Source: Anaerolineaceae bacterium
GTDB lineage: Bacteria > Chloroflexota > Anaerolineae > Anaerolineales > Anaerolineaceae
Assembly (NCBI GenBank): GCA_016841445.1
Contig: JAENZD010000001.1
Coordinates: 806,001-870,000, forward strand
DNA length: 64,000 nt
Reading direction: 5' to 3'
The position numbers were made by a program, and so were the translations under genes. Positions 1 through 64,000 of this stretch are shown here, one piece after another (the stretch's first letter is position 1; every line of letters begins with the position of its first letter). Under the pieces are notes generated by a model. That model saw only the letters and a program-made list of their open reading frames with translations. It did no database searches and was not told where the DNA came from.

Positions 1-1
1 T

Positions 2-565
2 GAATATCTCAAGCAGGCTATTCGATGGGCGGCTGATGCAGGTGCACCGGTTGTGAATACGGACGAAGGTCCGAAACCTACCTGGACATCCAAGGAGATG
101 GATTATCAATTAATGACCTATACTTTAACGGAAGCCAGTATGGTTGCAGAACGGCATGGGATCAAGATCGGGTTGGAACCCCACCAACAATATAGCAAGT
201 CCCTGGAAGGTTTGGACAGCATTTATGAGCTGGTTGATTCCCCTGCAATTGGTATTAATTATGATACTGGCAACAGCTATTTGGCTGGAACGACAGATAC
301 TTATGAATGGCTCCAGCATGTCAATGACCGCTTGATCCATCTACACGCTAAAGATATCAGTTTTGAACAAAGCGGTGAGGAACGCGGAAAAGTAACTGGT
401 ACTGCTGTTGGTTGTGCCTGTGGTGAAGGTGTCGTTGATTGGAAGCGCGTAATCAGCATTGTGAAGGATTGCCCCAACGATATCGTTTTCAGCGTGGAAT
501 GTGGTACTGTCCCGGAAGCGATCACAAGCTATGATCATCTCAGCAAGTTGATTGCTGAAGCATAA
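2..565 (+). CDS. Sugar phosphate isomerase/epimerase (TIM barrel), 5'-truncated by window edge
   Basis: The reading frame is open from the first bases of the window, so only the C-terminal ~187 residues are visible; the GTG at 53 is internal, not a start. The four metal ligands usual for xylose-isomerase-like TIM barrels can be placed: Glu in IGLEPHQQY, Asp in GINYDTGNSYL, His in IHLHAKD and Glu in FSVECGT. The family isomerises or epimerises sugars, keto-inositols or sugar phosphates in the cytoplasm; the substrate is not readable from sequence. It converges on the minus-strand operon ending at 690 and contains a second family member's partner there, so it probably belongs to the same carbohydrate pathway. 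Family is clear; exact reaction unknown. Confidence 0.85.
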   Translation, partial: EYLKQAIRWAADAGAPVVNTDEGPKPTWTSKEMDYQLMTYTLTEASMVAERHGIKIGLEPHQQYSKSLEGLDSIYELVDSPAIGINYDTGNSYLAGTTDTYEWLQHVNDRLIHLHAKDISFEQSGEERGKVTGTAVGCACGEGVVDWKRVISIVKDCPNDIVFSVECGTVPEAITSYDHLSKLIAEA

Positions 566-586
566 AAAACCTACTGATTGAAGTGG

Positions 587-686
587 CTAAACGAGGTTGC
601 CAGGTGGCAATACTTCGTTTAGTTTGTCCGGTTATTGATTGAATTAGAGAATTTCAAATCTAATCAATCAATAACCGGTTTTGTTT
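587..686. terminator. Two stacked hairpins, bidirectional terminator between convergent genes
   Basis: The first inverted repeat (587-622) pairs CTAAACGA with TCGTTTAG and contains an inner TTGCCA/TGGCAA stem. The second (628-678) pairs a 20-base arm starting CCGGTTATTGATTGA with its complement (one bulged A) and is followed by TTTTGTTTT. The location between convergent genes fits transcription termination in both directions. Confidence 0.8.
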
Positions 687-689
687 TAC

Positions 690-1652
690 TTAAGCCCAGA
701 ACATTTCACCTGGTTTTTCAAAAGTGACAGCGTCTTGAAGCACGGACATTCCCTTTGAGATGCCTTCATCAAATGACATCAGAGCATCTTCGTGCTCAAT
801 TGAAATGACATAATCATAACCAACCATGCGCAGTGCACTGACAATATCTTTCCAGACTTTAGTATCATGACCATAACCAATCGCCCGAAAGGTCCAGGAT
901 CGGTCGGGAATCTGTCCATAGGGTTTATGGTCATTACAGCCATTGACCGCAATATTCAGATGGTCAACATAAGAGTCTTTGCCATGGACGTGGAATATGG
1001 CATCTCCAAGTTTTCGTACTGCTGCAACAGGATCGACCCCATTCCAGAAAAGGTGGCTGGGGTCAAAATTTGCGCCCAGGTTTGGACCTGTTTCGTTCCG
1101 CATGCGTAGAAGGGTTTCAACGTTATAGATTAACATACCCGGATGCATTTCAATCCCGATCTTCACGCCATGCTCCCTTGCAAAGGATTCAGCCTGTTTC
1201 CAGTAAGGAATTCCAACTTCATCCCACTGATATTTCAATATGTCCAGGAAGTGGGGAGGCCATGGGCAGGTGACCCAATTGGGCATGGTGTCGCCAGGAG
1301 CACCGGCTGGTAACCCGGAAAGGACATTAACTACAGGTACATCCATCAATTTCGCAAGAGTTACCGTATTTTTAAACACTTCGTCAGATTCTTCTGCGAT
1401 TTCTTTATCCGGAGAGAGTGGTTCATAATGGCAAGAAAAAGCACTGATGATCATATCCCTTGAAGAAAATATTTCGAGGTATTCATCACGTTTTGCAGCA
1501 CTCTCCAATAATTCGTCAACCGGACAATGCTGACTGCCCGGGTAACCGCCTGTTCCAATCTCGGCAGCTTCTGCACCCAATTTCCTTAGAATATCCAGGG
1601 TTTCTTCCAGTGGTTGACCTTGATACGGTGGTGTGAATACGCCAATTTTCAT
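690..1652 (-). CDS. Sugar phosphate isomerase/epimerase family protein (TIM barrel)
   Basis: This 320-residue protein is a full-length xylose-isomerase-like TIM barrel. Candidate metal ligands are Glu in IGIEMHPG, Asp in GANFDPSHLFW, His in FHVHGKDSY and Glu in ISIEHED. The ATG at 1652 is preceded by AGGAGG, located inside the end of the upstream gene. It is the last gene of the overlapping minus-strand operon begun by the GntR regulator, so it likely interconverts a sugar or keto-sugar intermediate produced by the dehydrogenase of the same operon. IolE/IolH-like enzymes of inositol metabolism and D-apiose or tagatose isomerases are in the same superfamily; the sequence does not discriminate. 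Confidence 0.85.
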   Translation of the reverse strand: MKIGVFTPPYQGQPLEETLDILRKLGAEAAEIGTGGYPGSQHCPVDELLESAAKRDEYLEIFSSRDMIISAFSCHYEPLSPDKEIAEESDEVFKNTVTLAKLMDVPVVNVLSGLPAGAPGDTMPNWVTCPWPPHFLDILKYQWDEVGIPYWKQAESFAREHGVKIGIEMHPGMLIYNVETLLRMRNETGPNLGANFDPSHLFWNGVDPVAAVRKLGDAIFHVHGKDSYVDHLNIAVNGCNDHKPYGQIPDRSWTFRAIGYGHDTKVWKDIVSALRMVGYDYVISIEHEDALMSFDEGISKGMSVLQDAVTFEKPGEMFWA

Positions 1653-1653
1653 T

Positions 1654-2958
1654 TCATCCTCCTGAATGTTTGGTTAATAATTGGTCTTGTTCTCTACGTA
1701 ATTTTACAACGATTTGGCTCTCATCAAGCAGCACATCGTCCCAGGTGATGATTTCACCCTTATGTATATCCTTGGTGATCCTGGCTCCAGGTGCTAATCC
1801 AACAGGAAGGGCATTCATCGAACGGGCTTTTTCATAATGATCCATCAAGCCATGGAAAGTATAACCGCCAAAGGTATCCAATAAGTCACCCGGTTTCAAC
1901 GATTTTTTAGCGACGGTCATGACATCAGCTGTAGGTTGATCCTGGGAAATTAGTGTGATTTCTCTGTGGAGGTAAGCTCTGGCCACGGAGATTGGCGCTT
2001 CGATAAACCATAAATGATATGGACGGAAGAATGTGAAGTATTTTCCCTTACCAACTTTTAAGTACTGAAGATCGTCCTGGATGCGATCATCTAAAATTCT
2101 TGTGACGATAAAGACACCACCCGACATTGCTGAACCCTGGACAAAATCAACCGTGTTGGGTTCTAATGTGATTCCACCATCATCAACTAACGCAAAAATT
2201 CGGGATACGGTTTCCAGGTCAGCTTTTGGGCCTACCATGCCGCGCTGGATGGGTTTTGCCCCCACAGCGTTTGCAGCACATGTCATCTCAAACATGGTTT
2301 TTGTACCATCGACATAGGATGCAACCTGGTATGGATCCTTATTGGATTTCTCAGCTGATTCCGCGACCATATCAGGGTTTGCATCGGTGTTTAATGGATT
2401 ATTTTTACCCTTTCCGATAACGATGGGTTCAAAGCCAAGTGTTTTTACAAAATCATAGAGTTCCATCAAACAACCCGGTTCATCACCTGATGAAACGGTA
2501 TACAGGATTCCGGCTTCTTCTGCTTTCTTTTTCAAGATTAGCCCAGCGGTCACATCCGCTTCGATGTTAACCATTACCACATCCTTGCCGTTATTAATGC
2601 AGCTTAAAGCAGTTTCAGCACCGATAGCGGGGGAGGGAGTGATATCTGCGACGATATCTACATCATCTGTTTGGGATGCTAATTGGTAAGAACCGGTTAT
2701 GACTTTCTTGCCTGACCGTATTGCATCCATTGCCTGAGCAGGAGAGTTTGCTTCAGCAATCATAGATGGATCAACGCCGCTTCTTATAAATGTTGCTCTG
2801 GCTAAACTAATGTCTTCATCAGCGAGTAGATTTACAGACATACCTTTGACCGAATTGCATTGTTGTACGAAACCGCTGCCTATCCAACCCGCACCGCTGA
2901 CGCCAACCCGAATTGGACGGTTCTGTTCTTCCAATTTTGCTAATTCTTTATGGATCAT
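1654..2958 (-). CDS. NAD(P)-dependent oxidoreductase with C-terminal SAF domain (COG4091-like)
   Basis: This 434-residue protein starts with a Rossmann fold (IRVGVSGAGWIGSGFVQQ, about residues 16-33), continues with a dehydrogenase-like middle part (MVNIEADVTAG, SSGDEPG) and ends in an SAF-like domain (LAPGARITKDIHKGEIITWDDV). That layout is the one of the predicted homoserine-dehydrogenase-like COG4091 group, whose members often sit in operons for branched or four-carbon sugar acids. The reaction is unproven. It overlaps the transketolase subunit gene by 4 bp (ATGA), with AAGGGGAGA ahead of the start, indicating translational coupling. Confidence 0.8.
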   Translation of the reverse strand: MIHKELAKLEEQNRPIRVGVSGAGWIGSGFVQQCNSVKGMSVNLLADEDISLARATFIRSGVDPSMIAEANSPAQAMDAIRSGKKVITGSYQLASQTDDVDIVADITPSPAIGAETALSCINNGKDVVMVNIEADVTAGLILKKKAEEAGILYTVSSGDEPGCLMELYDFVKTLGFEPIVIGKGKNNPLNTDANPDMVAESAEKSNKDPYQVASYVDGTKTMFEMTCAANAVGAKPIQRGMVGPKADLETVSRIFALVDDGGITLEPNTVDFVQGSAMSGGVFIVTRILDDRIQDDLQYLKVGKGKYFTFFRPYHLWFIEAPISVARAYLHREITLISQDQPTADVMTVAKKSLKPGDLLDTFGGYTFHGLMDHYEKARSMNALPVGLAPGARITKDIHKGEIITWDDVLLDESQIVVKLRREQDQLLTKHSGG

Positions 2959-3929
2959 GCGGTCTCCCCTTTTGCAGCCAATACTTCTCGGGCTTTGGCT
3001 TCAATATCAGATGAAGTTAGATGATATTTCTCCAGAAGATCATCGGGATCTCCTGATTCGACATAGGTATCAGCCAATCCTACAAACCGCATTGGGACAG
3101 GGCAGTTTTCAGCAACAACACGTGCGACATTGCTGCCCATACCGCCATGCAGCAGGTGTTCTTCTGCTGTGACGATTGCACCTGTTTCCTTTGCAGCTTT
3201 TGTGATAGCTTCGCGGTCAATTGGCCTGAGGGTGTGTAAGTCGATCACCCTTGCCTGGATCCCATCTTCTTGAAGAGCAACTGCTGCATCTAATGCTGCA
3301 GCGACCATCATACCATTGGCGATAATCGTCAAGTCATTGCCTTCTCGTGTTGTAATCGCTTTTCCAATGATAAATTCCTGATCCTGTGGGTATATATATG
3401 GCATCGCAATTCGGCTTGATCGCAGCCAAACTGGACCAACATGATCAGTTGCAGCTTTCACTGCCTTATGCATCGTAACTGGGTCACTGGGAACCAGGAT
3501 CACTACGGTTGGTAGACCGCCTACCAGAGCCAGGTCTTCAATGCCCATTTGAGTAGGGCCATCTTTTCCTAACGTGATGCCGCCATGGCTGCCCAGTATC
3601 TTTGCGTTGAGATTTGAGATAGCAACCGATAGTCTTATTTGGTCATATCCATTGCATAAAAGAAAGGAAGAAAAGCTGGTAATCCATGGGATCAGTCCAG
3701 CTCCCGCCATGCCAGCGCCAATACAGACTAAATTACTCTCTGCAATGCCGATGTTAAATGAACGCTCCGGAAAGGCTTTTCTCGTAAGTTCTGTCTTGGT
3801 CGAATTACCAAGGTCGCCATCCAGTACAACGACTTTAGGATTGTTTTCTACAACTTCTAAGAGCGCGTCACCAAATATGTCGCGCAGAGGTTTGGATTCT
3901 TTTAAGCCTGCTCGTTCTCCTAACCGCAT
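2955..3929 (-). CDS. Transketolase, C-terminal subunit (split enzyme)
   Basis: This 324-residue protein matches the pyrimidine-binding and C-terminal domains of transketolase: LDGDLGNSTKTELTRKAFPERSFNIGIAESN near the N-terminus, with the Glu of GIAESN being the cofactor-activating position in the family, then LPTVVILVPSDPV and the C-terminal TAEEHLLHGGMGS. It is the second half of a two-gene transketolase; its start overlaps the end of the N-terminal subunit gene by 10 bp. Together they would transfer two-carbon ketol units between sugar phosphates. Split transketolases serve either the pentose phosphate pathway or dedicated sugar pathways such as apulose-4-phosphate cleavage; operon position supports the second use. 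Confidence 0.92.
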   Translation of the reverse strand: MRLGERAGLKESKPLRDIFGDALLEVVENNPKVVVLDGDLGNSTKTELTRKAFPERSFNIGIAESNLVCIGAGMAGAGLIPWITSFSSFLLCNGYDQIRLSVAISNLNAKILGSHGGITLGKDGPTQMGIEDLALVGGLPTVVILVPSDPVTMHKAVKAATDHVGPVWLRSSRIAMPYIYPQDQEFIIGKAITTREGNDLTIIANGMMVAAALDAAVALQEDGIQARVIDLHTLRPIDREAITKAAKETGAIVTAEEHLLHGGMGSNVARVVAENCPVPMRFVGLADTYVESGDPDDLLEKYHLTSSDIEAKAREVLAAKGETA

Positions 3930-4765
3930 AAGATCTCCTTTTCAGCAGCTTTATATTGTTCAGGGTCTTTGATTGCTCGCCCGTGCCAGGTGTAGTCCTG
4001 TTCAACAAAGGAAACGCCTTTTCCTTTGACCGTGTGGGCAACTAATATCGTTGGTTGATCTTTGATTTCTTGCAGTGAATGAATTTTCTTTGTAACTGCC
4101 CCAATATCATGACCGTCAACTTCAGCCGTATACCAACCAAAAGACTGCCACTTGTCAATCAGCGGTTCCAGTCCCATTTCCCTGCTGACCGGTCCCATCT
4201 CCTGGAATTTGTTATAGTCAAGAATCACCATTAACTCATGGGTCTTAAAATGAGAAGCTGCCATCGCGGATTCCCAAATCTGACCAGCCTGACATTCACC
4301 ATCACCAATTAAAACATATACTCGATATTTCTTCCCAGTTATTCGACCGCCCAGGATATGCCCAATGCCTAATGATATGCCCTGCCCCAAGGATCCAGTC
4401 GTTGCTTCAACCCCAGGCATTTTTCCCAGGATTGGATGGCCTTGAACCGGGCTTCCAGCTTCCCTCAACCGCCATAATTCTTCTTTGGGGAAGTAACCAG
4501 CTTTAGCAAGAACAGCATACAGCAAGGGAGCGGCGTGACCTTTGCTCATGATAAAGCGATCTCGTTTAGGCCAGAGAGGTTCATCAGGACGATAGCGTAG
4601 GATCCCGTTGAAGAAAAGTGCTGTCAATAGTTCTACGGATGAAAAGGAACTGGACAGATGCCCTGATCCAGCCCTTGTCGTTGCTTTTAAGATATCCAAC
4701 CTGAGGATCTTTGCAATTTCAGTAAGTTCTTCCTGTGGAAGTTTGGTTGTTTCGTCTTTTTCCAT
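3920..4765 (-). CDS. Transketolase, N-terminal (thiamine diphosphate-binding) subunit
   Basis: The 281-residue protein carries the thiamine-diphosphate domain: GSGHLSSSFSSVELLTALFF near residue 35, SKGHAAPLLYAVLA, TGSLGQGISLGIG and the metal-binding GDGECQAGQIWE segment followed by DYNKFQ. It ends with AHTVKGKGVSF, typical of this half. It pairs with the adjacent C-terminal subunit to form one active site. An AAGGA sequence precedes the ATG at 4765. It lies 21 bp after the Gfo/Idh/MocA gene in the same operon. Confidence 0.92.
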   Translation of the reverse strand: MEKDETTKLPQEELTEIAKILRLDILKATTRAGSGHLSSSFSSVELLTALFFNGILRYRPDEPLWPKRDRFIMSKGHAAPLLYAVLAKAGYFPKEELWRLREAGSPVQGHPILGKMPGVEATTGSLGQGISLGIGHILGGRITGKKYRVYVLIGDGECQAGQIWESAMAASHFKTHELMVILDYNKFQEMGPVSREMGLEPLIDKWQSFGWYTAEVDGHDIGAVTKKIHSLQEIKDQPTILVAHTVKGKGVSFVEQDYTWHGRAIKDPEQYKAAEKEILCG

Positions 4766-4786
4766 TTTTAATCCTTAACTCTAATG

Positions 4787-5917
4787 TTATGCTTCAACCT
4801 TAACCCATGTTTTCTTTTCAGAAGATTTCACAACAGCATCCATCACGGATTGGGTCCGCCAACCATCATAGAAACTGGGGGAAAGATCTGACTTGAGGGC
4901 TATAGCATCAAGGAATAGTTTTACTTCGTGGATGAATGTATGCTCCCAGCCAATAATATGCCCGGGTGGCCACCAGGCGCTGATAAACGGATGCACACTC
5001 TCAGTCATTAAAATTGTTCGATAACCCTGATCCCCTTGATCGTCTTCAGTTGAGAAGTACTGGAGTTCGTTTAGCCGCTCCAATTCAAATTTGAGGGATC
5101 CCTTACTGCCAAACAGCTCGAACTTCAAGTAATTCTTCCGCCCGGTTGCAAACCTGGTAGAAATAAATGAACCTAAAGCGCCATTATTAAAGTGGCAAAG
5201 GAATGAGGTTGCATCATCTGCAGTTACCTCACGTGTCCCGGATCCATCCCTGACCGGACGTTCTTTAACAAAGATATTTTGTATACCGGAAACATCAGCG
5301 ACTTCTCCAACGAGATACCTGGCAAGATCGACGAGGTGGGCATTCATATCGCCATGTGCACCAGAGCCGGCTTCAACAATGTCATTTCGCCAGACGAAAG
5401 GGAAATCCGGGTTAATGAGCCAATCCTGGTAGTATACAGCATCAAAATGTCGGATGTCACCAATTTTGCCTTCGTCGATCAGCTGTTTCGCATAGATTAG
5501 TGCGGGTACCTGGCGATAATTGAAGGCAGTCATATGCACAACCCCAGCTTCCTTCGCAGCTAAATACATTGCTTTTGCCTCTTCGGCTGTCATTGCAAGC
5601 GGTTTTTCACAGATGACATGCTTGCCGGCTTTGACAGCTGCCATCGCAATTGGGAAGTGAGATTTGTTGGAAGCTGAGATATCAACAATATCAATATTGG
5701 GATCACTGACAACGTCCTCCCACTGATCGCTGACTGCCTCCCAGCCATACTGTTTTGCAAATTCATTGATGTGGTCGTCAATCTTTCGTCCGCAAGCAAC
5801 CTTCAAAACCGGCTTAATATCAAGCTTAAAGTTTTTTCTAACATTTGACCATGCATTACTATGGGCGCGTCCCATAAAACGTGTGCCAATGAGTGCAACA
5901 TTTACTTCTTTTGTCAT
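4787..5917 (-). CDS. Gfo/Idh/MocA family oxidoreductase
   Basis: A 376-residue NAD(P)-dependent sugar or cyclitol dehydrogenase. The N-terminal Rossmann motif reads VALIGTRFMGRAHSNAW; the family motif EKPLAMTAEEAKAM includes the conserved Lys of the EKP segment; the C-terminal half is the alpha/beta dimerisation domain. Members oxidise or reduce inositols, glucose-like sugars and their derivatives, so this may supply a keto-sugar to the kinase and isomerase in the operon. The start overlaps the upstream kinase gene by 4 bp (ATGA). Substrate cannot be told from the sequence. Confidence 0.88.
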   Translation of the reverse strand: MTKEVNVALIGTRFMGRAHSNAWSNVRKNFKLDIKPVLKVACGRKIDDHINEFAKQYGWEAVSDQWEDVVSDPNIDIVDISASNKSHFPIAMAAVKAGKHVICEKPLAMTAEEAKAMYLAAKEAGVVHMTAFNYRQVPALIYAKQLIDEGKIGDIRHFDAVYYQDWLINPDFPFVWRNDIVEAGSGAHGDMNAHLVDLARYLVGEVADVSGIQNIFVKERPVRDGSGTREVTADDATSFLCHFNNGALGSFISTRFATGRKNYLKFELFGSKGSLKFELERLNELQYFSTEDDQGDQGYRTILMTESVHPFISAWWPPGHIIGWEHTFIHEVKLFLDAIALKSDLSPSFYDGWRTQSVMDAVVKSSEKKTWVKVEA

Positions 5918-6891
5918 GAATCCTCCTTTTCATTGTGACTTTCTAAGAAACGGTCTACCTCTTGACGGTAGGGGATCGCTGGTAGAGCACCGCGTTTGGT
6001 GGCTGTCAGTGCGCCTGCTGCTGCCGCAAATTGGAGCACTTTTTCAAGGTTCTCTTTATGTAACCCTGTTTCTAAGGAATCAAACTGTAATAATTGATTC
6101 AGCATCGCGCCAACGAAAGCATCTCCACAGCCTATGGAGTCAATCGTTTTGACTTGAAAAGCTGGAACAAAGCCATGATGTCTGTGTGTGAAATAATACG
6201 ATCCTTTGTTGCCAAGGGTGACCAGGCAGCATTGACCGCCAATTTTCAATATTCTTTCACAGCCAGCAATTGGATCTGAAAGCCCCGTGATCAATTTGAG
6301 TTCAATGTCATTCAGCTTGATCACATCGCTTAAGGGAATGATCTCTTTTGCTGCTGATATCGCGATTTCTGTGGCATCCCACATGGTTGGTCGATAATTA
6401 AAATCGAATGAAATAAATCCCCCAGTTTTCCTGACAATTTCAATGGCTTTCAGTGTTGCGGTTTTATAAGAAGGGGATGTGAAACTTACACTATCAATAT
6501 GAAGGGCTTTTGTGTTTTTAAGCAGATCGAGGTTTAGATCTTCTTCAGACAACCGCATATCTGCACCGGGATTTCGGTAAAAGACAAATTCTGCGTGATG
6601 CTCATCAGGCATCCCAATGAAAGTCAAAGATGTTCGGGCTTCACTGTCAAAAACCATGCCTGATGTATTGACATCTTCCCGGTCCAGTACTTCTTTTAAC
6701 CAATCCCCGAATAAATCTCGTCCCACCTTACCGATAAAAGCCGTCTGTGATCCCATCCTTCTTGCTGCAACAGCAACATTAGCAGGCGCACCGCCGGGCT
6801 TAGGTGTAAAAGAAGAGACTTTAACCAGGGGTTTTCCCACTTCTGATGGAAACATATCAACCAAGATGATGCCAAGACAAATGAGATCCAT
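5914..6891 (-). CDS. PfkB-family carbohydrate kinase
   Basis: This 325-residue protein shows both PfkB signatures: the N-terminal glycine-rich region GGAPANVAVAARRMGSQTAFIGKVG and the C-terminal DSIGCGDAFVGAML, where Asp is the catalytic base of the family. Members phosphorylate fructose, ribose, 2-keto-3-deoxygluconate, inosine or related substrates. It is the second gene of the operon, 15 bp after the GntR regulator gene, and probably phosphorylates the sugar imported by the divergent ABC transporter. 5-dehydro-2-deoxygluconokinase-like and fructokinase-like functions are alternatives. Confidence 0.9.
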   Translation of the reverse strand: MDLICLGIILVDMFPSEVGKPLVKVSSFTPKPGGAPANVAVAARRMGSQTAFIGKVGRDLFGDWLKEVLDREDVNTSGMVFDSEARTSLTFIGMPDEHHAEFVFYRNPGADMRLSEEDLNLDLLKNTKALHIDSVSFTSPSYKTATLKAIEIVRKTGGFISFDFNYRPTMWDATEIAISAAKEIIPLSDVIKLNDIELKLITGLSDPIAGCERILKIGGQCCLVTLGNKGSYYFTHRHHGFVPAFQVKTIDSIGCGDAFVGAMLNQLLQFDSLETGLHKENLEKVLQFAAAAGALTATKRGALPAIPYRQEVDRFLESHNEKEDS

Positions 6892-6906
6892 TATTCTCCG
6901 TTGTTA

Positions 6907-7665
6907 TCAACCTTCAAGTTCGTTGTACAGTGTGAATCGATCTCCACGGTAATAAATCTTAAGAAATTCGACAGGAATGTTGCCAGTATAGGTGACGCGT
7001 TCAATGTAAAGCAGGGGAGCCTGTGGAATGACTTCCAGGAATTCAGCAATTTCATTCGATGCCGGAATAGCCTTGATTTTTTGGCGAGCAAAATCCAGCC
7101 GGCTGTTTAGCATTGATTCAATCGCTTTTTTTAATGGATATTTTGAATAATCATAATCCTCAAGGTGTGGGAAGTATTCTTTCACCAGGTAGCTTTCTTC
7201 GATACAAATCGGGAGGTGGTCCCCATGGCGCAGCCTGCGGATACAAACCAGATCTGTGTCAGGTGTTATCCTCAGCTCCTTAGCTTGGGTTTCGGTTGGT
7301 TTCACTGATTCACAAGATAAAACAGTCGTCTCTGGTTTCATCCCCCTGCGGTTCATTTCGTCGGTAAAACTGACGATTTTTTCAAGAGATTGCTGCAATC
7401 CAGGTTTCGCTACGGTTGTCCCTTTACCTCTTTCGCGGATAATAAATCCTTCATCAGAAAGGCGGGTCAGGACTTGACGGGCTGTATTTCTGCTGATTTC
7501 GAACATTTCAATTAACTCGGCTTCAGTGAAGAAACTGTCTCCCGATCCATATTGATCGCTATCCAACAAGCTCCGCATAATTTCATATAGTTGTTGATGA
7601 AGAGGTACACGGCTGTTTCTATCCAAACTTATGGCCGATATTGGTATTTTTGATACGTTTCGCAC
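6907..7665 (-). CDS. GntR-family transcriptional regulator (HutC/UTRA type)
   Basis: I place the start at the GTG at 7665 (252 residues), because AGGAG lies 5 nt upstream; a longer frame reaching 7749 would overlap the promoter. An N-terminal winged helix-turn-helix (PLHQQLYEIMRSLL ... TEAELIEMFEISRNTARQVL) is followed by a UTRA effector domain (SCESVKPTETQAKELRI ... ICIEESYLVKEYF ... PLLYIERVTY). It is the first gene of the minus-strand operon and divergent from the transporter. Two TGTA..TACA dyads at both promoters make it the likely local, autoregulated repressor, released by a sugar phosphate. Confidence 0.9.
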   Translation of the reverse strand: MRNVSKIPISAISLDRNSRVPLHQQLYEIMRSLLDSDQYGSGDSFFTEAELIEMFEISRNTARQVLTRLSDEGFIIRERGKGTTVAKPGLQQSLEKIVSFTDEMNRRGMKPETTVLSCESVKPTETQAKELRITPDTDLVCIRRLRHGDHLPICIEESYLVKEYFPHLEDYDYSKYPLKKAIESMLNSRLDFARQKIKAIPASNEIAEFLEVIPQAPLLYIERVTYTGNIPVEFLKIYYRGDRFTLYNELEG

Positions 7666-7697
7666 GTTATCTCCTAAAATTGAAAAGATATTAGAAT

Positions 7698-7749
7698 GTA
7701 AGAATATACCTACAATTGATATTATATATCGCTTTGATTTCAATGTCAA
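7698..7749 (-). promoter_or_regulatory. Promoter of gntR-kinase operon with overlapping operator-like dyad
   Basis: On the minus strand TTGACA (7749-7744) and TATAAT (7726-7721) are separated by exactly 17 nt, a perfect sigma-70 consensus. Just downstream, at 7698-7715, lies the imperfect dyad TGTAAGAATATACCTACA (7 of 9 positions symmetrical), which would cover the transcription start. Such a site fits a HutC-type GntR operator. Confidence 0.75.
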
Positions 7750-7818
7750 ACCAGGTTTGTGTTCGGTTCAAGGAGGAAAAAACTCAGATATTGGTGTTAA
7801 ACTTCTCTTAATTTACTC

Positions 7819-7861
7819 TTGACATGGGAATAACACTCATATATAATTGCTTGTAATTACA
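7819..7861 (+). promoter_or_regulatory. Promoter of the ABC transporter operon with operator at +1
   Basis: TTGACA (7819-7824) and TATAAT (7842-7847) are separated by 17 nt, a perfect consensus promoter. The palindrome TGTAATTACA (7852-7861) covers the expected start site and shares TGTA/TACA half sites with the dyad of the divergent promoter, so one regulator could repress both directions. Confidence 0.78.
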
Positions 7862-7910
7862 GGACAAATACATAACAATTAAATGGGTCCTGCTTTTTTT
7901 TAGGTGATTG

Positions 7911-7930
7911 CGCAAACGTTTTCTTTTGCG
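7911..7930. promoter_or_regulatory. Possible second regulatory dyad in the leader (LacI/CRE-like)
   Basis: CGCAAA (7911-7916) and TTTGCG (7925-7930) form an inverted repeat around a CG-centred GCAAACGTTTTC core, resembling LacI-family or catabolite operators. It lies between the promoter and the start of the binding-protein gene. No LacI-family gene is in the window, so this is tentative. Confidence 0.3.
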
Positions 7931-8005
7931 TTCACGTTATTTTCTGGCTTGATCTGAGAACCATAGTTCAAGCACAATTCACCAAATACCTATGGAGGTA
8001 GAAAC

Positions 8006-9019
8006 ATGAAGAAGTATTTAAGAGTTCTTGTAGTTGCAGTTTTGGTTTTATTCCTGTTGGTAGGGTGCGCAAAAACAGCAGAGAGTGAAGAAATCCTGAT
8101 TGCTCACTTGCCAAAAAGCATTGGCGGTGCCTGGTTCACCCGTATGTATGTCGGGTTTGAACGGTATGCTGCCGACCACGAGAATGTAAGTGTTGTTCAA
8201 ATTGGTGCCTCTGAAGGTGATGCCGCTTTGCAGAATGCTGCAATTGAAGACTTCATCACCCAGGCCCAGGGCAAAAAAGCCGGTTTAGCAATCACCTACG
8301 TTTCCCCAGAGGCAACTGAACAGACCTTGAAAAAGGCCATGGACGCTGGGATTGTCGTGATTGGTAATGAGGCTCCAGCAGCGGTCAATGTTGATTACGA
8401 CATCGAAGCATTTGATATTCCATCTTGGGGTGCATCAGTTGCTGATGATATGGCAGAAGGTATGGGCGGGGAAGGCCAGTACTTGATCATGGTTGGTAAA
8501 CTTTCTTCCGCAGCCCACATGGCTTGGGCAGGGGCTCTGCAGTCTAATCTGACAGAAAAATATCCTAATATTACGCTTGTCCAGGATCCATATCCAGAAG
8601 GAAACTATGATCAGCAGGCTTCATATGAGAAGATGATGGAGCTCCTCAAAACATATCCTGATCTAAAGGGCGTTTTCTGCACCTCCGCCACCGATTCCGC
8701 TGGTATTGCCCGTGCAATTGATGATTCCGGTGTGCAGGATCAAACCTTCTTCATCACATTCGGAACACCTGATCTGTATGTTGACTTCCTCAAGAGCGGC
8801 GCCACCGATATCGTCACAGGATGGGATCCTTCGATGATGGGTGAGGCAATGGTTAATATGATTGTTAAAATCCTTAACGGCGAAGAGATCAAGAACGGTG
8901 ATGATCTTGGTGCATTCGGTTTTGACAGCGTGATTGTGGAAGGTAAGCTTGTCAAGGGAAACACCTGGCAGCGAATCACTGTTGAAAATGTTGATGAAAT
9001 TCTTGAGAGAGACTATTAA
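8006..9019 (+). CDS. Sugar ABC transporter substrate-binding lipoprotein (CUT2 type)
   Basis: The 337-residue protein begins with a lipoprotein signal peptide ending in LLVGC, with Cys21 as the lipidation site, and continues as a type I periplasmic binding fold (ILIAHLPKSIGGAWFTRMY ... VVQIGASEGDAALQNAAIEDFITQ). GGAGG precedes the ATG. It is the first gene of a four-gene transporter operon and would capture the sugar outside the membrane. Unlike the two other binding proteins in the window, it has no long acidic linker between the lipid anchor and the binding domain. Confidence 0.92.
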   Translation: MKKYLRVLVVAVLVLFLLVGCAKTAESEEILIAHLPKSIGGAWFTRMYVGFERYAADHENVSVVQIGASEGDAALQNAAIEDFITQAQGKKAGLAITYVSPEATEQTLKKAMDAGIVVIGNEAPAAVNVDYDIEAFDIPSWGASVADDMAEGMGGEGQYLIMVGKLSSAAHMAWAGALQSNLTEKYPNITLVQDPYPEGNYDQQASYEKMMELLKTYPDLKGVFCTSATDSAGIARAIDDSGVQDQTFFITFGTPDLYVDFLKSGATDIVTGWDPSMMGEAMVNMIVKILNGEEIKNGDDLGAFGFDSVIVEGKLVKGNTWQRITVENVDEILERDY

Positions 9020-9041
9020 ACTTTCTTGAAATCTAGTTTGA

Positions 9042-9070
9042 ATATGAGGGTAACTCTGTTACCCTCATAT
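9042..9070 (+). terminator. Intercistronic 12-bp hairpin after the binding-protein gene
   Basis: ATATGAGGGTAA and TTACCCTCATAT form a perfect 12-bp stem with a 5-nt loop, 22 nt after the binding-protein stop codon. There is no long T run. Its place between a binding protein and the ATPase gene is typical of partial terminators or mRNA-stabilising hairpins that raise binding-protein level over membrane components. Confidence 0.65.
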
Positions 9071-9303
9071 GTTTAAATTCAGCAGGAGATATTAGATAAA
9101 TCGATTTTTAGTAAATGTGAGACAAAATTCAGGGCGTTTGATTACTTAAGTCTTCATAATTCAGTATATAATAGGGCGGAATGTGGAATTATTCGGAGCA
9201 TTCATAACTTCAGATATATGCATGACTTATGAAGTGATTTGATAAATTGGTGTAGTAAATAGTTCACCCCTGAAAAACTAAGAAATGAGAAATAACATTA
9301 GCT

Positions 9304-10794
9304 ATGGAAACAAACGTTATTGAACTTAGAGATATTTGTAAATCATTCTATGGTGTACAGGTCCTTAAGAATATTAATTTAGACCTGAAGGTCGGTGAGG
9401 CGTTGTGCATCGCTGGAGAGAACGGCTCAGGTAAAAGCACACTGATAAAGATCATTTCCGGTGCGTATACATATGATTACGGAACGCTGAAAATCAACGG
9501 AAGAGAATATCCAACGATATCACCCAGCCAATCCATCAGTGAAGGGATACAGGTTATCTACCAGGATTTCTCTCTTTTCCCAAACTTAACAGTAGCAGAT
9601 AATATTGGGCTTGGCTACCACCTGCTTGAAGATAAGAAATTGTTTAGTAAACAAGCATGTCGAAAAATAGCTAAGCAAAGCCTCCAGCGAATCGGTGTGG
9701 AGATGGATTTAGAACGGTTGGTTGAGGATATTCCTGTTGCACAAAAACAAATTGTTGCTATTGCAAGGGCGATCATGCAGGACGCAAAAGTCATCATCAT
9801 GGATGAACCGACCACTGCATTGACGCAGAAAGAAATCAACCGGCTGTATGAGATCATCAATAAACTCAAGGAATCGGGAGTTTCAATTATTTTTGTCAGC
9901 CATAAACTAGACGAGATATTTGCGGTTTGTGACCGCATTTTTGTGATCAGAAACGGAAAAGAAGTTGCAAATTACCCCGTAGATCAATTTGAGCGCGGAA
10001 AGTTGTCCTTCTATATGACAGGCAGCGAGGTATACGAAGAGCCATTTGAGCCTGAAGAGATCGGTGAAGAACCAATTTTTGAGGTGAACAGCCTGGCATT
10101 CAAGGATTATTTCAGAGACATTTCATTTGCTATAAAGCGGGGTGAAATTTTATGTATTACCGGCCGGCTTGGTTCTGGAAGAACTGAATTGGCGAAGTCG
10201 CTATTTGGCGTGCTTCCCCTGACAGAAGGAACTGTCACCTTGCGAGGTGAACAAATTAATATCCGGAGTGTACCGGAAGCCATCAAGAACAAAATCGCAT
10301 ATGTCCCGGATGATCGCCTAGCTGAAGGAATATTTTTGGAAGCATCGATTAAAAACAATCTTGTTTCCGTGGTTCTAAACGATATCGCGTCAAAAATCGG
10401 ATTTCTTAAGGAGAAAACGAAGGACGGACCTGCTAAAGAATGGCAGGAAAAACTAGCGATTCAAGCAAACCTTGAAGATCCGGGGAAAAGCCTTTCGGGT
10501 GGGAACCAGCAGCGGGTTGTTTTAGGAAAATGGCTAGCATCCACGCCTGATGTTTTCGTCATGAATTGTCCCACGGTTGGGGTGGATGTAAAATCAAAAA
10601 GCGAAATTCACATTCTAATCCGGGAATTAGCAAGCCAAAATATCGCCGTGTTGCTGATTTCTGATGATATTGGTGAAATTTTGAATAACTCAAACCGTGT
10701 TATTGTAATGAACGATGGTCGGATCTCCTATGAGGCTGAAACGAAAAATTTAGATTATGACAGCTTGAGTGCGAAGATTACAGAGATCATCTAA
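9304..10794 (+). CDS. Sugar ABC transporter ATP-binding protein, two ABC domains (CUT2)
   Basis: A 496-residue RbsA-like fused ATPase. Domain 1 (about 5-240) has Walker A GENGSGKST, Q-loop YQDFSLFPNL, the family's modified signature VEDIPVAQKQIVAIARA and Walker B VIIMDEPTTALT. Domain 2 (about 255-495) has the usual degenerate Walker A (GRLGSGRTE), a good signature LSGGNQQRV, but its Walker B region reads VFVMNCPTVGVDV, where related proteins have DEPT; the catalytic Asp-Glu pair is lost. It would energise import with the two permeases that follow. About 230 bp separate it from the binding-protein gene. Confidence 0.93.
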   Translation: METNVIELRDICKSFYGVQVLKNINLDLKVGEALCIAGENGSGKSTLIKIISGAYTYDYGTLKINGREYPTISPSQSISEGIQVIYQDFSLFPNLTVADNIGLGYHLLEDKKLFSKQACRKIAKQSLQRIGVEMDLERLVEDIPVAQKQIVAIARAIMQDAKVIIMDEPTTALTQKEINRLYEIINKLKESGVSIIFVSHKLDEIFAVCDRIFVIRNGKEVANYPVDQFERGKLSFYMTGSEVYEEPFEPEEIGEEPIFEVNSLAFKDYFRDISFAIKRGEILCITGRLGSGRTELAKSLFGVLPLTEGTVTLRGEQINIRSVPEAIKNKIAYVPDDRLAEGIFLEASIKNNLVSVVLNDIASKIGFLKEKTKDGPAKEWQEKLAIQANLEDPGKSLSGGNQQRVVLGKWLASTPDVFVMNCPTVGVDVKSKSEIHILIRELASQNIAVLLISDDIGEILNNSNRVIVMNDGRISYEAETKNLDYDSLSAKITEII

Positions 10795-10821
10795 TTAAAA
10801 TTGGAATTTGGATAAATACTA

Positions 10822-11838
10822 ATGAATACGATTACAAAATCAAAATTTACGGAAACCAAATTTTACCAAACTTTGACCAGCCTGATGGCTAAAAATGAAA
10901 CAATGCTTGTCATAAGTATTGTGGTTATGTCAATTGTTATTGGTACGATCAACAATAAATTCTTTGCTGTGGAGACGATTTACGAAACGTTGCTTGCTAC
11001 AGTTATCTGGGGGATTGTTGGCATGGGTGTCGCACTTGTCATGATCAATGGCGGTGTTGATCTTTCATGCATGCCGATAGCAATGTTTTCTGCTTATTCT
11101 GCGACAAAGATCATGTTATGGATTGCGCCAAATGCGCCTATCATTGTGCTGTTTCTTATTGGGATGGTCATTGGTGCTGGTTTAGGACTGGTGAACGCAT
11201 TGTTCATCAGTATTTTCAAAATCCCAATATTTATTGCAACTCTGGCTTTAGGTGTGATTTATAAAGCGGTTATGCTGGAGTTTATAGGCAATATTTATAT
11301 AACACCAGCTGAAATGCCCCAATCTGCTCTCGATTTTTCGCGTACGTATGTATTTGGCGGATTGCATGTGTCTGTCCTCATCATGCTGGGCGTCATTTTA
11401 CTAACCTTTTTCATTTTGCGCTTTACTGTTATCGGGCGGGGTGTCTACGCATTAGGGGGGGCACCTGAATCAGCTGAGCGCATTGGGTATAACATGAACC
11501 GGTTGAAATTCAGCATTTATATTTATGCTGGGATCATGTATGCGATTGGTGGAGTTGTTTATGTCAGCAACAGTCGCCTTGCAGATCCGTACGATATGAT
11601 TGGCACAGAGTTGACGGTCATTGCCGCAGTTGTTCTGGGAGGTGTTAGCTTGATGGGAGGTAAGGGGAGCGTTTGGGGTGTCCTTTTAGGTGCGTTGCTG
11701 AGTGTTATTATCAAGAATAACTTGATATTGATTGGTGTTACCTCCGATTGGGCAAACTTTGTGTTTGGTCTGATTTTTGTTCTTGCAGTCGCCTTACAGG
11801 CTTATAATACGGCCAGATCGAAAAAACAATCAGCTTAG
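10822..11838 (+). CDS. Sugar ABC transporter permease (CUT2), first of two
   Basis: A 338-residue hydrophobic protein with about 8-10 predicted membrane segments of the RbsC/BPD_transp_2 type. Family features include the early GVALVMINGGVDLSCMPIAMF segment and the late GGVSLMGGKGSVWGVLLGALL cytoplasmic-loop region that contacts the ATPase. It lies 27 bp after the ATPase gene and precedes a second, divergent permease, so the channel is probably a heterodimer. Confidence 0.92.
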   Translation: MNTITKSKFTETKFYQTLTSLMAKNETMLVISIVVMSIVIGTINNKFFAVETIYETLLATVIWGIVGMGVALVMINGGVDLSCMPIAMFSAYSATKIMLWIAPNAPIIVLFLIGMVIGAGLGLVNALFISIFKIPIFIATLALGVIYKAVMLEFIGNIYITPAEMPQSALDFSRTYVFGGLHVSVLIMLGVILLTFFILRFTVIGRGVYALGGAPESAERIGYNMNRLKFSIYIYAGIMYAIGGVVYVSNSRLADPYDMIGTELTVIAAVVLGGVSLMGGKGSVWGVLLGALLSVIIKNNLILIGVTSDWANFVFGLIFVLAVALQAYNTARSKKQSA

Positions 11839-11896
11839 GTTCAGGCTATAAAACTAGGTGCGAATCATAGATTTATAAATTAATATCGGAGAAAAA

Positions 11897-13009
11897 ATGT
11901 CTGATTTTACAAATTCAATAAAGAAAATTTTTACTCGTAAGAATACTAAAACTGAAAAAGCCAGGAAGAGCCCATTAAGCCAGCGGAATACCCAGCTTAT
12001 CATTGCTATTGCAATCTTTTTTGCGATTATGGCAATTGGCAGGCCTTCCACTTTCTTATCATCGACGAATGTCTCATCAATGCTGGTTCAAATTGCTGAT
12101 TTAGGGATCTTTGCAATGGCAATGGCTGTTACGATGATTGCCGGTGGCATTGACCTATCGATCATTAATCTAGCAAATCTTGCAGCAGTGGTTAATGCTA
12201 CGCTGCTAAAGGCAGTTGTCACTGAGTCTATGTCCAGCGGAACGATCTGGCTGTTACTATTTTTATGCCTGATCATTTCTTTGGTGATTGGATTATTAGG
12301 TGGGTTGATTAACTCCTTTTTGATTGCGAATTTGGGCATTCCTGAAATTTTGGCAACTTTAGCCACAATGAATTTGTATTTAGGTATTTCGCATATCATT
12401 ACCGGTGGACGGGGGATCATCGGATTTCCACAGCAATTACTGGATATTGGCTCTGGGCATCTTGGTTTTATACCTGTCCCATTTATTATCTTTATAATTG
12501 TTGCTGTAGTCCTTTATATCTTCATTCATCGCACACCCTATGGAACACATGTTAAATTATTTGGCCTAAACCAAAAAGCGACTTTCTTTTCAGGGATCAA
12601 CAATAAGAAAGTTGTTTATAAAACGCATATCATCGCTTGTATGAGTGCGGGCATTGCAGGATTGCTTATCATGGCCAGGACGAATTCGGCGACTGTGGAT
12701 TATGGCGGTCAAATGATATTGATAACCCTGCTGATTGGTGTATTAAGTGGGATTCCTGCAACAGGTGGTGCGGGAAATGTTATCAACATCTTCCTGGCCT
12801 TATTCCTAAACCAGCTCATAAACAGTGGCTTGAATATATTGCGGGTCAGCAGCTTTATCCGGGAGATGGTCCCGGCAGCCCTCCTGATCGCTATTGTCTC
12901 CCTTGAGTATTATTTGTATGTGATCAATAATCGGCGATTGAATAAGCAAGCGCTAGAGAAAAGCAGGCAGCTTAATGGTGAAGGTGCAGAAAAAGAAGCA
13001 GTAACATAA
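11897..13009 (+). CDS. Sugar ABC transporter permease (CUT2), second of two
   Basis: A 370-residue RbsC-like permease with a longer, lysine-rich cytoplasmic N-terminus (about 45 residues) before the first membrane segment. The conserved AMAVTMIAGGIDLSIINLANL and GVLSGIPATGGAGNVINIF regions are present. GGAG precedes the ATG at 11897. It closes the operon and is followed by a strong terminator. Together with the preceding permease it would form the translocation path for the sugar bound by the lipoprotein at 8006. Confidence 0.92.
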   Translation: MSDFTNSIKKIFTRKNTKTEKARKSPLSQRNTQLIIAIAIFFAIMAIGRPSTFLSSTNVSSMLVQIADLGIFAMAMAVTMIAGGIDLSIINLANLAAVVNATLLKAVVTESMSSGTIWLLLFLCLIISLVIGLLGGLINSFLIANLGIPEILATLATMNLYLGISHIITGGRGIIGFPQQLLDIGSGHLGFIPVPFIIFIIVAVVLYIFIHRTPYGTHVKLFGLNQKATFFSGINNKKVVYKTHIIACMSAGIAGLLIMARTNSATVDYGGQMILITLLIGVLSGIPATGGAGNVINIFLALFLNQLINSGLNILRVSSFIREMVPAALLIAIVSLEYYLYVINNRRLNKQALEKSRQLNGEGAEKEAVT

Positions 13010-13065
13010 AACGTTACGTGAAAGAAAAATCCTTTTTCTGATCGTTTTTAAGAATAATAATTATA

Positions 13066-13102
13066 AAAAGCCTATCTCCTTATTCATAGAAGATAGGCTT
13101 TT
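13066..13102 (+). terminator. Terminator of the first ABC transporter operon
   Basis: AAAAGCCTATCT (13066-13077) pairs perfectly with AGATAGGCTTTT (13091-13102), a 12-bp stem with A/T tracts on both sides, 56 nt after the permease stop codon. The symmetry allows function on both strands. Confidence 0.85.
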
Positions 13103-13175
13103 GTGTTAAATTTACGACAAGAATTATGGTGGAGACATGAAAAGCGAAATTACAAACATGGAAGTGAGGCTTGAG

Positions 13176-13643
13176 CTATTCCTCGGGTGGCAGGGGTGTT
13201 TCTAATAATTCCTCTACCATTTCAATACTACTTTGAATATAAGAACCGCAGCTCTCGACAAAATAATTTCTTTCAACAGCAATATCTCGGTTTTCTTTTT
13301 GGCGCAGGTCTAAGCCCAATAGATCACGGCAATAAATTGTGCCGTATTTCTCTTTAAAAATATCAGCTAAATCTGCACATAACTGATAGGTTAGTTCTGT
13401 GGCAGGACCATATTTGCTACCGTCAGTATTGACTTTTCCGTATTTCAAACCTAAAGTCATAAAACCGCCCGTTAGTGCCCCACAGACTTCACACATTCGC
13501 CCCATCCCTGATCCAAATCCTGTAGATATTTTAAGGGCTGTTTCAGCATCCATGCCGAAATCTTCAGCAAATGCGGTTAGAACAGCTTGTGCGCAACCAA
13601 ATCCACGATCGTGGTAATAATGCCCTTTTTCAACATGGTTCAT
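13176..13643 (-). CDS. C_GCAxxG_C_C family putative redox protein
   Basis: Start chosen at the ATG at 13643 (155 residues) because AAAGGAGAT lies just upstream; an extension to 13688 is less likely. The cysteine pattern FGCAQAVLTAF near the N-terminus, GMGRMCEVCGALTGGFM in the middle, and further Cys in YQLCADL, YCRDLLG and ESCGSYI matches the C_GCAxxG_C_C family, thought to carry redox cysteines or a metal site. Its role is unknown. It stands alone between two transport blocks, transcribed toward the terminator at 13066-13102. Confidence 0.82.
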   Translation of the reverse strand: MNHVEKGHYYHDRGFGCAQAVLTAFAEDFGMDAETALKISTGFGSGMGRMCEVCGALTGGFMTLGLKYGKVNTDGSKYGPATELTYQLCADLADIFKEKYGTIYCRDLLGLDLRQKENRDIAVERNYFVESCGSYIQSSIEMVEELLETPLPPEE

Positions 13644-13870
13644 AAATTGATCTCCTTTATGTTTTGTAATGTGAGTATTCAGAATCAATTCCTTCGAAAT
13701 TTATGGTGTGAGTATTTTAATGATTTAAATATCATTACATAGATTTCCAAACACCTAATGAGGTAATGAAAGTTAATGATTTAAAAAACTATTGTCAGCA
13801 AAAATACCTTAATGCCCTGAGAAGCTCCAGTTATTCAGAAAAGGGGTAGAAGTACGGGATTAAAGTAATT

Positions 13871-14068
13871 TTATTTTTCCAGTTTTTGTTTTTTCAGTGC
13901 AACAATCAGCCCAAGGACAAAGATAATCAATCCACCTCCCGCACCTACTAATTGTGCAGTGTTGATCCCTGGATAAGTGCCGATTCCTATTTGATCGGCA
14001 ACTAAAGATATGAGGATTAAAAGCACACCAGCGATGATCCCAATCCACCCGATGATTTTGTTTGACAT
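13871..14068 (-). CDS. Small two-helix membrane protein of unknown function
   Basis: A 65-residue protein with two hydrophobic segments (IIGWIGIIAGVLLILISLV and LVGAGGGLIIFVLGLIVAL) separated by a short Gly/Pro-containing loop, and a Lys-rich end (KKQKLEK). A strong GGAGG lies 5-6 nt before the ATG, so I consider it real. It resembles generic small bacterial inner-membrane proteins; no function can be assigned. Confidence 0.65.
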   Translation of the reverse strand: MSNKIIGWIGIIAGVLLILISLVADQIGIGTYPGINTAQLVGAGGGLIIFVLGLIVALKKQKLEK

Positions 14069-14468
14069 GTTTCCTCCAAAATAAATGATTTTTCAGATTA
14101 ATCCTTTATGCCGTATTAAATTGAATCTGTATTATGCAATCTTATCATAAAATTAACGCAATTAAAGATTAATTAGGTGTAGTAATTAGAAAAATTAATT
14201 TAAGAACCTAAACGAATAAGGGGGATTGGATGTCCCAGAATGGAAATCATCTTTAAGAAACTTAAGTGGTTTGTTTACACTTGTCAATATGCAGCCGGTG
14301 TGGGGCGAAAAAGATAATATTGCAACAAGCAAAATTAGGTAGGGCACTATATCAATAAACGAAGTAAAACTGGCTAATTCCTCAGTAGCAGGTGGATTAC
14401 AATCTAATTCTCTAATAAGGGATCGGAAAATAAATGATCAAATTATTGCTCATGGATATGGATTGAAA
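14069..14468. other. About 400 bp without recognisable gene
   Basis: AT-rich intergenic stretch upstream of the small membrane protein gene and downstream of the VOC gene. I see no convincing coding frame, RNA gene or terminator; it should contain the promoter of the minus-strand small membrane protein. Confidence 0.5.
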
Positions 14469-14975
14469 TTATGAATTAATCCATTTCCCTTCTCCGCCTG
14501 CTTCTTCCAGGTGTTTCCTCAGTTCAACGATAACTCCCTGGAAAGGTTCTCTTGTGTCAAAGTAGGCCCATTTTGAACCAACATGGACACCGGTCCCGCC
14601 AGCCATGTTCTTAATGCCTCGCTCCTCCAATTCCTGGACCCGTTCTTCAAAGTCGGGAACCGTCAAGCGAAAGTGGTGCAGACCGGGTCCATGTTCCTCC
14701 AGAAAATCGCTGTAAATATTTTGGCCTTCAAGAGGTTGAACCAGTTCAATTTGTGTGCTGCCAACTTTAACAAATCCTAAAAGCAAGCGATAATTTCCTG
14801 GATCACCGTAGTAGGTGGATTCTGGGTCAACCCCTTCTATTGGCCACTCCATTATTTTAATGTTACTGATCCCTAATAGATCTTCGAGGGCTGCGACCAC
14901 AGAATGAAGATCTCTGACAACAATCCCAATTTGATCGATACTGGGCTTAACAGGCGAGGTATTAATCTTCTCCAT
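14469..14975 (-). CDS. VOC-family (glyoxalase/epimerase-like) protein
   Basis: A 168-residue vicinal-oxygen-chelate protein built of two beta-alpha-beta modules (IDQIGIVVRDLHSVVAAL and GLHHFRLTVPDFEERVQEL). Family members are metal enzymes such as methylmalonyl-CoA epimerase, glyoxalase I or ring-cleavage dioxygenases. The first metal ligand, often His in DHIGI, is Gln here (DQIGI), while His in GLHHF and Glu in VIVELRKH remain. It follows the aminotransferase gene by 26 bp on the minus strand, so it may act on the product of that pathway. Confidence 0.8.
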   Translation of the reverse strand: MEKINTSPVKPSIDQIGIVVRDLHSVVAALEDLLGISNIKIMEWPIEGVDPESTYYGDPGNYRLLLGFVKVGSTQIELVQPLEGQNIYSDFLEEHGPGLHHFRLTVPDFEERVQELEERGIKNMAGGTGVHVGSKWAYFDTREPFQGVIVELRKHLEEAGGEGKWINS

Positions 14976-15001
14976 GGCAGTCCTTCCTTTACTAATTTTG
15001 T

Positions 15002-16309
15002 TTATAGGATTGCCCTGTGGGCGTCCGTCGCATAGTTGATTGGGATTCCTTTTTCCTTTTTGTCGATAAATGCATTGACCACTTTCTTTACCGCTTCTGC
15101 GATATCATCCAGGTCTTCCTTCTCCAAGAGGGGATGAACGCTGGCGAGCCAGAACACTTCACCGCATGCTTTTTCGGCTTCTGGGCAAAGGCCTTCATAA
15201 TATTCCACATTACCTTCATACCAGGGGCACTCAAATGGGCATTTTGTTCCGCCATAGCCTGCTTTATTGACAAATACAGGTTCAAGGTGCTGCGGAATCA
15301 TCCAGCGCGTGGTGCTCAGATATCTCAGGTTATAAACACCTTCAGCTGCGAGGGCAACGGCAAAATTTAGCATATCGGTACCCAGTACATCAGGGATCAA
15401 GCGGATCAGGTAATAAAAATAAACGCGTTCTCCCCATTCGGATTTTGCCGGAAGGACAATACCGGGTACGTCAGCGAGTTTCTCGGAGAGATAATCCGCA
15501 TTTTCTGTCCGTTTATGGATCATATCCCAGGCCCGATGCATTTGTTGAGTGCCTATTGCAGCTTGCATATTCGTGATGCGGTAGTTGGTGCAGGGGAGGT
15601 CCCAGTGGTATTTTGAAGCTGGGCCTAAGGAACGGCGCCTGGCAAAATCTGTATAACCCCACATTTTTTCGTAAAGATCTGTATCATTGGTGACTACAAA
15701 ACCACCTTCACCAGTATTAGTGATCTTTCCAGTAATTGAACTGAATGCGCCCACATGACCTATGGTCCCAACCATCTGTCCTTTATACTTAGCACCCAGG
15801 GATTGGCAGGCGTCTTCAAGCATCCAAAGATTATGCTTTTTACACAGATCCATTAGCGGGTCCATATCCACAAGGGATCCAGAAATCGTTACAGGAATAA
15901 TGGCTTTAGTCCGGGGTGTGATCTTACGCGCTACATCCTCAGGGTCCAATGTCAGGTGAACAGGATCTACATCGGCAAAGATAGGAATTGCATTCTGTTC
16001 CAAAACTGCCGTGTCAGAAGCAACAAAGGTATAGGGGGTCACGATCACTTCATCCCCAGGGCCAATCCCAAAAGCGGCGAGGGCAATATGCAGTGCTGTG
16101 GTGCCGCTTGAGACAGCAATGGCATGCTTAGCGCCGAACCACTCAGCGATCGTCCGTTCATATTCCAGCGCAGCCTCTGCTCTGCGCAGTTTCTTTGATT
16201 TAGCGACTTCAATTAAGGCATCCAGTTCTTCCTGCTCAAAAACATCTGTCTCGATGATTGGGGCTTTTGTACGAACAGGTGTTCCGCCATCAATTGCCAA
16301 TTTTTCCAT
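15002..16309 (-). CDS. DegT/DnrJ/EryC1/StrS-family PLP aminotransferase
   Basis: A 435-residue PLP enzyme. Visible features are the N-terminal LAIDGGTPVR typical of the AHBA-synthase/inosose-aminotransferase branch, SSGTTALHIAL (phosphate contact), LEDACQSLGAKYKG with Asp166, and the lysine segment SITGKITNTGEGGF, Lys195 being the expected Schiff-base residue. The family transaminates keto-sugars or keto-cyclitols. In a catabolic setting next to PIG-L deacetylases and sugar importers it could run in reverse, deaminating an amino sugar or aminocyclitol to the keto form. It is transcribed from a promoter carrying the 15-bp operator at 16403-16417. Confidence 0.9.
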   Translation of the reverse strand: MEKLAIDGGTPVRTKAPIIETDVFEQEELDALIEVAKSKKLRRAEAALEYERTIAEWFGAKHAIAVSSGTTALHIALAAFGIGPGDEVIVTPYTFVASDTAVLEQNAIPIFADVDPVHLTLDPEDVARKITPRTKAIIPVTISGSLVDMDPLMDLCKKHNLWMLEDACQSLGAKYKGQMVGTIGHVGAFSSITGKITNTGEGGFVVTNDTDLYEKMWGYTDFARRRSLGPASKYHWDLPCTNYRITNMQAAIGTQQMHRAWDMIHKRTENADYLSEKLADVPGIVLPAKSEWGERVYFYYLIRLIPDVLGTDMLNFAVALAAEGVYNLRYLSTTRWMIPQHLEPVFVNKAGYGGTKCPFECPWYEGNVEYYEGLCPEAEKACGEVFWLASVHPLLEKEDLDDIAEAVKKVVNAFIDKKEKGIPINYATDAHRAIL

Positions 16310-16402
16310 GATTTTGCTCCTTAATTTCTATATTTTCTGTTCTAACTCATAATTATTGACCAGCTGCATGAAAAAGTACGTATTAATTAATCAAAATATG
16401 TA

Positions 16403-16465
16403 AGATGTCTGACATCTATAACATTACTTGATTGACAGTATATCATTGAGAAATTGGTATGTCAA
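16403..16465 (-). promoter_or_regulatory. Minus-strand promoter plus 15-bp operator for the aminotransferase operon
   Basis: TTGACA (16465-16460) and TATACT (16442-16437) are 17 nt apart on the minus strand. Downstream lies AGATGTCTGACATCT (16403-16417), a perfect odd palindrome centred on T16410. The same promoter and palindrome recur at 27298-27360. Confidence 0.78.
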
Positions 16466-16508
16466 GGACATTATTATATGAAAATGGTATTTAATTTCAA
16501 AATAACCA

Positions 16509-16559
16509 TTGACAAGGACGGAATTCTTCGTTATGATAGTTGAATGATGTCCTACAACT
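16509..16559 (+). promoter_or_regulatory. Plus-strand promoter and half-conserved operator for PIG-L/ABC operon
   Basis: TTGACA (16509-16514), 17-nt spacer, TATGAT (16532-16537), then TGATGTCCTACAACT (16545-16559), a degraded version of the dyad TGATGTCATACATCA found at the corresponding place at 27441-27455. It would drive the PIG-L gene at 16643 and the transporter genes behind it. Confidence 0.72.
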
Positions 16560-16642
16560 GGAGGTTTAATACCCATTCTATTATTTCCTCATCATATTTC
16601 TAATCACTCAAGAAACAAACATTTGAATTAAGGAGAGAACTA

Positions 16643-17374
16643 ATGAGAGTACTTGCAATCGGTGCACATCCAGATGATCTAGAATTTCGTATGGCTGGAA
16701 CACTCAGGTTATATGTAGAGCGTGGCGATGAAGTTTACATGGTGGTTTCCACAAATGGCAACATCGGTTCAACCCGGCATGAAACAAAAGCAGAAATTGG
16801 TGCAATACGCCATAAGGAGGCACAAGTTGCTGCGGACAAAATCGGTGCAAAAGAGCTGATGTGGCTTGATTATGATGATGAATTTATATTTGACACTGAG
16901 GAGACAAGGTTGCGTATGATTGACTGCGTCAGAAAGGCCCGCCCAGATGTTATGTTTGCACCTCCTTATATGAGAGATTATAACCCTGATCATGATATAA
17001 CCGGTTATCTGGCGTTTATTGCTAGAATCAATGCGGGGATTCCGCTAATAAAAACTGATTATCCGCCAACAACAAAGATACCGCCTATGTTTTTCTGGAT
17101 CCCCGGGGGTATGAGTTACACAAATTTTGCTCCGGATCATTTTGTGGATATAACAAGTGTCTGGGAGAAAAAGCTGGAGATAGCACGATGCCATCGAAGC
17201 CAATTTGAGGATTGGGGTGGAGATTTTTTTGGGTATGCGTTATCTAAGAAATTTGAAGCTGAAAATCGCTATTTTGCTTCACAATGTGGCACGCCTGGAG
17301 TGGAGTTCGTCGAAGCCTTTATGAACCAGAGAACTTTTCCAATGGTTGCTGGCGCATATAAATTTTTACCTTAA
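16643..17374 (+). CDS. PIG-L (LmbE-like) family deacetylase, copy 1
   Basis: A 243-residue zinc-dependent N-deacetylase-like protein. The signature AHPDDLEF (about residues 8-15) supplies His, Asp and Asp; the second motif, YNPDHDITGYLAF, supplies a further His. Family members remove acetyl from GlcNAc-containing conjugates (GlcNAc-PI, GlcNAc-inositol, chitobiose, acetylated aminoglycosides). A clean AAGGAG precedes the ATG. It is almost the same length as, and very similar to, the gene at 26338-27069, including the C-terminal AFMNQRTFPMVAGAYKFLP. It heads the operon with ABC genes, implying action on the imported compound inside the cell. Confidence 0.9.
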   Translation: MRVLAIGAHPDDLEFRMAGTLRLYVERGDEVYMVVSTNGNIGSTRHETKAEIGAIRHKEAQVAADKIGAKELMWLDYDDEFIFDTEETRLRMIDCVRKARPDVMFAPPYMRDYNPDHDITGYLAFIARINAGIPLIKTDYPPTTKIPPMFFWIPGGMSYTNFAPDHFVDITSVWEKKLEIARCHRSQFEDWGGDFFGYALSKKFEAENRYFASQCGTPGVEFVEAFMNQRTFPMVAGAYKFLP

Positions 17375-17440
17375 GAACATTTTCACATTAACCCTGGTTT
17401 TGAGAACAGGAGGTCCATTGAAAGATGGAAGGAAAGATTT

Positions 17441-18934
17441 ATGGCGTCAGAGATAATACTTGAATTAAAAAACGTTTCAAAAACATTTTCAGGTGTGACA
17501 GTGTTGAAAAATATTGATTTGGATATCAAGAAGGGGGAAGTCCATGCATTGCTTGGTGAAAATGGCGCTGGGAAATCAACCCTAATAAAAATTGTGAGTG
17601 GTTATCACTCAATGGATGAGGGGGGAGAACTATTGGTACATGGAAAGAAAATTGATATCAAACGACCGAAAGACTCGATAAACGCCCATATCAGCACAAT
17701 TTATCAAGAGCTAACACTTTGCCCGCATTTAACAGTTGCGGAAAACATCGCCCTTGATAAACAAGACACGTTCAAAGGGATGCTACAGCAGCAGAAAGAG
17801 TTTACAAGGCTGTCAAGGAATACGTTGAACAGTATCGACAACCCCGACATTGACACGAAATTGTTGATATCTGATTTATCGATAGCAAAAAGACAAATTG
17901 TGGAGATTGCTAAGGCTGTTGCTTCGGATGCTGAAGTGATACTGATGGATGAACCCACAGCTTCGATCTCACAAAAAGATGCTGAGGCATTAATGCACCT
18001 TGTGTTAAAGTTGAAGGAAAAGGGCGTTTCTATCATTTACATTTCTCATCGTATACACGAAATACGGCAAATTGCAGACCGTGTGACTGTTCTGAGAGAT
18101 GGTAATAAAATCGGGACTCTTAAAAAGGATGAAATGACAGATGAGCGTATCATCAACATGATGGTAGGCCGTGACTTGAAGCAGATGTATCCCAAGAAAA
18201 AAGTTGTTTTAGGTGAGACGGTTCTCTCAGTAGAAAATCTGACAACAAAGAAATTTAGAAACGTTTCATTTTCTGTACAAAGAGGTGAAATATTCGGTAT
18301 TGCAGGTTTGGTCGGAGCGGGGCGAACCGAGATATGTGACGCACTGTTTGGGAGAATGCCTATTCTTTCCGGTACGATTGAGCTTTTTGGAAAACCATAT
18401 TTGCCCAATAAACCAAAAGACTGCATTGATAAGGGGATTGCTTATATTACTGAGAACCGCAAAGAATCCGGGCTATGCCTGCCACTCAGTGTAAATGAGA
18501 ACATAAATCTTGTAAATCTACGTGAAAAAATGCGTTTAGGTATTGTAAACCAGAATCGTTTTGAGGAACTATCAGAAAAATATCGAAATACGCTTGATAT
18601 CCGAATTCAATCAATTAACATGTTAGTCAGGAAACTGTCTGGTGGGAATCAACAAAAAGTTGTGCTTGGTAAGTGGCTTGAATTTGGACCGCAGTTAATA
18701 CTATTTGATGAGCCAACAAAAGGAATCGATGTAGGAACCAAGGCAGAGATTTATCGTATTATGGGTGATTTGGTTAACCAGGGTGTTTCAATCATAATGG
18801 TTAGTTCCGAGTTGCCAGAAATCCTTGCGGTGACAGATCGAATCCTTGTCATGCGAGAAGGTGAGATGAAAGGCATATTAAACACGCACGAAGCAACCTC
18901 AGAGCGGATTATGCGCCTTGCAGCACTCAATTAA
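17441..18934 (+). CDS. Sugar ABC transporter ATP-binding protein, two ABC domains (CUT2)
   Basis: A 497-residue fused ATPase. Domain 1 has Walker A GENGAGKST, Q-loop YQELTLCPHL, the modified signature LSIAKRQIVEIAKA and Walker B VILMDEPTASIS. Domain 2 has the usual degenerate Walker A GLVGAGRTE, signature LSGGNQQKV and intact Walker B LILFDEPTKGIDV. It closely resembles the ATPase at 32636, including a shared TLC insertion after the Q-loop glutamine region. It follows the PIG-L gene by 66 bp and precedes a single permease gene by 26 bp. Confidence 0.93.
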   Translation: MASEIILELKNVSKTFSGVTVLKNIDLDIKKGEVHALLGENGAGKSTLIKIVSGYHSMDEGGELLVHGKKIDIKRPKDSINAHISTIYQELTLCPHLTVAENIALDKQDTFKGMLQQQKEFTRLSRNTLNSIDNPDIDTKLLISDLSIAKRQIVEIAKAVASDAEVILMDEPTASISQKDAEALMHLVLKLKEKGVSIIYISHRIHEIRQIADRVTVLRDGNKIGTLKKDEMTDERIINMMVGRDLKQMYPKKKVVLGETVLSVENLTTKKFRNVSFSVQRGEIFGIAGLVGAGRTEICDALFGRMPILSGTIELFGKPYLPNKPKDCIDKGIAYITENRKESGLCLPLSVNENINLVNLREKMRLGIVNQNRFEELSEKYRNTLDIRIQSINMLVRKLSGGNQQKVVLGKWLEFGPQLILFDEPTKGIDVGTKAEIYRIMGDLVNQGVSIIMVSSELPEILAVTDRILVMREGEMKGILNTHEATSERIMRLAALN

Positions 18935-18960
18935 ATTTTGTCACAAGGAAGGTTACCTCA

Positions 18961-19926
18961 ATGTCAATAACCCTTTGGAATAAAATAAAGAAAAAAATTC
19001 TAGACTTACGAACGTTGATTATATTGATCTTTATTTGTGTCTTGTTTGCGGTTCTTAAAGATACTTTTTATAATCCTATCAATCTTATTAACATACTGAA
19101 GAGATCAATCTATATCGCTGTTGCCGCATTTTCAACAACGCTGATGTTAACCCAGGGGAATCTTGATATATCGGTTGGGGGAACAGCAGCATTGGTAGGA
19201 ACGATCCTTGCAATAATTTTAAAAGCGAATGTACCATTACCTCTTGCGATATTGGTTGGGTTATTAAGCGGTGCACTGGCTGGGTTGATTGTAGGAATCA
19301 TCTCCATAAAAGGTAAAACTGAAACATTCTTGGTCGCAATTGCAATGAAGTACGTTTATGTAGGGATTGCTTATTTGATAACTCGAGGGACACCGATACC
19401 CATAAACAATAAAACATTTCTTAATGTTTTTGGCACCGGCGAAGTATTCGGGTTTTTGCCAATGCCAATTTTCATACTTATAGCTGCTTTTCTTCTTATC
19501 TGGTTTTTATATAAAAAGACTAAATATGGTTATTATCTCCGGGCTATTGGCAGCAATATTGAGGCTGCAATTGTTGCAGGCATAAATACAGATAGGATCA
19601 AGATAATAACTTTTGTTATCAATGGAACGTTTGCAGCCATTGCCGGATTGAACCTGGCGGGAATATTTGCCTTTGGTTCTCCTAGCGTTGCTTCTGATCT
19701 GGCGTTGGATGCCATCGCCGCTGTTGTTTTAGGTGGATCAGCTGTAAGTGGTGGCAAGGGGAATATTTGGGGAACCGTCGTCGGCGTACTTATTATGGGT
19801 GTGATTAACAATGGGCTCCAACTATTAGGCGCTCAATATGATATTCAATCCATTATAAAAGGTGCGATTATTGTCATAGCCATTCTGCTCGACAGTTGGG
19901 TCAGTAGAACTGAATATGCTAAATAG
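18961..19926 (+). CDS. Sugar ABC transporter permease (CUT2)
   Basis: A 321-residue RbsC-like permease with roughly ten hydrophobic segments; the conserved TTLMLTQGNLDISVGGTAAL and VVLGGSAVSGGKGNIWGT regions are present. It is the only permease gene in this operon, so it probably acts as a homodimer, in contrast to the two-permease transporter at 10822-13009. Its closest relative in the window is the permease at 34176. Confidence 0.92.
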   Translation: MSITLWNKIKKKILDLRTLIILIFICVLFAVLKDTFYNPINLINILKRSIYIAVAAFSTTLMLTQGNLDISVGGTAALVGTILAIILKANVPLPLAILVGLLSGALAGLIVGIISIKGKTETFLVAIAMKYVYVGIAYLITRGTPIPINNKTFLNVFGTGEVFGFLPMPIFILIAAFLLIWFLYKKTKYGYYLRAIGSNIEAAIVAGINTDRIKIITFVINGTFAAIAGLNLAGIFAFGSPSVASDLALDAIAAVVLGGSAVSGGKGNIWGTVVGVLIMGVINNGLQLLGAQYDIQSIIKGAIIVIAILLDSWVSRTEYAK

Positions 19927-20107
19927 AGAAATTGCCTTCTTCGGGGTATGAGGATTGGATAAAGTAATCAGTGGAACCACCAGTTCGGCTAGAGAAAGGA
20001 ATTAACATACTGTCACGAAACCGTAAAATGGATAATTTTGAAGGAGTTGTATATTGTTAAATTGCCCCAGAGAATGTGGCATAAGAATCAAGAAAAGGAA
20101 AAAGGAA

Positions 20108-21352
20108 ATGAAAAAATTCATCATATTAACCATACTTATCGCACTTTTAGTGGGATGTGCAAAGGTGCCTGTAACCACAGAGGATCAAACCACAGAGGAT
20201 CAAGCCACAGAAGAAGTGGCGGTCGAAGTGGAAGCGGATGTGGAAGCTGATATGGACGAAACCGAAGCAGTTGAGGTGGTTCCAGAGCATTCCAACTTGG
20301 CTGAATTCACCTATGTGAAACAGCCTGGCGAAGAATTTGATATCAATGTGGATTATTTCGAAACCGTAGGCATTGAGTCTGATCTCCAAATTGCATCTAC
20401 AGGTGGCTGGGTGAAGGTTGATGGCTCACCGCAGGCTTTCCCTGAGCCCAATGAGACTTATACTATCGGCGTTGCAATGTACTTCACTTTTGACGAAGTA
20501 GCTGGAGCGATTCTTGATGCAGTCAAAGATGCTGCTGTTCAGATGGGCGTAAAACTAGTAATTCATGATGCCAACAACGATCAAACTGCACAGAATGAAG
20601 CTTTGGAAAACTGGTTGCTCCAGGGTGTAGATGGCGTTATTGTGTATCCAGCAGATTTCCACACAGTTGCCCCTGCAATTGCCGCATTAAGAGAGGCTGG
20701 AATTCCTGTTATTGCTGGAAATCCTCCGATGACTGGTGAGGTTGATTCCATGAATTTCCTTAACCACTACGATATCGGTTGGATGTCAGGTGTACAGCTT
20801 GCAGAAGCGTTAATGGAGAAAAAAGGGGAAGTATCCGGGAAGGTACTTTATGGGACCCTCCCAATATTTCATCCGAATGCTGTTGGTCGTGTGGCTGGAT
20901 TCAAGGATGCCATGGATTCATATGGTGGTGATATTGAGTACATCGAGGTGCAGAGCTTGAAGCAGGAAGAAGCATATACAAAATTCCAGGACGCGTTGAT
21001 TTCTAATCCAGACACAGACGTTGCATGGGCGGTTATGAGTGCAACCATGCTGGGGATTAATGCAGCGGTGAAAGATACTGGCATGGAAGTGTTGATTGGT
21101 GGCGTTGACAATGATAGGCCGATCCTTGCGGGTATTGCGAACGGTGATATCGTCGGCACAATTGCCTATAGTGGATTTGAGAGTGGATCCTGGACATTGG
21201 TTCAGATGGTCAACCTGCTCAATGGCGTAGATATTCCTGGTGTACTTGGGCGTCCGATCAATGCTGTTGACGCTGACAATGTAGCGGAAATGTTCTCGTA
21301 CTACTACAAGGGAGAGACGCTCGAAGAATATATGGGTACCATAGAAGATTAA
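20108..21352 (+). CDS. Sugar ABC transporter substrate-binding lipoprotein with N-terminal extension
   Basis: Start set at the ATG at 20108, which gives a proper lipoprotein signal (MKKFIILTILIALLVGC, lipid Cys17); upstream in-frame codons from a TTG at 20054 would spoil it. The 414-residue protein then has an acidic linker with the repeat TTEDQ and EVEAD units, an extra segment of about 60 residues (LAEFTYVKQPGEEFDINVDYF), and only then the type I binding fold beginning YTIGVAMYFTFDEVAGAILD. The same extra segment is found in the protein at 35317. It is the sugar receptor of the transporter encoded upstream. Confidence 0.9.
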   Translation: MKKFIILTILIALLVGCAKVPVTTEDQTTEDQATEEVAVEVEADVEADMDETEAVEVVPEHSNLAEFTYVKQPGEEFDINVDYFETVGIESDLQIASTGGWVKVDGSPQAFPEPNETYTIGVAMYFTFDEVAGAILDAVKDAAVQMGVKLVIHDANNDQTAQNEALENWLLQGVDGVIVYPADFHTVAPAIAALREAGIPVIAGNPPMTGEVDSMNFLNHYDIGWMSGVQLAEALMEKKGEVSGKVLYGTLPIFHPNAVGRVAGFKDAMDSYGGDIEYIEVQSLKQEEAYTKFQDALISNPDTDVAWAVMSATMLGINAAVKDTGMEVLIGGVDNDRPILAGIANGDIVGTIAYSGFESGSWTLVQMVNLLNGVDIPGVLGRPINAVDADNVAEMFSYYYKGETLEEYMGTIED

Positions 21353-21420
21353 TTTTGTGCTGATTCTTTGTTAACGTTTACTCGTTGGTTCAAAAGAAGC
21401 GCAAAGAATCACAGTTAATA

Positions 21421-21469
21421 AAAAGGCTGATAATCCATAATGTTTTGTACTTGTATTGTCAGCCTTTTT
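21421..21469 (+). terminator. Terminator after the second ABC transporter operon
   Basis: AAAAGGCTGA (21421-21430) pairs with TCAGCCTTTT (21459-21468), followed by more T residues. The long loop (28 nt) makes it weaker than the others, but the position 66 nt after the operon end supports the role. Confidence 0.72.
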
Positions 21470-21682
21470 CATTATAGTTAGATTATGAGCATCTTGCGTA
21501 TGATTTGGAAAAAATATTGAAATTATCGACTCTCGGCATTCATAAAGTAGATGGATCTGGCGCAATAACAGATACAGTCATCAGTTTGAATAATAAATCC
21601 CCAGTTGAAAACATTTCAACGCCGAATTAATTCACTGGTTGTCGAGTTCTGGTTAATATCATAACAATAACGGACAAATCTA

Positions 21683-22615
21683 ATGGTAAATATATTACAC
21701 ATTATTGAAGTCTTAGCACCTCTTTCATTTCTAATAATATTGGGATTTATTATTAATAAAGGCAACTTAATAACAAAAAATACAACGATTAAAATGAATA
21801 AGGTTGTCTTTAGTATTTTTCTCCCCACTTTAATTTTTTATAATCTTTATACTGCAAAAATCCAGCAAATTTTTAATTGGACTGTGATTATTTTTGCTGG
21901 AGTATTTACAATTGTTGTTTTTTTATTTTCCCTAATAATTATTCCGTTAATTGAAAACGAAAATTCAAAGAGAAGCGTTCTAATTCACTGCGTTTTTCGT
22001 GGAAATATCGTTTTATTAGGTTTACCCATTGTCACTGAACTGTATGGTTTTGAAGGCACTGCATTGGTGACGCTTATCATTTCTGTCGTCACCCCTTTAT
22101 ATAACGTACTTGCAGTTTTATGTTTCGAAATATTTAACAAAAGTGAATTCAACTTGAAAAGGGCATCTATTAATATATTTAAAAACCCGCTAATTATTGC
22201 TTCTATCCTGGGACTGGTCGCACTGTTCATTGATCTTCAACTACCCTATATTGTTGAGAAATTTTTATCGGATATTGCCAGGACTGCTTCTCCATTAGCA
22301 TTAATTTTGCTTGGTGGGTACTTCGAGATCAGGCATAGTGAATTCCGGCTCATAGTTATTGGTTTAATTGGACGGCTAGTGCTTGTTCCCTTATTGTGCA
22401 TTGTTGGATCGATCTTGATGGGTTTCAAAGGAGTAGAACTTATTTCCCTCCTTGTATTAAGTTGTACGCCTACCGCAGTGTCCACATTTGCGATGACATC
22501 TGAACTGGAAGGGGATACATCACTGGCATCCGATTTATATATTTATAGTACTATCGCGTCAGCAATTACTATTCCGGGATGGATATTTCTTGCTCAAAGT
22601 TTTGGATTTTTCTAA
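21683..22615 (+). CDS. AEC-family transporter (auxin efflux carrier type)
   Basis: A 310-residue protein with about ten hydrophobic segments, beginning IIEVLAPLSFLIILGFIINKG and showing the family pattern LPTLIFYNLY and the C-terminal half with LALILLGGYFE and SCTPTAVSTFAMTSE. Bacterial members move small carboxylic acids such as malate or malonate. Codon use is more AT-rich than neighbours and the ribosome-binding site is weak. It lies beside the hydroxy-acid dehydratase operon (22901-26099, opposite strand), consistent with organic acid transport, but could equally serve the sugar operon upstream. Confidence 0.85.
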   Translation: MVNILHIIEVLAPLSFLIILGFIINKGNLITKNTTIKMNKVVFSIFLPTLIFYNLYTAKIQQIFNWTVIIFAGVFTIVVFLFSLIIIPLIENENSKRSVLIHCVFRGNIVLLGLPIVTELYGFEGTALVTLIISVVTPLYNVLAVLCFEIFNKSEFNLKRASINIFKNPLIIASILGLVALFIDLQLPYIVEKFLSDIARTASPLALILLGGYFEIRHSEFRLIVIGLIGRLVLVPLLCIVGSILMGFKGVELISLLVLSCTPTAVSTFAMTSELEGDTSLASDLYIYSTIASAITIPGWIFLAQSFGFF

Positions 22616-22900
22616 ATGATGATTGTAATACTTGATGATCTGAGTTAAATTTGGGAGCTCATATATTTTAGGATTGCAGGTATTTATTAAAATATGGAAC
22701 AAGCAGAGAGATTTCCTTCGACCTGCAAATATCATCAATTAGGGATATACCTTATTCACCAGGCAATTAGTTTCACAATAGATAGGATAAATGAGGGATT
22801 TCCGAGAATCATTTGCATAAAAAAAGTTAAAATCAAACAAAGATTTGTTTTTGTTGAGTATCATAATATGAGAATAATACTGGAAATGCAAATAAGATTC

Positions 22901-23524
22901 TTAATTTAACCGTGTATATTTAAAATCTTCCGATATTCCTAAAGCTTTGTATGCTGAATCTAATCGTGAATGTACCTGTTCGTCTAGATTTTCAAATAAT
23001 TTGTTTCCATAGGAATCGATATCAACGACGAATGGCCCCAGCTCATTTAAAAATAGTTTCCAAGGTGCTTCGATAGATCCCATCTCAGAAAACAGATGAA
23101 CCCCTTCAACCTTTATGCTAGAGACCCAGAGGTTAGGGCTAACCGAACGAGGAGATAGATGCACGCAGCCTGACTCACTCATTGCTTTTACAGTCTGCTC
23201 TCCCATAGTGGTTTTACCTATAATAATTTTTAGTCCCCATTCCTTAACTGTGCGAGCCCCCCATTTCTCGAACCTAATGCTGGATGTAGGCATGAAGGAG
23301 ATTAAATCAAAGTTTTCTTCGGTTTCTAAAATGATTGGTCCAGTGTGAATAAGGATTTCATACTGAAGCAAATCTTTAGGCAGAACTATTCCTTCATCGA
23401 AAACGGCTCGTTGTAATTTTGAACGACAAGTAAATGCTTTTCCAGATATGAAAACAATATCACCGACGAGAAGTTTCTTAATTTCCTCTTCGCTAATTGG
23501 AGAATTGAGCCTATAAATTTTCAT
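22901..23524 (-). CDS. Fumarate hydratase / tartrate dehydratase beta subunit (class I, C-terminal)
   Basis: Start placed at the ATG at 23524 (207 residues), preceded by GGAGG inside the end of the alpha-subunit gene. The sequence matches the C-terminal domain of iron-sulfur class I hydro-lyases: ISGKAFTCRSKLQRAVFDEG, LIHTGPI and PTSSIRFEKWG, followed by KGEMG-like and VDIDSYGNKLFE regions. With the alpha subunit it would form a heteromeric dehydratase that adds or removes water from fumarate, tartrate, mesaconate or a similar acid. It ends the four-gene minus-strand operon. Confidence 0.88.
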   Translation of the reverse strand: MKIYRLNSPISEEEIKKLLVGDIVFISGKAFTCRSKLQRAVFDEGIVLPKDLLQYEILIHTGPIILETEENFDLISFMPTSSIRFEKWGARTVKEWGLKIIIGKTTMGEQTVKAMSESGCVHLSPRSVSPNLWVSSIKVEGVHLFSEMGSIEAPWKLFLNELGPFVVDIDSYGNKLFENLDEQVHSRLDSAYKALGISEDFKYTRLN

Positions 23525-23526
23525 AA

Positions 23527-24444
23527 TTAACGCCCTCCGAACCAATCAGGATCTTTCATATATTCCATTTTGCTACCTTCAGTGATGAGATATGTTCCAC
23601 GTCGGGAGATAAAGCAGTTGCTGCTGATCGCCACAGCAATACCGGCAATATGTGTATAAGAATATTCGATATTCACACTTAATACTGAGGTATTACCACC
23701 TGCTGCCATAATTCCGATTCCCAGAGAATTTATTGCATCAAACAAATCCTCTTCGAGCTGTCGAAATTCTTTTTCTGGATGATGGGTTCCGATCAAGCGA
23801 AGGCAAGCGGCCTCTTTGGCCAAATCAGCTGCGATATTTGCGGTTCCACCAATGCCAACGCCGAGAATAGATGGTGGGCAAATCGCGCCTGCGTACGTTG
23901 CTGCGACATATGAATCAATGATAAATTTCTTGATTCCCATTGTGCCATCCGCAAATGCTACCATTCGAGATCGTGTACCGCCAAAAACCTCTGAGCCACC
24001 ACCCTTTGCAACATAAGTGACCTGCAAATGGGTTCCTGGAACAAATTTATAAGTGAACCAGGGGATATTTACGCCAATGTTATTACCCGGATCATAACCA
24101 CTTAGCGGATGTTTCATTGTTCGTCTCAGATAGCCCTGTTCAGTTGCGCTAATAACTGCCTTTCGGGTTGTTTCTTCTAGCGCGAGTATCCCACCCTCGA
24201 TTGATGCATTATTACCAATTTTAAAATAAAATAAAGGCCACCCAGTATCAGTGCAGGCGGGTAGCGCTTTCTCCCGAGATATTACTAAACTCTTGATTGT
24301 GTCTTCCAGGCCAAGAATTGATGATTCGTTTATTTCAGCATCACGTGCAGCGGTGAGAGCTTGAATTACATCATCACTTATATGTGTTGAACCTTTAATG
24401 ATCGCACTTAAGACCGCATCATAAATGACCTTTTGTTTTAGCAT
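23527..24444 (-). CDS. Fumarate hydratase / tartrate dehydratase alpha subunit (class I, N-terminal)
   Basis: A 305-residue iron-sulfur hydro-lyase subunit. The three cysteines expected to hold the [4Fe-4S] cluster are visible: Cys64 (LPACTDTGW), Cys189 (GAICPPSILG) and Cys277 (SSNCFISRRG). GGGSEVFGGTRSRMVAF is the typical central motif. The two-gene arrangement (alpha then beta, 2 bp apart) is that of TtdAB-like and archaeal-type fumarases. Its companions DUF4387 and AtuA-family proteins argue for a dedicated hydroxy-acid pathway rather than the citric acid cycle. Confidence 0.9.
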   Translation of the reverse strand: MLKQKVIYDAVLSAIIKGSTHISDDVIQALTAARDAEINESSILGLEDTIKSLVISREKALPACTDTGWPLFYFKIGNNASIEGGILALEETTRKAVISATEQGYLRRTMKHPLSGYDPGNNIGVNIPWFTYKFVPGTHLQVTYVAKGGGSEVFGGTRSRMVAFADGTMGIKKFIIDSYVAATYAGAICPPSILGVGIGGTANIAADLAKEAACLRLIGTHHPEKEFRQLEEDLFDAINSLGIGIMAAGGNTSVLSVNIEYSYTHIAGIAVAISSNCFISRRGTYLITEGSKMEYMKDPDWFGGR

Positions 24445-24454
24445 GGGTTTTTCC

Positions 24455-24766
24455 TCATAGAATTAATATATTAGCTATTTTTAAGTGCTTCTGACAGCCG
24501 TAAATATCATCATCTTCAATATCTCCGCTAACATTTGTCCTCGGAATCGTAATTTTTATGGCGTTGACAATTTCATAAGGAATGATTGATACATCCTGTC
24601 CATCCACATTGTACAATTGCGCGATTATGGTTTCATCCAAAGCATGAGAATCGAGAACTGTTTTTAAATCTTCATGATTATCAAACATGATATCAAAAGT
24701 AATAAATAAAGGACCTGCGTTCTTCGACCGCAAGATTTGGGCGATTTCAATTAGTTTTCTTGCCAT
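24455..24766 (-). CDS. DUF4387-family protein
   Basis: I set the start at the ATG at 24766 (103 residues; GGAG about nine nt upstream), giving MARKLIEIAQILRSKNAGP, the usual beginning of this family. The body contains the conserved FDIMFDN and the closing DIYGCQKHLKIANI segments. DUF4387 proteins are regularly encoded beside AtuA/DUF1446 proteins, sometimes fused, but their function is not established. The gene overlaps the upstream AtuA gene by 20 bp and lies 10 bp before the alpha subunit gene, so the four are co-translated. Confidence 0.85.
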   Translation of the reverse strand: MARKLIEIAQILRSKNAGPLFITFDIMFDNHEDLKTVLDSHALDETIIAQLYNVDGQDVSIIPYEIVNAIKITIPRTNVSGDIEDDDIYGCQKHLKIANILIL

Positions 24767-26099
24767 TTTTATATTCTCCATAAACAATATTCGCACATTC
24801 CATCAGGTTATCCACTTCGCATAAATGATAAAGGCTGAATACGAATACTGGTCCTAATTTAAAATCTGAAGGGGAAAACGGAAACGCCAAATTACCGGAG
24901 GTCGATTTTCGTCCCTGATAATCGTAATGCAGCATGCTTGATCGGGCAAGAGCACAGACTGTTGCAGACATCTCTTCAGTTTTTCCAATTGACTCCAGAA
25001 CTATTCCGAGATTTCCCTCACAACCACAGGAAATGTCATTAGCGGTTACACCAAAGCTTCTGAGTTTGATAATATAATCTGAAGATGGAATATCATTGAG
25101 ATTCTCTGATAGAAACTGTTTCACGCCTGTCAATATTTCATCTAGATGAAGTATGGTATTGTGATCGTTAATCCCAGCGATTGCGATGGTACGGTATCCT
25201 GCAAGTTGTGTACCTTCTAGTTTAATAGTTTTTTGTGGTGTTGGCTTGAAAACACTTCCTTGTACACAAACACTGCGCGGGGAGATTTGATCGTAATGAC
25301 AATTTTCTAAATCAATCATACCGTTAGGCTCGTAAATTAGGTATGGGTTTGCCTGTTCATACATCGTATGAGCGGCAACTCGTGGAATTGTACACCTTCG
25401 GATTGGATTCATTGGTGTTAGTGTGAAGTACTGATCTTCTATCTCACCCATCATTACATCTGATGCGCTTGCCGGGTCACAGCACATACTGCCACACTCC
25501 ATAATTTTTGCCATATGAAATGCAAGGCCGGGATCATACCCGGCTCGGATAGCTGGAGCTGCATATATTGCAGTATCACATAACCTACCACAAACCACAA
25601 CATCAGCTCCGCCGTCCAAAGCCTCGATAACTGGTTCGATTGAGTTCTGAGCTACAATTCGATTGCTGTTCTGAATTGATTCTTGGGTTGCCTCTAACCG
25701 TCCCATTGGTAAAATTTTTCCCTGAGAATATTTATCAAGTACATATTCCGTTGATACATCCGCATAGATGATTGCGATTTTAAAGTTGAGCATATTCTCC
25801 AGGGCGATTTGGTCAATTATCTTACATAACCAGGTAACATGAGGTTTCGCGCCTGAACCACCAGCTGAGCCGATAATGAATGGTATCTTTTTTCTAACTG
25901 CGACTGGAAGCGATAAAGTAAGATCACGCTTAACCGCCTCTGAATCTGTGAAAGAGTGACCACTTCCTAAATAATGGGGGCCTGGATCAGTAGAACCCGC
26001 ATCAACTCCGATCACATCAGGATTTTGTAAAAATGCATTATTTAATGCTTCTTCTGAATATCCATATCCAAGCATCCCGTTAAGTGCAATAATTTTCAA
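24747..26099 (-). CDS. AtuA-family (DUF1446) protein
   Basis: A 450-residue protein with the typical opening MKIIALNGMLGYGYSEEAL, the motif GVDAGSTDPGPHYLGSG and the later VVVCGRLCDTAIYAAPAI segment. The family is named for acyclic terpene utilisation but is widespread, usually paired with DUF4387, in organic-acid catabolic operons; the chemistry is not settled. It is the first gene of the minus-strand operon with DUF4387 and the dehydratase subunits, about 240 bp downstream of the PIG-L gene at 26338. Confidence 0.88.
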   Translation of the reverse strand: MKIIALNGMLGYGYSEEALNNAFLQNPDVIGVDAGSTDPGPHYLGSGHSFTDSEAVKRDLTLSLPVAVRKKIPFIIGSAGGSGAKPHVTWLCKIIDQIALENMLNFKIAIIYADVSTEYVLDKYSQGKILPMGRLEATQESIQNSNRIVAQNSIEPVIEALDGGADVVVCGRLCDTAIYAAPAIRAGYDPGLAFHMAKIMECGSMCCDPASASDVMMGEIEDQYFTLTPMNPIRRCTIPRVAAHTMYEQANPYLIYEPNGMIDLENCHYDQISPRSVCVQGSVFKPTPQKTIKLEGTQLAGYRTIAIAGINDHNTILHLDEILTGVKQFLSENLNDIPSSDYIIKLRSFGVTANDISCGCEGNLGIVLESIGKTEEMSATVCALARSSMLHYDYQGRKSTSGNLAFPFSPSDFKLGPVFVFSLYHLCEVDNLMECANIVYGEYKNGKKTN

Positions 26100-26282
26100 T
26101 ATTTCAACTCACTTTCTGCAATTCGTATCACTAAAACCTGAGGGAAAAAATCACTTAAGAATTATTACTCAATTTTAATTTAGCTTTATGTTTATTTGAT
26201 TTCCTATTTCATCGAACCTTGAAAATATTACTTTCTTGTATTGACTCATTTCGTTGAGAGTTTAGTTATCTTGGAAGCACAC

Positions 26283-26316
26283 AAAGAAGTGGGTTTTGTT
26301 CAGACCCACATCTTTG
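26283..26316. terminator. Hairpin between PIG-L gene and AtuA operon
   Basis: AAAGAAGTGGGT pairs with ACCCACATCTTT with one internal mismatch around a short loop. It lies 22 nt downstream of the minus-strand PIG-L stop codon. The T run is poor, so termination may be partial. Confidence 0.5.
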
Positions 26317-26337
26317 CTGTAATTATTAGGCGTCTTC

Positions 26338-27069
26338 CTAGGGTAAGAATTTGTATGCCCCAGCTACCATTGGAAAAGTTCTCTGGTTCATAAACGCTTC
26401 AACAAACTCCACACCAGGTGTACCACACTGTGAAGCAAAATATCGGTTTTCTGCCTCAATTTTTTTGGATAAGGAATAACCAAAGAAGTCTCCGCCCCAA
26501 TCTTCATACTGGCTCTTATGACATCTAGCCATTTCCAGCTTTTTTTTCCAAACACTGGTTATATCAACAAAATGGTCTGGAGCAAAATTTGAATAGCTCA
26601 TACCATTTGGCATCCAGAAAAACATAGGGGGAATTTTTTCTGTAGCGGGATGGTCTGTTTTGATCAAAGGAATTGCAGCGTTGATTCGAGCAATGAAAGC
26701 CAGATACCCGGTTATATCATGGTCTGGATTATAGTCACGTAAATATGGCTGGGCAAACATAACATCCGGGCGCGCTTTCCTAACGCAATCGATCATTCGC
26801 AGTCGTGCTTCTTCTGTGTCGAAAATGAATTCGTCATTATAATTAAGCCACATCAACTCCTTGGCGCCCATAACTTCTGCTGCATCGTGGGCTTCTTTTC
26901 GACGGATCTCAGCTATTTCTGCTTTAGTTTTGTGTCGGGTTGACCCAATGTTTCCATTAGTAGAAATTACCAAAAAAACATCATCACCACGCTCAGCATA
27001 TAACCTGAGGGTTCCGCCAATGCGAAATTCTAAATCATCTGGATGTGCACCAATTGCAAGTACTCTCAT
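26338..27069 (-). CDS. PIG-L (LmbE-like) family deacetylase, copy 2
   Basis: Start chosen at the ATG at 27069 (243 residues) because AAAGGAGAG lies directly upstream; the longer frame begins with the ribosome-binding site itself. The sequence MRVLAIGAHPDDLEF and YNPDHDITGYLAF provide the zinc ligands of N-deacetylases. It is nearly identical in layout to copy 1 at 16643, differing by scattered substitutions (for example IGGTLRLYAERGDDVFL). It is transcribed alone, from a promoter with the 15-bp operator, divergent from the GntR gene at 27469. Probably acts on the same or a closely related N-acyl substrate. Confidence 0.9.
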   Translation of the reverse strand: MRVLAIGAHPDDLEFRIGGTLRLYAERGDDVFLVISTNGNIGSTRHKTKAEIAEIRRKEAHDAAEVMGAKELMWLNYNDEFIFDTEEARLRMIDCVRKARPDVMFAQPYLRDYNPDHDITGYLAFIARINAAIPLIKTDHPATEKIPPMFFWMPNGMSYSNFAPDHFVDITSVWKKKLEMARCHKSQYEDWGGDFFGYSLSKKIEAENRYFASQCGTPGVEFVEAFMNQRTFPMVAGAYKFLP

Positions 27070-27297
27070 CAACTCTCTCCTTTTGCACAATAGAATCCTG
27101 AATAAACGTTCTTTAAATAATTAATTGAAAACCCTTTTTATATAATCAATGTTGGTTATGGTACTTCTTCAATGACAGCGGTAATTTTATCTAGGAAGGA
27201 TTAATCCAAAAAAAGATTAATGCTCCTGAGACAAAACTCATAACATGATGACTTGTTAGCATTCTGTCAAATACCCTTGAGAAGCCCTTGATTTGTA

Positions 27298-27360
27298 AGA
27301 TGTCTGACATCTATATTTACATATATTTGACAGTATATCATTAGGAAAAATGGGTGTCAA
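27298..27360 (-). promoter_or_regulatory. Minus-strand promoter plus 15-bp operator for PIG-L copy 2
   Basis: TTGACA (27360-27355), 17-nt spacer, TATACT (27337-27332), then the perfect palindrome AGATGTCTGACATCT (27298-27312). All elements and spacings equal those at 16403-16465. Confidence 0.8.
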
Positions 27361-27403
27361 GCGTTAAAATTCATTAAAGAGGGAAGATATTTCAATGTTT
27401 CCA

Positions 27404-27455
27404 TTGACAAGGACTGTGATATTCGTTATGATATGTTGAATGATGTCATACATCA
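27404..27455 (+). promoter_or_regulatory. Promoter and operator of the GntR regulator gene
   Basis: TTGACA (27404-27409), 17-nt spacer, TATGAT (27427-27432), then the dyad TGATGTCATACATCA (27441-27455) at the expected transcription start, directly before the AGGAGA ribosome-binding site. The dyad shares GATGTC/GACATC-type half sites with the palindrome 143 bp away, suggesting autoregulation. Confidence 0.78.
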
Positions 27456-27468
27456 GGAGAGAAATTTA

Positions 27469-28263
27469 ATGAATAATGAGATGCTATTCAAACCATTATC
27501 TGAAATGATGGGGGACAATTGTGATAATTGTTCACTTGCCCAAAAAGTTGCGGAGCATATGCGTTCCCTGATCATGGAAGGTGAGCTCGCGCCTGAAACC
27601 CGACTGCCAAATGAACCGGATCTTAGTTCGCTATTGCGGGTAAGCCGCAGTACTGTTCGATCAGCGTTAACCATCCTGGAGCAAACAGGATTTGTTCAAC
27701 GTCGTTGGGGGGTGGGAACATTTATTGCGAAAGATCCCCCGACCTATAATAACCTCAGCATCAATTCAGGGGTTACGCAGCTGATTCGATCTTCTGGGGC
27801 AGAACCGGGTTTTGTTGAGTTCATGATAAACATTAGGCCTGCAAGCGAGCATATTGCCCATTTGCTATCATTGGAACTCGAAGATCCAGTTGTGATATTA
27901 GAACGGGTACGCCTTGCCAATGACCGGCGGGTTGTTTTTAGTCTTGATATCGTCCCACAGGCTTTGTTTAAAATTGACAATAAGGAAATCCCTCTGGACG
28001 AAGTTGAAAAATTCTTGTATGAAAAGCAATCAATGTATACGTTCTTCCGTGAGCGGTTGGGATTAGATATTCATCATGGTTTAGCTCGGATTCGTCCATT
28101 AACCGCCGAGGCTTATATCGCTGAGAAGCTGGGAATTCCGCGCAAAAGCAACATTTTTCATATTGAGCAAGTTGATTACAGCAATGATGGTGAACCGTTA
28201 GCATTAACCGATGAATATTATGATGCAGAAGCATTCACTTTCTATTTTTATCGTTCGAGCTAG
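27469..28263 (+). CDS. GntR-family transcriptional regulator (UTRA-type), candidate regulon master
   Basis: The start is the ATG at 27469 (264 residues) with AGGAGA 8 nt upstream; an ATG at 27433 abuts the -10 box and cannot be used. The N-terminal winged helix region reads RLPNEPDLSSLLRVSRSTVRSALTIL, followed by RRWGVGTFIAKD, then a UTRA-like effector domain (VVILERVRLANDRRVVFSLDIV ... IFHIEQVDYSNDGEPLALTDEYYD). It is the first gene of the operon with SDR and epimerase genes and the only regulator between the two duplicated promoter regions, so it is the natural candidate to bind both. Confidence 0.88.
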   Translation: MNNEMLFKPLSEMMGDNCDNCSLAQKVAEHMRSLIMEGELAPETRLPNEPDLSSLLRVSRSTVRSALTILEQTGFVQRRWGVGTFIAKDPPTYNNLSINSGVTQLIRSSGAEPGFVEFMINIRPASEHIAHLLSLELEDPVVILERVRLANDRRVVFSLDIVPQALFKIDNKEIPLDEVEKFLYEKQSMYTFFRERLGLDIHHGLARIRPLTAEAYIAEKLGIPRKSNIFHIEQVDYSNDGEPLALTDEYYDAEAFTFYFYRSS

Positions 28264-28308
28264 GTAAAAGATTATTTCAGGAAATTATTAATCGGAGGAA
28301 GCAAAAGC

Positions 28309-29142
28309 GTGACTGAAATACTAAATATGGAACCAAGAGGAGATTTGATCGACCGGGTAGCTCTTGTAACCGGTGCTGCTTCTGGTATTGGACTCGCAAT
28401 CACAAAAAGACTGATACAGGAAGGCGCAAAGGTCGCCCTCTGGGATTTTAATCAAACAAGTTTAGAAAAGTGTAAAGAAATACTGACCCAAATCACTGAA
28501 GAGGATCAGTTTTTCCTTGTTCACTGCGACATCACCAAAGAAGATGATGTCATCGCAGCGATGAAAGCGACAGTTGATCATTTTGGTAAATTGAATGTCG
28601 CTGTAAATAACGCCGGCGTAACAGTGAGCGTACCTTCGGATGAATGTACGCTTGAACAGTGGAATTGGGTCATGAGCGTGAACTGCACCGGCAGTTTCCT
28701 GGTTTCGAGGGAAGCGATCAGGGTTTTTAAAAAGCAACCAGAGGGGGGAGCCCTTGTCTATATCAACAGCGATGACTCACTCAAGCCGAGCCGGCACTTT
28801 TTGGCCTACAATTCCTCAAAAGCAGCTGTCCTTCATATGGCGCGCACGATCGCAAACGAGTTCGGACCTTATAACATCCGTGCAAACAGTGTCTTACCCG
28901 GAGCAGTTTTTGGCGGCAGTCAGTTGTGGACCCAGGAACTGCGTGAAGCAAGAGCTAAAATTCATGGGTTTCATGCTGATAAGTTGGAAGAAGATTACAA
29001 GAAGCATAATGCATTAGGAGTCATCATTGACCCTGCTGAAATTGCAGAGGTGGTGGTTTTCCTGGCTAGTGACCGTTCAGCAAAAATGACAGGAACGGCA
29101 TTAGTGATCGATGGCGGCGGAGCAGGTGGCTTCGTAAGGTAA
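28309..29142 (+). CDS. Short-chain dehydrogenase/reductase (SDR)
   Basis: A 277-residue classical SDR starting at a GTG (28309) preceded by GGAGGAAG. It shows the cofactor motif VTGAASGIGLAI, NNAG (VAVNNAGVTV), catalytic Ser in YINSDDSLKPS and the YNSSKAAV segment with catalytic Tyr and Lys, and ends with the FLASDRSAKMTGTALVIDGGG motif. It would interconvert a hydroxyl and a ketone of a sugar or polyol with NAD(P). It lies between the regulator and an epimerase gene, so it probably makes the ketopentose or keto-acid used downstream. Confidence 0.9.
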   Translation: MTEILNMEPRGDLIDRVALVTGAASGIGLAITKRLIQEGAKVALWDFNQTSLEKCKEILTQITEEDQFFLVHCDITKEDDVIAAMKATVDHFGKLNVAVNNAGVTVSVPSDECTLEQWNWVMSVNCTGSFLVSREAIRVFKKQPEGGALVYINSDDSLKPSRHFLAYNSSKAAVLHMARTIANEFGPYNIRANSVLPGAVFGGSQLWTQELREARAKIHGFHADKLEEDYKKHNALGVIIDPAEIAEVVVFLASDRSAKMTGTALVIDGGGAGGFVR

Positions 29143-29193
29143 TTAATTAATACAATATTGCACTCTTAAATTATAGAAAATGAGGAACTATTA

Positions 29194-29844
29194 ATGATGC
29201 TTGATGAGCTTAGAGAAGAAGTATATGAGTCACTGCTGGAGCTGCCGAAAAATCATCTGGTAACTATGCACAGCGGGACGGTCAGCGGTCGCGATCCGGA
29301 GTCTGGTTTAATTGTGATTAAACCTACCGGGTTTCGATATGATAAGCTGACCCCTGCAGATTTGATTGTTATGGACCTCGATGGACGCTGTGTGGAAGGA
29401 ACCCTGAGGCCTTCCAGTGACACTGCGACCCATCTGTATATGTATAAACATCGTTCGGATATTCATGGTATTGTTCATACCCATTCTCCTTTTGCGAGTA
29501 TATTTGCTGTTCTGGGAAAACCCATCCCACCAGTTATGTCCTCTGCTGCCTTGTTAGGTGGTGAGATACCGATTGGCGGGTATGCGCCTGTTGGTGGCGA
29601 GGATATCGGATCAGAGATCATGGCCAAACTTGGTGATTGCTCAGCGATTGTCATGCAAAACCATGGTGTGTATACCTTTGCAAAAACTGTATGGAAAGCG
29701 ACCATTTATGCTGTTGAAGTTGAAGACGTGGCAAAGATTGCCCATTATGCCATGCTGCAAGGTGATCCAATAGTGCTTTCGAAAGATCAGGTTGAAGAAT
29801 TCCAAAATATCTATGCCACATATTATGGGCAGGAGGAAGATTGA
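29194..29844 (+). CDS. Class II aldolase / L-ribulose-5-phosphate 4-epimerase family protein
   Basis: A 216-residue AraD/FucA-fold enzyme. Zinc ligands are His95 and His97 (VHTHSPF), with His157 in QNHGVY. The segment RPSSDTATH places Asp76 where AraD-type 4-epimerases have Asp, whereas fuculose-phosphate aldolases have Glu; this favours epimerase activity (L-ribulose 5-phosphate to D-xylulose 5-phosphate). The neighbour at 30021 is a UlaE-type 3-epimerase, which makes the pair equivalent to UlaE-UlaF or SgbU-SgbE. An aldolase role remains possible. Confidence 0.85.
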   Translation: MMLDELREEVYESLLELPKNHLVTMHSGTVSGRDPESGLIVIKPTGFRYDKLTPADLIVMDLDGRCVEGTLRPSSDTATHLYMYKHRSDIHGIVHTHSPFASIFAVLGKPIPPVMSSAALLGGEIPIGGYAPVGGEDIGSEIMAKLGDCSAIVMQNHGVYTFAKTVWKATIYAVEVEDVAKIAHYAMLQGDPIVLSKDQVEEFQNIYATYYGQEED

Positions 29845-30020
29845 TCAGAAACTGAATTATGTCTTTTTGTATTTGAAATCAAGTTTACTGATAACTCACC
29901 AATATCAAGAGACTGTCGATGCTGACAGAAGAGAAAAATCGATTAAACACAACTTAATAAGAATAACCAGATGTTATTTATACTGATTTTCAATTTTACA
30001 AATGAAATCCATGGATTAAT

Positions 30021-30893
30021 ATGAAAAGCTTCAACAATTTCGGAATGAATAAAATAGGCATCTATGAAAAAGCTCTCCCTAGTGAATTGACCTGGGAAGA
30101 TCGCTTGCGGCAAGCTGGTGAGGCTGGATATGATTTTGTAGAAATGTCCATTGATGATAGTGATGAACGCCTGTCTCGTCTTGAATGGAAAGCTTCTGAT
30201 CGGAATGCGATAAGACACGCCACGGAAAATACAGGTATTCCTATCCTGACAATGGGCGTTAGCGGCCATCGAAAATATCCAATGGGAAGTATGTTGGAAA
30301 AACTAAGAAATCGTGGTCTCGAAATCCTTTACCAGGCAATCGACTTAGCAAATGATTTGGGAATCCGAATAATCCAACTGATGGGTTACGATGTTTTTTA
30401 TGAAAAAAGTGATGCTTTGACGAAAGCAAGATTTCTTGAGGGACTCGCTCAGGGTGCTTCTTGGGCAAGCGCTGCAGGAGTCATGTTGGCTTTGGAAAAT
30501 GTGGACGTGGACACGGTAGATTCTGTTGCTAAGGCCCTTAAATTTGTAAGGGAAGTTAACTCTCCTTGGCTTAAAGTTTATCCGGATATTGGAAACCTGG
30601 TTGCATCTGGTTTTGACCCGGTTGAGCAACTCATATTGGCGGAAAATGAAATGGTAGGTGTTCATCTTAAAGACGCTACTCCCGGAGAATATCGTGGGGT
30701 TGTTTTCGATAAGGGCGATGTTCCCTTTACCCCGGTTTTCAAAAAACTATCTGAATTAAAGTTTACTGGTCCAATGGTGGTTGAAATGTGGGCTCATCTG
30801 GATAAAACGGGTGAGCCTTTCCAGGCGATAGCTGACACTCACGAATTTATTGAGCACATAATTGAAACAAATTCTAGGTCAAAGATTAATTAA
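30021..30893 (+). CDS. ulaE: L-ribulose-5-phosphate 3-epimerase (UlaE/SgbU-like)
   Basis: A 290-residue TIM-barrel enzyme with segments diagnostic of the UlaE/SgbU group: IGIYEKALP near the start, DFVEMSIDDSDERLSRLEW, MGVSGHRKYPMGS and GVHLKDATPGEYRGVVFDKG. It would convert L-xylulose 5-phosphate to L-ribulose 5-phosphate. The start is uncertain: the ATG at 30021 or that at 30045 (MNKIGIYEKALP), neither with a good ribosome-binding site. With the 4-epimerase just upstream it channels L-pentuloses into D-xylulose 5-phosphate, a transketolase substrate. Confidence 0.88.
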   Translation: MKSFNNFGMNKIGIYEKALPSELTWEDRLRQAGEAGYDFVEMSIDDSDERLSRLEWKASDRNAIRHATENTGIPILTMGVSGHRKYPMGSMLEKLRNRGLEILYQAIDLANDLGIRIIQLMGYDVFYEKSDALTKARFLEGLAQGASWASAAGVMLALENVDVDTVDSVAKALKFVREVNSPWLKVYPDIGNLVASGFDPVEQLILAENEMVGVHLKDATPGEYRGVVFDKGDVPFTPVFKKLSELKFTGPMVVEMWAHLDKTGEPFQAIADTHEFIEHIIETNSRSKIN

Positions 30894-31000
30894 TTGAAAT
30901 CGAAATTTATGATCGAGATGAGTCTGTGCACAGTATAGCAAAAAAAGAAAATATTTGGGAAGATGAGAAGATCAGGAATTGATCTTGAGGAACTTGAATA

Positions 31001-31759
31001 ATGGAGAGAAAATTAACAGTTTTATGCGCAACAGCACATCCGGACGACGTTGAAGTTTTTTGTGCTGGCACCCTTATTCGCTACGTTAAAGAAGGTCATA
31101 AAGTCTTCATGGCTATTGCTGCGACGGGAAATGTTGGCTCAAAGATCCATACCGGAGTGGAGATTGAAGCTATTAGAGCGGTAGAAGCACAACGCGGAGC
31201 TGATGTGATCGGTGCCGAATTAATTATGATGGGCTACAAGGATGGTGAAATCTGGCAAGACAATCCAACCTGGAAAGCATATGTTGATTTAATACGGCGC
31301 ACAAATCCCGATGTCATCATCACACTCGATCGAGATGATTATGTGCATGACCACTCCAATGTTGGTGAGATGGTGTATCGGGCAGCTATTTGGGCGAGCG
31401 TTGCAAATATCCCGGAAACAAAGTATGAGCCGATTGATCATATTCCAACAGTTTTTTACTGTGAAACAACCGGTACTTATCATTTAGCTCCCATGGATCA
31501 CTATGTGGATATTACGGAAGAATATGAACAAAAACTAAAGGCGTTCAAACAGCACAAAAGCCAACATGGTGATTTCTTGGAAAAGCAATTTGGGATTAAG
31601 GACTGGTTTGAATACGTTGAAGTAGTAAGCAAGTTGCGGGGATTCCAATGCGGATGCAAATACGCTGAGGCATTCCGAGTGGTTCAGACCTGGCCAAATC
31701 ATAAAGCTTATCGGTTGCTGCCGCCTGTTCAATTTAGTAAAAACTCAGAGAAAGATTAG
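31001..31759 (+). CDS. PIG-L (LmbE-like) family deacetylase, copy 3
   Basis: A 252-residue PIG-L protein: ATAHPDDVEVF near residue 10 and DDYVHDHSNVGEMV provide the presumed zinc-binding residues, and the C-terminus reads GFQCGCKYAEAFRVVQTWPNH. It forms a tandem pair with the gene at 31807 (very high similarity along the whole length) and is more distant from copies 1 and 2. GAGGA precedes the ATG. It heads the third transporter cluster, a layout parallel to PIG-L copy 1 and its transporter. Confidence 0.9.
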   Translation: MERKLTVLCATAHPDDVEVFCAGTLIRYVKEGHKVFMAIAATGNVGSKIHTGVEIEAIRAVEAQRGADVIGAELIMMGYKDGEIWQDNPTWKAYVDLIRRTNPDVIITLDRDDYVHDHSNVGEMVYRAAIWASVANIPETKYEPIDHIPTVFYCETTGTYHLAPMDHYVDITEEYEQKLKAFKQHKSQHGDFLEKQFGIKDWFEYVEVVSKLRGFQCGCKYAEAFRVVQTWPNHKAYRLLPPVQFSKNSEKD

Positions 31760-31806
31760 CGATTTTATTACTGTTCACCAAATAATATCTAAAAGGAGAT
31801 TTAGTG

Positions 31807-32553
31807 ATGGATAAAAAATTAACTGTATTATGCGCATCTGCGCACCCGGATGACATTGAACTTCAATGCGCAGGCACCCTGATCCGTTATGTGAAAGAAG
31901 GTCATAAGGTTTACATGGCAATTGGTGCAACGGGTAACGTTGGCACTAAGGTTCATACAGGACCGGAGATTGAGGCTATCCGTGCTAAAGAAGCACAAAG
32001 GGGCGCAGATGTGATCGGTGCTGAACTGATCATGTTGGGCTACAAAGATGGAGAAATCTGGCAGGATAACGCTACCTGGAAAACCTATGTGGACCTGATA
32101 CGACGAACCAACCCTGATGTTATTCTCACGCATGACCGCGATGATTATGTTCATGACCATTCTAATGTTGGTGAAATGGTCTATCGGGCGGCGATTTGGG
32201 CCAGTGTTGCAAATATACCCGACACCGAATTTGCACCCATCGACCATATCCCATCCGTGTTCTATTTTGAGACGTTAGGAACACTTCGCGTTGCGCCACC
32301 TGATCACTATGTAGATATCTCGGAGGAATATGAACAAAAATTGGAAGCGTTCAGACAGCATGAGAGCCAACATGGTGATTTCCTGGAAAAGCAGTTTGGC
32401 GTAAAGGATTGGTTTGAATATTTAGAAGTGTTGAATAAGATGCGCGGTTTCCAATGCGGTTGTAAATACGCTGAGGCATTCCGAGTGGTCCAGACCTGGC
32501 CTAACCACAAACCGTATCGCTTGCTGCCGCCAGTGCAAATGAGCGGTCGTTAA
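31807..32553 (+). CDS. PIG-L (LmbE-like) family deacetylase, copy 4
   Basis: The ATG at 31807 follows AAAGGAGAT; a GTG one codon earlier is also possible. The 248-residue product repeats the features of copy 3: SAHPDDIELQCAGTLIRYV, ATGNVGTKVHTGPEIEAIRA and DYVHDHSNVGEMV. Copies 3 and 4 arose by tandem duplication; they lie 47 bp apart. Keeping both suggests different acyl or sugar preferences or higher dosage. It precedes the ATPase gene by about 80 bp. Confidence 0.9.
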   Translation: MDKKLTVLCASAHPDDIELQCAGTLIRYVKEGHKVYMAIGATGNVGTKVHTGPEIEAIRAKEAQRGADVIGAELIMLGYKDGEIWQDNATWKTYVDLIRRTNPDVILTHDRDDYVHDHSNVGEMVYRAAIWASVANIPDTEFAPIDHIPSVFYFETLGTLRVAPPDHYVDISEEYEQKLEAFRQHESQHGDFLEKQFGVKDWFEYLEVLNKMRGFQCGCKYAEAFRVVQTWPNHKPYRLLPPVQMSGR

Positions 32554-32635
32554 ATCAAGATCGTTTGCCAATGATCTTGTTAATAAAAGGAATTAAAATG
32601 AATTTGATTTTATTAGTTGATCTTAGGAGCTTTGA

Positions 32636-34174
32636 ATGAGCTTAAGTGAAAATGTTTTAGAACTGAGGAATGTCAGTAAGACATTTCCGGGTGTTCAGGC
32701 TCTTAAGAATGTTAATATGAGTGTCAGGCGTGGAGAAGTCCATGCTTTGTTGGGTGAAAATGGTGCTGGCAAATCCACTTTGATCAAAATTTTGAGCGGT
32801 TATCACCCGCCTGACAAAGGCAGTGAAATAATTATCGATGGCAAGCCTGTAACATTCAAGGATCCCAAAGAAGCTATTGATTCCGCCATTGTTACCATCT
32901 ACCAGGAATTAACCCTCTGCTCCCATATGACTGTCGCTGAAAATATTGTGTTGGATAAACAAAGTCAATTTAAAGGGTTCTTGCAGAAAAAACAGGACTA
33001 TCGAGCAATTGCATCGAAAATACTTGATGAACTGGGGCAAAATGATATCTCCCCAAACTGCTTGGTGAAAGATTTATCCATTGCCCAAAGGCAAGTTGTG
33101 GAAATTGCGAAAGCAATCACATCGAACGCAAGAATTGTACTTATGGATGAGCCAACCTCTTCAATATCACAGAGTGATGCCGATAAACTGATGGATATCA
33201 TCCGGAATTTAAAGGCGAATGGTGTCGCTGTTGTTTATATTTCTCACAGGCTTCATGAAATTGGGGGCATTGCCGATCGTATCACTGTCCTGCGTGATGG
33301 GGAACTGGTAGGAACCGTCAACAACGATGAGGTCGATGAGAATGATTTGATTACGATGATGGTTGGCCGGGAATTGAATAATGTCTATCCTAAAAGAGAG
33401 GTGCCTATAGGTGATGTCGTCCTAAGAGTTGAGAACCTTTCGAGTGGTGATTTGCTACAAGGTATCTCGTTTGATGTTCGTGAAGGCGAGATATTTGGGA
33501 TAGGAGGTCTGGTCGGTTCCAGACGAACGGAAACACTGGAAACACTATTTGGGATAAGGCCAATTACAAAGGGAAAGATTTATCTTAATGGGCAAGAATT
33601 TCATCCAAAGAGCCCGAGAATTGCCATTAAGAATGGGATCGCATTTGTCACCGAAGATCGGAAAAAGACAGGTTTGGTGTTGTGTCTCCCTGTACATGAA
33701 AACATTAATTTAGTTAACGCACAAAGACCATCCCTTTTTGGATTTTTGAACTGGTCGAAACTAAAAGTTGTAGCAAACGCCCACCGAAAAACATTGGATA
33801 TTAGAGTTAGCAGGATTGACCAGATCGTTGGCTCGCTATCGGGTGGAAACCAGCAAAAAGTTGCGCTTGCCAAGTGGCTGGATTTCTCACCAAAAGTCAT
33901 CATTTTTGATGAGCCAACCCGCGGCATCGATATCGGAGCGAAGACTGAAATTTATACAATTATGGGTGAATTGGCTGCGAAAGGTACAGCAATTGTGATG
34001 GTTTCTTCTGAGCTGCCTGAACTTATTAGTGTCGCCGACCGGATCATGGTACTCCAGGATGGACGCATGAAAGGAACTTTATCAAAAGGTGAGGTGAATC
34101 AGGAAGTTGTAATGAGCCTCGCTACCCAAAACCTGAATAAACCACCCTGTGGACCAGACGAAGGAAATATATAA
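32636..34174 (+). CDS. Sugar ABC transporter ATP-binding protein, two ABC domains (CUT2)
   Basis: A 512-residue fused ATPase with domain 1 Walker A GENGAGKST, Q-loop YQELTLCSHM, modified signature LSIAQRQVVEIAKA and Walker B IVLMDEPTSSIS; domain 2 has a degenerate Walker A GLVGSRRTE, signature LSGGNQQKV and Walker B VIIFDEPTRGIDI. It is closely related to the ATPase at 17441. TTAGGAGC precedes the ATG. The permease start lies one base after its stop codon. Confidence 0.93.
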   Translation: MSLSENVLELRNVSKTFPGVQALKNVNMSVRRGEVHALLGENGAGKSTLIKILSGYHPPDKGSEIIIDGKPVTFKDPKEAIDSAIVTIYQELTLCSHMTVAENIVLDKQSQFKGFLQKKQDYRAIASKILDELGQNDISPNCLVKDLSIAQRQVVEIAKAITSNARIVLMDEPTSSISQSDADKLMDIIRNLKANGVAVVYISHRLHEIGGIADRITVLRDGELVGTVNNDEVDENDLITMMVGRELNNVYPKREVPIGDVVLRVENLSSGDLLQGISFDVREGEIFGIGGLVGSRRTETLETLFGIRPITKGKIYLNGQEFHPKSPRIAIKNGIAFVTEDRKKTGLVLCLPVHENINLVNAQRPSLFGFLNWSKLKVVANAHRKTLDIRVSRIDQIVGSLSGGNQQKVALAKWLDFSPKVIIFDEPTRGIDIGAKTEIYTIMGELAAKGTAIVMVSSELPELISVADRIMVLQDGRMKGTLSKGEVNQEVVMSLATQNLNKPPCGPDEGNI

Positions 34175-34175
34175 T

Positions 34176-35192
34176 ATGAAAACTGTTACCAAAACAAATG
34201 AACCAGCCAATCTGGTTGAAAGCAAAACGCCTAACAGGATGAAAACATTAATGAGAGAAATTTTGATGAAATACCGCACGATTTTGATATTAGTCGTGCT
34301 CATGGTTGTTTTTTCATTGATAAAGCCCATATTCCTTCATCCCTCTAACCTTTTATCAATATTAAAGAATATGAGCTATGTGCTCATAGCCGGTTTGGGA
34401 ATGACTTTCATTATCACATTAGGCGGGTTGGATCTCTCCGTTGGATCAACAGCTGCCGTTGTGGGTGTGGGTTTTGCATTACTTGTCCGTGGTGGACGAA
34501 TGCAACCAATCCCAGCAATATTGCTTGTGATGTTTGGGGCGATATTCCTTGGTTTCTTAAACGGATTTATCTCTGTAAAAGGAAAAATTGAACCATTCCT
34601 TGTCACACTGGCCACAATGAACATCTACAGGGGGTTGGCATTAACTTTAACATCTGGCAGACCCGTACCCATTGTTTTACCGTATTTTGCAGACCTGTTA
34701 GGTAATGGTCGTTTGTTTGATGTTATCCCATCACCCGTGATCATTTCGTTTGTTGTATTGATCGTTTCCTGGTTCCTATTTACAAAAACTAAATTTGGTT
34801 TCTACGTCCGAAGTATTGGTGGAAATGTTGAAGCAGCCCGTGTTGCTGGTATTAATATTAGCTTAGTCAAGATTGCGGCCTACACGATGACTGGATTGTA
34901 TGCATTCATATCTGGTCTTATCCTGGCTGCACTTTTTAACTCCGGACTGCCCGATGCTGGTAGAGATTTAGCATTGGATAGTATTTCAGGCGTCATACTT
35001 GGTGGAACGGCGATATCTGGAGGTGTTGGTTCTATATGGGGAACACTTGGCGGCTGCCTGATCATGGCTTCCCTGAATAATGGTATGTCACTTTTGGGGG
35101 CTCAATACCATGTGCAGATCTTTGTCAAAGGCCTGGTCATTATTTTTGCTGTGCTTATGGATAATGCTTTCAAGCAACAACAAAAATATTGA
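34176..35192 (+). CDS. Sugar ABC transporter permease (CUT2)
   Basis: I place the start at the ATG at 34176 (338 residues), which has AAGGAA upstream and directly follows the ATPase stop; an in-frame start at 34149 would overlap the ATPase. About ten hydrophobic segments follow a 30-residue polar N-terminus. Conserved regions are GLGMTFIITLGGLDLSVGST and GVILGGTAISGGVGSIWGT. Only one permease gene is present, so a homodimeric channel is expected. Confidence 0.92.
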   Translation: MKTVTKTNEPANLVESKTPNRMKTLMREILMKYRTILILVVLMVVFSLIKPIFLHPSNLLSILKNMSYVLIAGLGMTFIITLGGLDLSVGSTAAVVGVGFALLVRGGRMQPIPAILLVMFGAIFLGFLNGFISVKGKIEPFLVTLATMNIYRGLALTLTSGRPVPIVLPYFADLLGNGRLFDVIPSPVIISFVVLIVSWFLFTKTKFGFYVRSIGGNVEAARVAGINISLVKIAAYTMTGLYAFISGLILAALFNSGLPDAGRDLALDSISGVILGGTAISGGVGSIWGTLGGCLIMASLNNGMSLLGAQYHVQIFVKGLVIIFAVLMDNAFKQQQKY

Positions 35193-35316
35193 TAATTGCG
35201 GCCAGCACCCATCTAGACAAGCGGAAAGTGAAAGAAAGGAGAAAAACTACTGAAAATTGGAAATTCGACGAAGAAGAATTAAAGGAACCTAATTATTTAA
35301 ATACAGGAGAATCAAA

Positions 35317-36585
35317 ATGAGAAAACTAACAATCTTTGCAACACTTTTACTGGTACTGACAATGGTCCTTTCTGCTTGTACGACACCTGAGGCAACAGAG
35401 GTAATGGAACCTGAGACCGAAGAGCAAGTTGTTGAAGAACCAGAAGTAGAAGAACCAGAAGTAGAAGAACCTGAGGTAGAAGAGCCGGAAGTTGAAGAAC
35501 CAGAAGTTGTTGGGCCTCCGGAAAATGTAAGCCTGGCTGATTTTGAATATGTTGGCGATCCAGGTACCGTTTTTGACCTGAATGGCTGGTATGATGCTGT
35601 CGGTGTTGAAGCAGATGTAACTATCCGGAATGCTGGTGCGGTGAAAGTGCCCGATGACCCTACAACAGAGATGGCGAAAGCTGATGGAGATTATACGATT
35701 GGCTTTTCTGTGTACTATACGGTCGATGAGGTTGGTTCCATGATCCTTGAAACCATGAAAGCCGCTGCTGAAGAAGCTGGCGTTGAGCTTCTGGTCAATG
35801 ATGCGAATTATGACCAGGCTGCCCAGAACCAGGCGATTGAACAATGGATATTGCAAGATGTTGATGGCGTTATCCTCGCCCCATGCGATTTCACTGGTGT
35901 TAAGACAGCGCTTGATGCCCTTGAGGAAGCTAATATCCCCGTAATTACCCTGAATGCACCTCTCGCTGGGAACGTGGATTCGCTTGTAATCTCAGATACC
36001 GTAGAACAGGGTACTATCGCAGGCGAAATGCTTGAAGAAGCCATCCTGGCAGAAGGCAAGGAGATGGAAGGCGTCGTTGTCTACCAAACACTGCCTTTCG
36101 TACACCCGAACGCAGCAACACGTGCAAAAGGCTTCGTTGATGTTTTCGCTAAGTATGACGGTGTTGAGATCGTTGAATTAACTGGTATTTCCCCAGAAGA
36201 ACATTTCACGGCCTTTGACGGTGCGATTAAAGCCTATCCCGATATGCTTGGCGCATGGGGTCTGTATTCCTCAGCCACGATTGGTATGTTGAATGCTAAA
36301 TTGTCGAATGACCGAGGCGACATCCTTCTGTCCTCAATTGATCAGGACAAGCCCATCTTGAAAGGTATTTATGATGGCGATGTTGTCGGTACAGCAGCCT
36401 ACTCCTCAATAGCACCAGCTTGGTGGTGCATGAACCAGATGGTCCAAATGCTCAACGGAGCTGAAATCCCTGGAGTGATTTTCTATGCTAATATGGCTGT
36501 CACGCCAGACAATGTTGAAGCAGCATTTGAACACTACTATCCCGGTAAAACCTTGATGGATTACATCGAGGGCAATGTAGACTAG
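35317..36585 (+). CDS. Sugar ABC transporter substrate-binding lipoprotein with EPEVE repeat linker
   Basis: A 422-residue lipoprotein: signal peptide ending MVLSAC (lipid Cys21), then an acidic linker of five EPEVE-type repeats, an extra N-terminal segment (SLADFEYVGDPGTVFDLNGWY) shared with the protein at 20108, and the type I binding fold from YTIGFSVYYTVDEVGSMILE. The linker should hold the receptor away from the membrane. AGGAG precedes the ATG. It ends the third transporter operon, followed by a strong hairpin. Confidence 0.92.
   Translation: MRKLTIFATLLLVLTMVLSACTTPEATEVMEPETEEQVVEEPEVEEPEVEEPEVEEPEVEEPEVVGPPENVSLADFEYVGDPGTVFDLNGWYDAVGVEADVTIRNAGAVKVPDDPTTEMAKADGDYTIGFSVYYTVDEVGSMILETMKAAAEEAGVELLVNDANYDQAAQNQAIEQWILQDVDGVILAPCDFTGVKTALDALEEANIPVITLNAPLAGNVDSLVISDTVEQGTIAGEMLEEAILAEGKEMEGVVVYQTLPFVHPNAATRAKGFVDVFAKYDGVEIVELTGISPEEHFTAFDGAIKAYPDMLGAWGLYSSATIGMLNAKLSNDRGDILLSSIDQDKPILKGIYDGDVVGTAAYSSIAPAWWCMNQMVQMLNGAEIPGVIFYANMAVTPDNVEAAFEHYYPGKTLMDYIEGNVD
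35431..35505 (+). repeat. Five 15-bp tandem repeats encoding VEEPE
   Basis: Five consecutive near-identical 15-bp units of the form GTAGAAGAACCAGAA within the linker of the binding protein. Copy number is likely to vary between strains by slippage, changing linker length without shifting the frame. Confidence 0.9.
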
Positions 36586-36608
36586 TCTTTTTGAACATCG
36601 AAACTAAC

Positions 36609-36652
36609 TGGACTGACTGTGAGTATCACAGTCAGTCCAACCGATTCTTTTT
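36609..36652 (+). terminator. Terminator of the third ABC transporter operon
   Basis: TGGACTGACTGTGA (36609-36622) and TCACAGTCAGTCCA (36626-36639) form a perfect 14-bp stem with a 3-nt loop, followed after a few bases by a T run (36647-36653). Confidence 0.85.
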
Positions 36653-36792
36653 TGGTTAGAGGATTTCTCTGACCTGGCCAGATTAATTTGTTACTAACAA
36701 AGTGACGCGCTCAATATTGAAATTATTTAAAAGTTTTATAGAAGTATTTCTTGTTTTTGTTTTATGGCGTTAAATTAAGAAAGGAGATAGTA

Positions 36793-37770
36793 ATGACAAA
36801 AGGACACACAAATTTACCGGTCCGGCAGTTCGGAAATACGGATATGCAGATTACACCAGTGGGATTTGGCTCCTGGGCACTTGGTGGCGGAGGTTGGGTG
36901 TATGCATGGGGACCGCAGGATGATAGCGAATCGATAACAGCGATTCATCACGCCATGGATCTTGGGATCAATTGGATTGATACTGCGGCTGGCTATGGCC
37001 TTGGACATTCGGAAGAGGTTGTAGGAAAATCGATTGCTGGAATGACGAATCCTCCCTATATCTTCACAAAATGTGGATTACCATGGAATGAAAAAGGAGA
37101 AATCTACGATTCTCTCAAGAGGAATTCGTTACGGCGTGAGTGTGAAAATAGCTTGAAGCGCCTGAATGTTGGTGCGATAGACCTTTACCAGATTCATTGG
37201 CCTCGGCCGGATGAAGATATTGAAGAAGGTTGGGCAGCGCTTGCTGAACTGCAGCAAGAAGGCAAAGTTCGGTGGATTGGTGCCTCAAATTTCAGTGTTT
37301 CACAGATGAAACGGGCAATTGAAATTGCACCGATTAGTTCCCTGCAGCCTCCATATTCACTCATCAAACCAGATGTTGAAAAAGAGATACTCCCATTCTG
37401 TCTTGATCATAATATCGGTGTGATCGTTTACTCGCCGATGTATTCGGGCTTATTAACAGGGAAAATGACAGCTGAAAGGATCACCAAAATGCCGGATGAC
37501 GATTGGCGTCAAAACGATCCGGAGTTCAAACCCCCTCGGCTTGAAGGAAATTTGAAAATCGTTGAAACCCTCACTGAAATAGGCAAGCAGCGTGGCGTGC
37601 AGCCTGGCGTTGTGGCTATTGCCTGGACGCTCAGGAATCCAGCCGTGACAGCGGCAATTGTTGGGATGCGGAGTCCTAGCCAGGTCGATGGCATTTTTCC
37701 GGCTAATGAATTCCGTTTGTCAGAAGCTGAAATCAAGGAACTGGACCAGTTAATCGCTGATAAGTTATAA
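36793..37770 (+). CDS. Aldo/keto reductase
   Basis: Start chosen at the ATG at 36793 (325 residues), preceded by AAAGGAGAT; the frame extends to 36751 without support. The AKR catalytic tetrad can be placed: Asp and Tyr in DTAAGYGLGHSEE, Lys in FTKCGLPW, His in QIHWPRPD. GFGSWALGGGGW at the N-terminus and IVGMRSPSQVDGIF near the C-terminus are typical of the YajO/IolS-like branch. It likely reduces or oxidises a sugar carbonyl with NAD(P)H. It lies between the transporter terminator and the kinase gene. Confidence 0.9.
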   Translation: MTKGHTNLPVRQFGNTDMQITPVGFGSWALGGGGWVYAWGPQDDSESITAIHHAMDLGINWIDTAAGYGLGHSEEVVGKSIAGMTNPPYIFTKCGLPWNEKGEIYDSLKRNSLRRECENSLKRLNVGAIDLYQIHWPRPDEDIEEGWAALAELQQEGKVRWIGASNFSVSQMKRAIEIAPISSLQPPYSLIKPDVEKEILPFCLDHNIGVIVYSPMYSGLLTGKMTAERITKMPDDDWRQNDPEFKPPRLEGNLKIVETLTEIGKQRGVQPGVVAIAWTLRNPAVTAAIVGMRSPSQVDGIFPANEFRLSEAEIKELDQLIADKL

Positions 37771-37859
37771 GGATCTACCCATAATTATAAATAGGTCCAA
37801 CCTAAGATCTCTTGCTTCCTGGATTTAATTATTCATCGAGATTTAATTGGAAGGTAGTC

Positions 37860-39407
37860 ATGGATTATTTGCTTGGCATTGATGTTGGTTCAACCAGCAT
37901 GAAAGCATTGGTATATGACCTGGATGGAAATGTTATATCACAGGGAAGTCGACCCACTGTAAGTGTAGCGAATGACCCAAACCATCCGAATTGGCAGGTT
38001 TATTGGCCAGAACATATATGGGATGGGATTTCTTCCGCTATTCATGATGCTGTCAGCAAGCTTGATGATCCAAGTTATATCAGAGCCGCAGCAGTGACTG
38101 GGCTGGGTGCAGATGCAGTGCCTTTAGATGAATATGGTGAACCAGTTTATCCTTTTATTAACTGGATCTGTACAAGGACAGCACCGCAGTATGATTGGTG
38201 GTTGGAAAATGTTGGACTCAATCAAACTTTTCAGGTTTCAGGCTGGCAGCCTTTTGTTTGGAGTACCGTTCTACGGTTCATGTGGCTAAAGGAGAATGAA
38301 CCTGAGGTAGCCAAAAAGGTTCACCAATGGCTGATCATTGAAGACTTTGTTAACTATAAATTGACCGGGAAGTTTTCCACCGACTTCACAGATGCCTCAC
38401 CAACTTTGTTATTTGACCAGCGCAATTTACAATGGTCTGAGGAAATGCTGGCGATTGCAGGAATTGAAAAAGATCTATTGCCAACACCCCAGCCCAGTGG
38501 ATCTTTAATTGGCGAAGTGACATCGGAGGCGGCCGGAAAGACTGGATTATTACCCGGAACCCCGATCTATCAGGGCGGCCATGACTACCTGGTAGGGGCG
38601 TTAGCAGCTGGTGCAATCTCTGATGGAAAGGTCCTGGATGTAACCGGTACCTGGGAAATGGTCATTGCGCCTACATCTCAACCGAAATGGACACCAGAGA
38701 TTCAGCAATTAGGGTTAACCGTTGAGGCGCATTCCGCTCCGGGTATGTACGCTATTTGGGCGGGGGGCACGGCCGCAAGCATGCTGGAATGGTATAAAGA
38801 TCAACTTGGGTCAGAGGCTCAAAGAAGAGCTGAAACTGGTGAGGGGGATGTATGGGCAAACCTGATGAATGAAGCCAAAGCCTCAGCACCTGGTGCGAAT
38901 GGCATCTTCTTCTTGCCACATTTTAATGGCGTGACTTGCCCAAATTTAGATCCAAAATCGCTGGGTGCATTCCTGGGGTTGAACGATACAACAAAAAGAG
39001 GAGACTTGATCAGGGCAGTTATTGAAGGTTTGGATTATGCCTTCCTTGATATGCTTAGCTCGCTTGAAAAAGGCGCGGGACAGAGGGCTGAAGAGATCAC
39101 TGCTATAGGGGGCGGTACGCGAAATGCATTCTGGATGCAAAACAAGGCGGATATTGCAGGTCGACCAGTTATCACACTGGAAATTGAGGAAGCCACTGCC
39201 TTGGGGGCTGCTATGCTGGCAGGGGTAGGCTGCGGGTTATATCAAGATTTAGCTGAGGCAGTTAATAGGGTAACAAAACCGGGCAAGCGGTTTGAACCGA
39301 ATCTGAAATCAGGTTCAATTTATGCTGAGTTATATGAGATATATAAGGAAATATATCCTGCATTAAGTAAGGTCAATTCTCGCATTTACAATAGATTTAG
39401 GGTGTGA
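37860..39407 (+). CDS. FGGY-family carbohydrate kinase (xylulokinase-like)
   Basis: The start is the ATG at 37860 (515 residues; GGAAGG upstream). The N-terminal phosphate-binding motif is YLLGIDVGSTSMKALVYD; the middle has QGGHDYLVGALAAG and DVTGTWEM; the C-terminal domain has AIGGGTRNAFWMQNKADIAGRPV and EEATALGAAMLAGVG. FGGY kinases phosphorylate xylulose, L-xylulose, ribulose, fuculose or erythritol. Because two epimerases acting on L-pentulose 5-phosphates lie at 29194-30893, L-xylulose is a plausible substrate, but D-xylulose or another ketose cannot be excluded. Confidence 0.88.
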   Translation: MDYLLGIDVGSTSMKALVYDLDGNVISQGSRPTVSVANDPNHPNWQVYWPEHIWDGISSAIHDAVSKLDDPSYIRAAAVTGLGADAVPLDEYGEPVYPFINWICTRTAPQYDWWLENVGLNQTFQVSGWQPFVWSTVLRFMWLKENEPEVAKKVHQWLIIEDFVNYKLTGKFSTDFTDASPTLLFDQRNLQWSEEMLAIAGIEKDLLPTPQPSGSLIGEVTSEAAGKTGLLPGTPIYQGGHDYLVGALAAGAISDGKVLDVTGTWEMVIAPTSQPKWTPEIQQLGLTVEAHSAPGMYAIWAGGTAASMLEWYKDQLGSEAQRRAETGEGDVWANLMNEAKASAPGANGIFFLPHFNGVTCPNLDPKSLGAFLGLNDTTKRGDLIRAVIEGLDYAFLDMLSSLEKGAGQRAEEITAIGGGTRNAFWMQNKADIAGRPVITLEIEEATALGAAMLAGVGCGLYQDLAEAVNRVTKPGKRFEPNLKSGSIYAELYEIYKEIYPALSKVNSRIYNRFRV

Positions 39408-40085
39408 ACCACTCCCTTAATTTGCACCGATATATTCATTTTCAAGCAAGGTTGTTTAGGGTTGAGAATGTAAAGTGACTGATGGAATGAAAGCCTTGCG
39501 TGAGAGTGATCTATTCTGATCCTGTATTAATGAAGGTTTCTTTTCTCAATTGATAAACCTTTTGTAGTCCTAAGATAATTTATGATATAATTTTTGAATA
39601 TTTTGGGAGTGATGGCAATTATGTATTGCCTGAAATAACTACTTTACAGGTGGATATTATCAGTAGAAATATTAAATCTTTAATTAACAATAAGAAATAG
39701 TCAATTTGATTTGTCGACATAAGAGAAGGAAAAGAAAATATCACTGCTAAATTACTTCTCATGACATGTGTTTATCGGTCGAATTTTTTTACTGATTAAA
39801 TAGATTTAGCGATTTCCCTAATGGGCTTTGATCAATTGGGGATTTCTTGCAGCAAATTGTCATGGAACTTCTTCCTTCCAGAGTTGTAAAAATTGTTCCT
39901 TCATATTCATTATTTGAACAAAGAAAGTTATTAAGCCATCACATATAAAAAAATATATTTACTGAATAACCGGTCAAAACACTACAAATCTCTTTGATAT
40001 ATAGCGAAGATTGAGCAAACGGCCAAAGCCTGTAAATCCAAAAAGCGCTGAGGAAAGACAATATTTTTATGAAAGGGAGATGAAC
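39408..40085. other. About 680 bp without recognisable gene
   Basis: AT-rich gap between the kinase and the secreted protein gene. A weak hairpin (GAAAGCCTT around 39489 with AAGGTTTC around 39533, followed by TTTTCTC) may end the kinase transcript. An open frame reaches back to 40011 but lacks a signal peptide start. Nothing else is recognisable. Confidence 0.5.
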
Positions 40086-42398
40086 ATGAGTAATGAGAGA
40101 AATTTCACCGTTTTGATGTTAACAGTTTTAGTCCTTTTTCTGGCCACTGGATTGGTCAGCGCTCAAATACCAGATCGGTCGTTTCTTGTGCCTCGTGTTG
40201 GTAATTATGATGAACCGGGATTAGCCCAGAACAAAACGAACAAGCAATTAAGTGATTCACCAACTTCTGTAATTGACTCTTTTGGCGGTGATTGGATCGT
40301 TGATACTCTGGTTGATGAAGACAGTGATGGAGAGTGTGCAGTTGATTGTACACTGCGGGATGCTGTGGATTTAGCATCCTCTGGTGATACGATCATATTT
40401 GATGATGCAATTGCGGGTGGAACCATCACCTTCTCCGGTGAATCATGGGAAGATCTCAAAATTATCATCGATAAGGATCTTACGATTGATAATTCAAATC
40501 ATGTTGATAAGATCACCATTGATGGAAATGATATTTCGCGTATTTTTCATGTCGAATATGGAATAGAGTTTACATTAAATAACCTTATCTTTGAAAATGG
40601 TACTGGAAGCGGTGCAGGTATTTATAATGATGGTGGAGTTGTCACAATCCTTGATTCATTATTCAATGATAATGGAAGCATAAGTACAAGCGGTGGAGCA
40701 ATATATAATACCAACCAGGTTTTTGTTTTCCGAACAATATTTGCAAATAATTCGGGAAGCAATGGCGGCGCAATATTCAATACGCATGAGCTGGAAATTC
40801 ATGACAGTTTCTTTGAAAATAATTTTGCCACAAATCGCGGTGGGGCAATATATAATAGTCTTGGTTCAGCTGAAAATATGCTTCTCATCATAGACGGATG
40901 CACTTTTTCGGGAAACAGCGTCACAAATTATGATGGCGGAGCAGTTTACAATGATTCCCATGGGTCAGTGAATGTTGCAAATAGTACCTTTTATGGTAAT
41001 TCTGCCAATAGGGGTGGGGCTGTTTTTGCGGACACAAATGTTGATGATCTATTAATTGTTAACAGTACCTTCTCCGATAATAGTGCAGCTGCGGGAGCAG
41101 GAGGCATTCATACATTTGGGTTTATGAGATTATATAACTCCATTCTTGCTAACAGCACAGGTGGAGCAGCTGATTGCTATCAGAATATTGCGGGAACAAA
41201 TTGGATATTTCACAGCCTGATTGAGACAAATAGCGAATCCCCATACGCCTGTTATGATATTTCTAACCTGACGGGTGATCCTGCTTTAGGTGCCCTTCAG
41301 GATAACGGCGGCAACACATACACAATGGCTTTAGGAGTATCCTCACCTGCAATTGATTCAGGCGCTTCGGGTACCGATCCAAACGGTGGTTCCTATTGTT
41401 TACCGGTGGATCAAAGGGGGGTAGACCGTCCCCAGGGCAGTTTCTGCGACCTTGGTGCATACGAGGTTGTTACTGCCCCGATCGTACTCTCGATCACCCG
41501 TGGTAATAATAGCCCAACAAGTGCGGATAATGTACTCTTTATCATCACTTTTTCAAATAGCGTTACTGGTGTCGATACTACCGATTTCGGACTGAACGCA
41601 ACAGGTGTCACCGGAGCCTCAATTATCGGCTATGGTGGTTCAGGCAATACCCGGACAATCACAGTCGATACGGGGACCGGGTTTGGAACGATGGGTCTTA
41701 ATTTATATGATAACGATACAATCATGGCAGAAGGGATACCTCTGGGTGGCGCGGGTGTTGGTAATGGAGATTATACGGAGGGAGAAGTTTATATCATCGA
41801 CAGTACACCAAGATTTACCAGCCACCCGGTGACTGATGTTAACGTGGGTGGGACGTATAGCTATGAGGTGGAAACTGCGGATGCGGATTTGCCGCTTGGT
41901 GACACACTCACAATTTCTGCCAGATCCTTGCCTGCCTGGTTGCATTTGACTGATATTAATACAGTAAATGGAACTGCAACCTTGACTGGCACACCCAGTA
42001 CGTTGGATTATGGGGATTTTGATATCAGCCTTAAAGTAAAAGACAGCTTAAATGTCAGCGCAACACAAAATTTTACAATTATTGTTAATCGTTATCCAAG
42101 TTTTTCAAGCATTCCAGTGACAACCGCAACTGTTGGAGAAACTTATTCTTATAACATTACTGCAAATGATAAAGATAAAGACAGTTTGACAATTACAGCC
42201 CCAACCAAACCCAGCTGGCTCACTCTCACTGACTACGGAAATGGTACAGCCCTCCTGACGGGAGTACCAGTCACTCCAGGAAGCAATTCGGTGACTTTAC
42301 GGGTCTCAGATGGAAACGCATACGTGAATCAGTCATTTAGTATCGTCGTTTCGGAAGCGGTGGAATACATCAACTTTGTACCGTTGTTGTTAAATTGA
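40086..42398 (+). CDS. Secreted beta-helix protein with Ig-like domains
   Basis: Start chosen at the ATG at 40086 (770 residues; GGGAG about 6 nt upstream), giving a signal peptide cleaved near LVSAQ. After a CSLREA-like element (ECAVDCTLRDAVDLA) comes a right-handed beta-helix region with repeated GGAIYN/GGAVYN turns (about residues 120-330), then a choice-of-anchor-Q-like end (DQRGVDRPQGSFCDLGAYE), a bacterial Ig-like domain and two putative Ig domains (GGTYSYEVETADAD; GETYSYNITANDKDKD). The C-terminus INFVPLLLN resembles a short hydrophobic tail seen on many Anaerolineae exported proteins. Probably surface-bound, possibly carbohydrate-binding; no catalytic residues of pectate lyases are identifiable. 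Confidence 0.85.
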   Translation: MSNERNFTVLMLTVLVLFLATGLVSAQIPDRSFLVPRVGNYDEPGLAQNKTNKQLSDSPTSVIDSFGGDWIVDTLVDEDSDGECAVDCTLRDAVDLASSGDTIIFDDAIAGGTITFSGESWEDLKIIIDKDLTIDNSNHVDKITIDGNDISRIFHVEYGIEFTLNNLIFENGTGSGAGIYNDGGVVTILDSLFNDNGSISTSGGAIYNTNQVFVFRTIFANNSGSNGGAIFNTHELEIHDSFFENNFATNRGGAIYNSLGSAENMLLIIDGCTFSGNSVTNYDGGAVYNDSHGSVNVANSTFYGNSANRGGAVFADTNVDDLLIVNSTFSDNSAAAGAGGIHTFGFMRLYNSILANSTGGAADCYQNIAGTNWIFHSLIETNSESPYACYDISNLTGDPALGALQDNGGNTYTMALGVSSPAIDSGASGTDPNGGSYCLPVDQRGVDRPQGSFCDLGAYEVVTAPIVLSITRGNNSPTSADNVLFIITFSNSVTGVDTTDFGLNATGVTGASIIGYGGSGNTRTITVDTGTGFGTMGLNLYDNDTIMAEGIPLGGAGVGNGDYTEGEVYIIDSTPRFTSHPVTDVNVGGTYSYEVETADADLPLGDTLTISARSLPAWLHLTDINTVNGTATLTGTPSTLDYGDFDISLKVKDSLNVSATQNFTIIVNRYPSFSSIPVTTATVGETYSYNITANDKDKDSLTITAPTKPSWLTLTDYGNGTALLTGVPVTPGSNSVTLRVSDGNAYVNQSFSIVVSEAVEYINFVPLLLN

Positions 42399-42664
42399 TC
42401 TATAGCAAAAAAGGAGGGGGGAGCTATCATAAATATCTTCTCCCTTTAATTGCTTAAACCTCAAGGCGTTCTGAGTTTAATATTAGCTGGAACGAAAAAA
42501 TCCTAGAATAATCCAGGAAATTGGAATTAGAAGCGTTGAACAGGCATAATTTAATTTGTTAATCAGGTGGGGAGAGATACTCTCATGGAACGAGGTGGAA
42601 ACTCTCAAATGCGGTGATGATGGGTATTGGGTATTTGTGCCCGATTAGCTTTTTAATTAGAGTA

Positions 42665-42798
42665 AGCGGGCGACGAGAGATTCTCCCCTTATGGGGATTC
42701 GAATTTGCCAAGTTAAAAGAAAAAAGCGGGCGACGAGAGATTCTCCCCTTATGGGGATTTGAATTTGCCAAGTTAAAAGAAAAGAGCGGGCGACGAGA
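42665..42798 (+). repeat. Two 60-bp direct repeats plus a partial third copy
   Basis: Units 42665-42724 and 42725-42784 differ by only one base in the core (C42700 versus T42760) and minor A/G changes at the ends; a third copy begins at 42785 with AGCGGGCGACGAGA and then diverges into the tRNA-like segment. Each full unit contains the small hairpin TCCCCTTATGGGGA. The shared block is the complement of a tRNA-Gly 3' acceptor end. Confidence 0.85.
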
Positions 42799-42858
42799 TT
42801 CGAACTCGCGAATGGTAGCTTGGGAAGCCGAATCTGTTATAATTCGACCAATGCTCTT
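42786..42858 (-). pseudogene. tRNA-Gly-like 3' segment (pseudo-tRNA or attachment-site remnant)
   Basis: Read on the minus strand, this segment has a normal tRNA-Gly anticodon loop TTCCCAA, a T-arm GCGAG-TTCGAAT-CTCGT and the acceptor 3' strand CGCCCGC followed by T. The anticodon stem has mismatches and no GCGGGCG 5' acceptor strand or normal D-arm precedes it, so I do not think it folds as a functional tRNA. A tRNA 3' half next to a tyrosine recombinase gene (44375) is what an integration event leaves behind. Confidence 0.5.
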
Positions 42859-42999
42859 AGAATTGCTTAGAATGCCCCTAAAACGCTTGGATTAAATTTA
42901 TATGCTTCATAAGATTTATGAAGCTAATATCCTATGTATTCTTTTCATTTATGATATATTATATTAGAGATACTATTCTACCATAGAATTCAGGCAGAA

Positions 43000-44037
43000 A
43001 TGGATGATTTTCTCAGCTTAACTATCAATGGGGCTTTTGATAATATTAAGAATTGGCTTGAGGATTTTGAGAGTGATGGCGATAAGTATTATGGAACCAT
43101 TGATAAGAAAAATGACCCTATAACCTTTGTTGATGGACTTTTGTTACATGATAGCAATCAGTTTATGATTGTATTGGGTCATCCTTATCTGCATAGCCAA
43201 ACAAATCATGTAATGGTAAGAGTAGGTGTTGGCTCTTTGACTAATAATCCAACAGGGATTTGCCAGGTTAAAGAGATACCAATACTTGAAATTAATCCAA
43301 TCAATCCTAATGAAACCTCTATCAAAATAAATATCAACCCGTTAGAAAATACTCCTAATTTATATCCTTATCTCAAGCTATTACTAAGGGCTATTAGTCA
43401 AAATTGGAGAGAAACTTGGGTTGATATACATAATTACTTGGATAGTTGTGTAGAATTACCATCAAGAATTGCATTTGACTTGCTTATATCAGCTCAGCCA
43501 AATTCATTTTTTGACTGGCTTATTGATGAAATTGGTATAATCGGTTCTGTGAATTTTGCTTTAAATTGTGAGCATGAAGAGATAAATCTTTTATTATCAG
43601 GAGATCAAACTCATCCAGATGACATTAATCATTTTTGGGACATATTCATCACTGCTATTGATGTAAATCAGCAGCATTTATCAGGAGATTTATCCCTTGC
43701 TCAAATTCGTTTATACGATTTAGGGGAAAATCATCTATCTATTCGAGGATATTATATATATGAACATCCAAGCACTATCGCAATAATGACAAATATAGAA
43801 TCAAAAATTAGAAGAGTACTTAGAGAAATAAACGACAAAATTAGAGAATCAAAACGCCCTAGCGAGGAAACAAGAAAACGGGCGGATGCATGTATAAAAG
43901 TAAAGACTAAACATCCTGAATATACGAAAAGCATGGTAGGACTAGAAGTAGAGACTTATTTGGGGGAAACCTTGAGTGAAGACCAAGTGAAATATGCGTT
44001 GAATGAAGTGGGTTATAAATGGAAGCAAGAGAGATAA
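43000..44037 (+). CDS. Hypothetical protein, unrecognised
   Basis: A 345-residue soluble protein without signal peptide or membrane segments, from an ATG at 43000 with a weak ribosome-binding site. The first two-thirds is a mixed alpha/beta region (LLLHDSNQFMIVLGHPYL, HVMVRVGVGSL, ILEINPINPNETSIKININPL). The last 70 residues are basic and helical (IRRVLREINDKIRESKRPSEETRKRADACIKVK split by short turns) and end with a helix-turn-helix-like stretch (GETLSEDQVKYALNEVGY). I do not recognise the family. Its place between the tRNA-like repeats and the integrase suggests it is cargo of a mobile element. Confidence 0.7.
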   Translation: MDDFLSLTINGAFDNIKNWLEDFESDGDKYYGTIDKKNDPITFVDGLLLHDSNQFMIVLGHPYLHSQTNHVMVRVGVGSLTNNPTGICQVKEIPILEINPINPNETSIKININPLENTPNLYPYLKLLLRAISQNWRETWVDIHNYLDSCVELPSRIAFDLLISAQPNSFFDWLIDEIGIIGSVNFALNCEHEEINLLLSGDQTHPDDINHFWDIFITAIDVNQQHLSGDLSLAQIRLYDLGENHLSIRGYYIYEHPSTIAIMTNIESKIRRVLREINDKIRESKRPSEETRKRADACIKVKTKHPEYTKSMVGLEVETYLGETLSEDQVKYALNEVGYKWKQER

Positions 44038-44374
44038 ACCCCTTATTATGAATAAAATGTAAAACAGGAAAAACGGAAATTCCCTATTCCCCGTATCCAT
44101 AAGTAGTAGATTCATAAGCGAATTGAGCTTACCGAGTTCATATCTAAGAGCCAGGTACTTGCTCTGAATAAATTTAGAAGAATCCTCACTGGACAGAGTG
44201 AGGACTCAAGTTGGTAAAACCCTAGGATATAATTGAGGCTTTACGTATATAGATTCTAGCATATTGTTAGAAATTCTCAAAATATCTAGGGGGATGTTAA
44301 TTGGATAAATCAAACTTCTTCAATGTTTATTAGGCTAACGGAAGATATTCTGCTTTAGGAAAGAAGTTTCACTC
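44038..44374. other. About 340 bp without recognisable gene
   Basis: AT-rich gap before the integrase gene; it should contain its promoter and possibly attachment or binding sites. No inverted repeat or coding frame stands out. Confidence 0.4.
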
Positions 44375-45235
44375 ATGCAAGATGCAATTCAAGATTTCAT
44401 ATTATCTCGCCAAGCAAAAAATTGTTCTCCTCGAACGGTTGAATGGTACACGTATACATTAGGGAGAATCAACAAGTGGTTTATTGAAAAAGGCGTAACT
44501 CATCCTGAACAAATAACCAGTAAACTCATTCGGACGATCCTTAGCGGTTTAGTTGATAAAGATTACTCTGATAGCTATGTAAATATATATGCTCGTGTAT
44601 TGAAGACTTTCACGAAGTTTCTTCATAAAGAGGGTTATATATCAAAAGAAATCGAATTTGAATTGCCAAAATTGGTGGAAAAACGTCAGCGGGTTTATTC
44701 AATACAAGAAATTCAAAAAATCCTTGCAGTTTGTAAAACAAGGAGAGATAGAGCTTTCATTATGTTCATGGTTGATAGCGGTGTTCGTTTATCAGAAGTT
44801 CTGGAATTAAATTGGGGGGATATTGATATGGACAATGGAATAGTAAGAATAGATTATGGAAAGGGGAGGAAATTTCGCACAGTTGTAATAAGCATAGAAA
44901 CCCGAAGAGCTCTCATTAAATATAAAAAAGATATAAATTCAATGGATTCTAAGCCTGTATTTCAGACAACTCATGGAACTAGGTTTACTGAGCCCGGATT
45001 ACATTCGTGGATGAATCGATTAAGTCAGAAAGCTGGTGTTCATATAACTCTCCATGCACTAAGACGAACATTTGCAACTCTATGTGCAAAATCACAAATG
45101 GATTTATTCCGATTGCAGGCACTGATGGGTCATTCATCTTTAGAGATGACCAAGAAATATGTTAGGACTCTTGATGATGATTTGATTGATGCCCATCAAA
45201 AACATAGTCCAATAGATTTGATTCTTAGACAATAG
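44375..45235 (+). CDS. Tyrosine recombinase / integrase
   Basis: A 286-residue XerC/D-like recombinase. The N-terminal SAM-like core-binding domain covers about residues 1-95; the catalytic domain has Arg138 (DSGVRLSEVLELNW), Lys164, His227 and Arg230 (LHALRRTF), His253 (MGHSSLEMT) and the nucleophile Tyr262 (KKYVR). All six expected residues are present, so it should be active. The tRNA-Gly-like segment at 42786-42858 is a candidate target site. Confidence 0.93.
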   Translation: MQDAIQDFILSRQAKNCSPRTVEWYTYTLGRINKWFIEKGVTHPEQITSKLIRTILSGLVDKDYSDSYVNIYARVLKTFTKFLHKEGYISKEIEFELPKLVEKRQRVYSIQEIQKILAVCKTRRDRAFIMFMVDSGVRLSEVLELNWGDIDMDNGIVRIDYGKGRKFRTVVISIETRRALIKYKKDINSMDSKPVFQTTHGTRFTEPGLHSWMNRLSQKAGVHITLHALRRTFATLCAKSQMDLFRLQALMGHSSLEMTKKYVRTLDDDLIDAHQKHSPIDLILRQ

Positions 45236-45347
45236 AAAATGTGAATCGTTGTCTAATATTATCAAGGAGGTACCCTCACGAAAATAAAATATAAGATTTC
45301 TTAAAACAATAAAATTCAAACCCTATATATATTTTTAAAGGAAAGAA

Positions 45348-45962
45348 ATGAATACAAATAAAGCATTTTGTTTAGTAAATTCTAATTATGATGAGCTTCA
45401 CATTTCCCAATTAGAGATAATTGATTCAATCGCCAATATGGGATTTCCAGTTTTTGTAACTGGAAAACATCTAAATGATCCAGTTGCATATACAGAAGTT
45501 GGAATAGGGAAAGATAATATGAAGCCAATGTACGTTTTGAGTAAAGATACCGTCGTAATATCATCAGCAAAGCCCAATTGTTTTGAGATAATTCCAAATC
45601 TTGGTGATCACATATCTGTAGCTGATTATCAAAGATATCTATCAATTAGTAATTTGGGAATTTGGCCATTAATCTATATAACTGATTGTTATGAAAATGG
45701 ATCCTGTAAAATTGGTTGGAATACTTTCGCTAATCTAAAATTTTCACCTCATGATGTTGAAGTTACTATTTCGTATAACAAAAATAGAAATCAAAGTGTT
45801 GGAAGTTTACCAAAAGTGGTCAATCGTTATAGAAGCGCGACTATTGTCAACGGCGAAACTATTGAAATGGCACCTGTATTGGAATTAGACAAGAAAAATC
45901 TAAAACCATGGACTTCTTTTGAATCAGAAATTAATCAGATATTGCATACAAAGCGTATCTGA
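45348..45962 (+). CDS. Hypothetical protein, paralog A of a tandem pair
   Basis: A 204-residue soluble protein with AAAGGAAAG before the ATG. It begins KAFCLVNSNYDELHISQLEIIDSI and has IANMGFPVFVTGKHL, PMYVLSKDTVVISSAKPNCFE and a C-terminal ELDKKNLKPWTSFESEINQIL. All these blocks recur in the protein at 46363. I do not recognise the family. The pattern of short beta strands and the conserved KPNCFE could belong to a small enzyme or a toxin/immunity-like protein, but there is no direct evidence. Confidence 0.7.
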   Translation: MNTNKAFCLVNSNYDELHISQLEIIDSIANMGFPVFVTGKHLNDPVAYTEVGIGKDNMKPMYVLSKDTVVISSAKPNCFEIIPNLGDHISVADYQRYLSISNLGIWPLIYITDCYENGSCKIGWNTFANLKFSPHDVEVTISYNKNRNQSVGSLPKVVNRYRSATIVNGETIEMAPVLELDKKNLKPWTSFESEINQILHTKRI

Positions 45963-45996
45963 AAAGATGATCAAATGCAGTACGTAGAGATAAGGT

Positions 45997-46026
45997 AAGA
46001 GCCTTGCTCCGTATAACAAGGCTCTT
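45997..46026 (+). terminator. Terminator of paralog A
   Basis: AAGAGCCTTG (45997-46006) pairs with CAAGGCTCTT (46017-46026), 10-bp stem with 10-nt loop, followed by ATTC. Confidence 0.75.
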
Positions 46027-46362
46027 ATTCAACAAAAACCGTCCATCGGCGATGAAAGGTTTTCCTAATTGAATTGTAACATAGGCACATTGAATCTTTA
46101 TAAACAGAAGCTAATTACCGCCAAATCTTCATGCAAGACACGACAATACTTAGATTTAATCGGTATAGATCCTTTATCTGAAAAAGATGAGATGGATTTG
46201 CCCAATTACAAAACTTGAGAACCATTTATCGTAAACATTGAAAAGAGAATATATAAGGACCGTAAACGATGGATTAATTGGAACTCATGAAATACGTAAC
46301 CAGAATGATTTTAAGTCAAGAAAAAAAAGAATTGTTTTCAAAAAAATTAAAGGAGTAATCTA
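46027..46362 (+). other. About 340 bp between paralogs, possible decayed coding remnant
   Basis: A short stretch around 46140-46218 reads in one frame as QYLDLIGIDPLSEKDEMD before a stop and might be the remains of another gene. Otherwise no feature is recognised; the promoter of paralog B must be in its last part. Confidence 0.3.
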
Positions 46363-47037
46363 ATGCAAAAAATAAATGAATTTTATAGAGACAAAAAAAT
46401 AAACCAAAATCCTCGATTAGAAAAGGAAAAATTGAACACAAGTAAACCATTTTGCTTCGTAAATTCTGGATATGATGAACTTTACATCCACCAATTGGAA
46501 GTGATTGATTTACTCGCAACTATGGGTTTTCCAGTTTATGTGACTGGGAAACAACTTCATGATCGAATAACATATACCGAAATTGAGTCTTGGAAGGGTA
46601 AAACGATTCCAATGTTCTTTTTGAACGAAGGTGGTGTAGTAATATCTACGACTAAACCGAATTGTTTTGAGTTAATTCTAAGTTTTGATGGGGTAATATC
46701 TTATTCTGATTTTACAAGATATTCATCAATTTTCAATATGAAACTTTGGCCTTTAGTCTATGTATTGAGTCAAATTGAAGATGATACCCGTTGTTTAAGT
46801 TGGAACACTTTCTCAAATCTAACCTTTAAACCTCATAAAATTGATATTCCCATCACACATGACAATAGACGGATGTTCCATGATGGAAGTTTACCAGAAG
46901 AGGACTATTGTTATGTATTTCCATCTGCGCAAGAGAGAGAGTTTATAGGATTGAAAGCATCCTTGGAAATTGACAAGAGCAGTTTACGCCCATGGAAAAC
47001 CTTTGAAACAGAAATCACTCAGATATTGCAGAGATAG
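46363..47037 (+). CDS. Hypothetical protein, paralog B of a tandem pair
   Basis: A 224-residue protein with AAAGGAG before its ATG. Compared with paralog A it has about 20 extra N-terminal residues rich in Lys/Asn (DKKINQNPRLEKEK), then the shared blocks PFCFVNSGYDELYIHQLEVID, LATMGFPVYVTGKQL, VVISTTKPNCFELI and EIDKSSLRPWKTFETEITQIL. Roughly half of the positions appear identical, so the duplication is old for the genes but the flanking terminator copy is nearly unchanged, which hints at gene conversion or selection on that flank. Confidence 0.7.
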   Translation: MQKINEFYRDKKINQNPRLEKEKLNTSKPFCFVNSGYDELYIHQLEVIDLLATMGFPVYVTGKQLHDRITYTEIESWKGKTIPMFFLNEGGVVISTTKPNCFELILSFDGVISYSDFTRYSSIFNMKLWPLVYVLSQIEDDTRCLSWNTFSNLTFKPHKIDIPITHDNRRMFHDGSLPEEDYCYVFPSAQEREFIGLKASLEIDKSSLRPWKTFETEITQILQR

Positions 47038-47081
47038 CGTATCTGATAAGATGATCAAATGCAGTACGTAGAGATAAGGTA

Positions 47082-47109
47082 AGAGCCTTGCTATGCTGAG
47101 CAAGGCTCT
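47082..47109 (+). terminator. Terminator of paralog B
   Basis: AGAGCCTTGCT (47082-47092) pairs with AGCAAGGCTCT (47099-47109), an 11-bp stem with a 6-nt loop. The T run is weak. Confidence 0.7.
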
Positions 47110-47151
47110 CCATCAGCAAAAACCTCCATGCAATATAAAAGGCTCTGCTAA

Positions 47152-48282
47152 ATGAATCTTAGCACACAAGAAAGAAAATTTCCAAATATTACGTTTCACG
47201 AAATTGCAGAGGTGCTTCCAATGATGGAAGCATCTGAATTTGATTCGTTGAAAAAGAATATTGCAGAAAATGGCTTGGTAGAACCGATTGTAATTTATGA
47301 AGGACAAATACTGGATGGGCGCAACCGCTGGCTGGCTTGTAAAGAGGTTTGCGTGACCCCGCATTTTCAAGATTACACTGGCGACCAACCTGTATCCTAT
47401 GTTATTAGCAAAAACTTGGAGCGTAGGCATTTAAGTAAAAGTCAGAGGGCTATGCTGGCTGTGGAGTTTTTGCCACTTTTGGAAGAAGAAGCCAGAAGGA
47501 GACAGCTATCTGGGCTTATTCAAAATCAAGACACCGTTGTGGAAAAAATTCCACAACGGGAAATGGGGAAGGCTCGTGAAAAGGCTGGTGAAATAGTTGG
47601 CGCGTCTGGGCGTTATGTGTCTGATGCAAAGAAGATAAAATCGGAATCCCCAGAGCTGGCTGACCTAATCTTGCAAGGTGACATGACAGTAAGTGAAGCG
47701 AAGCGACAAATGAACAGGGATAAGAAGATTGAGCAGATTGTTGAAAATACAGTTGCTCCGATTGAGGGCGTTGCCAAAAGCATGGGTAGATTCCCAGTAA
47801 TTTATGCTGACCCACCATGGCGATATGATTTTTCAAAATCACCCAGCAGGGATATCGAGAATCAATATCCCACCATGACCCTTGAAGAAATTTGCAATTT
47901 GGATGTGGCCAGTTTGGCTCACGATGATAGTGTTTTGTTTTTATGGGCGACCAGTCCAAAACAAAAAGAAGCCTTACAGGTTATTGAGTCGTGGGGATTT
48001 GAATACAAAACACAGGCAGTGTGGGTGAAAGACAAGATGGGCATGGGCTATTATTTTCGTCAACAGCATGAGCTTTTGCTGGTGGCGACAAAGGGTAATT
48101 TACCAACCTGTGGCTCAAGCGGCAGAGTTTCAAGCGTTATTCATTCCCCGAGAGGGGTGCACAGTAGCAAACCAGACATAGTTTATGAAATAATTGAGCA
48201 GATGTACCCTGACTACCGCAAGGTTGAGTTGTTTGCTCGTCAGAAGACGGAAGGATGGGTTTCATGGGGTAATGAAGTATGA
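47152..48282 (+). CDS. ParB-like domain fused to MT-A70 DNA adenine methyltransferase
   Basis: A 376-residue two-domain protein. Residues about 15-110 form a ParB/Srx-like domain (GLVEPIVIYEGQILDGRNRWLA, KNLERRHLSKSQRAML), residues 110-200 a helical linker with helix-turn-helix character, and residues 210-370 an MT-A70 methyltransferase with catalytic DPPW at 220-223, ATSPKQKEAL and the WVKDKMGMGYYFRQQHELLLVATKG region. Such fusions are common in phages and integrative elements, where they methylate adenine in DNA to block restriction. It is not tied to the restriction operon 7 kb away. Confidence 0.9.
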   Translation: MNLSTQERKFPNITFHEIAEVLPMMEASEFDSLKKNIAENGLVEPIVIYEGQILDGRNRWLACKEVCVTPHFQDYTGDQPVSYVISKNLERRHLSKSQRAMLAVEFLPLLEEEARRRQLSGLIQNQDTVVEKIPQREMGKAREKAGEIVGASGRYVSDAKKIKSESPELADLILQGDMTVSEAKRQMNRDKKIEQIVENTVAPIEGVAKSMGRFPVIYADPPWRYDFSKSPSRDIENQYPTMTLEEICNLDVASLAHDDSVLFLWATSPKQKEALQVIESWGFEYKTQAVWVKDKMGMGYYFRQQHELLLVATKGNLPTCGSSGRVSSVIHSPRGVHSSKPDIVYEIIEQMYPDYRKVELFARQKTEGWVSWGNEV

Positions 48283-48412
48283 ATTACCCTTTCAACTGAA
48301 GTCTAGATGAAGATTTACTTGAAGCCCACCAATAATATAGTTCTATAAAAATAATCTTGGAATGCGAAAATGATTAAAGCAATCCCACTGCGGACAGAAA
48401 GATAAGTGATAG

Positions 48413-49378
48413 ATGAAAGGTAACATTTTAACCCCCAGCAATGATACTATTTTACGTATTAACCCAACTCTCGCTAAGGAAATTGGGGTAAATGAGAGTA
48501 TTGTTCTACTGCAATTGGAGTATCTGATTTCAATATCAACCACTGAACCAAAGGATGGCAACAAATGGACTTATCAAAGCCTATCTGATTTGCGGGAGAA
48601 TTACTTTCCATTTTGGTCTTGTTCTACTATTAATAGGGCGATTAAAGGATTAATTGAAAAAAATCTTATCTTTGTGGCAAATTTCAACAAATATAAATAC
48701 GATAGAACGCGTTGGTTTGCTATCAATTATGATGAGGTAAATAAGATAAGAGGAGTTGAAGTTAGGGGATTTAAAAATTTACAACAGAACTCCAATTCTC
48801 AAAATGATTTGCGATCAAATCAAGATGGTGTGTGTGAAACTCAAAATCGAACAGCCGACTCACAAAAAGATTTATTATCAAATCAGGATGGCACGACGAT
48901 ACCAGAGACTCCTACAGAGACTCCTGCACATGTAAAATTAAATAAAGCGGGATTTGACAACCCCGCGATTATTTCTCGTAATATAAAAAATCAACAATCA
49001 AACAATAATGAAGCTTTGATCAATAAAAGAAAAATATCAATCCGAGAATTTTATTCACAAAATAATATTGAAGAATATGTTTCGTGGTTTCCTCAGAAAT
49101 ATAGACCGTTAGCCTTGGCTCATATCACTGGTTCGATTATCATACCTGAAAGAATTCATTGGCTGAAATGGAAGGAGGTGTATGAAATTTTATTAGAGGA
49201 AGGAGTTAGCCCAGAGGATTTGAAACTCGCATCTTTTTACCTGTTTATAAAAAATGGAGATTCATATTCCACTCGGGAAATAATAAACATAACAAAAATA
49301 ATTTGTAAGGAGCGTAAAGAGTTTACTGAAGCGTATCAATCGTTCGCACAATATGTTAACGAAAAACTTGTATATTGA
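48413..49378 (+). CDS. Phage/plasmid-type replication or DNA-binding protein with winged helix
   Basis: A 321-residue protein. The first ~110 residues (NPTLAKEIGVNESIVLLQLEYLI, TYQSLSDLRENYFPFWSCSTINRAIKGLIEKNLI) look like the N-terminal winged-helix domain of phage replisome organisers; the middle is a low-complexity Asn/Gln-rich linker (about 125-205), and the last 115 residues form a helical domain (YVSWFPQKYRPLALAHITG). Function as a replication initiation or loading protein is inferred from that resemblance only. Confidence 0.6.
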   Translation: MKGNILTPSNDTILRINPTLAKEIGVNESIVLLQLEYLISISTTEPKDGNKWTYQSLSDLRENYFPFWSCSTINRAIKGLIEKNLIFVANFNKYKYDRTRWFAINYDEVNKIRGVEVRGFKNLQQNSNSQNDLRSNQDGVCETQNRTADSQKDLLSNQDGTTIPETPTETPAHVKLNKAGFDNPAIISRNIKNQQSNNNEALINKRKISIREFYSQNNIEEYVSWFPQKYRPLALAHITGSIIIPERIHWLKWKEVYEILLEEGVSPEDLKLASFYLFIKNGDSYSTREIINITKIICKERKEFTEAYQSFAQYVNEKLVY

Positions 49379-49478
49379 TTAGCAAAGTAGTTTTGTCTAC
49401 ATTAAATTGGTATTCGCAATCTAATGGTTTGATATTCGTACCAAGGGGGGATTTTCACAATTAATGGGATTGGTCTTT

Positions 49479-50660
49479 TTACAAATACTCGTTCAGTTTT
49501 TCAATAGTAGCATATGTGCCCTCTCCTGGAATAAATATCACGTCATCACGGTGACAAAAATATAGGTTTTCCCATCTGTTGACTGCTGTATGCCAATCTC
49601 TTAAAACAGATGCATTTTCTTTTTCCCATGCTTTCGTTATCCTGTCATTAACCTCATTCCAAGCCTTAAGAAGAGTATCATTTTGTATTTGCCACTCTTT
49701 CTCGATTGCTTGATTTTTATTTTTCCATTCCTCAAAAATCTGCTCATTTTCTTGTTCCCACTTTTGGGTGATTATTTCATTATTCTTCTGCCATTCATCC
49801 ATAACCTGCTGATATTTTTCTAATTTTATTTGATTAGCATTGCGGATTCTTTTTAGGATATTTCTTGTCAATAAGTAAAACAATCCAACAAGGAGGGGTA
49901 GTAAAGAAAAAGAAATTGCAAACAGCAATCCACCAATATCATCTAGAAAGATGGTGAATGAAAAAACTAAACATGAAATAGCGATAAACAATGAAATACC
50001 AACAATTGCAATTGTTTTTATTGTGTTTTTTCTTTCATCCATGTTTGTGTTGGTAAATTCTTCTGAATTAATATATTCAGATGGAAAATATTGTTTAGAA
50101 GTATATCCTTTATACATTAAGAAGATACCAATAAGAATTGGGGCGGAAGTACAACATAATAAAACGCTTGCAACAGCGGTGTCCCATTCTTCTATTAACA
50201 TGCCTATCATAACCGCCAGGAAAAAGTAACCGAGAACTAGAAGTATTATCCCAAAAATTAGTGTTTGTGTTTTGGGTTTTGTTAGCATTAATTTTGGCTT
50301 TTCTAATGGTAAGGGCTTAGGTTTATGTTTTGCTGGTGAAAGAGGTTCTGGTTTTGGAAATAGTTCTGGCTTTGGTTTGAGTGATGGCTGAGGTAGGTCG
50401 TCAGGCAATTGAGGAGCAGCTAAACTCATTGCTAATTGGGAATCCTGATTTTCTTTTCTTAAAAGTGATGTGATTTTTTCGACCTTGTCATTTCTTCTAC
50501 AAATTGGACATCGAGCATGCGATTCTAAGGTGACAGAACCGCCTGCACGGTTTACGATATGCTCAGTTCCACAGTGTTCACATGTCAAGAGAGATGTGTT
50601 TTCGTCAACTTCTAATTTTCCACCACATGATGGACAATTCAGAGTTATTAGGTCGCCCAT
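49479..50660 (-). CDS. Zinc-ribbon membrane protein with coiled coil
   Basis: A 393-residue protein with an N-terminal zinc ribbon (Cys9, Cys12, Cys27, Cys30: CPSCGGKL ... CEHCG), a third CxxC (CPICRR, near 57), a Pro/Lys-rich linker (PKPELFPKPEPLSPAKHKPK), and four hydrophobic segments between about 130 and 270. The C-terminal 120 residues are charged and helical with Trp at regular intervals (YQQVMDEWQKNNEIITQKWEQ and later units). It is the only minus-strand gene in this part of the island. Function unknown; resembles envelope stress or TerY-type zinc-ribbon proteins in layout only. Confidence 0.75.
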   Translation of the reverse strand: MGDLITLNCPSCGGKLEVDENTSLLTCEHCGTEHIVNRAGGSVTLESHARCPICRRNDKVEKITSLLRKENQDSQLAMSLAAPQLPDDLPQPSLKPKPELFPKPEPLSPAKHKPKPLPLEKPKLMLTKPKTQTLIFGIILLVLGYFFLAVMIGMLIEEWDTAVASVLLCCTSAPILIGIFLMYKGYTSKQYFPSEYINSEEFTNTNMDERKNTIKTIAIVGISLFIAISCLVFSFTIFLDDIGGLLFAISFSLLPLLVGLFYLLTRNILKRIRNANQIKLEKYQQVMDEWQKNNEIITQKWEQENEQIFEEWKNKNQAIEKEWQIQNDTLLKAWNEVNDRITKAWEKENASVLRDWHTAVNRWENLYFCHRDDVIFIPGEGTYATIEKLNEYL

Positions 50661-51137
50661 AATAGAAGATTATATCATGGTAACCTAAGTAGCGACTCAA
50701 TAGGGTTTCAAATTGAAGTAAAGAAAACTGAACTCAACCATTAGGTTATCCTATACATGTGAAATTTCCCAGATTTATTTTGCCAATAGTAGAAGGACAA
50801 ATTCAAATCTTGTTTAAAATATGGTGCCAAATGGGAGCCGTTCTTTCTTGCGAACCCACCCACTTTAAGTTTTCTATTCCCTAGAAGAATGATTTAAAAA
50901 TATGATAATCTATTGCACATAATGTGCAATGGGGGGACTCATTGGAGAAGGGCGTGCAATATAAAATGTTATCAAAAGCGTCCGGGAAAGGGCATTTTAT
51001 GAACACTCCATGGACGCTTTGTAAAAAAGCCAAATAGAAGGGTTTTTATGGTGTAACCTAATATGAAAGCAGCTTCATTTGATAATGGAAAAAGCTTTTA
51101 AATTACACTACTTTATAGTAGAATATAACATATGTAA
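50661..51137. other. About 480 bp intergenic with operator-like palindrome and hairpin
   Basis: Besides the 19-bp palindrome listed separately, AAAGCGTCC (50975-50983) pairs with GGACGCTTT (51012-51020) around a long loop and is followed by an A-rich stretch, a possible terminator or recombination hairpin. No coding frame is evident. Confidence 0.5.
50912..50930. promoter_or_regulatory. Perfect 19-bp palindrome upstream of the second integrase
   Basis: ATTGCACATAATGTGCAAT: two 9-bp arms around a single A, flanked by an AT-rich run (ATGATAATC) and a G6 tract. It has the form of a repressor or excisionase binding site, 208 bp before the integrase gene and 250 bp upstream of the divergent zinc-ribbon gene. 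Confidence 0.6.
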
Positions 51138-52145
51138 ATGTCCGTTCTCAACACTAATATAGAAATAAAGATGGAAGATTTTGAAGCATTGGCAATTTTA
51201 GAATCCAAGGATTTAACTCCATTCAAGCCTGATAGGTTGGATGAGAATCCAGCTGTTGTATATCTCTCAAAATTAAGTAAAAATGGGCGAAGGGTGCAAG
51301 CTGATGCCCTAAACATCATTGCAGATATACTTAGTCCTGAATCGGACTTTTTATCTTTCCCATGGCACAAATTGGAATATCAACACCTGCAGGCTGTTAA
51401 GGCGTTTTTACATGAAAAATACAGCATATCCAGCATTAATCGCATGCTAAGTGCTGCAAGAGAAACTGTTAGGCAGGCTTGGCTATCAAAACAGATTCCA
51501 GCTGAACAGTACCTACGGATAAAACAAGTAGAAAATGTCAAAGGTTCAAGACTTCCAGCGGGTCGTCATATTGCCCACGGAGAAATCAAAGCGATATTAG
51601 ATGTCTGTATAAATGACGAGAGCCCATCTGGGTACAGAGATGCTGCTATCATCGCCTGGATGGTTTCTGGTGGAGGGGCAAGACGGTCAGAAGTTATCGG
51701 AGTCGATTTAGCAGACTATAACCCAGATACTGGTCAAATTAAAATTTTGGGCAAGGGCAATAAGGAGCGCACCAATTATCTGGAAAATGGGGCTTATGAT
51801 GCCATGGCTGACTGGCTTATGGTGAGGGGCGATGCACCAGGCGCATTATTTGTTCCCATTAATAAGGGGGGAACAATGATATTAAGGCGAATGACTAGCC
51901 AAGCAATTTACAATATGCTCAATCACCGCATAGAGCAGGCAGGCATTAAGGATTTCAGCCCTCACGATTTACGCCGAACATTTATCAGTAATATGCTGGA
52001 TGCAGGTGCTGATTTGGCTACAATCTCTAAAATCGTCGGACATGAAGATCTAAAGACAACAGCTGTTTATGATCGAAGACCCGAAATTGCAAAGAAGAGG
52101 GCTACACAATTGCTTTCAGTTCCATATAAAAGAAGGATAGAATAA
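51138..52145 (+). CDS. Tyrosine recombinase / integrase (second)
   Basis: A 335-residue phage-type integrase unrelated in detail to the one at 44375. The core-binding domain is in residues 30-130; catalytic residues visible are Arg183 (ARRSEVIGVDL), Lys206 (ILGKGNKERTNY), His276 and Arg279 (SPHDLRRTF), His302 (VGHEDLKTT) and Tyr311 (VYDRRP). It probably mobilises a different element than the first integrase. The ribosome-binding site is weak. Confidence 0.93.
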   Translation: MSVLNTNIEIKMEDFEALAILESKDLTPFKPDRLDENPAVVYLSKLSKNGRRVQADALNIIADILSPESDFLSFPWHKLEYQHLQAVKAFLHEKYSISSINRMLSAARETVRQAWLSKQIPAEQYLRIKQVENVKGSRLPAGRHIAHGEIKAILDVCINDESPSGYRDAAIIAWMVSGGGARRSEVIGVDLADYNPDTGQIKILGKGNKERTNYLENGAYDAMADWLMVRGDAPGALFVPINKGGTMILRRMTSQAIYNMLNHRIEQAGIKDFSPHDLRRTFISNMLDAGADLATISKIVGHEDLKTTAVYDRRPEIAKKRATQLLSVPYKRRIE

Positions 52146-52595
52146 CTAACTTGATTAATTTGGGAGTGCAAAATAAATTCTCTGTTGTATTCTGGGAAAG
52201 AGGGGATGAGGGCGATTTATATAAGTGCTCCAAGCTATGTGATAGTAGTCCCTAGTAATAGATTATATTATAAAAGCTGTAAGATTTACCTGATCTACAC
52301 ATCAAACTGGTTCTGTGATTTTATGATAAAGAAAATGGTCAAGGTAACAGGCTTTGTAATTTTCCCATTGAGAAGTTGAGATAATCTTTCATTAAGAATT
52401 CGATTATCAATAAAGCAAATTATTAGATTGTGAGGAGGATTATGGCCTTTAGTACACCTGGCATTCAACGTTATAGTAATGTGTTGGAAATTAAAATAAT
52501 ATATAACTTTGTAATTAGAAATAAACAAAGAAAGAAATAATAATTCCACCCTAATATCTAGCTAGGCCGAAAAATAATTGAAATAACTGGGGCTT
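52146..52595. other. About 450 bp without recognisable gene
   Basis: AT-rich segment between the second integrase and the ATPase remnant. Open frames here show no recognisable protein features. It may contain the attachment site of the second integrase, but no repeat was found by eye. Confidence 0.4.
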
Positions 52596-53084
52596 GTGCA
52601 GAGCAAGATGGTTGAGGCAATCCTGCGCTTCCCTGGCCATCTGATTGCCACCATGCGTACAAAAACCGAGTGGACGATCAATCAAGACACCAATGGCAAA
52701 TCCAGTCCTACGCGAGTGGGGTTAGCGCCTGAGCAAGGCAAGGGGATTGAGTATGAGTTTGATATGCTGATGGAAATCAGCCCAGAACATGCCATAAACG
52801 TCATCAAAGATCGCACCGGACAATTTCAGGATCGAATTATTCAAGACCCTGGTGAGGATTTTGGTAAAGAGATCTTAGCCTGGTTGAATGAGGGTGAACC
52901 TTGTGTACCAATCAGAACTAAGGAAGATTTGATTGAATTTGGGAAACCATTAGATTTGAGCCCAAATCAAATTGGTGAAGCTCTCAAATCTGCTAATCTC
53001 GTCTTTGATCCATCATTATGGGAAGATATGTCAAAGGTTGTGGTTGAGTTCGCAAAAAGAAATGGAAAAGTTTTGATAGGGTAG
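52596..53084 (+). pseudogene. C-terminal remnant of a phage AAA ATPase (Sak4-like)
   Basis: The 162-residue frame begins in the middle of a recognisable domain: HLIATMRTKTEW, VGLAPEQGKGIEYEFDMLMEI, VIKDRTGQFQDRIIQDPGEDFG are typical of the second half of phage RecA-like single-strand annealing ATPases. The Walker A half is missing and no good start or ribosome-binding site is present (first codon GTG in the middle of the fold). I therefore call it a truncated remnant of a phage gene. Confidence 0.7.
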
Positions 53085-53089
53085 TTGAT

Positions 53090-53113
53090 AAGGGTCGCCT
53101 TTCAGCGACCCTT
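53090..53113 (+). terminator. Terminator after the ATPase remnant
   Basis: AAGGGTCGC (53090-53098) pairs with GCGACCCTT (53105-53113), a 9-bp stem with a 6-nt loop just after the frame's stop codon. The survival of a terminator fits a formerly functional phage gene. Confidence 0.75.
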
Positions 53114-53283
53114 CTATATAAAATAACATTTTTATCAAGCTATTATACATATATCTAATGACTGACGATTTAGCACAAAAAAAATGGAAAGATTAGGTCC
53201 ATTTCATTCTATAATAGATTATTGCATTACTTTCACACCAGCGGGGCAGGCGCACACAAACCCCACCACATGAGATTCCCTTT

Positions 53284-54185
53284 ATGGCAAATGGCACCGG
53301 TTCAAACCTGGGTTTTGAAGAACGGCTCTGGACAGCCGCCGACAAGCTGCGCGGCACGATGGACGCCTCCGAGTACAAGCACGTCGTTCTGGGTCTGATC
53401 TTCCTCAAATATATCTCAGACACCTTCGAAGAAATCAACAACCGGATCCAGCAGCAGGAATACGCTGACAAGGAAGACCGGGACGAATACCTGGCGGAGA
53501 ACGTCTTCTGGGTGCCCCAATCAGCGCGCTGGCCGCACCTGATGAGCAAAGCCAAGGACCCCAAGATCGGCATCATCATCGACGAAGCCATGACGGCCAA
53601 CGAAACCGAGAACCCGCGCCTGAAAAGCGTGCTGCCCAAGGATTACGCCCGTCCCGCGCTGGATAAGTTCTGCCTGGGGCAGCTGATCGACCTGGTCTCG
53701 ACCATCGGGCTGGGGGACGCCGAAAGCCGCGCCAAGGATATCTTTGTCAGGGTCTATGAGTATTTCCTAGGCAAATTCGCCACCTCGGAAGGCAAGGGCG
53801 GCGGCGAGTTCCACACCCCGCAGTGCATGGTGCGCCTGCTGGTGGAGATGCTGGAACCCTACGCCGGCCGGGTATATGACCCCTGCTGCGGCAGCGGCGG
53901 CATGTTCGTGTAAGCCAAAAAGTTCGTCCTGGCGAACGCCTCCGGTAACGGCAACGGCGGTAAAGCCAAAGCCGATATTTCCATCTACGAGCAGGAATCG
54001 AACTACACCACCTGGACGCTCTGCCAGATGAACCTGGCGATCCGGGGCATTGATGGCGACATCCAGTGGGGGACACCTTCCTGGATGACAAGCACAAGGA
54101 CCTGCACTGCGATTTCCTGCTGGCTAACCCGCCCTTCAACATGGAGGATTGGGGCTTTAGCCGGGTGGAAAACGACGTGCGCTGA
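53284..54185 (+). pseudogene. hsdM: Broken type I modification subunit gene (hsdM), GC-rich
   Basis: The first 209 codons encode an HsdM N-terminal region ([41 protein letters not shown]) and the SAM motif [11 protein letters not shown], then a TAA stop at 53911 where family members usually have Gln (CAA). The frame resumes ([25 protein letters not shown]) until about 54075, where one base is missing; the next frame gives [15 protein letters not shown] and the catalytic NPPF, ending at a TGA at 54183. The base composition is strikingly GC-rich compared with flanks, so the fragment was imported and then decayed. Confidence 0.85.
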
Positions 54186-54411
54186 CGGCTTGGAGACCCC
54201 TGCGTTCAGAAAGCGAGAAGTTCTTGGTGTAGAACCCATGTTTGAATGAATTAGAATTTCCTGGTTGTCCTCCGTGCTGTCTTTTCGCTGGTTGGCTTGC
54301 TTCGTTGGAATTACTGTATTGGGCCAGCGCCTGATCCTGCAAGGGGACTTCGTTGCGTTTGGCACTTCGCTGGTGTGCCTTGAAGGCACCCAGTTCGTGT
54401 TGAGGGGTCAT
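54157..54411 (-). pseudogene. Truncated gene for a KHGFY-type small protein
   Basis: From an ATG at 54411 (AAGGAG upstream) the frame encodes MTPQHELGAFKAHQRSAKR, then [19 protein letters not shown], a pattern known from many small proteins beside mobile elements and phage terminase genes. After about 75 residues it runs into the antisense of the hsdM fragment and loses sense, so the gene is probably cut at the junction near 54190. Confidence 0.5.
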
Positions 54412-54906
54412 ATTCAAAGCTCCTTTCTTTGTTGATGCGCGCATCAGTAGAGCTTTTGTTCTGTTCTAAGAAGAGGATAGCATAGTGCGGGAGGGCTTGC
54501 AATACGTCAAAAGCGGCAATAGGGGAGCGATTTTATGCCGAAAGCGGCAACAAATCCTCATGATTCAAAATGGTGTATCACCTTTGTGTGCCTGTAAGGG
54601 TTGATTTCTAGGGGCTTTGAAGGAATTTGATTAACACAATAGATATCATGTTTACTCGTAAGATTAGAAAAACCCGATAACTAAATGGACTAAAACTTCT
54701 AGCAATCCCCTACTTGTTTTAATGTATAATCAAACCTAGCTCAAGGATTTGAGGGATTAAGTACCTGACCCCGTACATTGCAGCCCTCCAATGGTGAACC
54801 AAACCATAAATTTGTGTTTGCGTATAAGGGGTGTACAGTGAGTACAACGCTAGATTGAACTGTCAACCGTTGAAATCCCAATCAAAGCCACCAAGGGACG
54901 TTGCCA
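54412..54906. other. About 490 bp upstream of hsdR without recognisable gene
   Basis: Mixed-composition stretch holding the promoters of the truncated minus-strand gene and of the restriction operon. No clear consensus promoter, RNA or repeat was found by eye. Confidence 0.45.
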
Positions 54907-57870
54907 ATGCTGGAATACCAAATTGAAGAGATCTTAGTCAGAAAACTGCAAGACCTTAAATATACCTATCGTCCGGACATTCGAGATAAAAAAGCGCTTG
55001 ATCAGAACTTTCGGGAGAAATTCCAGTCACTCAATCGTGTCAATCTTACCAATACCGAATTCGACCGTTTAAAGGAGGAAATCGTTACACCCGATGTCTT
55101 CATGGCTTCACGAATCCTCCGAGAACAACAACAATTCGAACGTGAAGACGGTACTCCCCTTTTCTACACCCTCGTTAACACCAGGGATTGGTGTAAAAAT
55201 ACATTTGAAGTTGTCAATCAGTTATCTATAAATACTCAATATGGCCACCATCGCTATGATGTCATTTTGCTCATTAACGGTGTCCCTGTCGTTCAGATCG
55301 AGCTGAAAACTCTTGACATCTCACCACGCCGTGCTATGCAGCAAATCGTGAACTATAAAAACGATCCTGGTAATGGCTATTCCAATTCACTTCTCTGCTT
55401 TATGCAGCTCTTCATCGTCAGTAATCAAAACATCACCAAATACTTCACAAATAACAATAATCGCCACTTTAGTTTTGATGCGAATGAACAATTCATTCCA
55501 GTATACCAATTTGCTGATGAAGAGAATAACAAAATATCCGACCTCGACACATTTGCTGAAAAATTCTTGGCTAAGTGCACCTTAGCTGAAATGATCAGTC
55601 ATTACATGGTTATTGTTGCCACAGAACAGAAATTACTTATGATGCGCCCATACCAAATCTATGCGGTGAAGGCCATAGGAAATTGCATTCACCACAACGA
55701 TGGCAACGGCTATATCTGGCACACTACTGGAAGCGGAAAAACCTTAACATCATTCAAAGCCTCTACCCTTCTTAAGGACAATCCCGATATCGAGAAATGT
55801 CTTTTCGTGGTTGATCGCAAAGACCTCGACCGACAAACCCGCGAGGAATTTAACAAATTTCAGGAAGGCTGTGTCGAGGAGAACACCAATACTCATGCCC
55901 TCGTCCAACGCATGCTGTCTAATGATTACGCTGATAAAGTTATCGTTACCACCATTCAAAAACTAGGCTTGGCTCTCGATGACAATAATTCTCGAAACTA
56001 CAAAAAGGTTCTTGAACCTTTAAGCAAAAAGCGTGTTGTTTTCATCTTCGATGAATGTCACCGCTCCCAATTTGGTGAAAACCACAAAGCCATCAAGGAA
56101 TTCTTCCCGAAAGCCCAGCTCTTTGGCTTTACGGGCACGCCCATCTTTGAAGAAAACGCTACCTACCGCCAAATTGAAGGCCAAGAAGCCTCCTACCGCA
56201 CTACCACTGACCTCTTCCAGAAAGAACTCCACGCCTACACAATCACCCACGCAATTGAAGATCAATACGTTTTACGCTTTCACATTGACTACTTCAAACC
56301 CGATAGTGAAGAAGCCCCCGAACCCGGTGAACCGATAAGTAAAGCTGCTATTGTCAAAACTATACTTGACAAGCATGATGCTGCCACAGCCGGTCGCAAG
56401 TTCAACGCTTTACTTGCGACCGCTTCAATCAATGATGCCATTGACTATTATCAAATTATCAAAAAAATGCAGAGTGAAAGACACACTCAAGATGTAAGCT
56501 TCCAGTCGCTTAATATCGCTTGTGTCTTTACTCCTCCTGCGGAAGGAAGTTTGGATATACGTCAGCTCCAGGACGATCTTCCCCAGGAAAAGGCTGATAA
56601 TGCCGTTCAGCCTGAGAGAAAGAAAGCCGCGCTAGCGGCAATCATCGATGGTTACAACACCACTTTTGGCACTAATCATAGTATCGGTGATTTCGATAGC
56701 TATTACAAAGATGTCCAGAAGCGCATCAAAGATCAGCAGTACTCCGACCAGGATTTATCTCACGACCAAAAAATCGACCTCACAATCGTCGTTGATATGC
56801 TCCTCACTGGCTTTGACGCCAAATATCTCAACACTCTTTATGTTGACAAAAAACTCCAATATCATGGCTTGATACAAGCTTTTTCTCGCACCAATCGTAT
56901 TCTCAACAAGTCCAAACCCTATGGCAATATCCTTGATTTCCGACAGCAGCAGGATCAGGTTGATGAAGCTATGGCTCTCTTCTCCGGCGAGAATATCGAA
57001 CGTGCCAAAGAAATCTGGTTGGTCGATCCTGCTCCCATCGTTATCGAGAAATTACAAACCGCAATCAATAATCTCGACATGTTCATGCGTTCTCAAAATC
57101 TCACTTGTGAGCCCTCTGAAGTACTAAATCTCAAGGGTGATGCTGCCCGTAGTTTGTTTATCAACATGTTCAAAGAAATCCAGCATCTCACCACCCAGCT
57201 GGATCAGTACACCGATCTTACTCCGGACAATTTCGCCGCCATCGAAGCACTCATCCCCAGAGATAAACTACAGGCTTTCCGTGGTGTCTATCTCGAAACC
57301 GCCCAACAACTCAAAGACAAGCAGGAAAAGGAGAAGGATAATCCTGATATTCAGCAGCTTGAATTTGATTTTGTGCTCTTCGCCTCCGCCATCATCGACT
57401 ACGACTATATCATGGCCCTAATTGCCAGATATACCCAGGAGCCCGCCGGTAGTAAAGAGAAAATGAGCCGTGAGCAACTCATCGCACTCATTCTCTCCGA
57501 CGCCAAATTCATCGATGAACGGGAAGACATAACCGCTTATATCAACACCCTCCAAAAAGGACAGGGGCTTACGAAAGACCAAGTCCTAGATGGGTATGAA
57601 CGCTTCAAGCAGGAACAATACACGCGGGAATTGACCCAAATTGCAGATGCTCACAGTTTAGAATATGAATCGCTGCTAACCTTCGTTGAAAAAATCCTCC
57701 AACGTATGATCTTCGATGGCGAAAAACTTACCGAATTATTGAAACCCCTAAATCTCAGTTGGAAAGATCGCACCAAGGAAGAACTCGCATTAATGGCTGA
57801 TCTCATTCCGCTCCTCAAGAAACGCTCCCAGGGACGCGAAATCTCTGGACTCCGTGCTTATGAACAATAA
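54907..57870 (+). CDS. hsdR: Type I restriction enzyme, R subunit (HsdR)
   Basis: The start is the ATG at 54907 (987 residues; AAGGGA upstream). The N-terminal PD-(D/E)xK nuclease has Asp118 (RYDVILLING) and Glu132/Lys134 (VQIELKT). The helicase motor follows: Walker A TTGSGKTLTSFKA, VDRKDLDRQTREEF, motif II DECHRSQFG, FTGTPIF and later TIVVDMLLTGFDA and IQAFSRTNRI. It cuts DNA after translocation as part of the complex with HsdM and HsdS. All motifs are intact. It opens the operon hsdR-hsdS-ATPase-hsdM. Confidence 0.95.
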   Translation: MLEYQIEEILVRKLQDLKYTYRPDIRDKKALDQNFREKFQSLNRVNLTNTEFDRLKEEIVTPDVFMASRILREQQQFEREDGTPLFYTLVNTRDWCKNTFEVVNQLSINTQYGHHRYDVILLINGVPVVQIELKTLDISPRRAMQQIVNYKNDPGNGYSNSLLCFMQLFIVSNQNITKYFTNNNNRHFSFDANEQFIPVYQFADEENNKISDLDTFAEKFLAKCTLAEMISHYMVIVATEQKLLMMRPYQIYAVKAIGNCIHHNDGNGYIWHTTGSGKTLTSFKASTLLKDNPDIEKCLFVVDRKDLDRQTREEFNKFQEGCVEENTNTHALVQRMLSNDYADKVIVTTIQKLGLALDDNNSRNYKKVLEPLSKKRVVFIFDECHRSQFGENHKAIKEFFPKAQLFGFTGTPIFEENATYRQIEGQEASYRTTTDLFQKELHAYTITHAIEDQYVLRFHIDYFKPDSEEAPEPGEPISKAAIVKTILDKHDAATAGRKFNALLATASINDAIDYYQIIKKMQSERHTQDVSFQSLNIACVFTPPAEGSLDIRQLQDDLPQEKADNAVQPERKKAALAAIIDGYNTTFGTNHSIGDFDSYYKDVQKRIKDQQYSDQDLSHDQKIDLTIVVDMLLTGFDAKYLNTLYVDKKLQYHGLIQAFSRTNRILNKSKPYGNILDFRQQQDQVDEAMALFSGENIERAKEIWLVDPAPIVIEKLQTAINNLDMFMRSQNLTCEPSEVLNLKGDAARSLFINMFKEIQHLTTQLDQYTDLTPDNFAAIEALIPRDKLQAFRGVYLETAQQLKDKQEKEKDNPDIQQLEFDFVLFASAIIDYDYIMALIARYTQEPAGSKEKMSREQLIALILSDAKFIDEREDITAYINTLQKGQGLTKDQVLDGYERFKQEQYTRELTQIADAHSLEYESLLTFVEKILQRMIFDGEKLTELLKPLNLSWKDRTKEELALMADLIPLLKKRSQGREISGLRAYEQ

Positions 57871-59170
57871 AACTACAACCACTAAATATCAATTAATCCC
57901 CAAACTTCGTTTCCCTGAATTTCGGGATACAGGAGAATGGGATGTTAAAAGATTAGGTAAATTTACGAAGTTAATAAACGAGCGTGCTGGCGAAAATACA
58001 TTCAAGTTAATGAGCGTTACTGCTGGTATTGGACTTGTATCTCAAGAAGAAAAATTTGGGAGAGAAATTGCGGGAAAGTCATATAAGAATTATATTGTTA
58101 TGAGGGAAGGCGACTTTGCATATAACAAAAGTGCCACAAAAGAATATCCTGAAGGGTTCATAGCATTGCTGGAAGGTCAAAGTTCTGGAGCTGTTCCAAA
58201 TAGCATTTTCACATGTTTTCGTATTATTGATAAAGGTGTTAATCGTAACTTTCTTAACCATTTCTTTTTTGCTAATTATCATGGTTTTTGGTTGCGAAAG
58301 TTTATTACAGTTGGAGGAAGGGCTCACGGGGCACTAAGTGTTGATTCCACCGACCTCTTAAAAATGCCGATAGCAATTCCATCACTGGAAGAACAACGGA
58401 AAATCGCCGATTGCCTTACCTCTCTTGACGACCTCATCACCAGAGAAACTCAAAAACTCGAAACACTCGAGGCCTACAAAAAAGGCCTCCTCCAAAACCT
58501 CTTCCCTGCCGAAGGACAAACCATTCCCGCCCTCCGGTTCCCTGAGTTTCAAAATGCTAAGGAATGGGTAAAGGTACCATTTGGAAATCTTATTCAAGTA
58601 TACTCCGGCAAAGGTTTCAAGGCTTCAGAGTACTCCGAGACAGGGATTCGATTACTTCAAATAGAGAATGTTAGTTATGGAAAAATAAAATGGAATGAAA
58701 ATGTAAAGTATCTTCCAGAGAATTATCTTTTTGAATATCCAGAACTATCCTTACATGAAAATGACATTGTCTTAGCCTTGAATCGACCTATAACAAATGG
58801 CGAACTAAAGATTGCCAAACTCAAGAAGAACGATATACCATCAATCCTTTATCAACGAGTTGGTAGAATCGAGAGAATAACCGATTTAATTATTGACAGT
58901 TTTGTGTTTCCTCTATGCCAAAATTTTGTTAAAAGTTTCGTATTGAAACGATCAATTGGCAGCGATCAACCATTCATTTCTTTGAAAGATTTGTATGGGC
59001 AATCAATATCATTTCCATCTCAACATAAAGAACAACAAGAAATTTCTTCTTGTTTCTCTTTTATCGATAGCCAGATAATTATCCAATCCCAAAAGGTCGA
59101 ATCCCTCCAAGCCCACAAAAAGGGGCTCCTCCAACAACTCTTCCCTTCTCCTGAGGAGGATTGGGTATGA
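57860..59170 (+). CDS. hsdS: Type I restriction enzyme, specificity subunit (HsdS)
   Basis: A 436-residue protein from the ATG at 57860, overlapping the hsdR end by 11 bp. It has two target-recognition domains, each closed by a conserved helical spacer: EEQRKIADCLTSLDDLITRE with LEAYKKGLLQNLFP in the middle, and KEQQEISSCFSFIDSQI with LQAHKKGLLQQLFP at the end. Each half starts with a PxLRFPEF segment, so the protein is an internal duplication as usual for HsdS. It sets the two-part DNA recognition sequence. Confidence 0.94.
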   Translation: MNNKTTTTKYQLIPKLRFPEFRDTGEWDVKRLGKFTKLINERAGENTFKLMSVTAGIGLVSQEEKFGREIAGKSYKNYIVMREGDFAYNKSATKEYPEGFIALLEGQSSGAVPNSIFTCFRIIDKGVNRNFLNHFFFANYHGFWLRKFITVGGRAHGALSVDSTDLLKMPIAIPSLEEQRKIADCLTSLDDLITRETQKLETLEAYKKGLLQNLFPAEGQTIPALRFPEFQNAKEWVKVPFGNLIQVYSGKGFKASEYSETGIRLLQIENVSYGKIKWNENVKYLPENYLFEYPELSLHENDIVLALNRPITNGELKIAKLKKNDIPSILYQRVGRIERITDLIIDSFVFPLCQNFVKSFVLKRSIGSDQPFISLKDLYGQSISFPSQHKEQQEISSCFSFIDSQIIIQSQKVESLQAHKKGLLQQLFPSPEEDWV

Positions 59171-60291
59171 CAGATATGAATTTTAACAGCCTGGATGAAT
59201 TGGTGAATCAAATTCGCGATGATTTGGACAATGCGAAACATGTGTTAATTTATGCCTATAATGGTACTGGAAAAACGCGTTTATCGATGGCCTTCAAGGA
59301 AGCAGGTAGACAGGGGGAGACTAGAGATACTCTCTATTTCAATGCTTATACCGAAGATCTTTTTACCTGGGACAATGACCTAGAGGGTGACAGCCAGCGA
59401 GTATTACGGATTAATGAAGAATCCAGGTTCTTTGCAGGAATTCAGGAATTGGAAATGGAAAATCGAATCCGTCCCTTCCTTCACAGATATGCAGACATTG
59501 ATTTCACCATCGATTACGAACAATGGACCATAAATTTTTCCCGTGAAGTTCAGGTAAAAACCGAAGACGATAACCAATTCAAAACAGAAAACATTGATAA
59601 TATTAAGGTCTCCCGTGGCGAGGAGAATATCTTCATCTGGTGTTTCTTCATGGCTATTGTTCAGTTGGCGATTGATGGAGCAGAGGCATATAACTGGGTG
59701 AAATATATATTTATTGATGACCCAATATCTTCTCTCGACGATAATCACGTCATTGCAGTCGCAACTGACCTTGCACAACTACTAAAGCACCAAAGCACTA
59801 TACAAGGGATTGTGTCTTCGCACCACACGCTATTTTTTAATGTCTTATGGAATGAACTTAGGAATAAAAACCAATCAAAGCGGTATTTTTTAGGAAAAAA
59901 TAAAGAGGCCAACAAATACATTCTTCGGGATACTTGCGCTACTCCATACTTTCATCATGTTGCGGTGTTAACTGAGTTATATAAAGCAGGTCAGACGGGA
60001 AAAATTTATTCCTATCACTTTAATATGCTGCGTAGTGTTCTTGAAAAAACTGCCAGTTTTCATGGCTTTCCTAATTTTTCGTCTTGCATAAAGCAAGATA
60101 GTGATGATATAGATGGAATTATCCATACCCGATTAGTCAATTTGCTAAGCCACGGTAATTACTCGCTGTATGAGCCACAGGAACTATTGGAGGAGAACAA
60201 AGACTACTTCAGAAAAATCCTTGGCGATTTTATCGAGCATTACGCGTTTAATCCAGATTTATTCCCTGAAGAAATTGAGGAAATCTCATGA
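59167..60291 (+). CDS. PrrC-like AAA ATPase, putative anticodon nuclease embedded in the type I operon
   Basis: Start at the ATG at 59167 (374 residues), overlapping hsdS by 4 bp, with GAGGAGG upstream. ABC-type ATPase motifs are Walker A YNGTGKTR (31-38), signature SRGEEN (149-154), Walker B IFIDDPISSLD (181-191) and an H-loop SSHH (217-220). The C-terminal part contains Arg289 and Glu293 (MLRSVLEKT) and His329 (LLSHGNY). PrrC tRNA anticodon nuclease has a catalytic Arg-x3-Glu ... His triad with like spacing and is also encoded within a type I operon. It is about PrrC's size. Activity is inferred; a non-toxic ATPase is the alternative. Confidence 0.75.
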   Translation: MTDMNFNSLDELVNQIRDDLDNAKHVLIYAYNGTGKTRLSMAFKEAGRQGETRDTLYFNAYTEDLFTWDNDLEGDSQRVLRINEESRFFAGIQELEMENRIRPFLHRYADIDFTIDYEQWTINFSREVQVKTEDDNQFKTENIDNIKVSRGEENIFIWCFFMAIVQLAIDGAEAYNWVKYIFIDDPISSLDDNHVIAVATDLAQLLKHQSTIQGIVSSHHTLFFNVLWNELRNKNQSKRYFLGKNKEANKYILRDTCATPYFHHVAVLTELYKAGQTGKIYSYHFNMLRSVLEKTASFHGFPNFSSCIKQDSDDIDGIIHTRLVNLLSHGNYSLYEPQELLEENKDYFRKILGDFIEHYAFNPDLFPEEIEEIS

Positions 60292-61919
60292 CCAATCAAG
60301 ATCAAAAACAATTAGGTTCCATCCTTTGGGACATCGCCGATCAGCTCCGCGGCGCCATGAACGCTGATGACTTCCGGGATTATATGCTCTCATTTCTCTT
60401 CCTTCGGTATCTTTCTGACAACTTTGAAGAGGCCGCAAAACGCGAACTTGGCTCTGATTATCCCGACATTTCTTCTTCAATGATAACAGAAGACGAACCC
60501 CGAACTTCCCCCCTCCAATTATGGTATGACGCCAATCCCGATGATGTGGAAACTTTCGAAAACCAAATGCGTCGCAAAGTCCATTATGTCATCAAACCAT
60601 CCTACCTTTGGAGCAACATCGCCGAACTTGCCCGTACTCAGCATACTGATTTATTGAAAACATTGCAGGCGGGTTTCAACTACATCGAAAACGAGTCCTT
60701 TGCGAGCACCTTCCAAGGCTTGTTCTCTGAGATCAATCTGAGCTCTGACAAACTTGGCAAGAACTATACAAACCGCAATACCCGGCTCTGTGGCATCGTT
60801 ACTGCAATTGCAGAAGGGCTGGCGGAATTCTCCACTGACAGTGATACCCTCGGTGATGCCTATGAATACCTCATCGGTCAGTTCGCCGCTGGTTCTGGGA
60901 AAAAAGCTGGTGAGTTCTACACCCCTCAACAAATTTCAACAATTCTCTCAAAAATCGTTACCCTCGATAGCCAGGATCCCACCACGGGCCCCAAAAAACA
61001 GCTCAAGAATGTCCTCGATTTTGCTTGTGGCTCAGGTTCGCTATTGCTCAATGTCCGCAAACAACTTGCCAACGCCAACGGAATTGGCAAGATTTACGGT
61101 CAGGAAAAAAATATCACCACTTTCAACCTCGCTCGGATGAACATGCTTCTCCACGGGGTCAAAGACACCGAGTTTGAAATCTTCCATGGTGACACACTCA
61201 CGAATGATTGGGACATGCTCAAGGAAGCCAATCCCGCCAAAAAGCCATACTTTGATGCTGTTGTCGCAAATCCCCCCTTTAGTTACCGATGGAAACCTAA
61301 TGAAGCCATGGGTGAAGATGTACGTTTCAAGAACTACGGTCTCGCACCGAAATCAGCAGCCGACTTCGCCTTCTTGCTCCATGGTTTTCATTACCTTGCC
61401 AAGGAAGGCACCATGGCCATTATCGTACCGCATGGCGTCCTCTTCCGTGGAGGAAAGGAAAAGGACATCCGTCGTAAACTCTTAGATGATGGCAACATCG
61501 ATACCGTCATCGGGTTGCCTGCCAAATTATTTTATTCCACCGGTATCCCCGTCTGCATCCTTGTTCTCAAAAAATGCAAAAAGTTCGATGATGTCCTGAT
61601 CATCAACGCCAGTGAACAATTCGAGAAGGTTACACGCCAAAACCATCTCACAGACGAGCATATCAAAAAGATAGTTGACGCCTACCAATTTCGTACCGAG
61701 GAAAAGCGCTTCTCCCGGCGTGTTTCCATGGATGAGATTGCCAACGAACACGATTACAACCTCAACATCTCTCGCTATGTCAGCACAGCCCTACCAGAAG
61801 AGAAGATCGATCTCGCTGCAGAACATGCAAACCTCGTTGAACTGGAGAAAAAAATCGAAGAAGCAAAGCAGAAACATAATCAATATTTAGAGGAACTTGG
61901 CCTTCCGCCTTTGCCTTGA
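60288..61919 (+). CDS. hsdM: Type I restriction enzyme, modification subunit (HsdM)
   Basis: A 543-residue DNA adenine methyltransferase. The N-terminal HsdM domain reads SILWDIADQLRGAMNADDFRDY; the SAM site is DFACGSGSLLL (245-250 core) and the catalytic motif NPPF is at 328-331; GLAPKSAADFAFLLHGF and IPVCILVLKK follow. The C-terminus is a coiled coil (LVELEKKIEEAKQKHNQYLEEL) that contacts HsdS. It overlaps the ATPase gene by 4 bp (ATGA). It differs strongly from the broken hsdM at 53284, so the latter is from another system. Confidence 0.95.
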   Translation: MTNQDQKQLGSILWDIADQLRGAMNADDFRDYMLSFLFLRYLSDNFEEAAKRELGSDYPDISSSMITEDEPRTSPLQLWYDANPDDVETFENQMRRKVHYVIKPSYLWSNIAELARTQHTDLLKTLQAGFNYIENESFASTFQGLFSEINLSSDKLGKNYTNRNTRLCGIVTAIAEGLAEFSTDSDTLGDAYEYLIGQFAAGSGKKAGEFYTPQQISTILSKIVTLDSQDPTTGPKKQLKNVLDFACGSGSLLLNVRKQLANANGIGKIYGQEKNITTFNLARMNMLLHGVKDTEFEIFHGDTLTNDWDMLKEANPAKKPYFDAVVANPPFSYRWKPNEAMGEDVRFKNYGLAPKSAADFAFLLHGFHYLAKEGTMAIIVPHGVLFRGGKEKDIRRKLLDDGNIDTVIGLPAKLFYSTGIPVCILVLKKCKKFDDVLIINASEQFEKVTRQNHLTDEHIKKIVDAYQFRTEEKRFSRRVSMDEIANEHDYNLNISRYVSTALPEEKIDLAAEHANLVELEKKIEEAKQKHNQYLEELGLPPLP

Positions 61920-61956
61920 TAATAATTTTTCTACCTCATGCTAAGGAGAATATTCA

Positions 61957-62214
61957 ATGCGATTAACTAGAACTGTAAGGGAAAAAATATTGGAACAGAA
62001 TGAAGGATTTAAGACACAAACATCGTATAGTGGAAAAAATTTCTCAGAAAGTAGAATGTATACAATTTCAGGAGGAAAATTACAAATCCGTTCAGTCGGT
62101 AATACTTCTTGGTCAGACAGCCGATTTGATGATGAGTGGATTGCGGATGATGAAGAAACGCATCGTTTTCTGTACAACAATCTGGGTACATTAAACACCG
62201 ATGGGATTGAATAA
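61957..62214 (+). CDS. Small hypothetical protein at the end of the restriction operon
   Basis: An 85-residue acidic protein with a strong TAAGGAGA before its ATG, 37 bp after hsdM. It has no signal peptide; the middle (YTISGGKLQIRSVGNTSWSDSRFDDEWIADDEE) looks like a compact beta-rich domain. I do not recognise it. Position and ribosome-binding site argue that it belongs to the operon, for example as an accessory, immunity or anti-restriction-control factor. Confidence 0.65.
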   Translation: MRLTRTVREKILEQNEGFKTQTSYSGKNFSESRMYTISGGKLQIRSVGNTSWSDSRFDDEWIADDEETHRFLYNNLGTLNTDGIE

Positions 62215-62445
62215 ACCTTCGATAACTAAATTTGAAAGTGTATTATTCTAAAAAGATCATATTTTTCTCTAAGTTGTATATCCTTTTCGAGTCACTTTTC
62301 CAATAGGCGAGATAATTGAATGAACACCTAATATCTGCGAATATACGTGTTACAAAAGCAGTAATACAATATCAATTTGATAGATTTTATGATTTCAATT
62401 AAAATTCTTTTGCTGGATCATCTCCCTTTATAATTGACCAGCTCT

Positions 62446-62473
62446 GAAAGCCTACTCCGACGAGTAGGCTTTC
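62446..62473 (+). terminator. Strong terminator after the restriction operon
   Basis: GAAAGCCTACTC (62446-62457) pairs with GAGTAGGCTTTC (62462-62473), a perfect 12-bp stem with a 4-nt loop followed by AATTTTTT. It lies directly at the left border of the insertion element. Confidence 0.85.
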
Positions 62474-62482
62474 AATTTTTTA

Positions 62483-63190
62483 ACCCTTTAGGGGGTTGAG
62501 GGCGGAACGCCCGAAACAGAAAACCACCGGCTAAGCCGGTGGAAGCCAAAGGCTTATAGAAAAGAAATCACTCCGGTAAAATGGCAGAAGTTCAAGCCGC
62601 CACAAAACGAGGAGTGATTTCAATGGTAAAGAGTTTAGCACACACGAAGTGGATGTGTAAGTATGACATCGTATTTACGCCGAAATATCGACGGAAGATA
62701 GTTTACAACAAGTACAAAGAGAGAATAGTAGAGATAATAAGGGATCTGTGTAAATGGAAAGGGGTAGAGATTATAGAGGGGACAGCAATGGTGGACCACA
62801 TCCATTTGCTGGTATCAATCCCACCGAAGTACAGTATCTCGAGTATCATGGGGTACCTAAAAGGGAAAAGCGCCCTAATGATATTTGATAGGCATGCGAA
62901 CCTGAAGTACAAGTATGGGAATCGGCATTTCTGGTCTAGAGGATACTACGTAAGCACGGTGGGATTGAATGAAGCGACGATAGCGAAGTATGTAAGAGAG
63001 CAAGAGAAACATGATCAGATGATGGATAAGATCACAACGAAAGAGATAGAAGACCCCTTTAGGGGTAGCTAAGTCATCGTTGCACCAGGCTTGAACAAAG
63101 TGAAAGCAGCACCTTGAGGTGCCGCAAGCAACAGACCCTTATAGGGTCAGGTCAAGCCACCCGCTATGCGGGTGGTCTTGACTTCTGAGA
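62483..63190 (+). mobile_element. IS200/IS605-family insertion element with tnpA only
   Basis: The element contains one Y1-transposase gene and imperfect-palindrome ends typical of this family. The left end has hairpins GGGCG-GAA-CGCCC (62500-62512) and CCACCGGC-TAA-GCCGGTGG (62524-62542); the right end has GACCCTTATAGGGTC (63134-63148) and CCACCCGC-TAT-GCGGGTGG (63157-63175). The left and right subterminal hairpins have equal stem and loop lengths. Exact ends cannot be fixed without related copies. No tnpB is present. Confidence 0.82.
62623..63072 (+). CDS. tnpA: IS200/IS605 transposase TnpA (Y1 HUH)
   Basis: Start at the ATG at 62623 (149 residues), the normal length and beginning (SLAHTKWMCKYDIVFTPKYRRK); the frame extends 14 codons further upstream into the left end. 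The HUH motif is His59-Ile-His61 (VDHIHLLVSIPPK) and the nucleophile is Tyr123 (AKYVREQEKHD). The protein acts on single-stranded DNA by recognising the hairpins at the element ends. All catalytic residues are present, so the copy may be active. Confidence 0.93.
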   Translation: MVKSLAHTKWMCKYDIVFTPKYRRKIVYNKYKERIVEIIRDLCKWKGVEIIEGTAMVDHIHLLVSIPPKYSISSIMGYLKGKSALMIFDRHANLKYKYGNRHFWSRGYYVSTVGLNEATIAKYVREQEKHDQMMDKITTKEIEDPFRGS

Positions 63191-63300
63191 ATATTATCAA
63201 ACAAATCCTTAGAATTAATCGTTTATAATTCTTTTAAATTCATTTATTGTGTTTTGCTCTATATAGCATTAAAAACCAAAACATTTTTGAGGGGCAAAAG

Positions 63301-64000
63301 ATGAAAGACTGGAAGCAATCAATAGGAACATTACTTATTGTTCTATTGAGTACTGGCTTATTCTCGACGGCAATTAACCTCTTTCAGAGAAAATCAATCG
63401 AAAATAAATTCTCTGAAACTTTGCAGGTGTATGAACAAATTGCAAATGATGTTACCGATATTGCTTTAACCAATAACAGCATACCGACATCGACAAATAC
63501 AATTACACCCACCTTCACATCAACCATTACTTTAACTCCTTCTTTCACATTTACACCCACAAAAACAAATATACCTACCAGGACAAATACATCAACCATT
63601 ACATTTACCCCAACAATTACATTCACGCCTTCCATGACAGTTACCCCATCAAAGACTCCTACTCTAACGCCTACACTACGCGGCGGTGAGGAGACAGGAT
63701 GTATACCCAACCACACACGACAGCAAGCAGTAGTGACCAACATTATTGATGGAGATACACTTGAAGTAAGAATGGATGGGGAGATTTTTAGAGTGAGGTT
63801 GATTGGTGTTGATTCTGCCGATGCTGGCGATGATTTTTATGATGCTGCTAAATATGCATTGTCAGTTTATGCACCCATAGGCAGTGTTATTACATTGATC
63901 AAAGATGTATCAAATACTGATCAATATGATAGATTATTACGATATATTATTTCTGGATATTACTTTGTAAATTATAAAATGGTGGTTAATGGATACGCAA
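63301..64000 (+). CDS. Membrane-anchored thermonuclease-like (SNase) protein, 3'-truncated by window edge
   Basis: The frame runs from the ATG at 63301 (GAGGGG upstream) to the end of the window, at least 233 residues. One N-terminal hydrophobic segment (SIGTLLIVLLSTGLFSTAI) is followed by a helical stretch, then a Thr/Pro-rich linker of about 60 residues (repeats like TPTFTST, TPTKT, TPTLT), and an SNase fold starting VVTNIIDGDTLEVRMDG with VRLIGVDSAD and the later QYDRLLRYI. The Arg in VRLIGVD and Asp in DGDT fit the nuclease active site. An anchored extracellular nuclease is likely. Confidence 0.85.
   Translation, partial: MKDWKQSIGTLLIVLLSTGLFSTAINLFQRKSIENKFSETLQVYEQIANDVTDIALTNNSIPTSTNTITPTFTSTITLTPSFTFTPTKTNIPTRTNTSTITFTPTITFTPSMTVTPSKTPTLTPTLRGGEETGCIPNHTRQQAVVTNIIDGDTLEVRMDGEIFRVRLIGVDSADAGDDFYDAAKYALSVYAPIGSVITLIKDVSNTDQYDRLLRYIISGYYFVNYKMVVNGYA

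Follow-up and report, generated by a model that had tools for sequence, protein, structure and literature searches.

The restriction operon and its surroundings

The DNA analysed here (the window) is a stretch of 64,000 nucleotides from an Anaerolineaceae bacterium (contig JAENZD010000001.1, positions 806,001 to 870,000). It carries on its forward strand a restriction operon of four genes in the order hsdR-hsdS-X-hsdM, where X is a prrC homologue. The first gene, hsdR (54901..57870, starting at TTG 54901 or ATG 54907), encodes a type IC-like restriction/translocase subunit. A domain search identified EcoR124_C (2.4e-61), HSDR_N (2.5e-32) and a helicase in this protein, which scores 384.3 bits against NCBIfam TIGR00348, above the cut-off of 284.55, and contains a nuclease-type D120...ELK136 motif, the P-loop GSGKT and DECH. 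The specificity subunit is encoded by hsdS (57854..59170, starting at GTG 57854 or ATG 57860), which overlaps the end of hsdR and was recognised by Methylase_S (9.7e-21) and PADLOC Specificity_I (8.5e-96). The last gene, hsdM (60288..61919), encodes the N6-adenine methyltransferase subunit with N6_Mtase (3.9e-106) and HsdM_N (3.7e-23) domains, the motifs FACGSG and NPPF, and a score of 386.5 bits against NCBIfam TIGR00497 (cut-off 242.75). From their sequences all three hsd genes look intact, and by these profiles HsdR and HsdM are type IC-like.

The third gene, X (59167..60291), lies within this type IC locus and encodes a protein of 374 residues with an ABC-type ATPase and a C-terminal predicted anticodon-nuclease domain. 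Its reading frame is open from TTG 59161, giving a 376-residue form; residue numbers used here refer to the ATG form. An earlier reading of the window made from the sequence alone (the sequence-only reading) had described a four-base coupling of X to both neighbours. This was confirmed, with the ATG of X overlapping the hsdS stop as ATGA at 59167-59170 and the X stop overlapping the hsdM ATG, again as ATGA, at 60288-60291.

Directly upstream of the intact operon are the remains of an hsdM from a different type I system (53284-54140, forward strand). This begins with a 209-residue N-terminal piece that runs to a stop; the similarity to HsdM continues beyond this point and changes frame, with 29% identity to the HsdM of the window followed by an NPPF motif. 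A tyrosine recombinase gene (51138-52145, forward strand; Phage_integrase 8.8e-29) is located further upstream and an IS200-type transposase gene (62581-63072, forward strand; Y1_Tnp 1.3e-38) downstream. The bracketing of the restriction operon by a recombinase and a transposase suggests a mobile island.

Assignment of X to the PrrC family

The sequence-only reading had proposed that X is a PrrC-like putative anticodon nuclease, and profile comparison bears this out. X matches the PADLOC PrrC model (PDLC02360) with E=1.4e-135 and 450 bits over residues 5-365 of the 376-residue TTG form, the next-best PADLOC family (4.1e-22) being more than 100 orders of magnitude weaker, and it scores 59.9 bits against Pfam AAA_13 (cut-off 36). 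The prototype, EcoPrrC of strain CTr5X, was represented by a stand-in, an E. coli plasmid protein annotated as ‘anticodon nuclease’ from an M-S-X-R locus (L091). As a yardstick, this protein matches the PADLOC model at 1.2e-147, and three further members taken from both operon orders match it at 1.7e-143, 2.1e-142 and 3.3e-126, the second of these being an R-S-X-M protein of Klebsiella quasipneumoniae. X is 34% identical to the E. coli protein over 349 columns (E=3e-52), and a profile alignment of the two (probability 100, E=7e-54) spans X residues 23-362 of 374. Arg289, Glu293 and His329 of X are aligned with R323, E327 and H359 of the E. coli protein, whose spacing is that of the published E. 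coli PrrC triad R320-E324-H356 (PMC2610378) shifted by 3. HsdR and HsdM of the window share 33% and 35% identity, respectively, with their counterparts from the same E. coli locus, indicating that the entire systems are related. A closer relative of X was found in K. quasipneumoniae, in a strain other than the isolate 170 discussed below; this protein (L095), again from an R-S-X-M locus, is 60% identical to X and 32% identical to the E. coli protein. A search of phage records at E<=1e-5 found no relatives of X.

The RloC proteins are a second group with ABC motifs and a comparable triad, R-x3-E-x36-52-H (PMC2610378), and X might be such a DNA-damage-responsive, zinc-hook nuclease instead of a PrrC. 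The 35 residues between Glu293 and His329 are in fact closer to the RloC spacing than to the 31 residues of E. coli PrrC. Against this, the 374 residues of X fall within the range reported for PrrC (341-416) and well short of that for RloC (658-897; PMC2610378), there is no CXXC and no long insert in the sequence, and both the PADLOC PrrC match and the alignment with the E. coli protein extend over nearly the whole of X. An RloC identity is therefore extremely improbable, membership of that group being excluded by size and by the absent coiled-coil/zinc-hook insert. On sequence grounds X is best described as the prrC orthologue of a clade of R-S-prrC-M loci.

Motifs, conservation and predicted structure

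All of the motifs named in the sequence-only reading were found at the places claimed. The Walker A motif GTGKT occupies residues 33-37 (59263..59277), the ABC signature-like SRGEEN residues 149-154 (59611..59628) and the Walker B/D-loop DDPISSLD residues 184-191 (59716..59739), and a linchpin-type His219 is also present; these four features are conserved across the X family. The N-terminal domain of PrrC proteins is described as carrying a ‘PrrC box’ of 15 residues (PMC3014915). A highly conserved block of the same length, YFNAYTEDLFTWDND at residues 57-71 (59335..59379), is probably this box. In the C-terminal domain, alignment and conservation place Arg289-x3-Glu293 of the putative catalytic triad at 60031..60045 and His329 at 60151..60153.

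Conservation was assessed in 89 X proteins: that of the window, one each from loci L004 to L010, those of 80 loci on genome contigs and a second copy from one of these (L045). The 80 genome-contig loci are the best of at least 573 confirmed relatives and favour the clade of the window; even so, 83 of the 89 proteins are distinct at 90% identity. Arg289, Glu293 and His329 are invariant in 89/89, this sample including the best 80 of at least 573, and a loss of the triad in orthologues, which would have spoken against the sequence-only reading, was thus not seen. Within the same sample, G35 and T37 of Walker A are also invariant, as are 8 of the 15 residues of the block at 57-71. Invariant positions make up 34 of the 374 window columns in this set (best 80 of at least 573 included), and only 8 of them lie within the 119 residues 256-374. 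The triad accounts for three of these eight, for which the hypergeometric chance is 2e-4.

These figures bear on the suggestion that X is a catalytically idle ABC ATPase which solely regulates the restriction enzyme. Many SMC/Rad50-type ABC ATPases are not nucleases, and structural matches to the C-terminal domain are weak (see below). Retention in every one of the 89 proteins (best 80 of at least 573 included) of the three residues that E. coli PrrC requires, in a domain where merely 8 of 119 positions are invariant, makes such an idle role very unlikely, and a nuclease is the preferred reading of the C-terminal domain.

Structure predictions were based on alignments that combined the window protein with 71 further X sequences; these were drawn from 70 of the 80 genome-contig loci, with both L045 copies included. 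The AlphaFold model of X (pLDDT 85.1, pTM 0.71) has an ABC head for which the best match is Rad50 (Z 13.1, rmsd 2.9, 209 aligned). When modelled alone, the C-terminal 120 residues (pLDDT 83.4) are predicted to fold into four main helices, of which the second carries both Arg289 and Glu293 and the third has His329 at its end. For this domain alone, Foldseek returned no match at E<=0.001. In a second structural comparison, seven of the nine listed entries with Z>=5 were titled HEPN or AbiV, with Z of 5.0-5.9; the top row was an ESCRT protein at Z 6.2, and scores of this size may be background for helical bundles. PrrC has been placed in the HEPN superfamily (PMC3710099). A predicted fold lacking the nuclease pocket, which would have counted against the sequence-only reading, did not emerge: the domain is helical and has the triad on two helices, although its HEPN-type matches reach only Z 5.0-5.9. 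The resemblance is weak but consistent, agreeing with the published assignment without proving it. A solved PrrC structure was also sought by sequence: for X itself, nothing above chance level appeared up to E=1, the E. coli stand-in gave one weak match (E=0.02) to a ‘Bacterial antiviral defense protein’ fusion, and an eight-sequence profile gave no match at 0.01.

Operon order in the two PrrC groups

Each gene of a locus was assigned from its best BLAST hit among the queries, namely the genes of the window and of Enterococcus and three further HsdS, so that a dissimilar hsd gene would be overlooked. The clade of the window comprises 84 loci (L004, L007-L009 and L011-L090, including the best 80 of at least 573), in 69 of which the order R-S-X-M is complete. 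The other 15 are cut by a contig end or are missing a recognised gene, yet they fit this order, and among the 84, with the same best 80 of at least 573, no locus contradicts it. The second group, here called the classical clade, has M-S-X-R in all of the seven loci by which it was sampled (L005, L006, L010 and L091-L094). As the 80 genome-contig loci were chosen as the closest to the query, the natural frequencies of the two orders cannot be read from these counts. In a tree of the X proteins, rooted at the midpoint for drawing only, the seven classical loci form a group at the end of a long stem (support 100/100), the window pairs with L004 (98/88) and the second X of L045 is on a very long branch.

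The sequence-only reading had remarked that R-S-X-M differs from the classical M-S-prrC-R. This is correct, but the order is not unusual, being standard in a large PrrC clade which, among the best 80 of at least 573, is found in Pseudomonadota, Bacillota, Chloroflexota, Cyanobacteriota, Verrucomicrobiota, Planctomycetota and others. Nor is it new, because the published PrrC170 system is listed in this order and all 84 surveyed clade loci (best 80 of at least 573 included) fit it; an unprecedented gene order is thereby ruled out. In the lineage of the window the system is rare. It was found in one of 61 genomes of near relatives and in four of 400 across the phylum, the genome of the window being counted in each case, and two of the four (L005 and L006) belong to the classical clade.

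Many loci of the R-S-prrC-M type contain additional genes. A gap of more than 400 nt between the four genes was seen in 31 of 81 such loci (L007 and L011-L090, including the best 80 of at least 573), for example in L007, L012, L013, L042, L047, L051, L054 and L062. The proteins encoded in the inserts (from the same sample, best 80 of at least 573 included) were clustered, with domains named from one representative per cluster, as RhuM (10 proteins), Bro-N (10), Schlafen AlbA_2 (8), TrlF ATPase (6), a DEAD helicase and a partner without a recognised function (4 each), HEPN_LA2681 (2), YhcG nuclease (2) and GHKL-Ymh (1). The occurrence of RhuM together with PrrC has been described previously (PMC3710099). 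A TrlF ATPase and a Schlafen AlbA_2-type protein lie between hsdR and hsdS on two Klebsiella plasmids (L007, 1955-5742; L095, 1449-5236), so that the L095 operon has two extra genes beyond the four, and the same pair is present in five genome contigs among the best 80 of at least 573 (L026, L042, L046, L049 and L055). In the literature collection that was searched, no paper mentions both TrlF and PrrC. In L045 (Halomonas sp. LH_M4) one operon contains two PrrC-family genes (6193-7266 and 8905-10092) with a HEPN_LA2681 protein between them; the product of the first, the divergent copy, is only 34% identical to X but retains the triad, and its match to the PADLOC PrrC model has E=9.2e-95.

Proposed function and the question of the substrate

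The window itself provides the homology, the operon, the motifs, the invariant triad and the predicted ATPase fold. Taken as a whole, these are very probably explained by X being a latent anticodon nuclease that guards a type I restriction enzyme. X would most likely be made together with, and kept silent by, the type IC-like HsdR-HsdS-HsdM of the same operon. A phage factor that blocks the restriction enzyme, or an alteration of nucleotide pools by infection, may act as the trigger, upon which binding and hydrolysis of NTP in the Rad50-like ABC head would release the putative HEPN-type RNase at the C-terminus. With Arg289, Glu293 and His329 as its catalytic residues, this RNase would cleave an anticodon loop, most likely that of tRNA-Lys, and translation would stop. 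Latency, trigger, tRNA target and abortive outcome are carried over here from E. coli PrrC and PrrC170, and X is well supported as an added case of a known kind, its mechanism being transferred by homology.

The choice of tRNA is the part of this proposal for which a different outcome has to be weighed. There is evidence that Asp287 of E. coli PrrC contacts the modified wobble base, and changes of this residue alter the response to wobble modification (PMC3014915). Asp287 is absent in X, where Ala258 (59938..59940) is aligned with it, and the preferred tRNA of X may therefore differ. In the 89 X proteins (best 80 of at least 573 included) this column contains D in 53, E in 11, K in 8, S in 6, A in 5 and others in 6. 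Since the recognition segment of PrrC proteins is variable, and their substrates may vary with it (PMC3014915), the residue was taken here as a trait of specificity and not of family membership. A PrrC-fold nuclease with a drifted recognition segment could accordingly cut a tRNA other than tRNA-Lys, or one with a differently modified wobble base. PrrC170, with genes listed as HsdR, HsdS, PrrC and HsdM, nevertheless targets tRNA-Lys (PMC11555353), and the K. quasipneumoniae protein L095, from a strain other than isolate 170, is 60% identical to X. On balance a changed substrate appears rather unlikely, and tRNA-Lys is retained as the probable target.

A similarly tentative idea, and one we consider doubtful, is that within PrrC the R-S-prrC-M clade forms a branch with a function of its own, with a drifting wobble reader, perhaps with diverged tRNA targets, and with an open chassis for extra effectors around a common restriction sensor. 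If this were true, the effectors would be RhuM, Bro-N, the TrlF-Schlafen pair, the helicase, HEPN and YhcG. The window adds a solid further example of a putative suicide tRNase that would guard a restriction enzyme, in a lineage in which this is rare, and the survey reveals that PrrC proteins fall into two groups whose operons run in opposite orders, the R-S-X-M group being spread over many phyla. With its bare four genes, the version in the window offers a clean system from which to learn the cleavage target of the clade.

Comparison with known systems

E. coli PrrC is a latent tRNA-Lys anticodon nuclease that is silenced by the restriction enzyme EcoprrI and freed when T4 Stp blocks EcoprrI, with GTP hydrolysis and dTTP playing roles in this process (PMC2610378; PMC3014915). 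The window resembles this system in the combination of an ABC ATPase with an anticodon nuclease (predicted in the window), in the triad and in the link to type IC hsd genes. It differs in gene order (R-S-X-M against M-S-prrC-R), in protein length (374 against 396 residues) and in having Ala258 in place of the probable wobble contact Asp287, and the E. coli stand-in falls in the separate, fully supported group of the tree. RloC likewise unites an ABC ATPase with a C-terminal R-x3-E...H anticodon nuclease, which in the window is predicted; it is about twice the size, has a Rad50-like coiled-coil/zinc-hook insert and is seldom found in restriction-modification loci (PMC2610378).

The nearest published counterpart is PrrC170, from the carbapenem-resistant K. 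quasipneumoniae isolate 170. The clone included 300 nt upstream of the HsdR start, indicating that HsdR comes first (PMC11555353). The system is active against T1 and T7, and its PrrC causes growth arrest on overexpression, with tRNA sequencing pointing to tRNA-Lys (PMC11555353). Its PrrC is reported to be 35% identical to EcoPrrC (PMC11555353), compared with 34% between X and the E. coli stand-in, and from this value and the gene list we infer that PrrC170 belongs to the clade of the window. Systems of this kind, and the R-S-X-M order as well, have thus already been published, and whereas the anti-phage activity and target of PrrC170 are experimental, the system in the window is known from its sequence.
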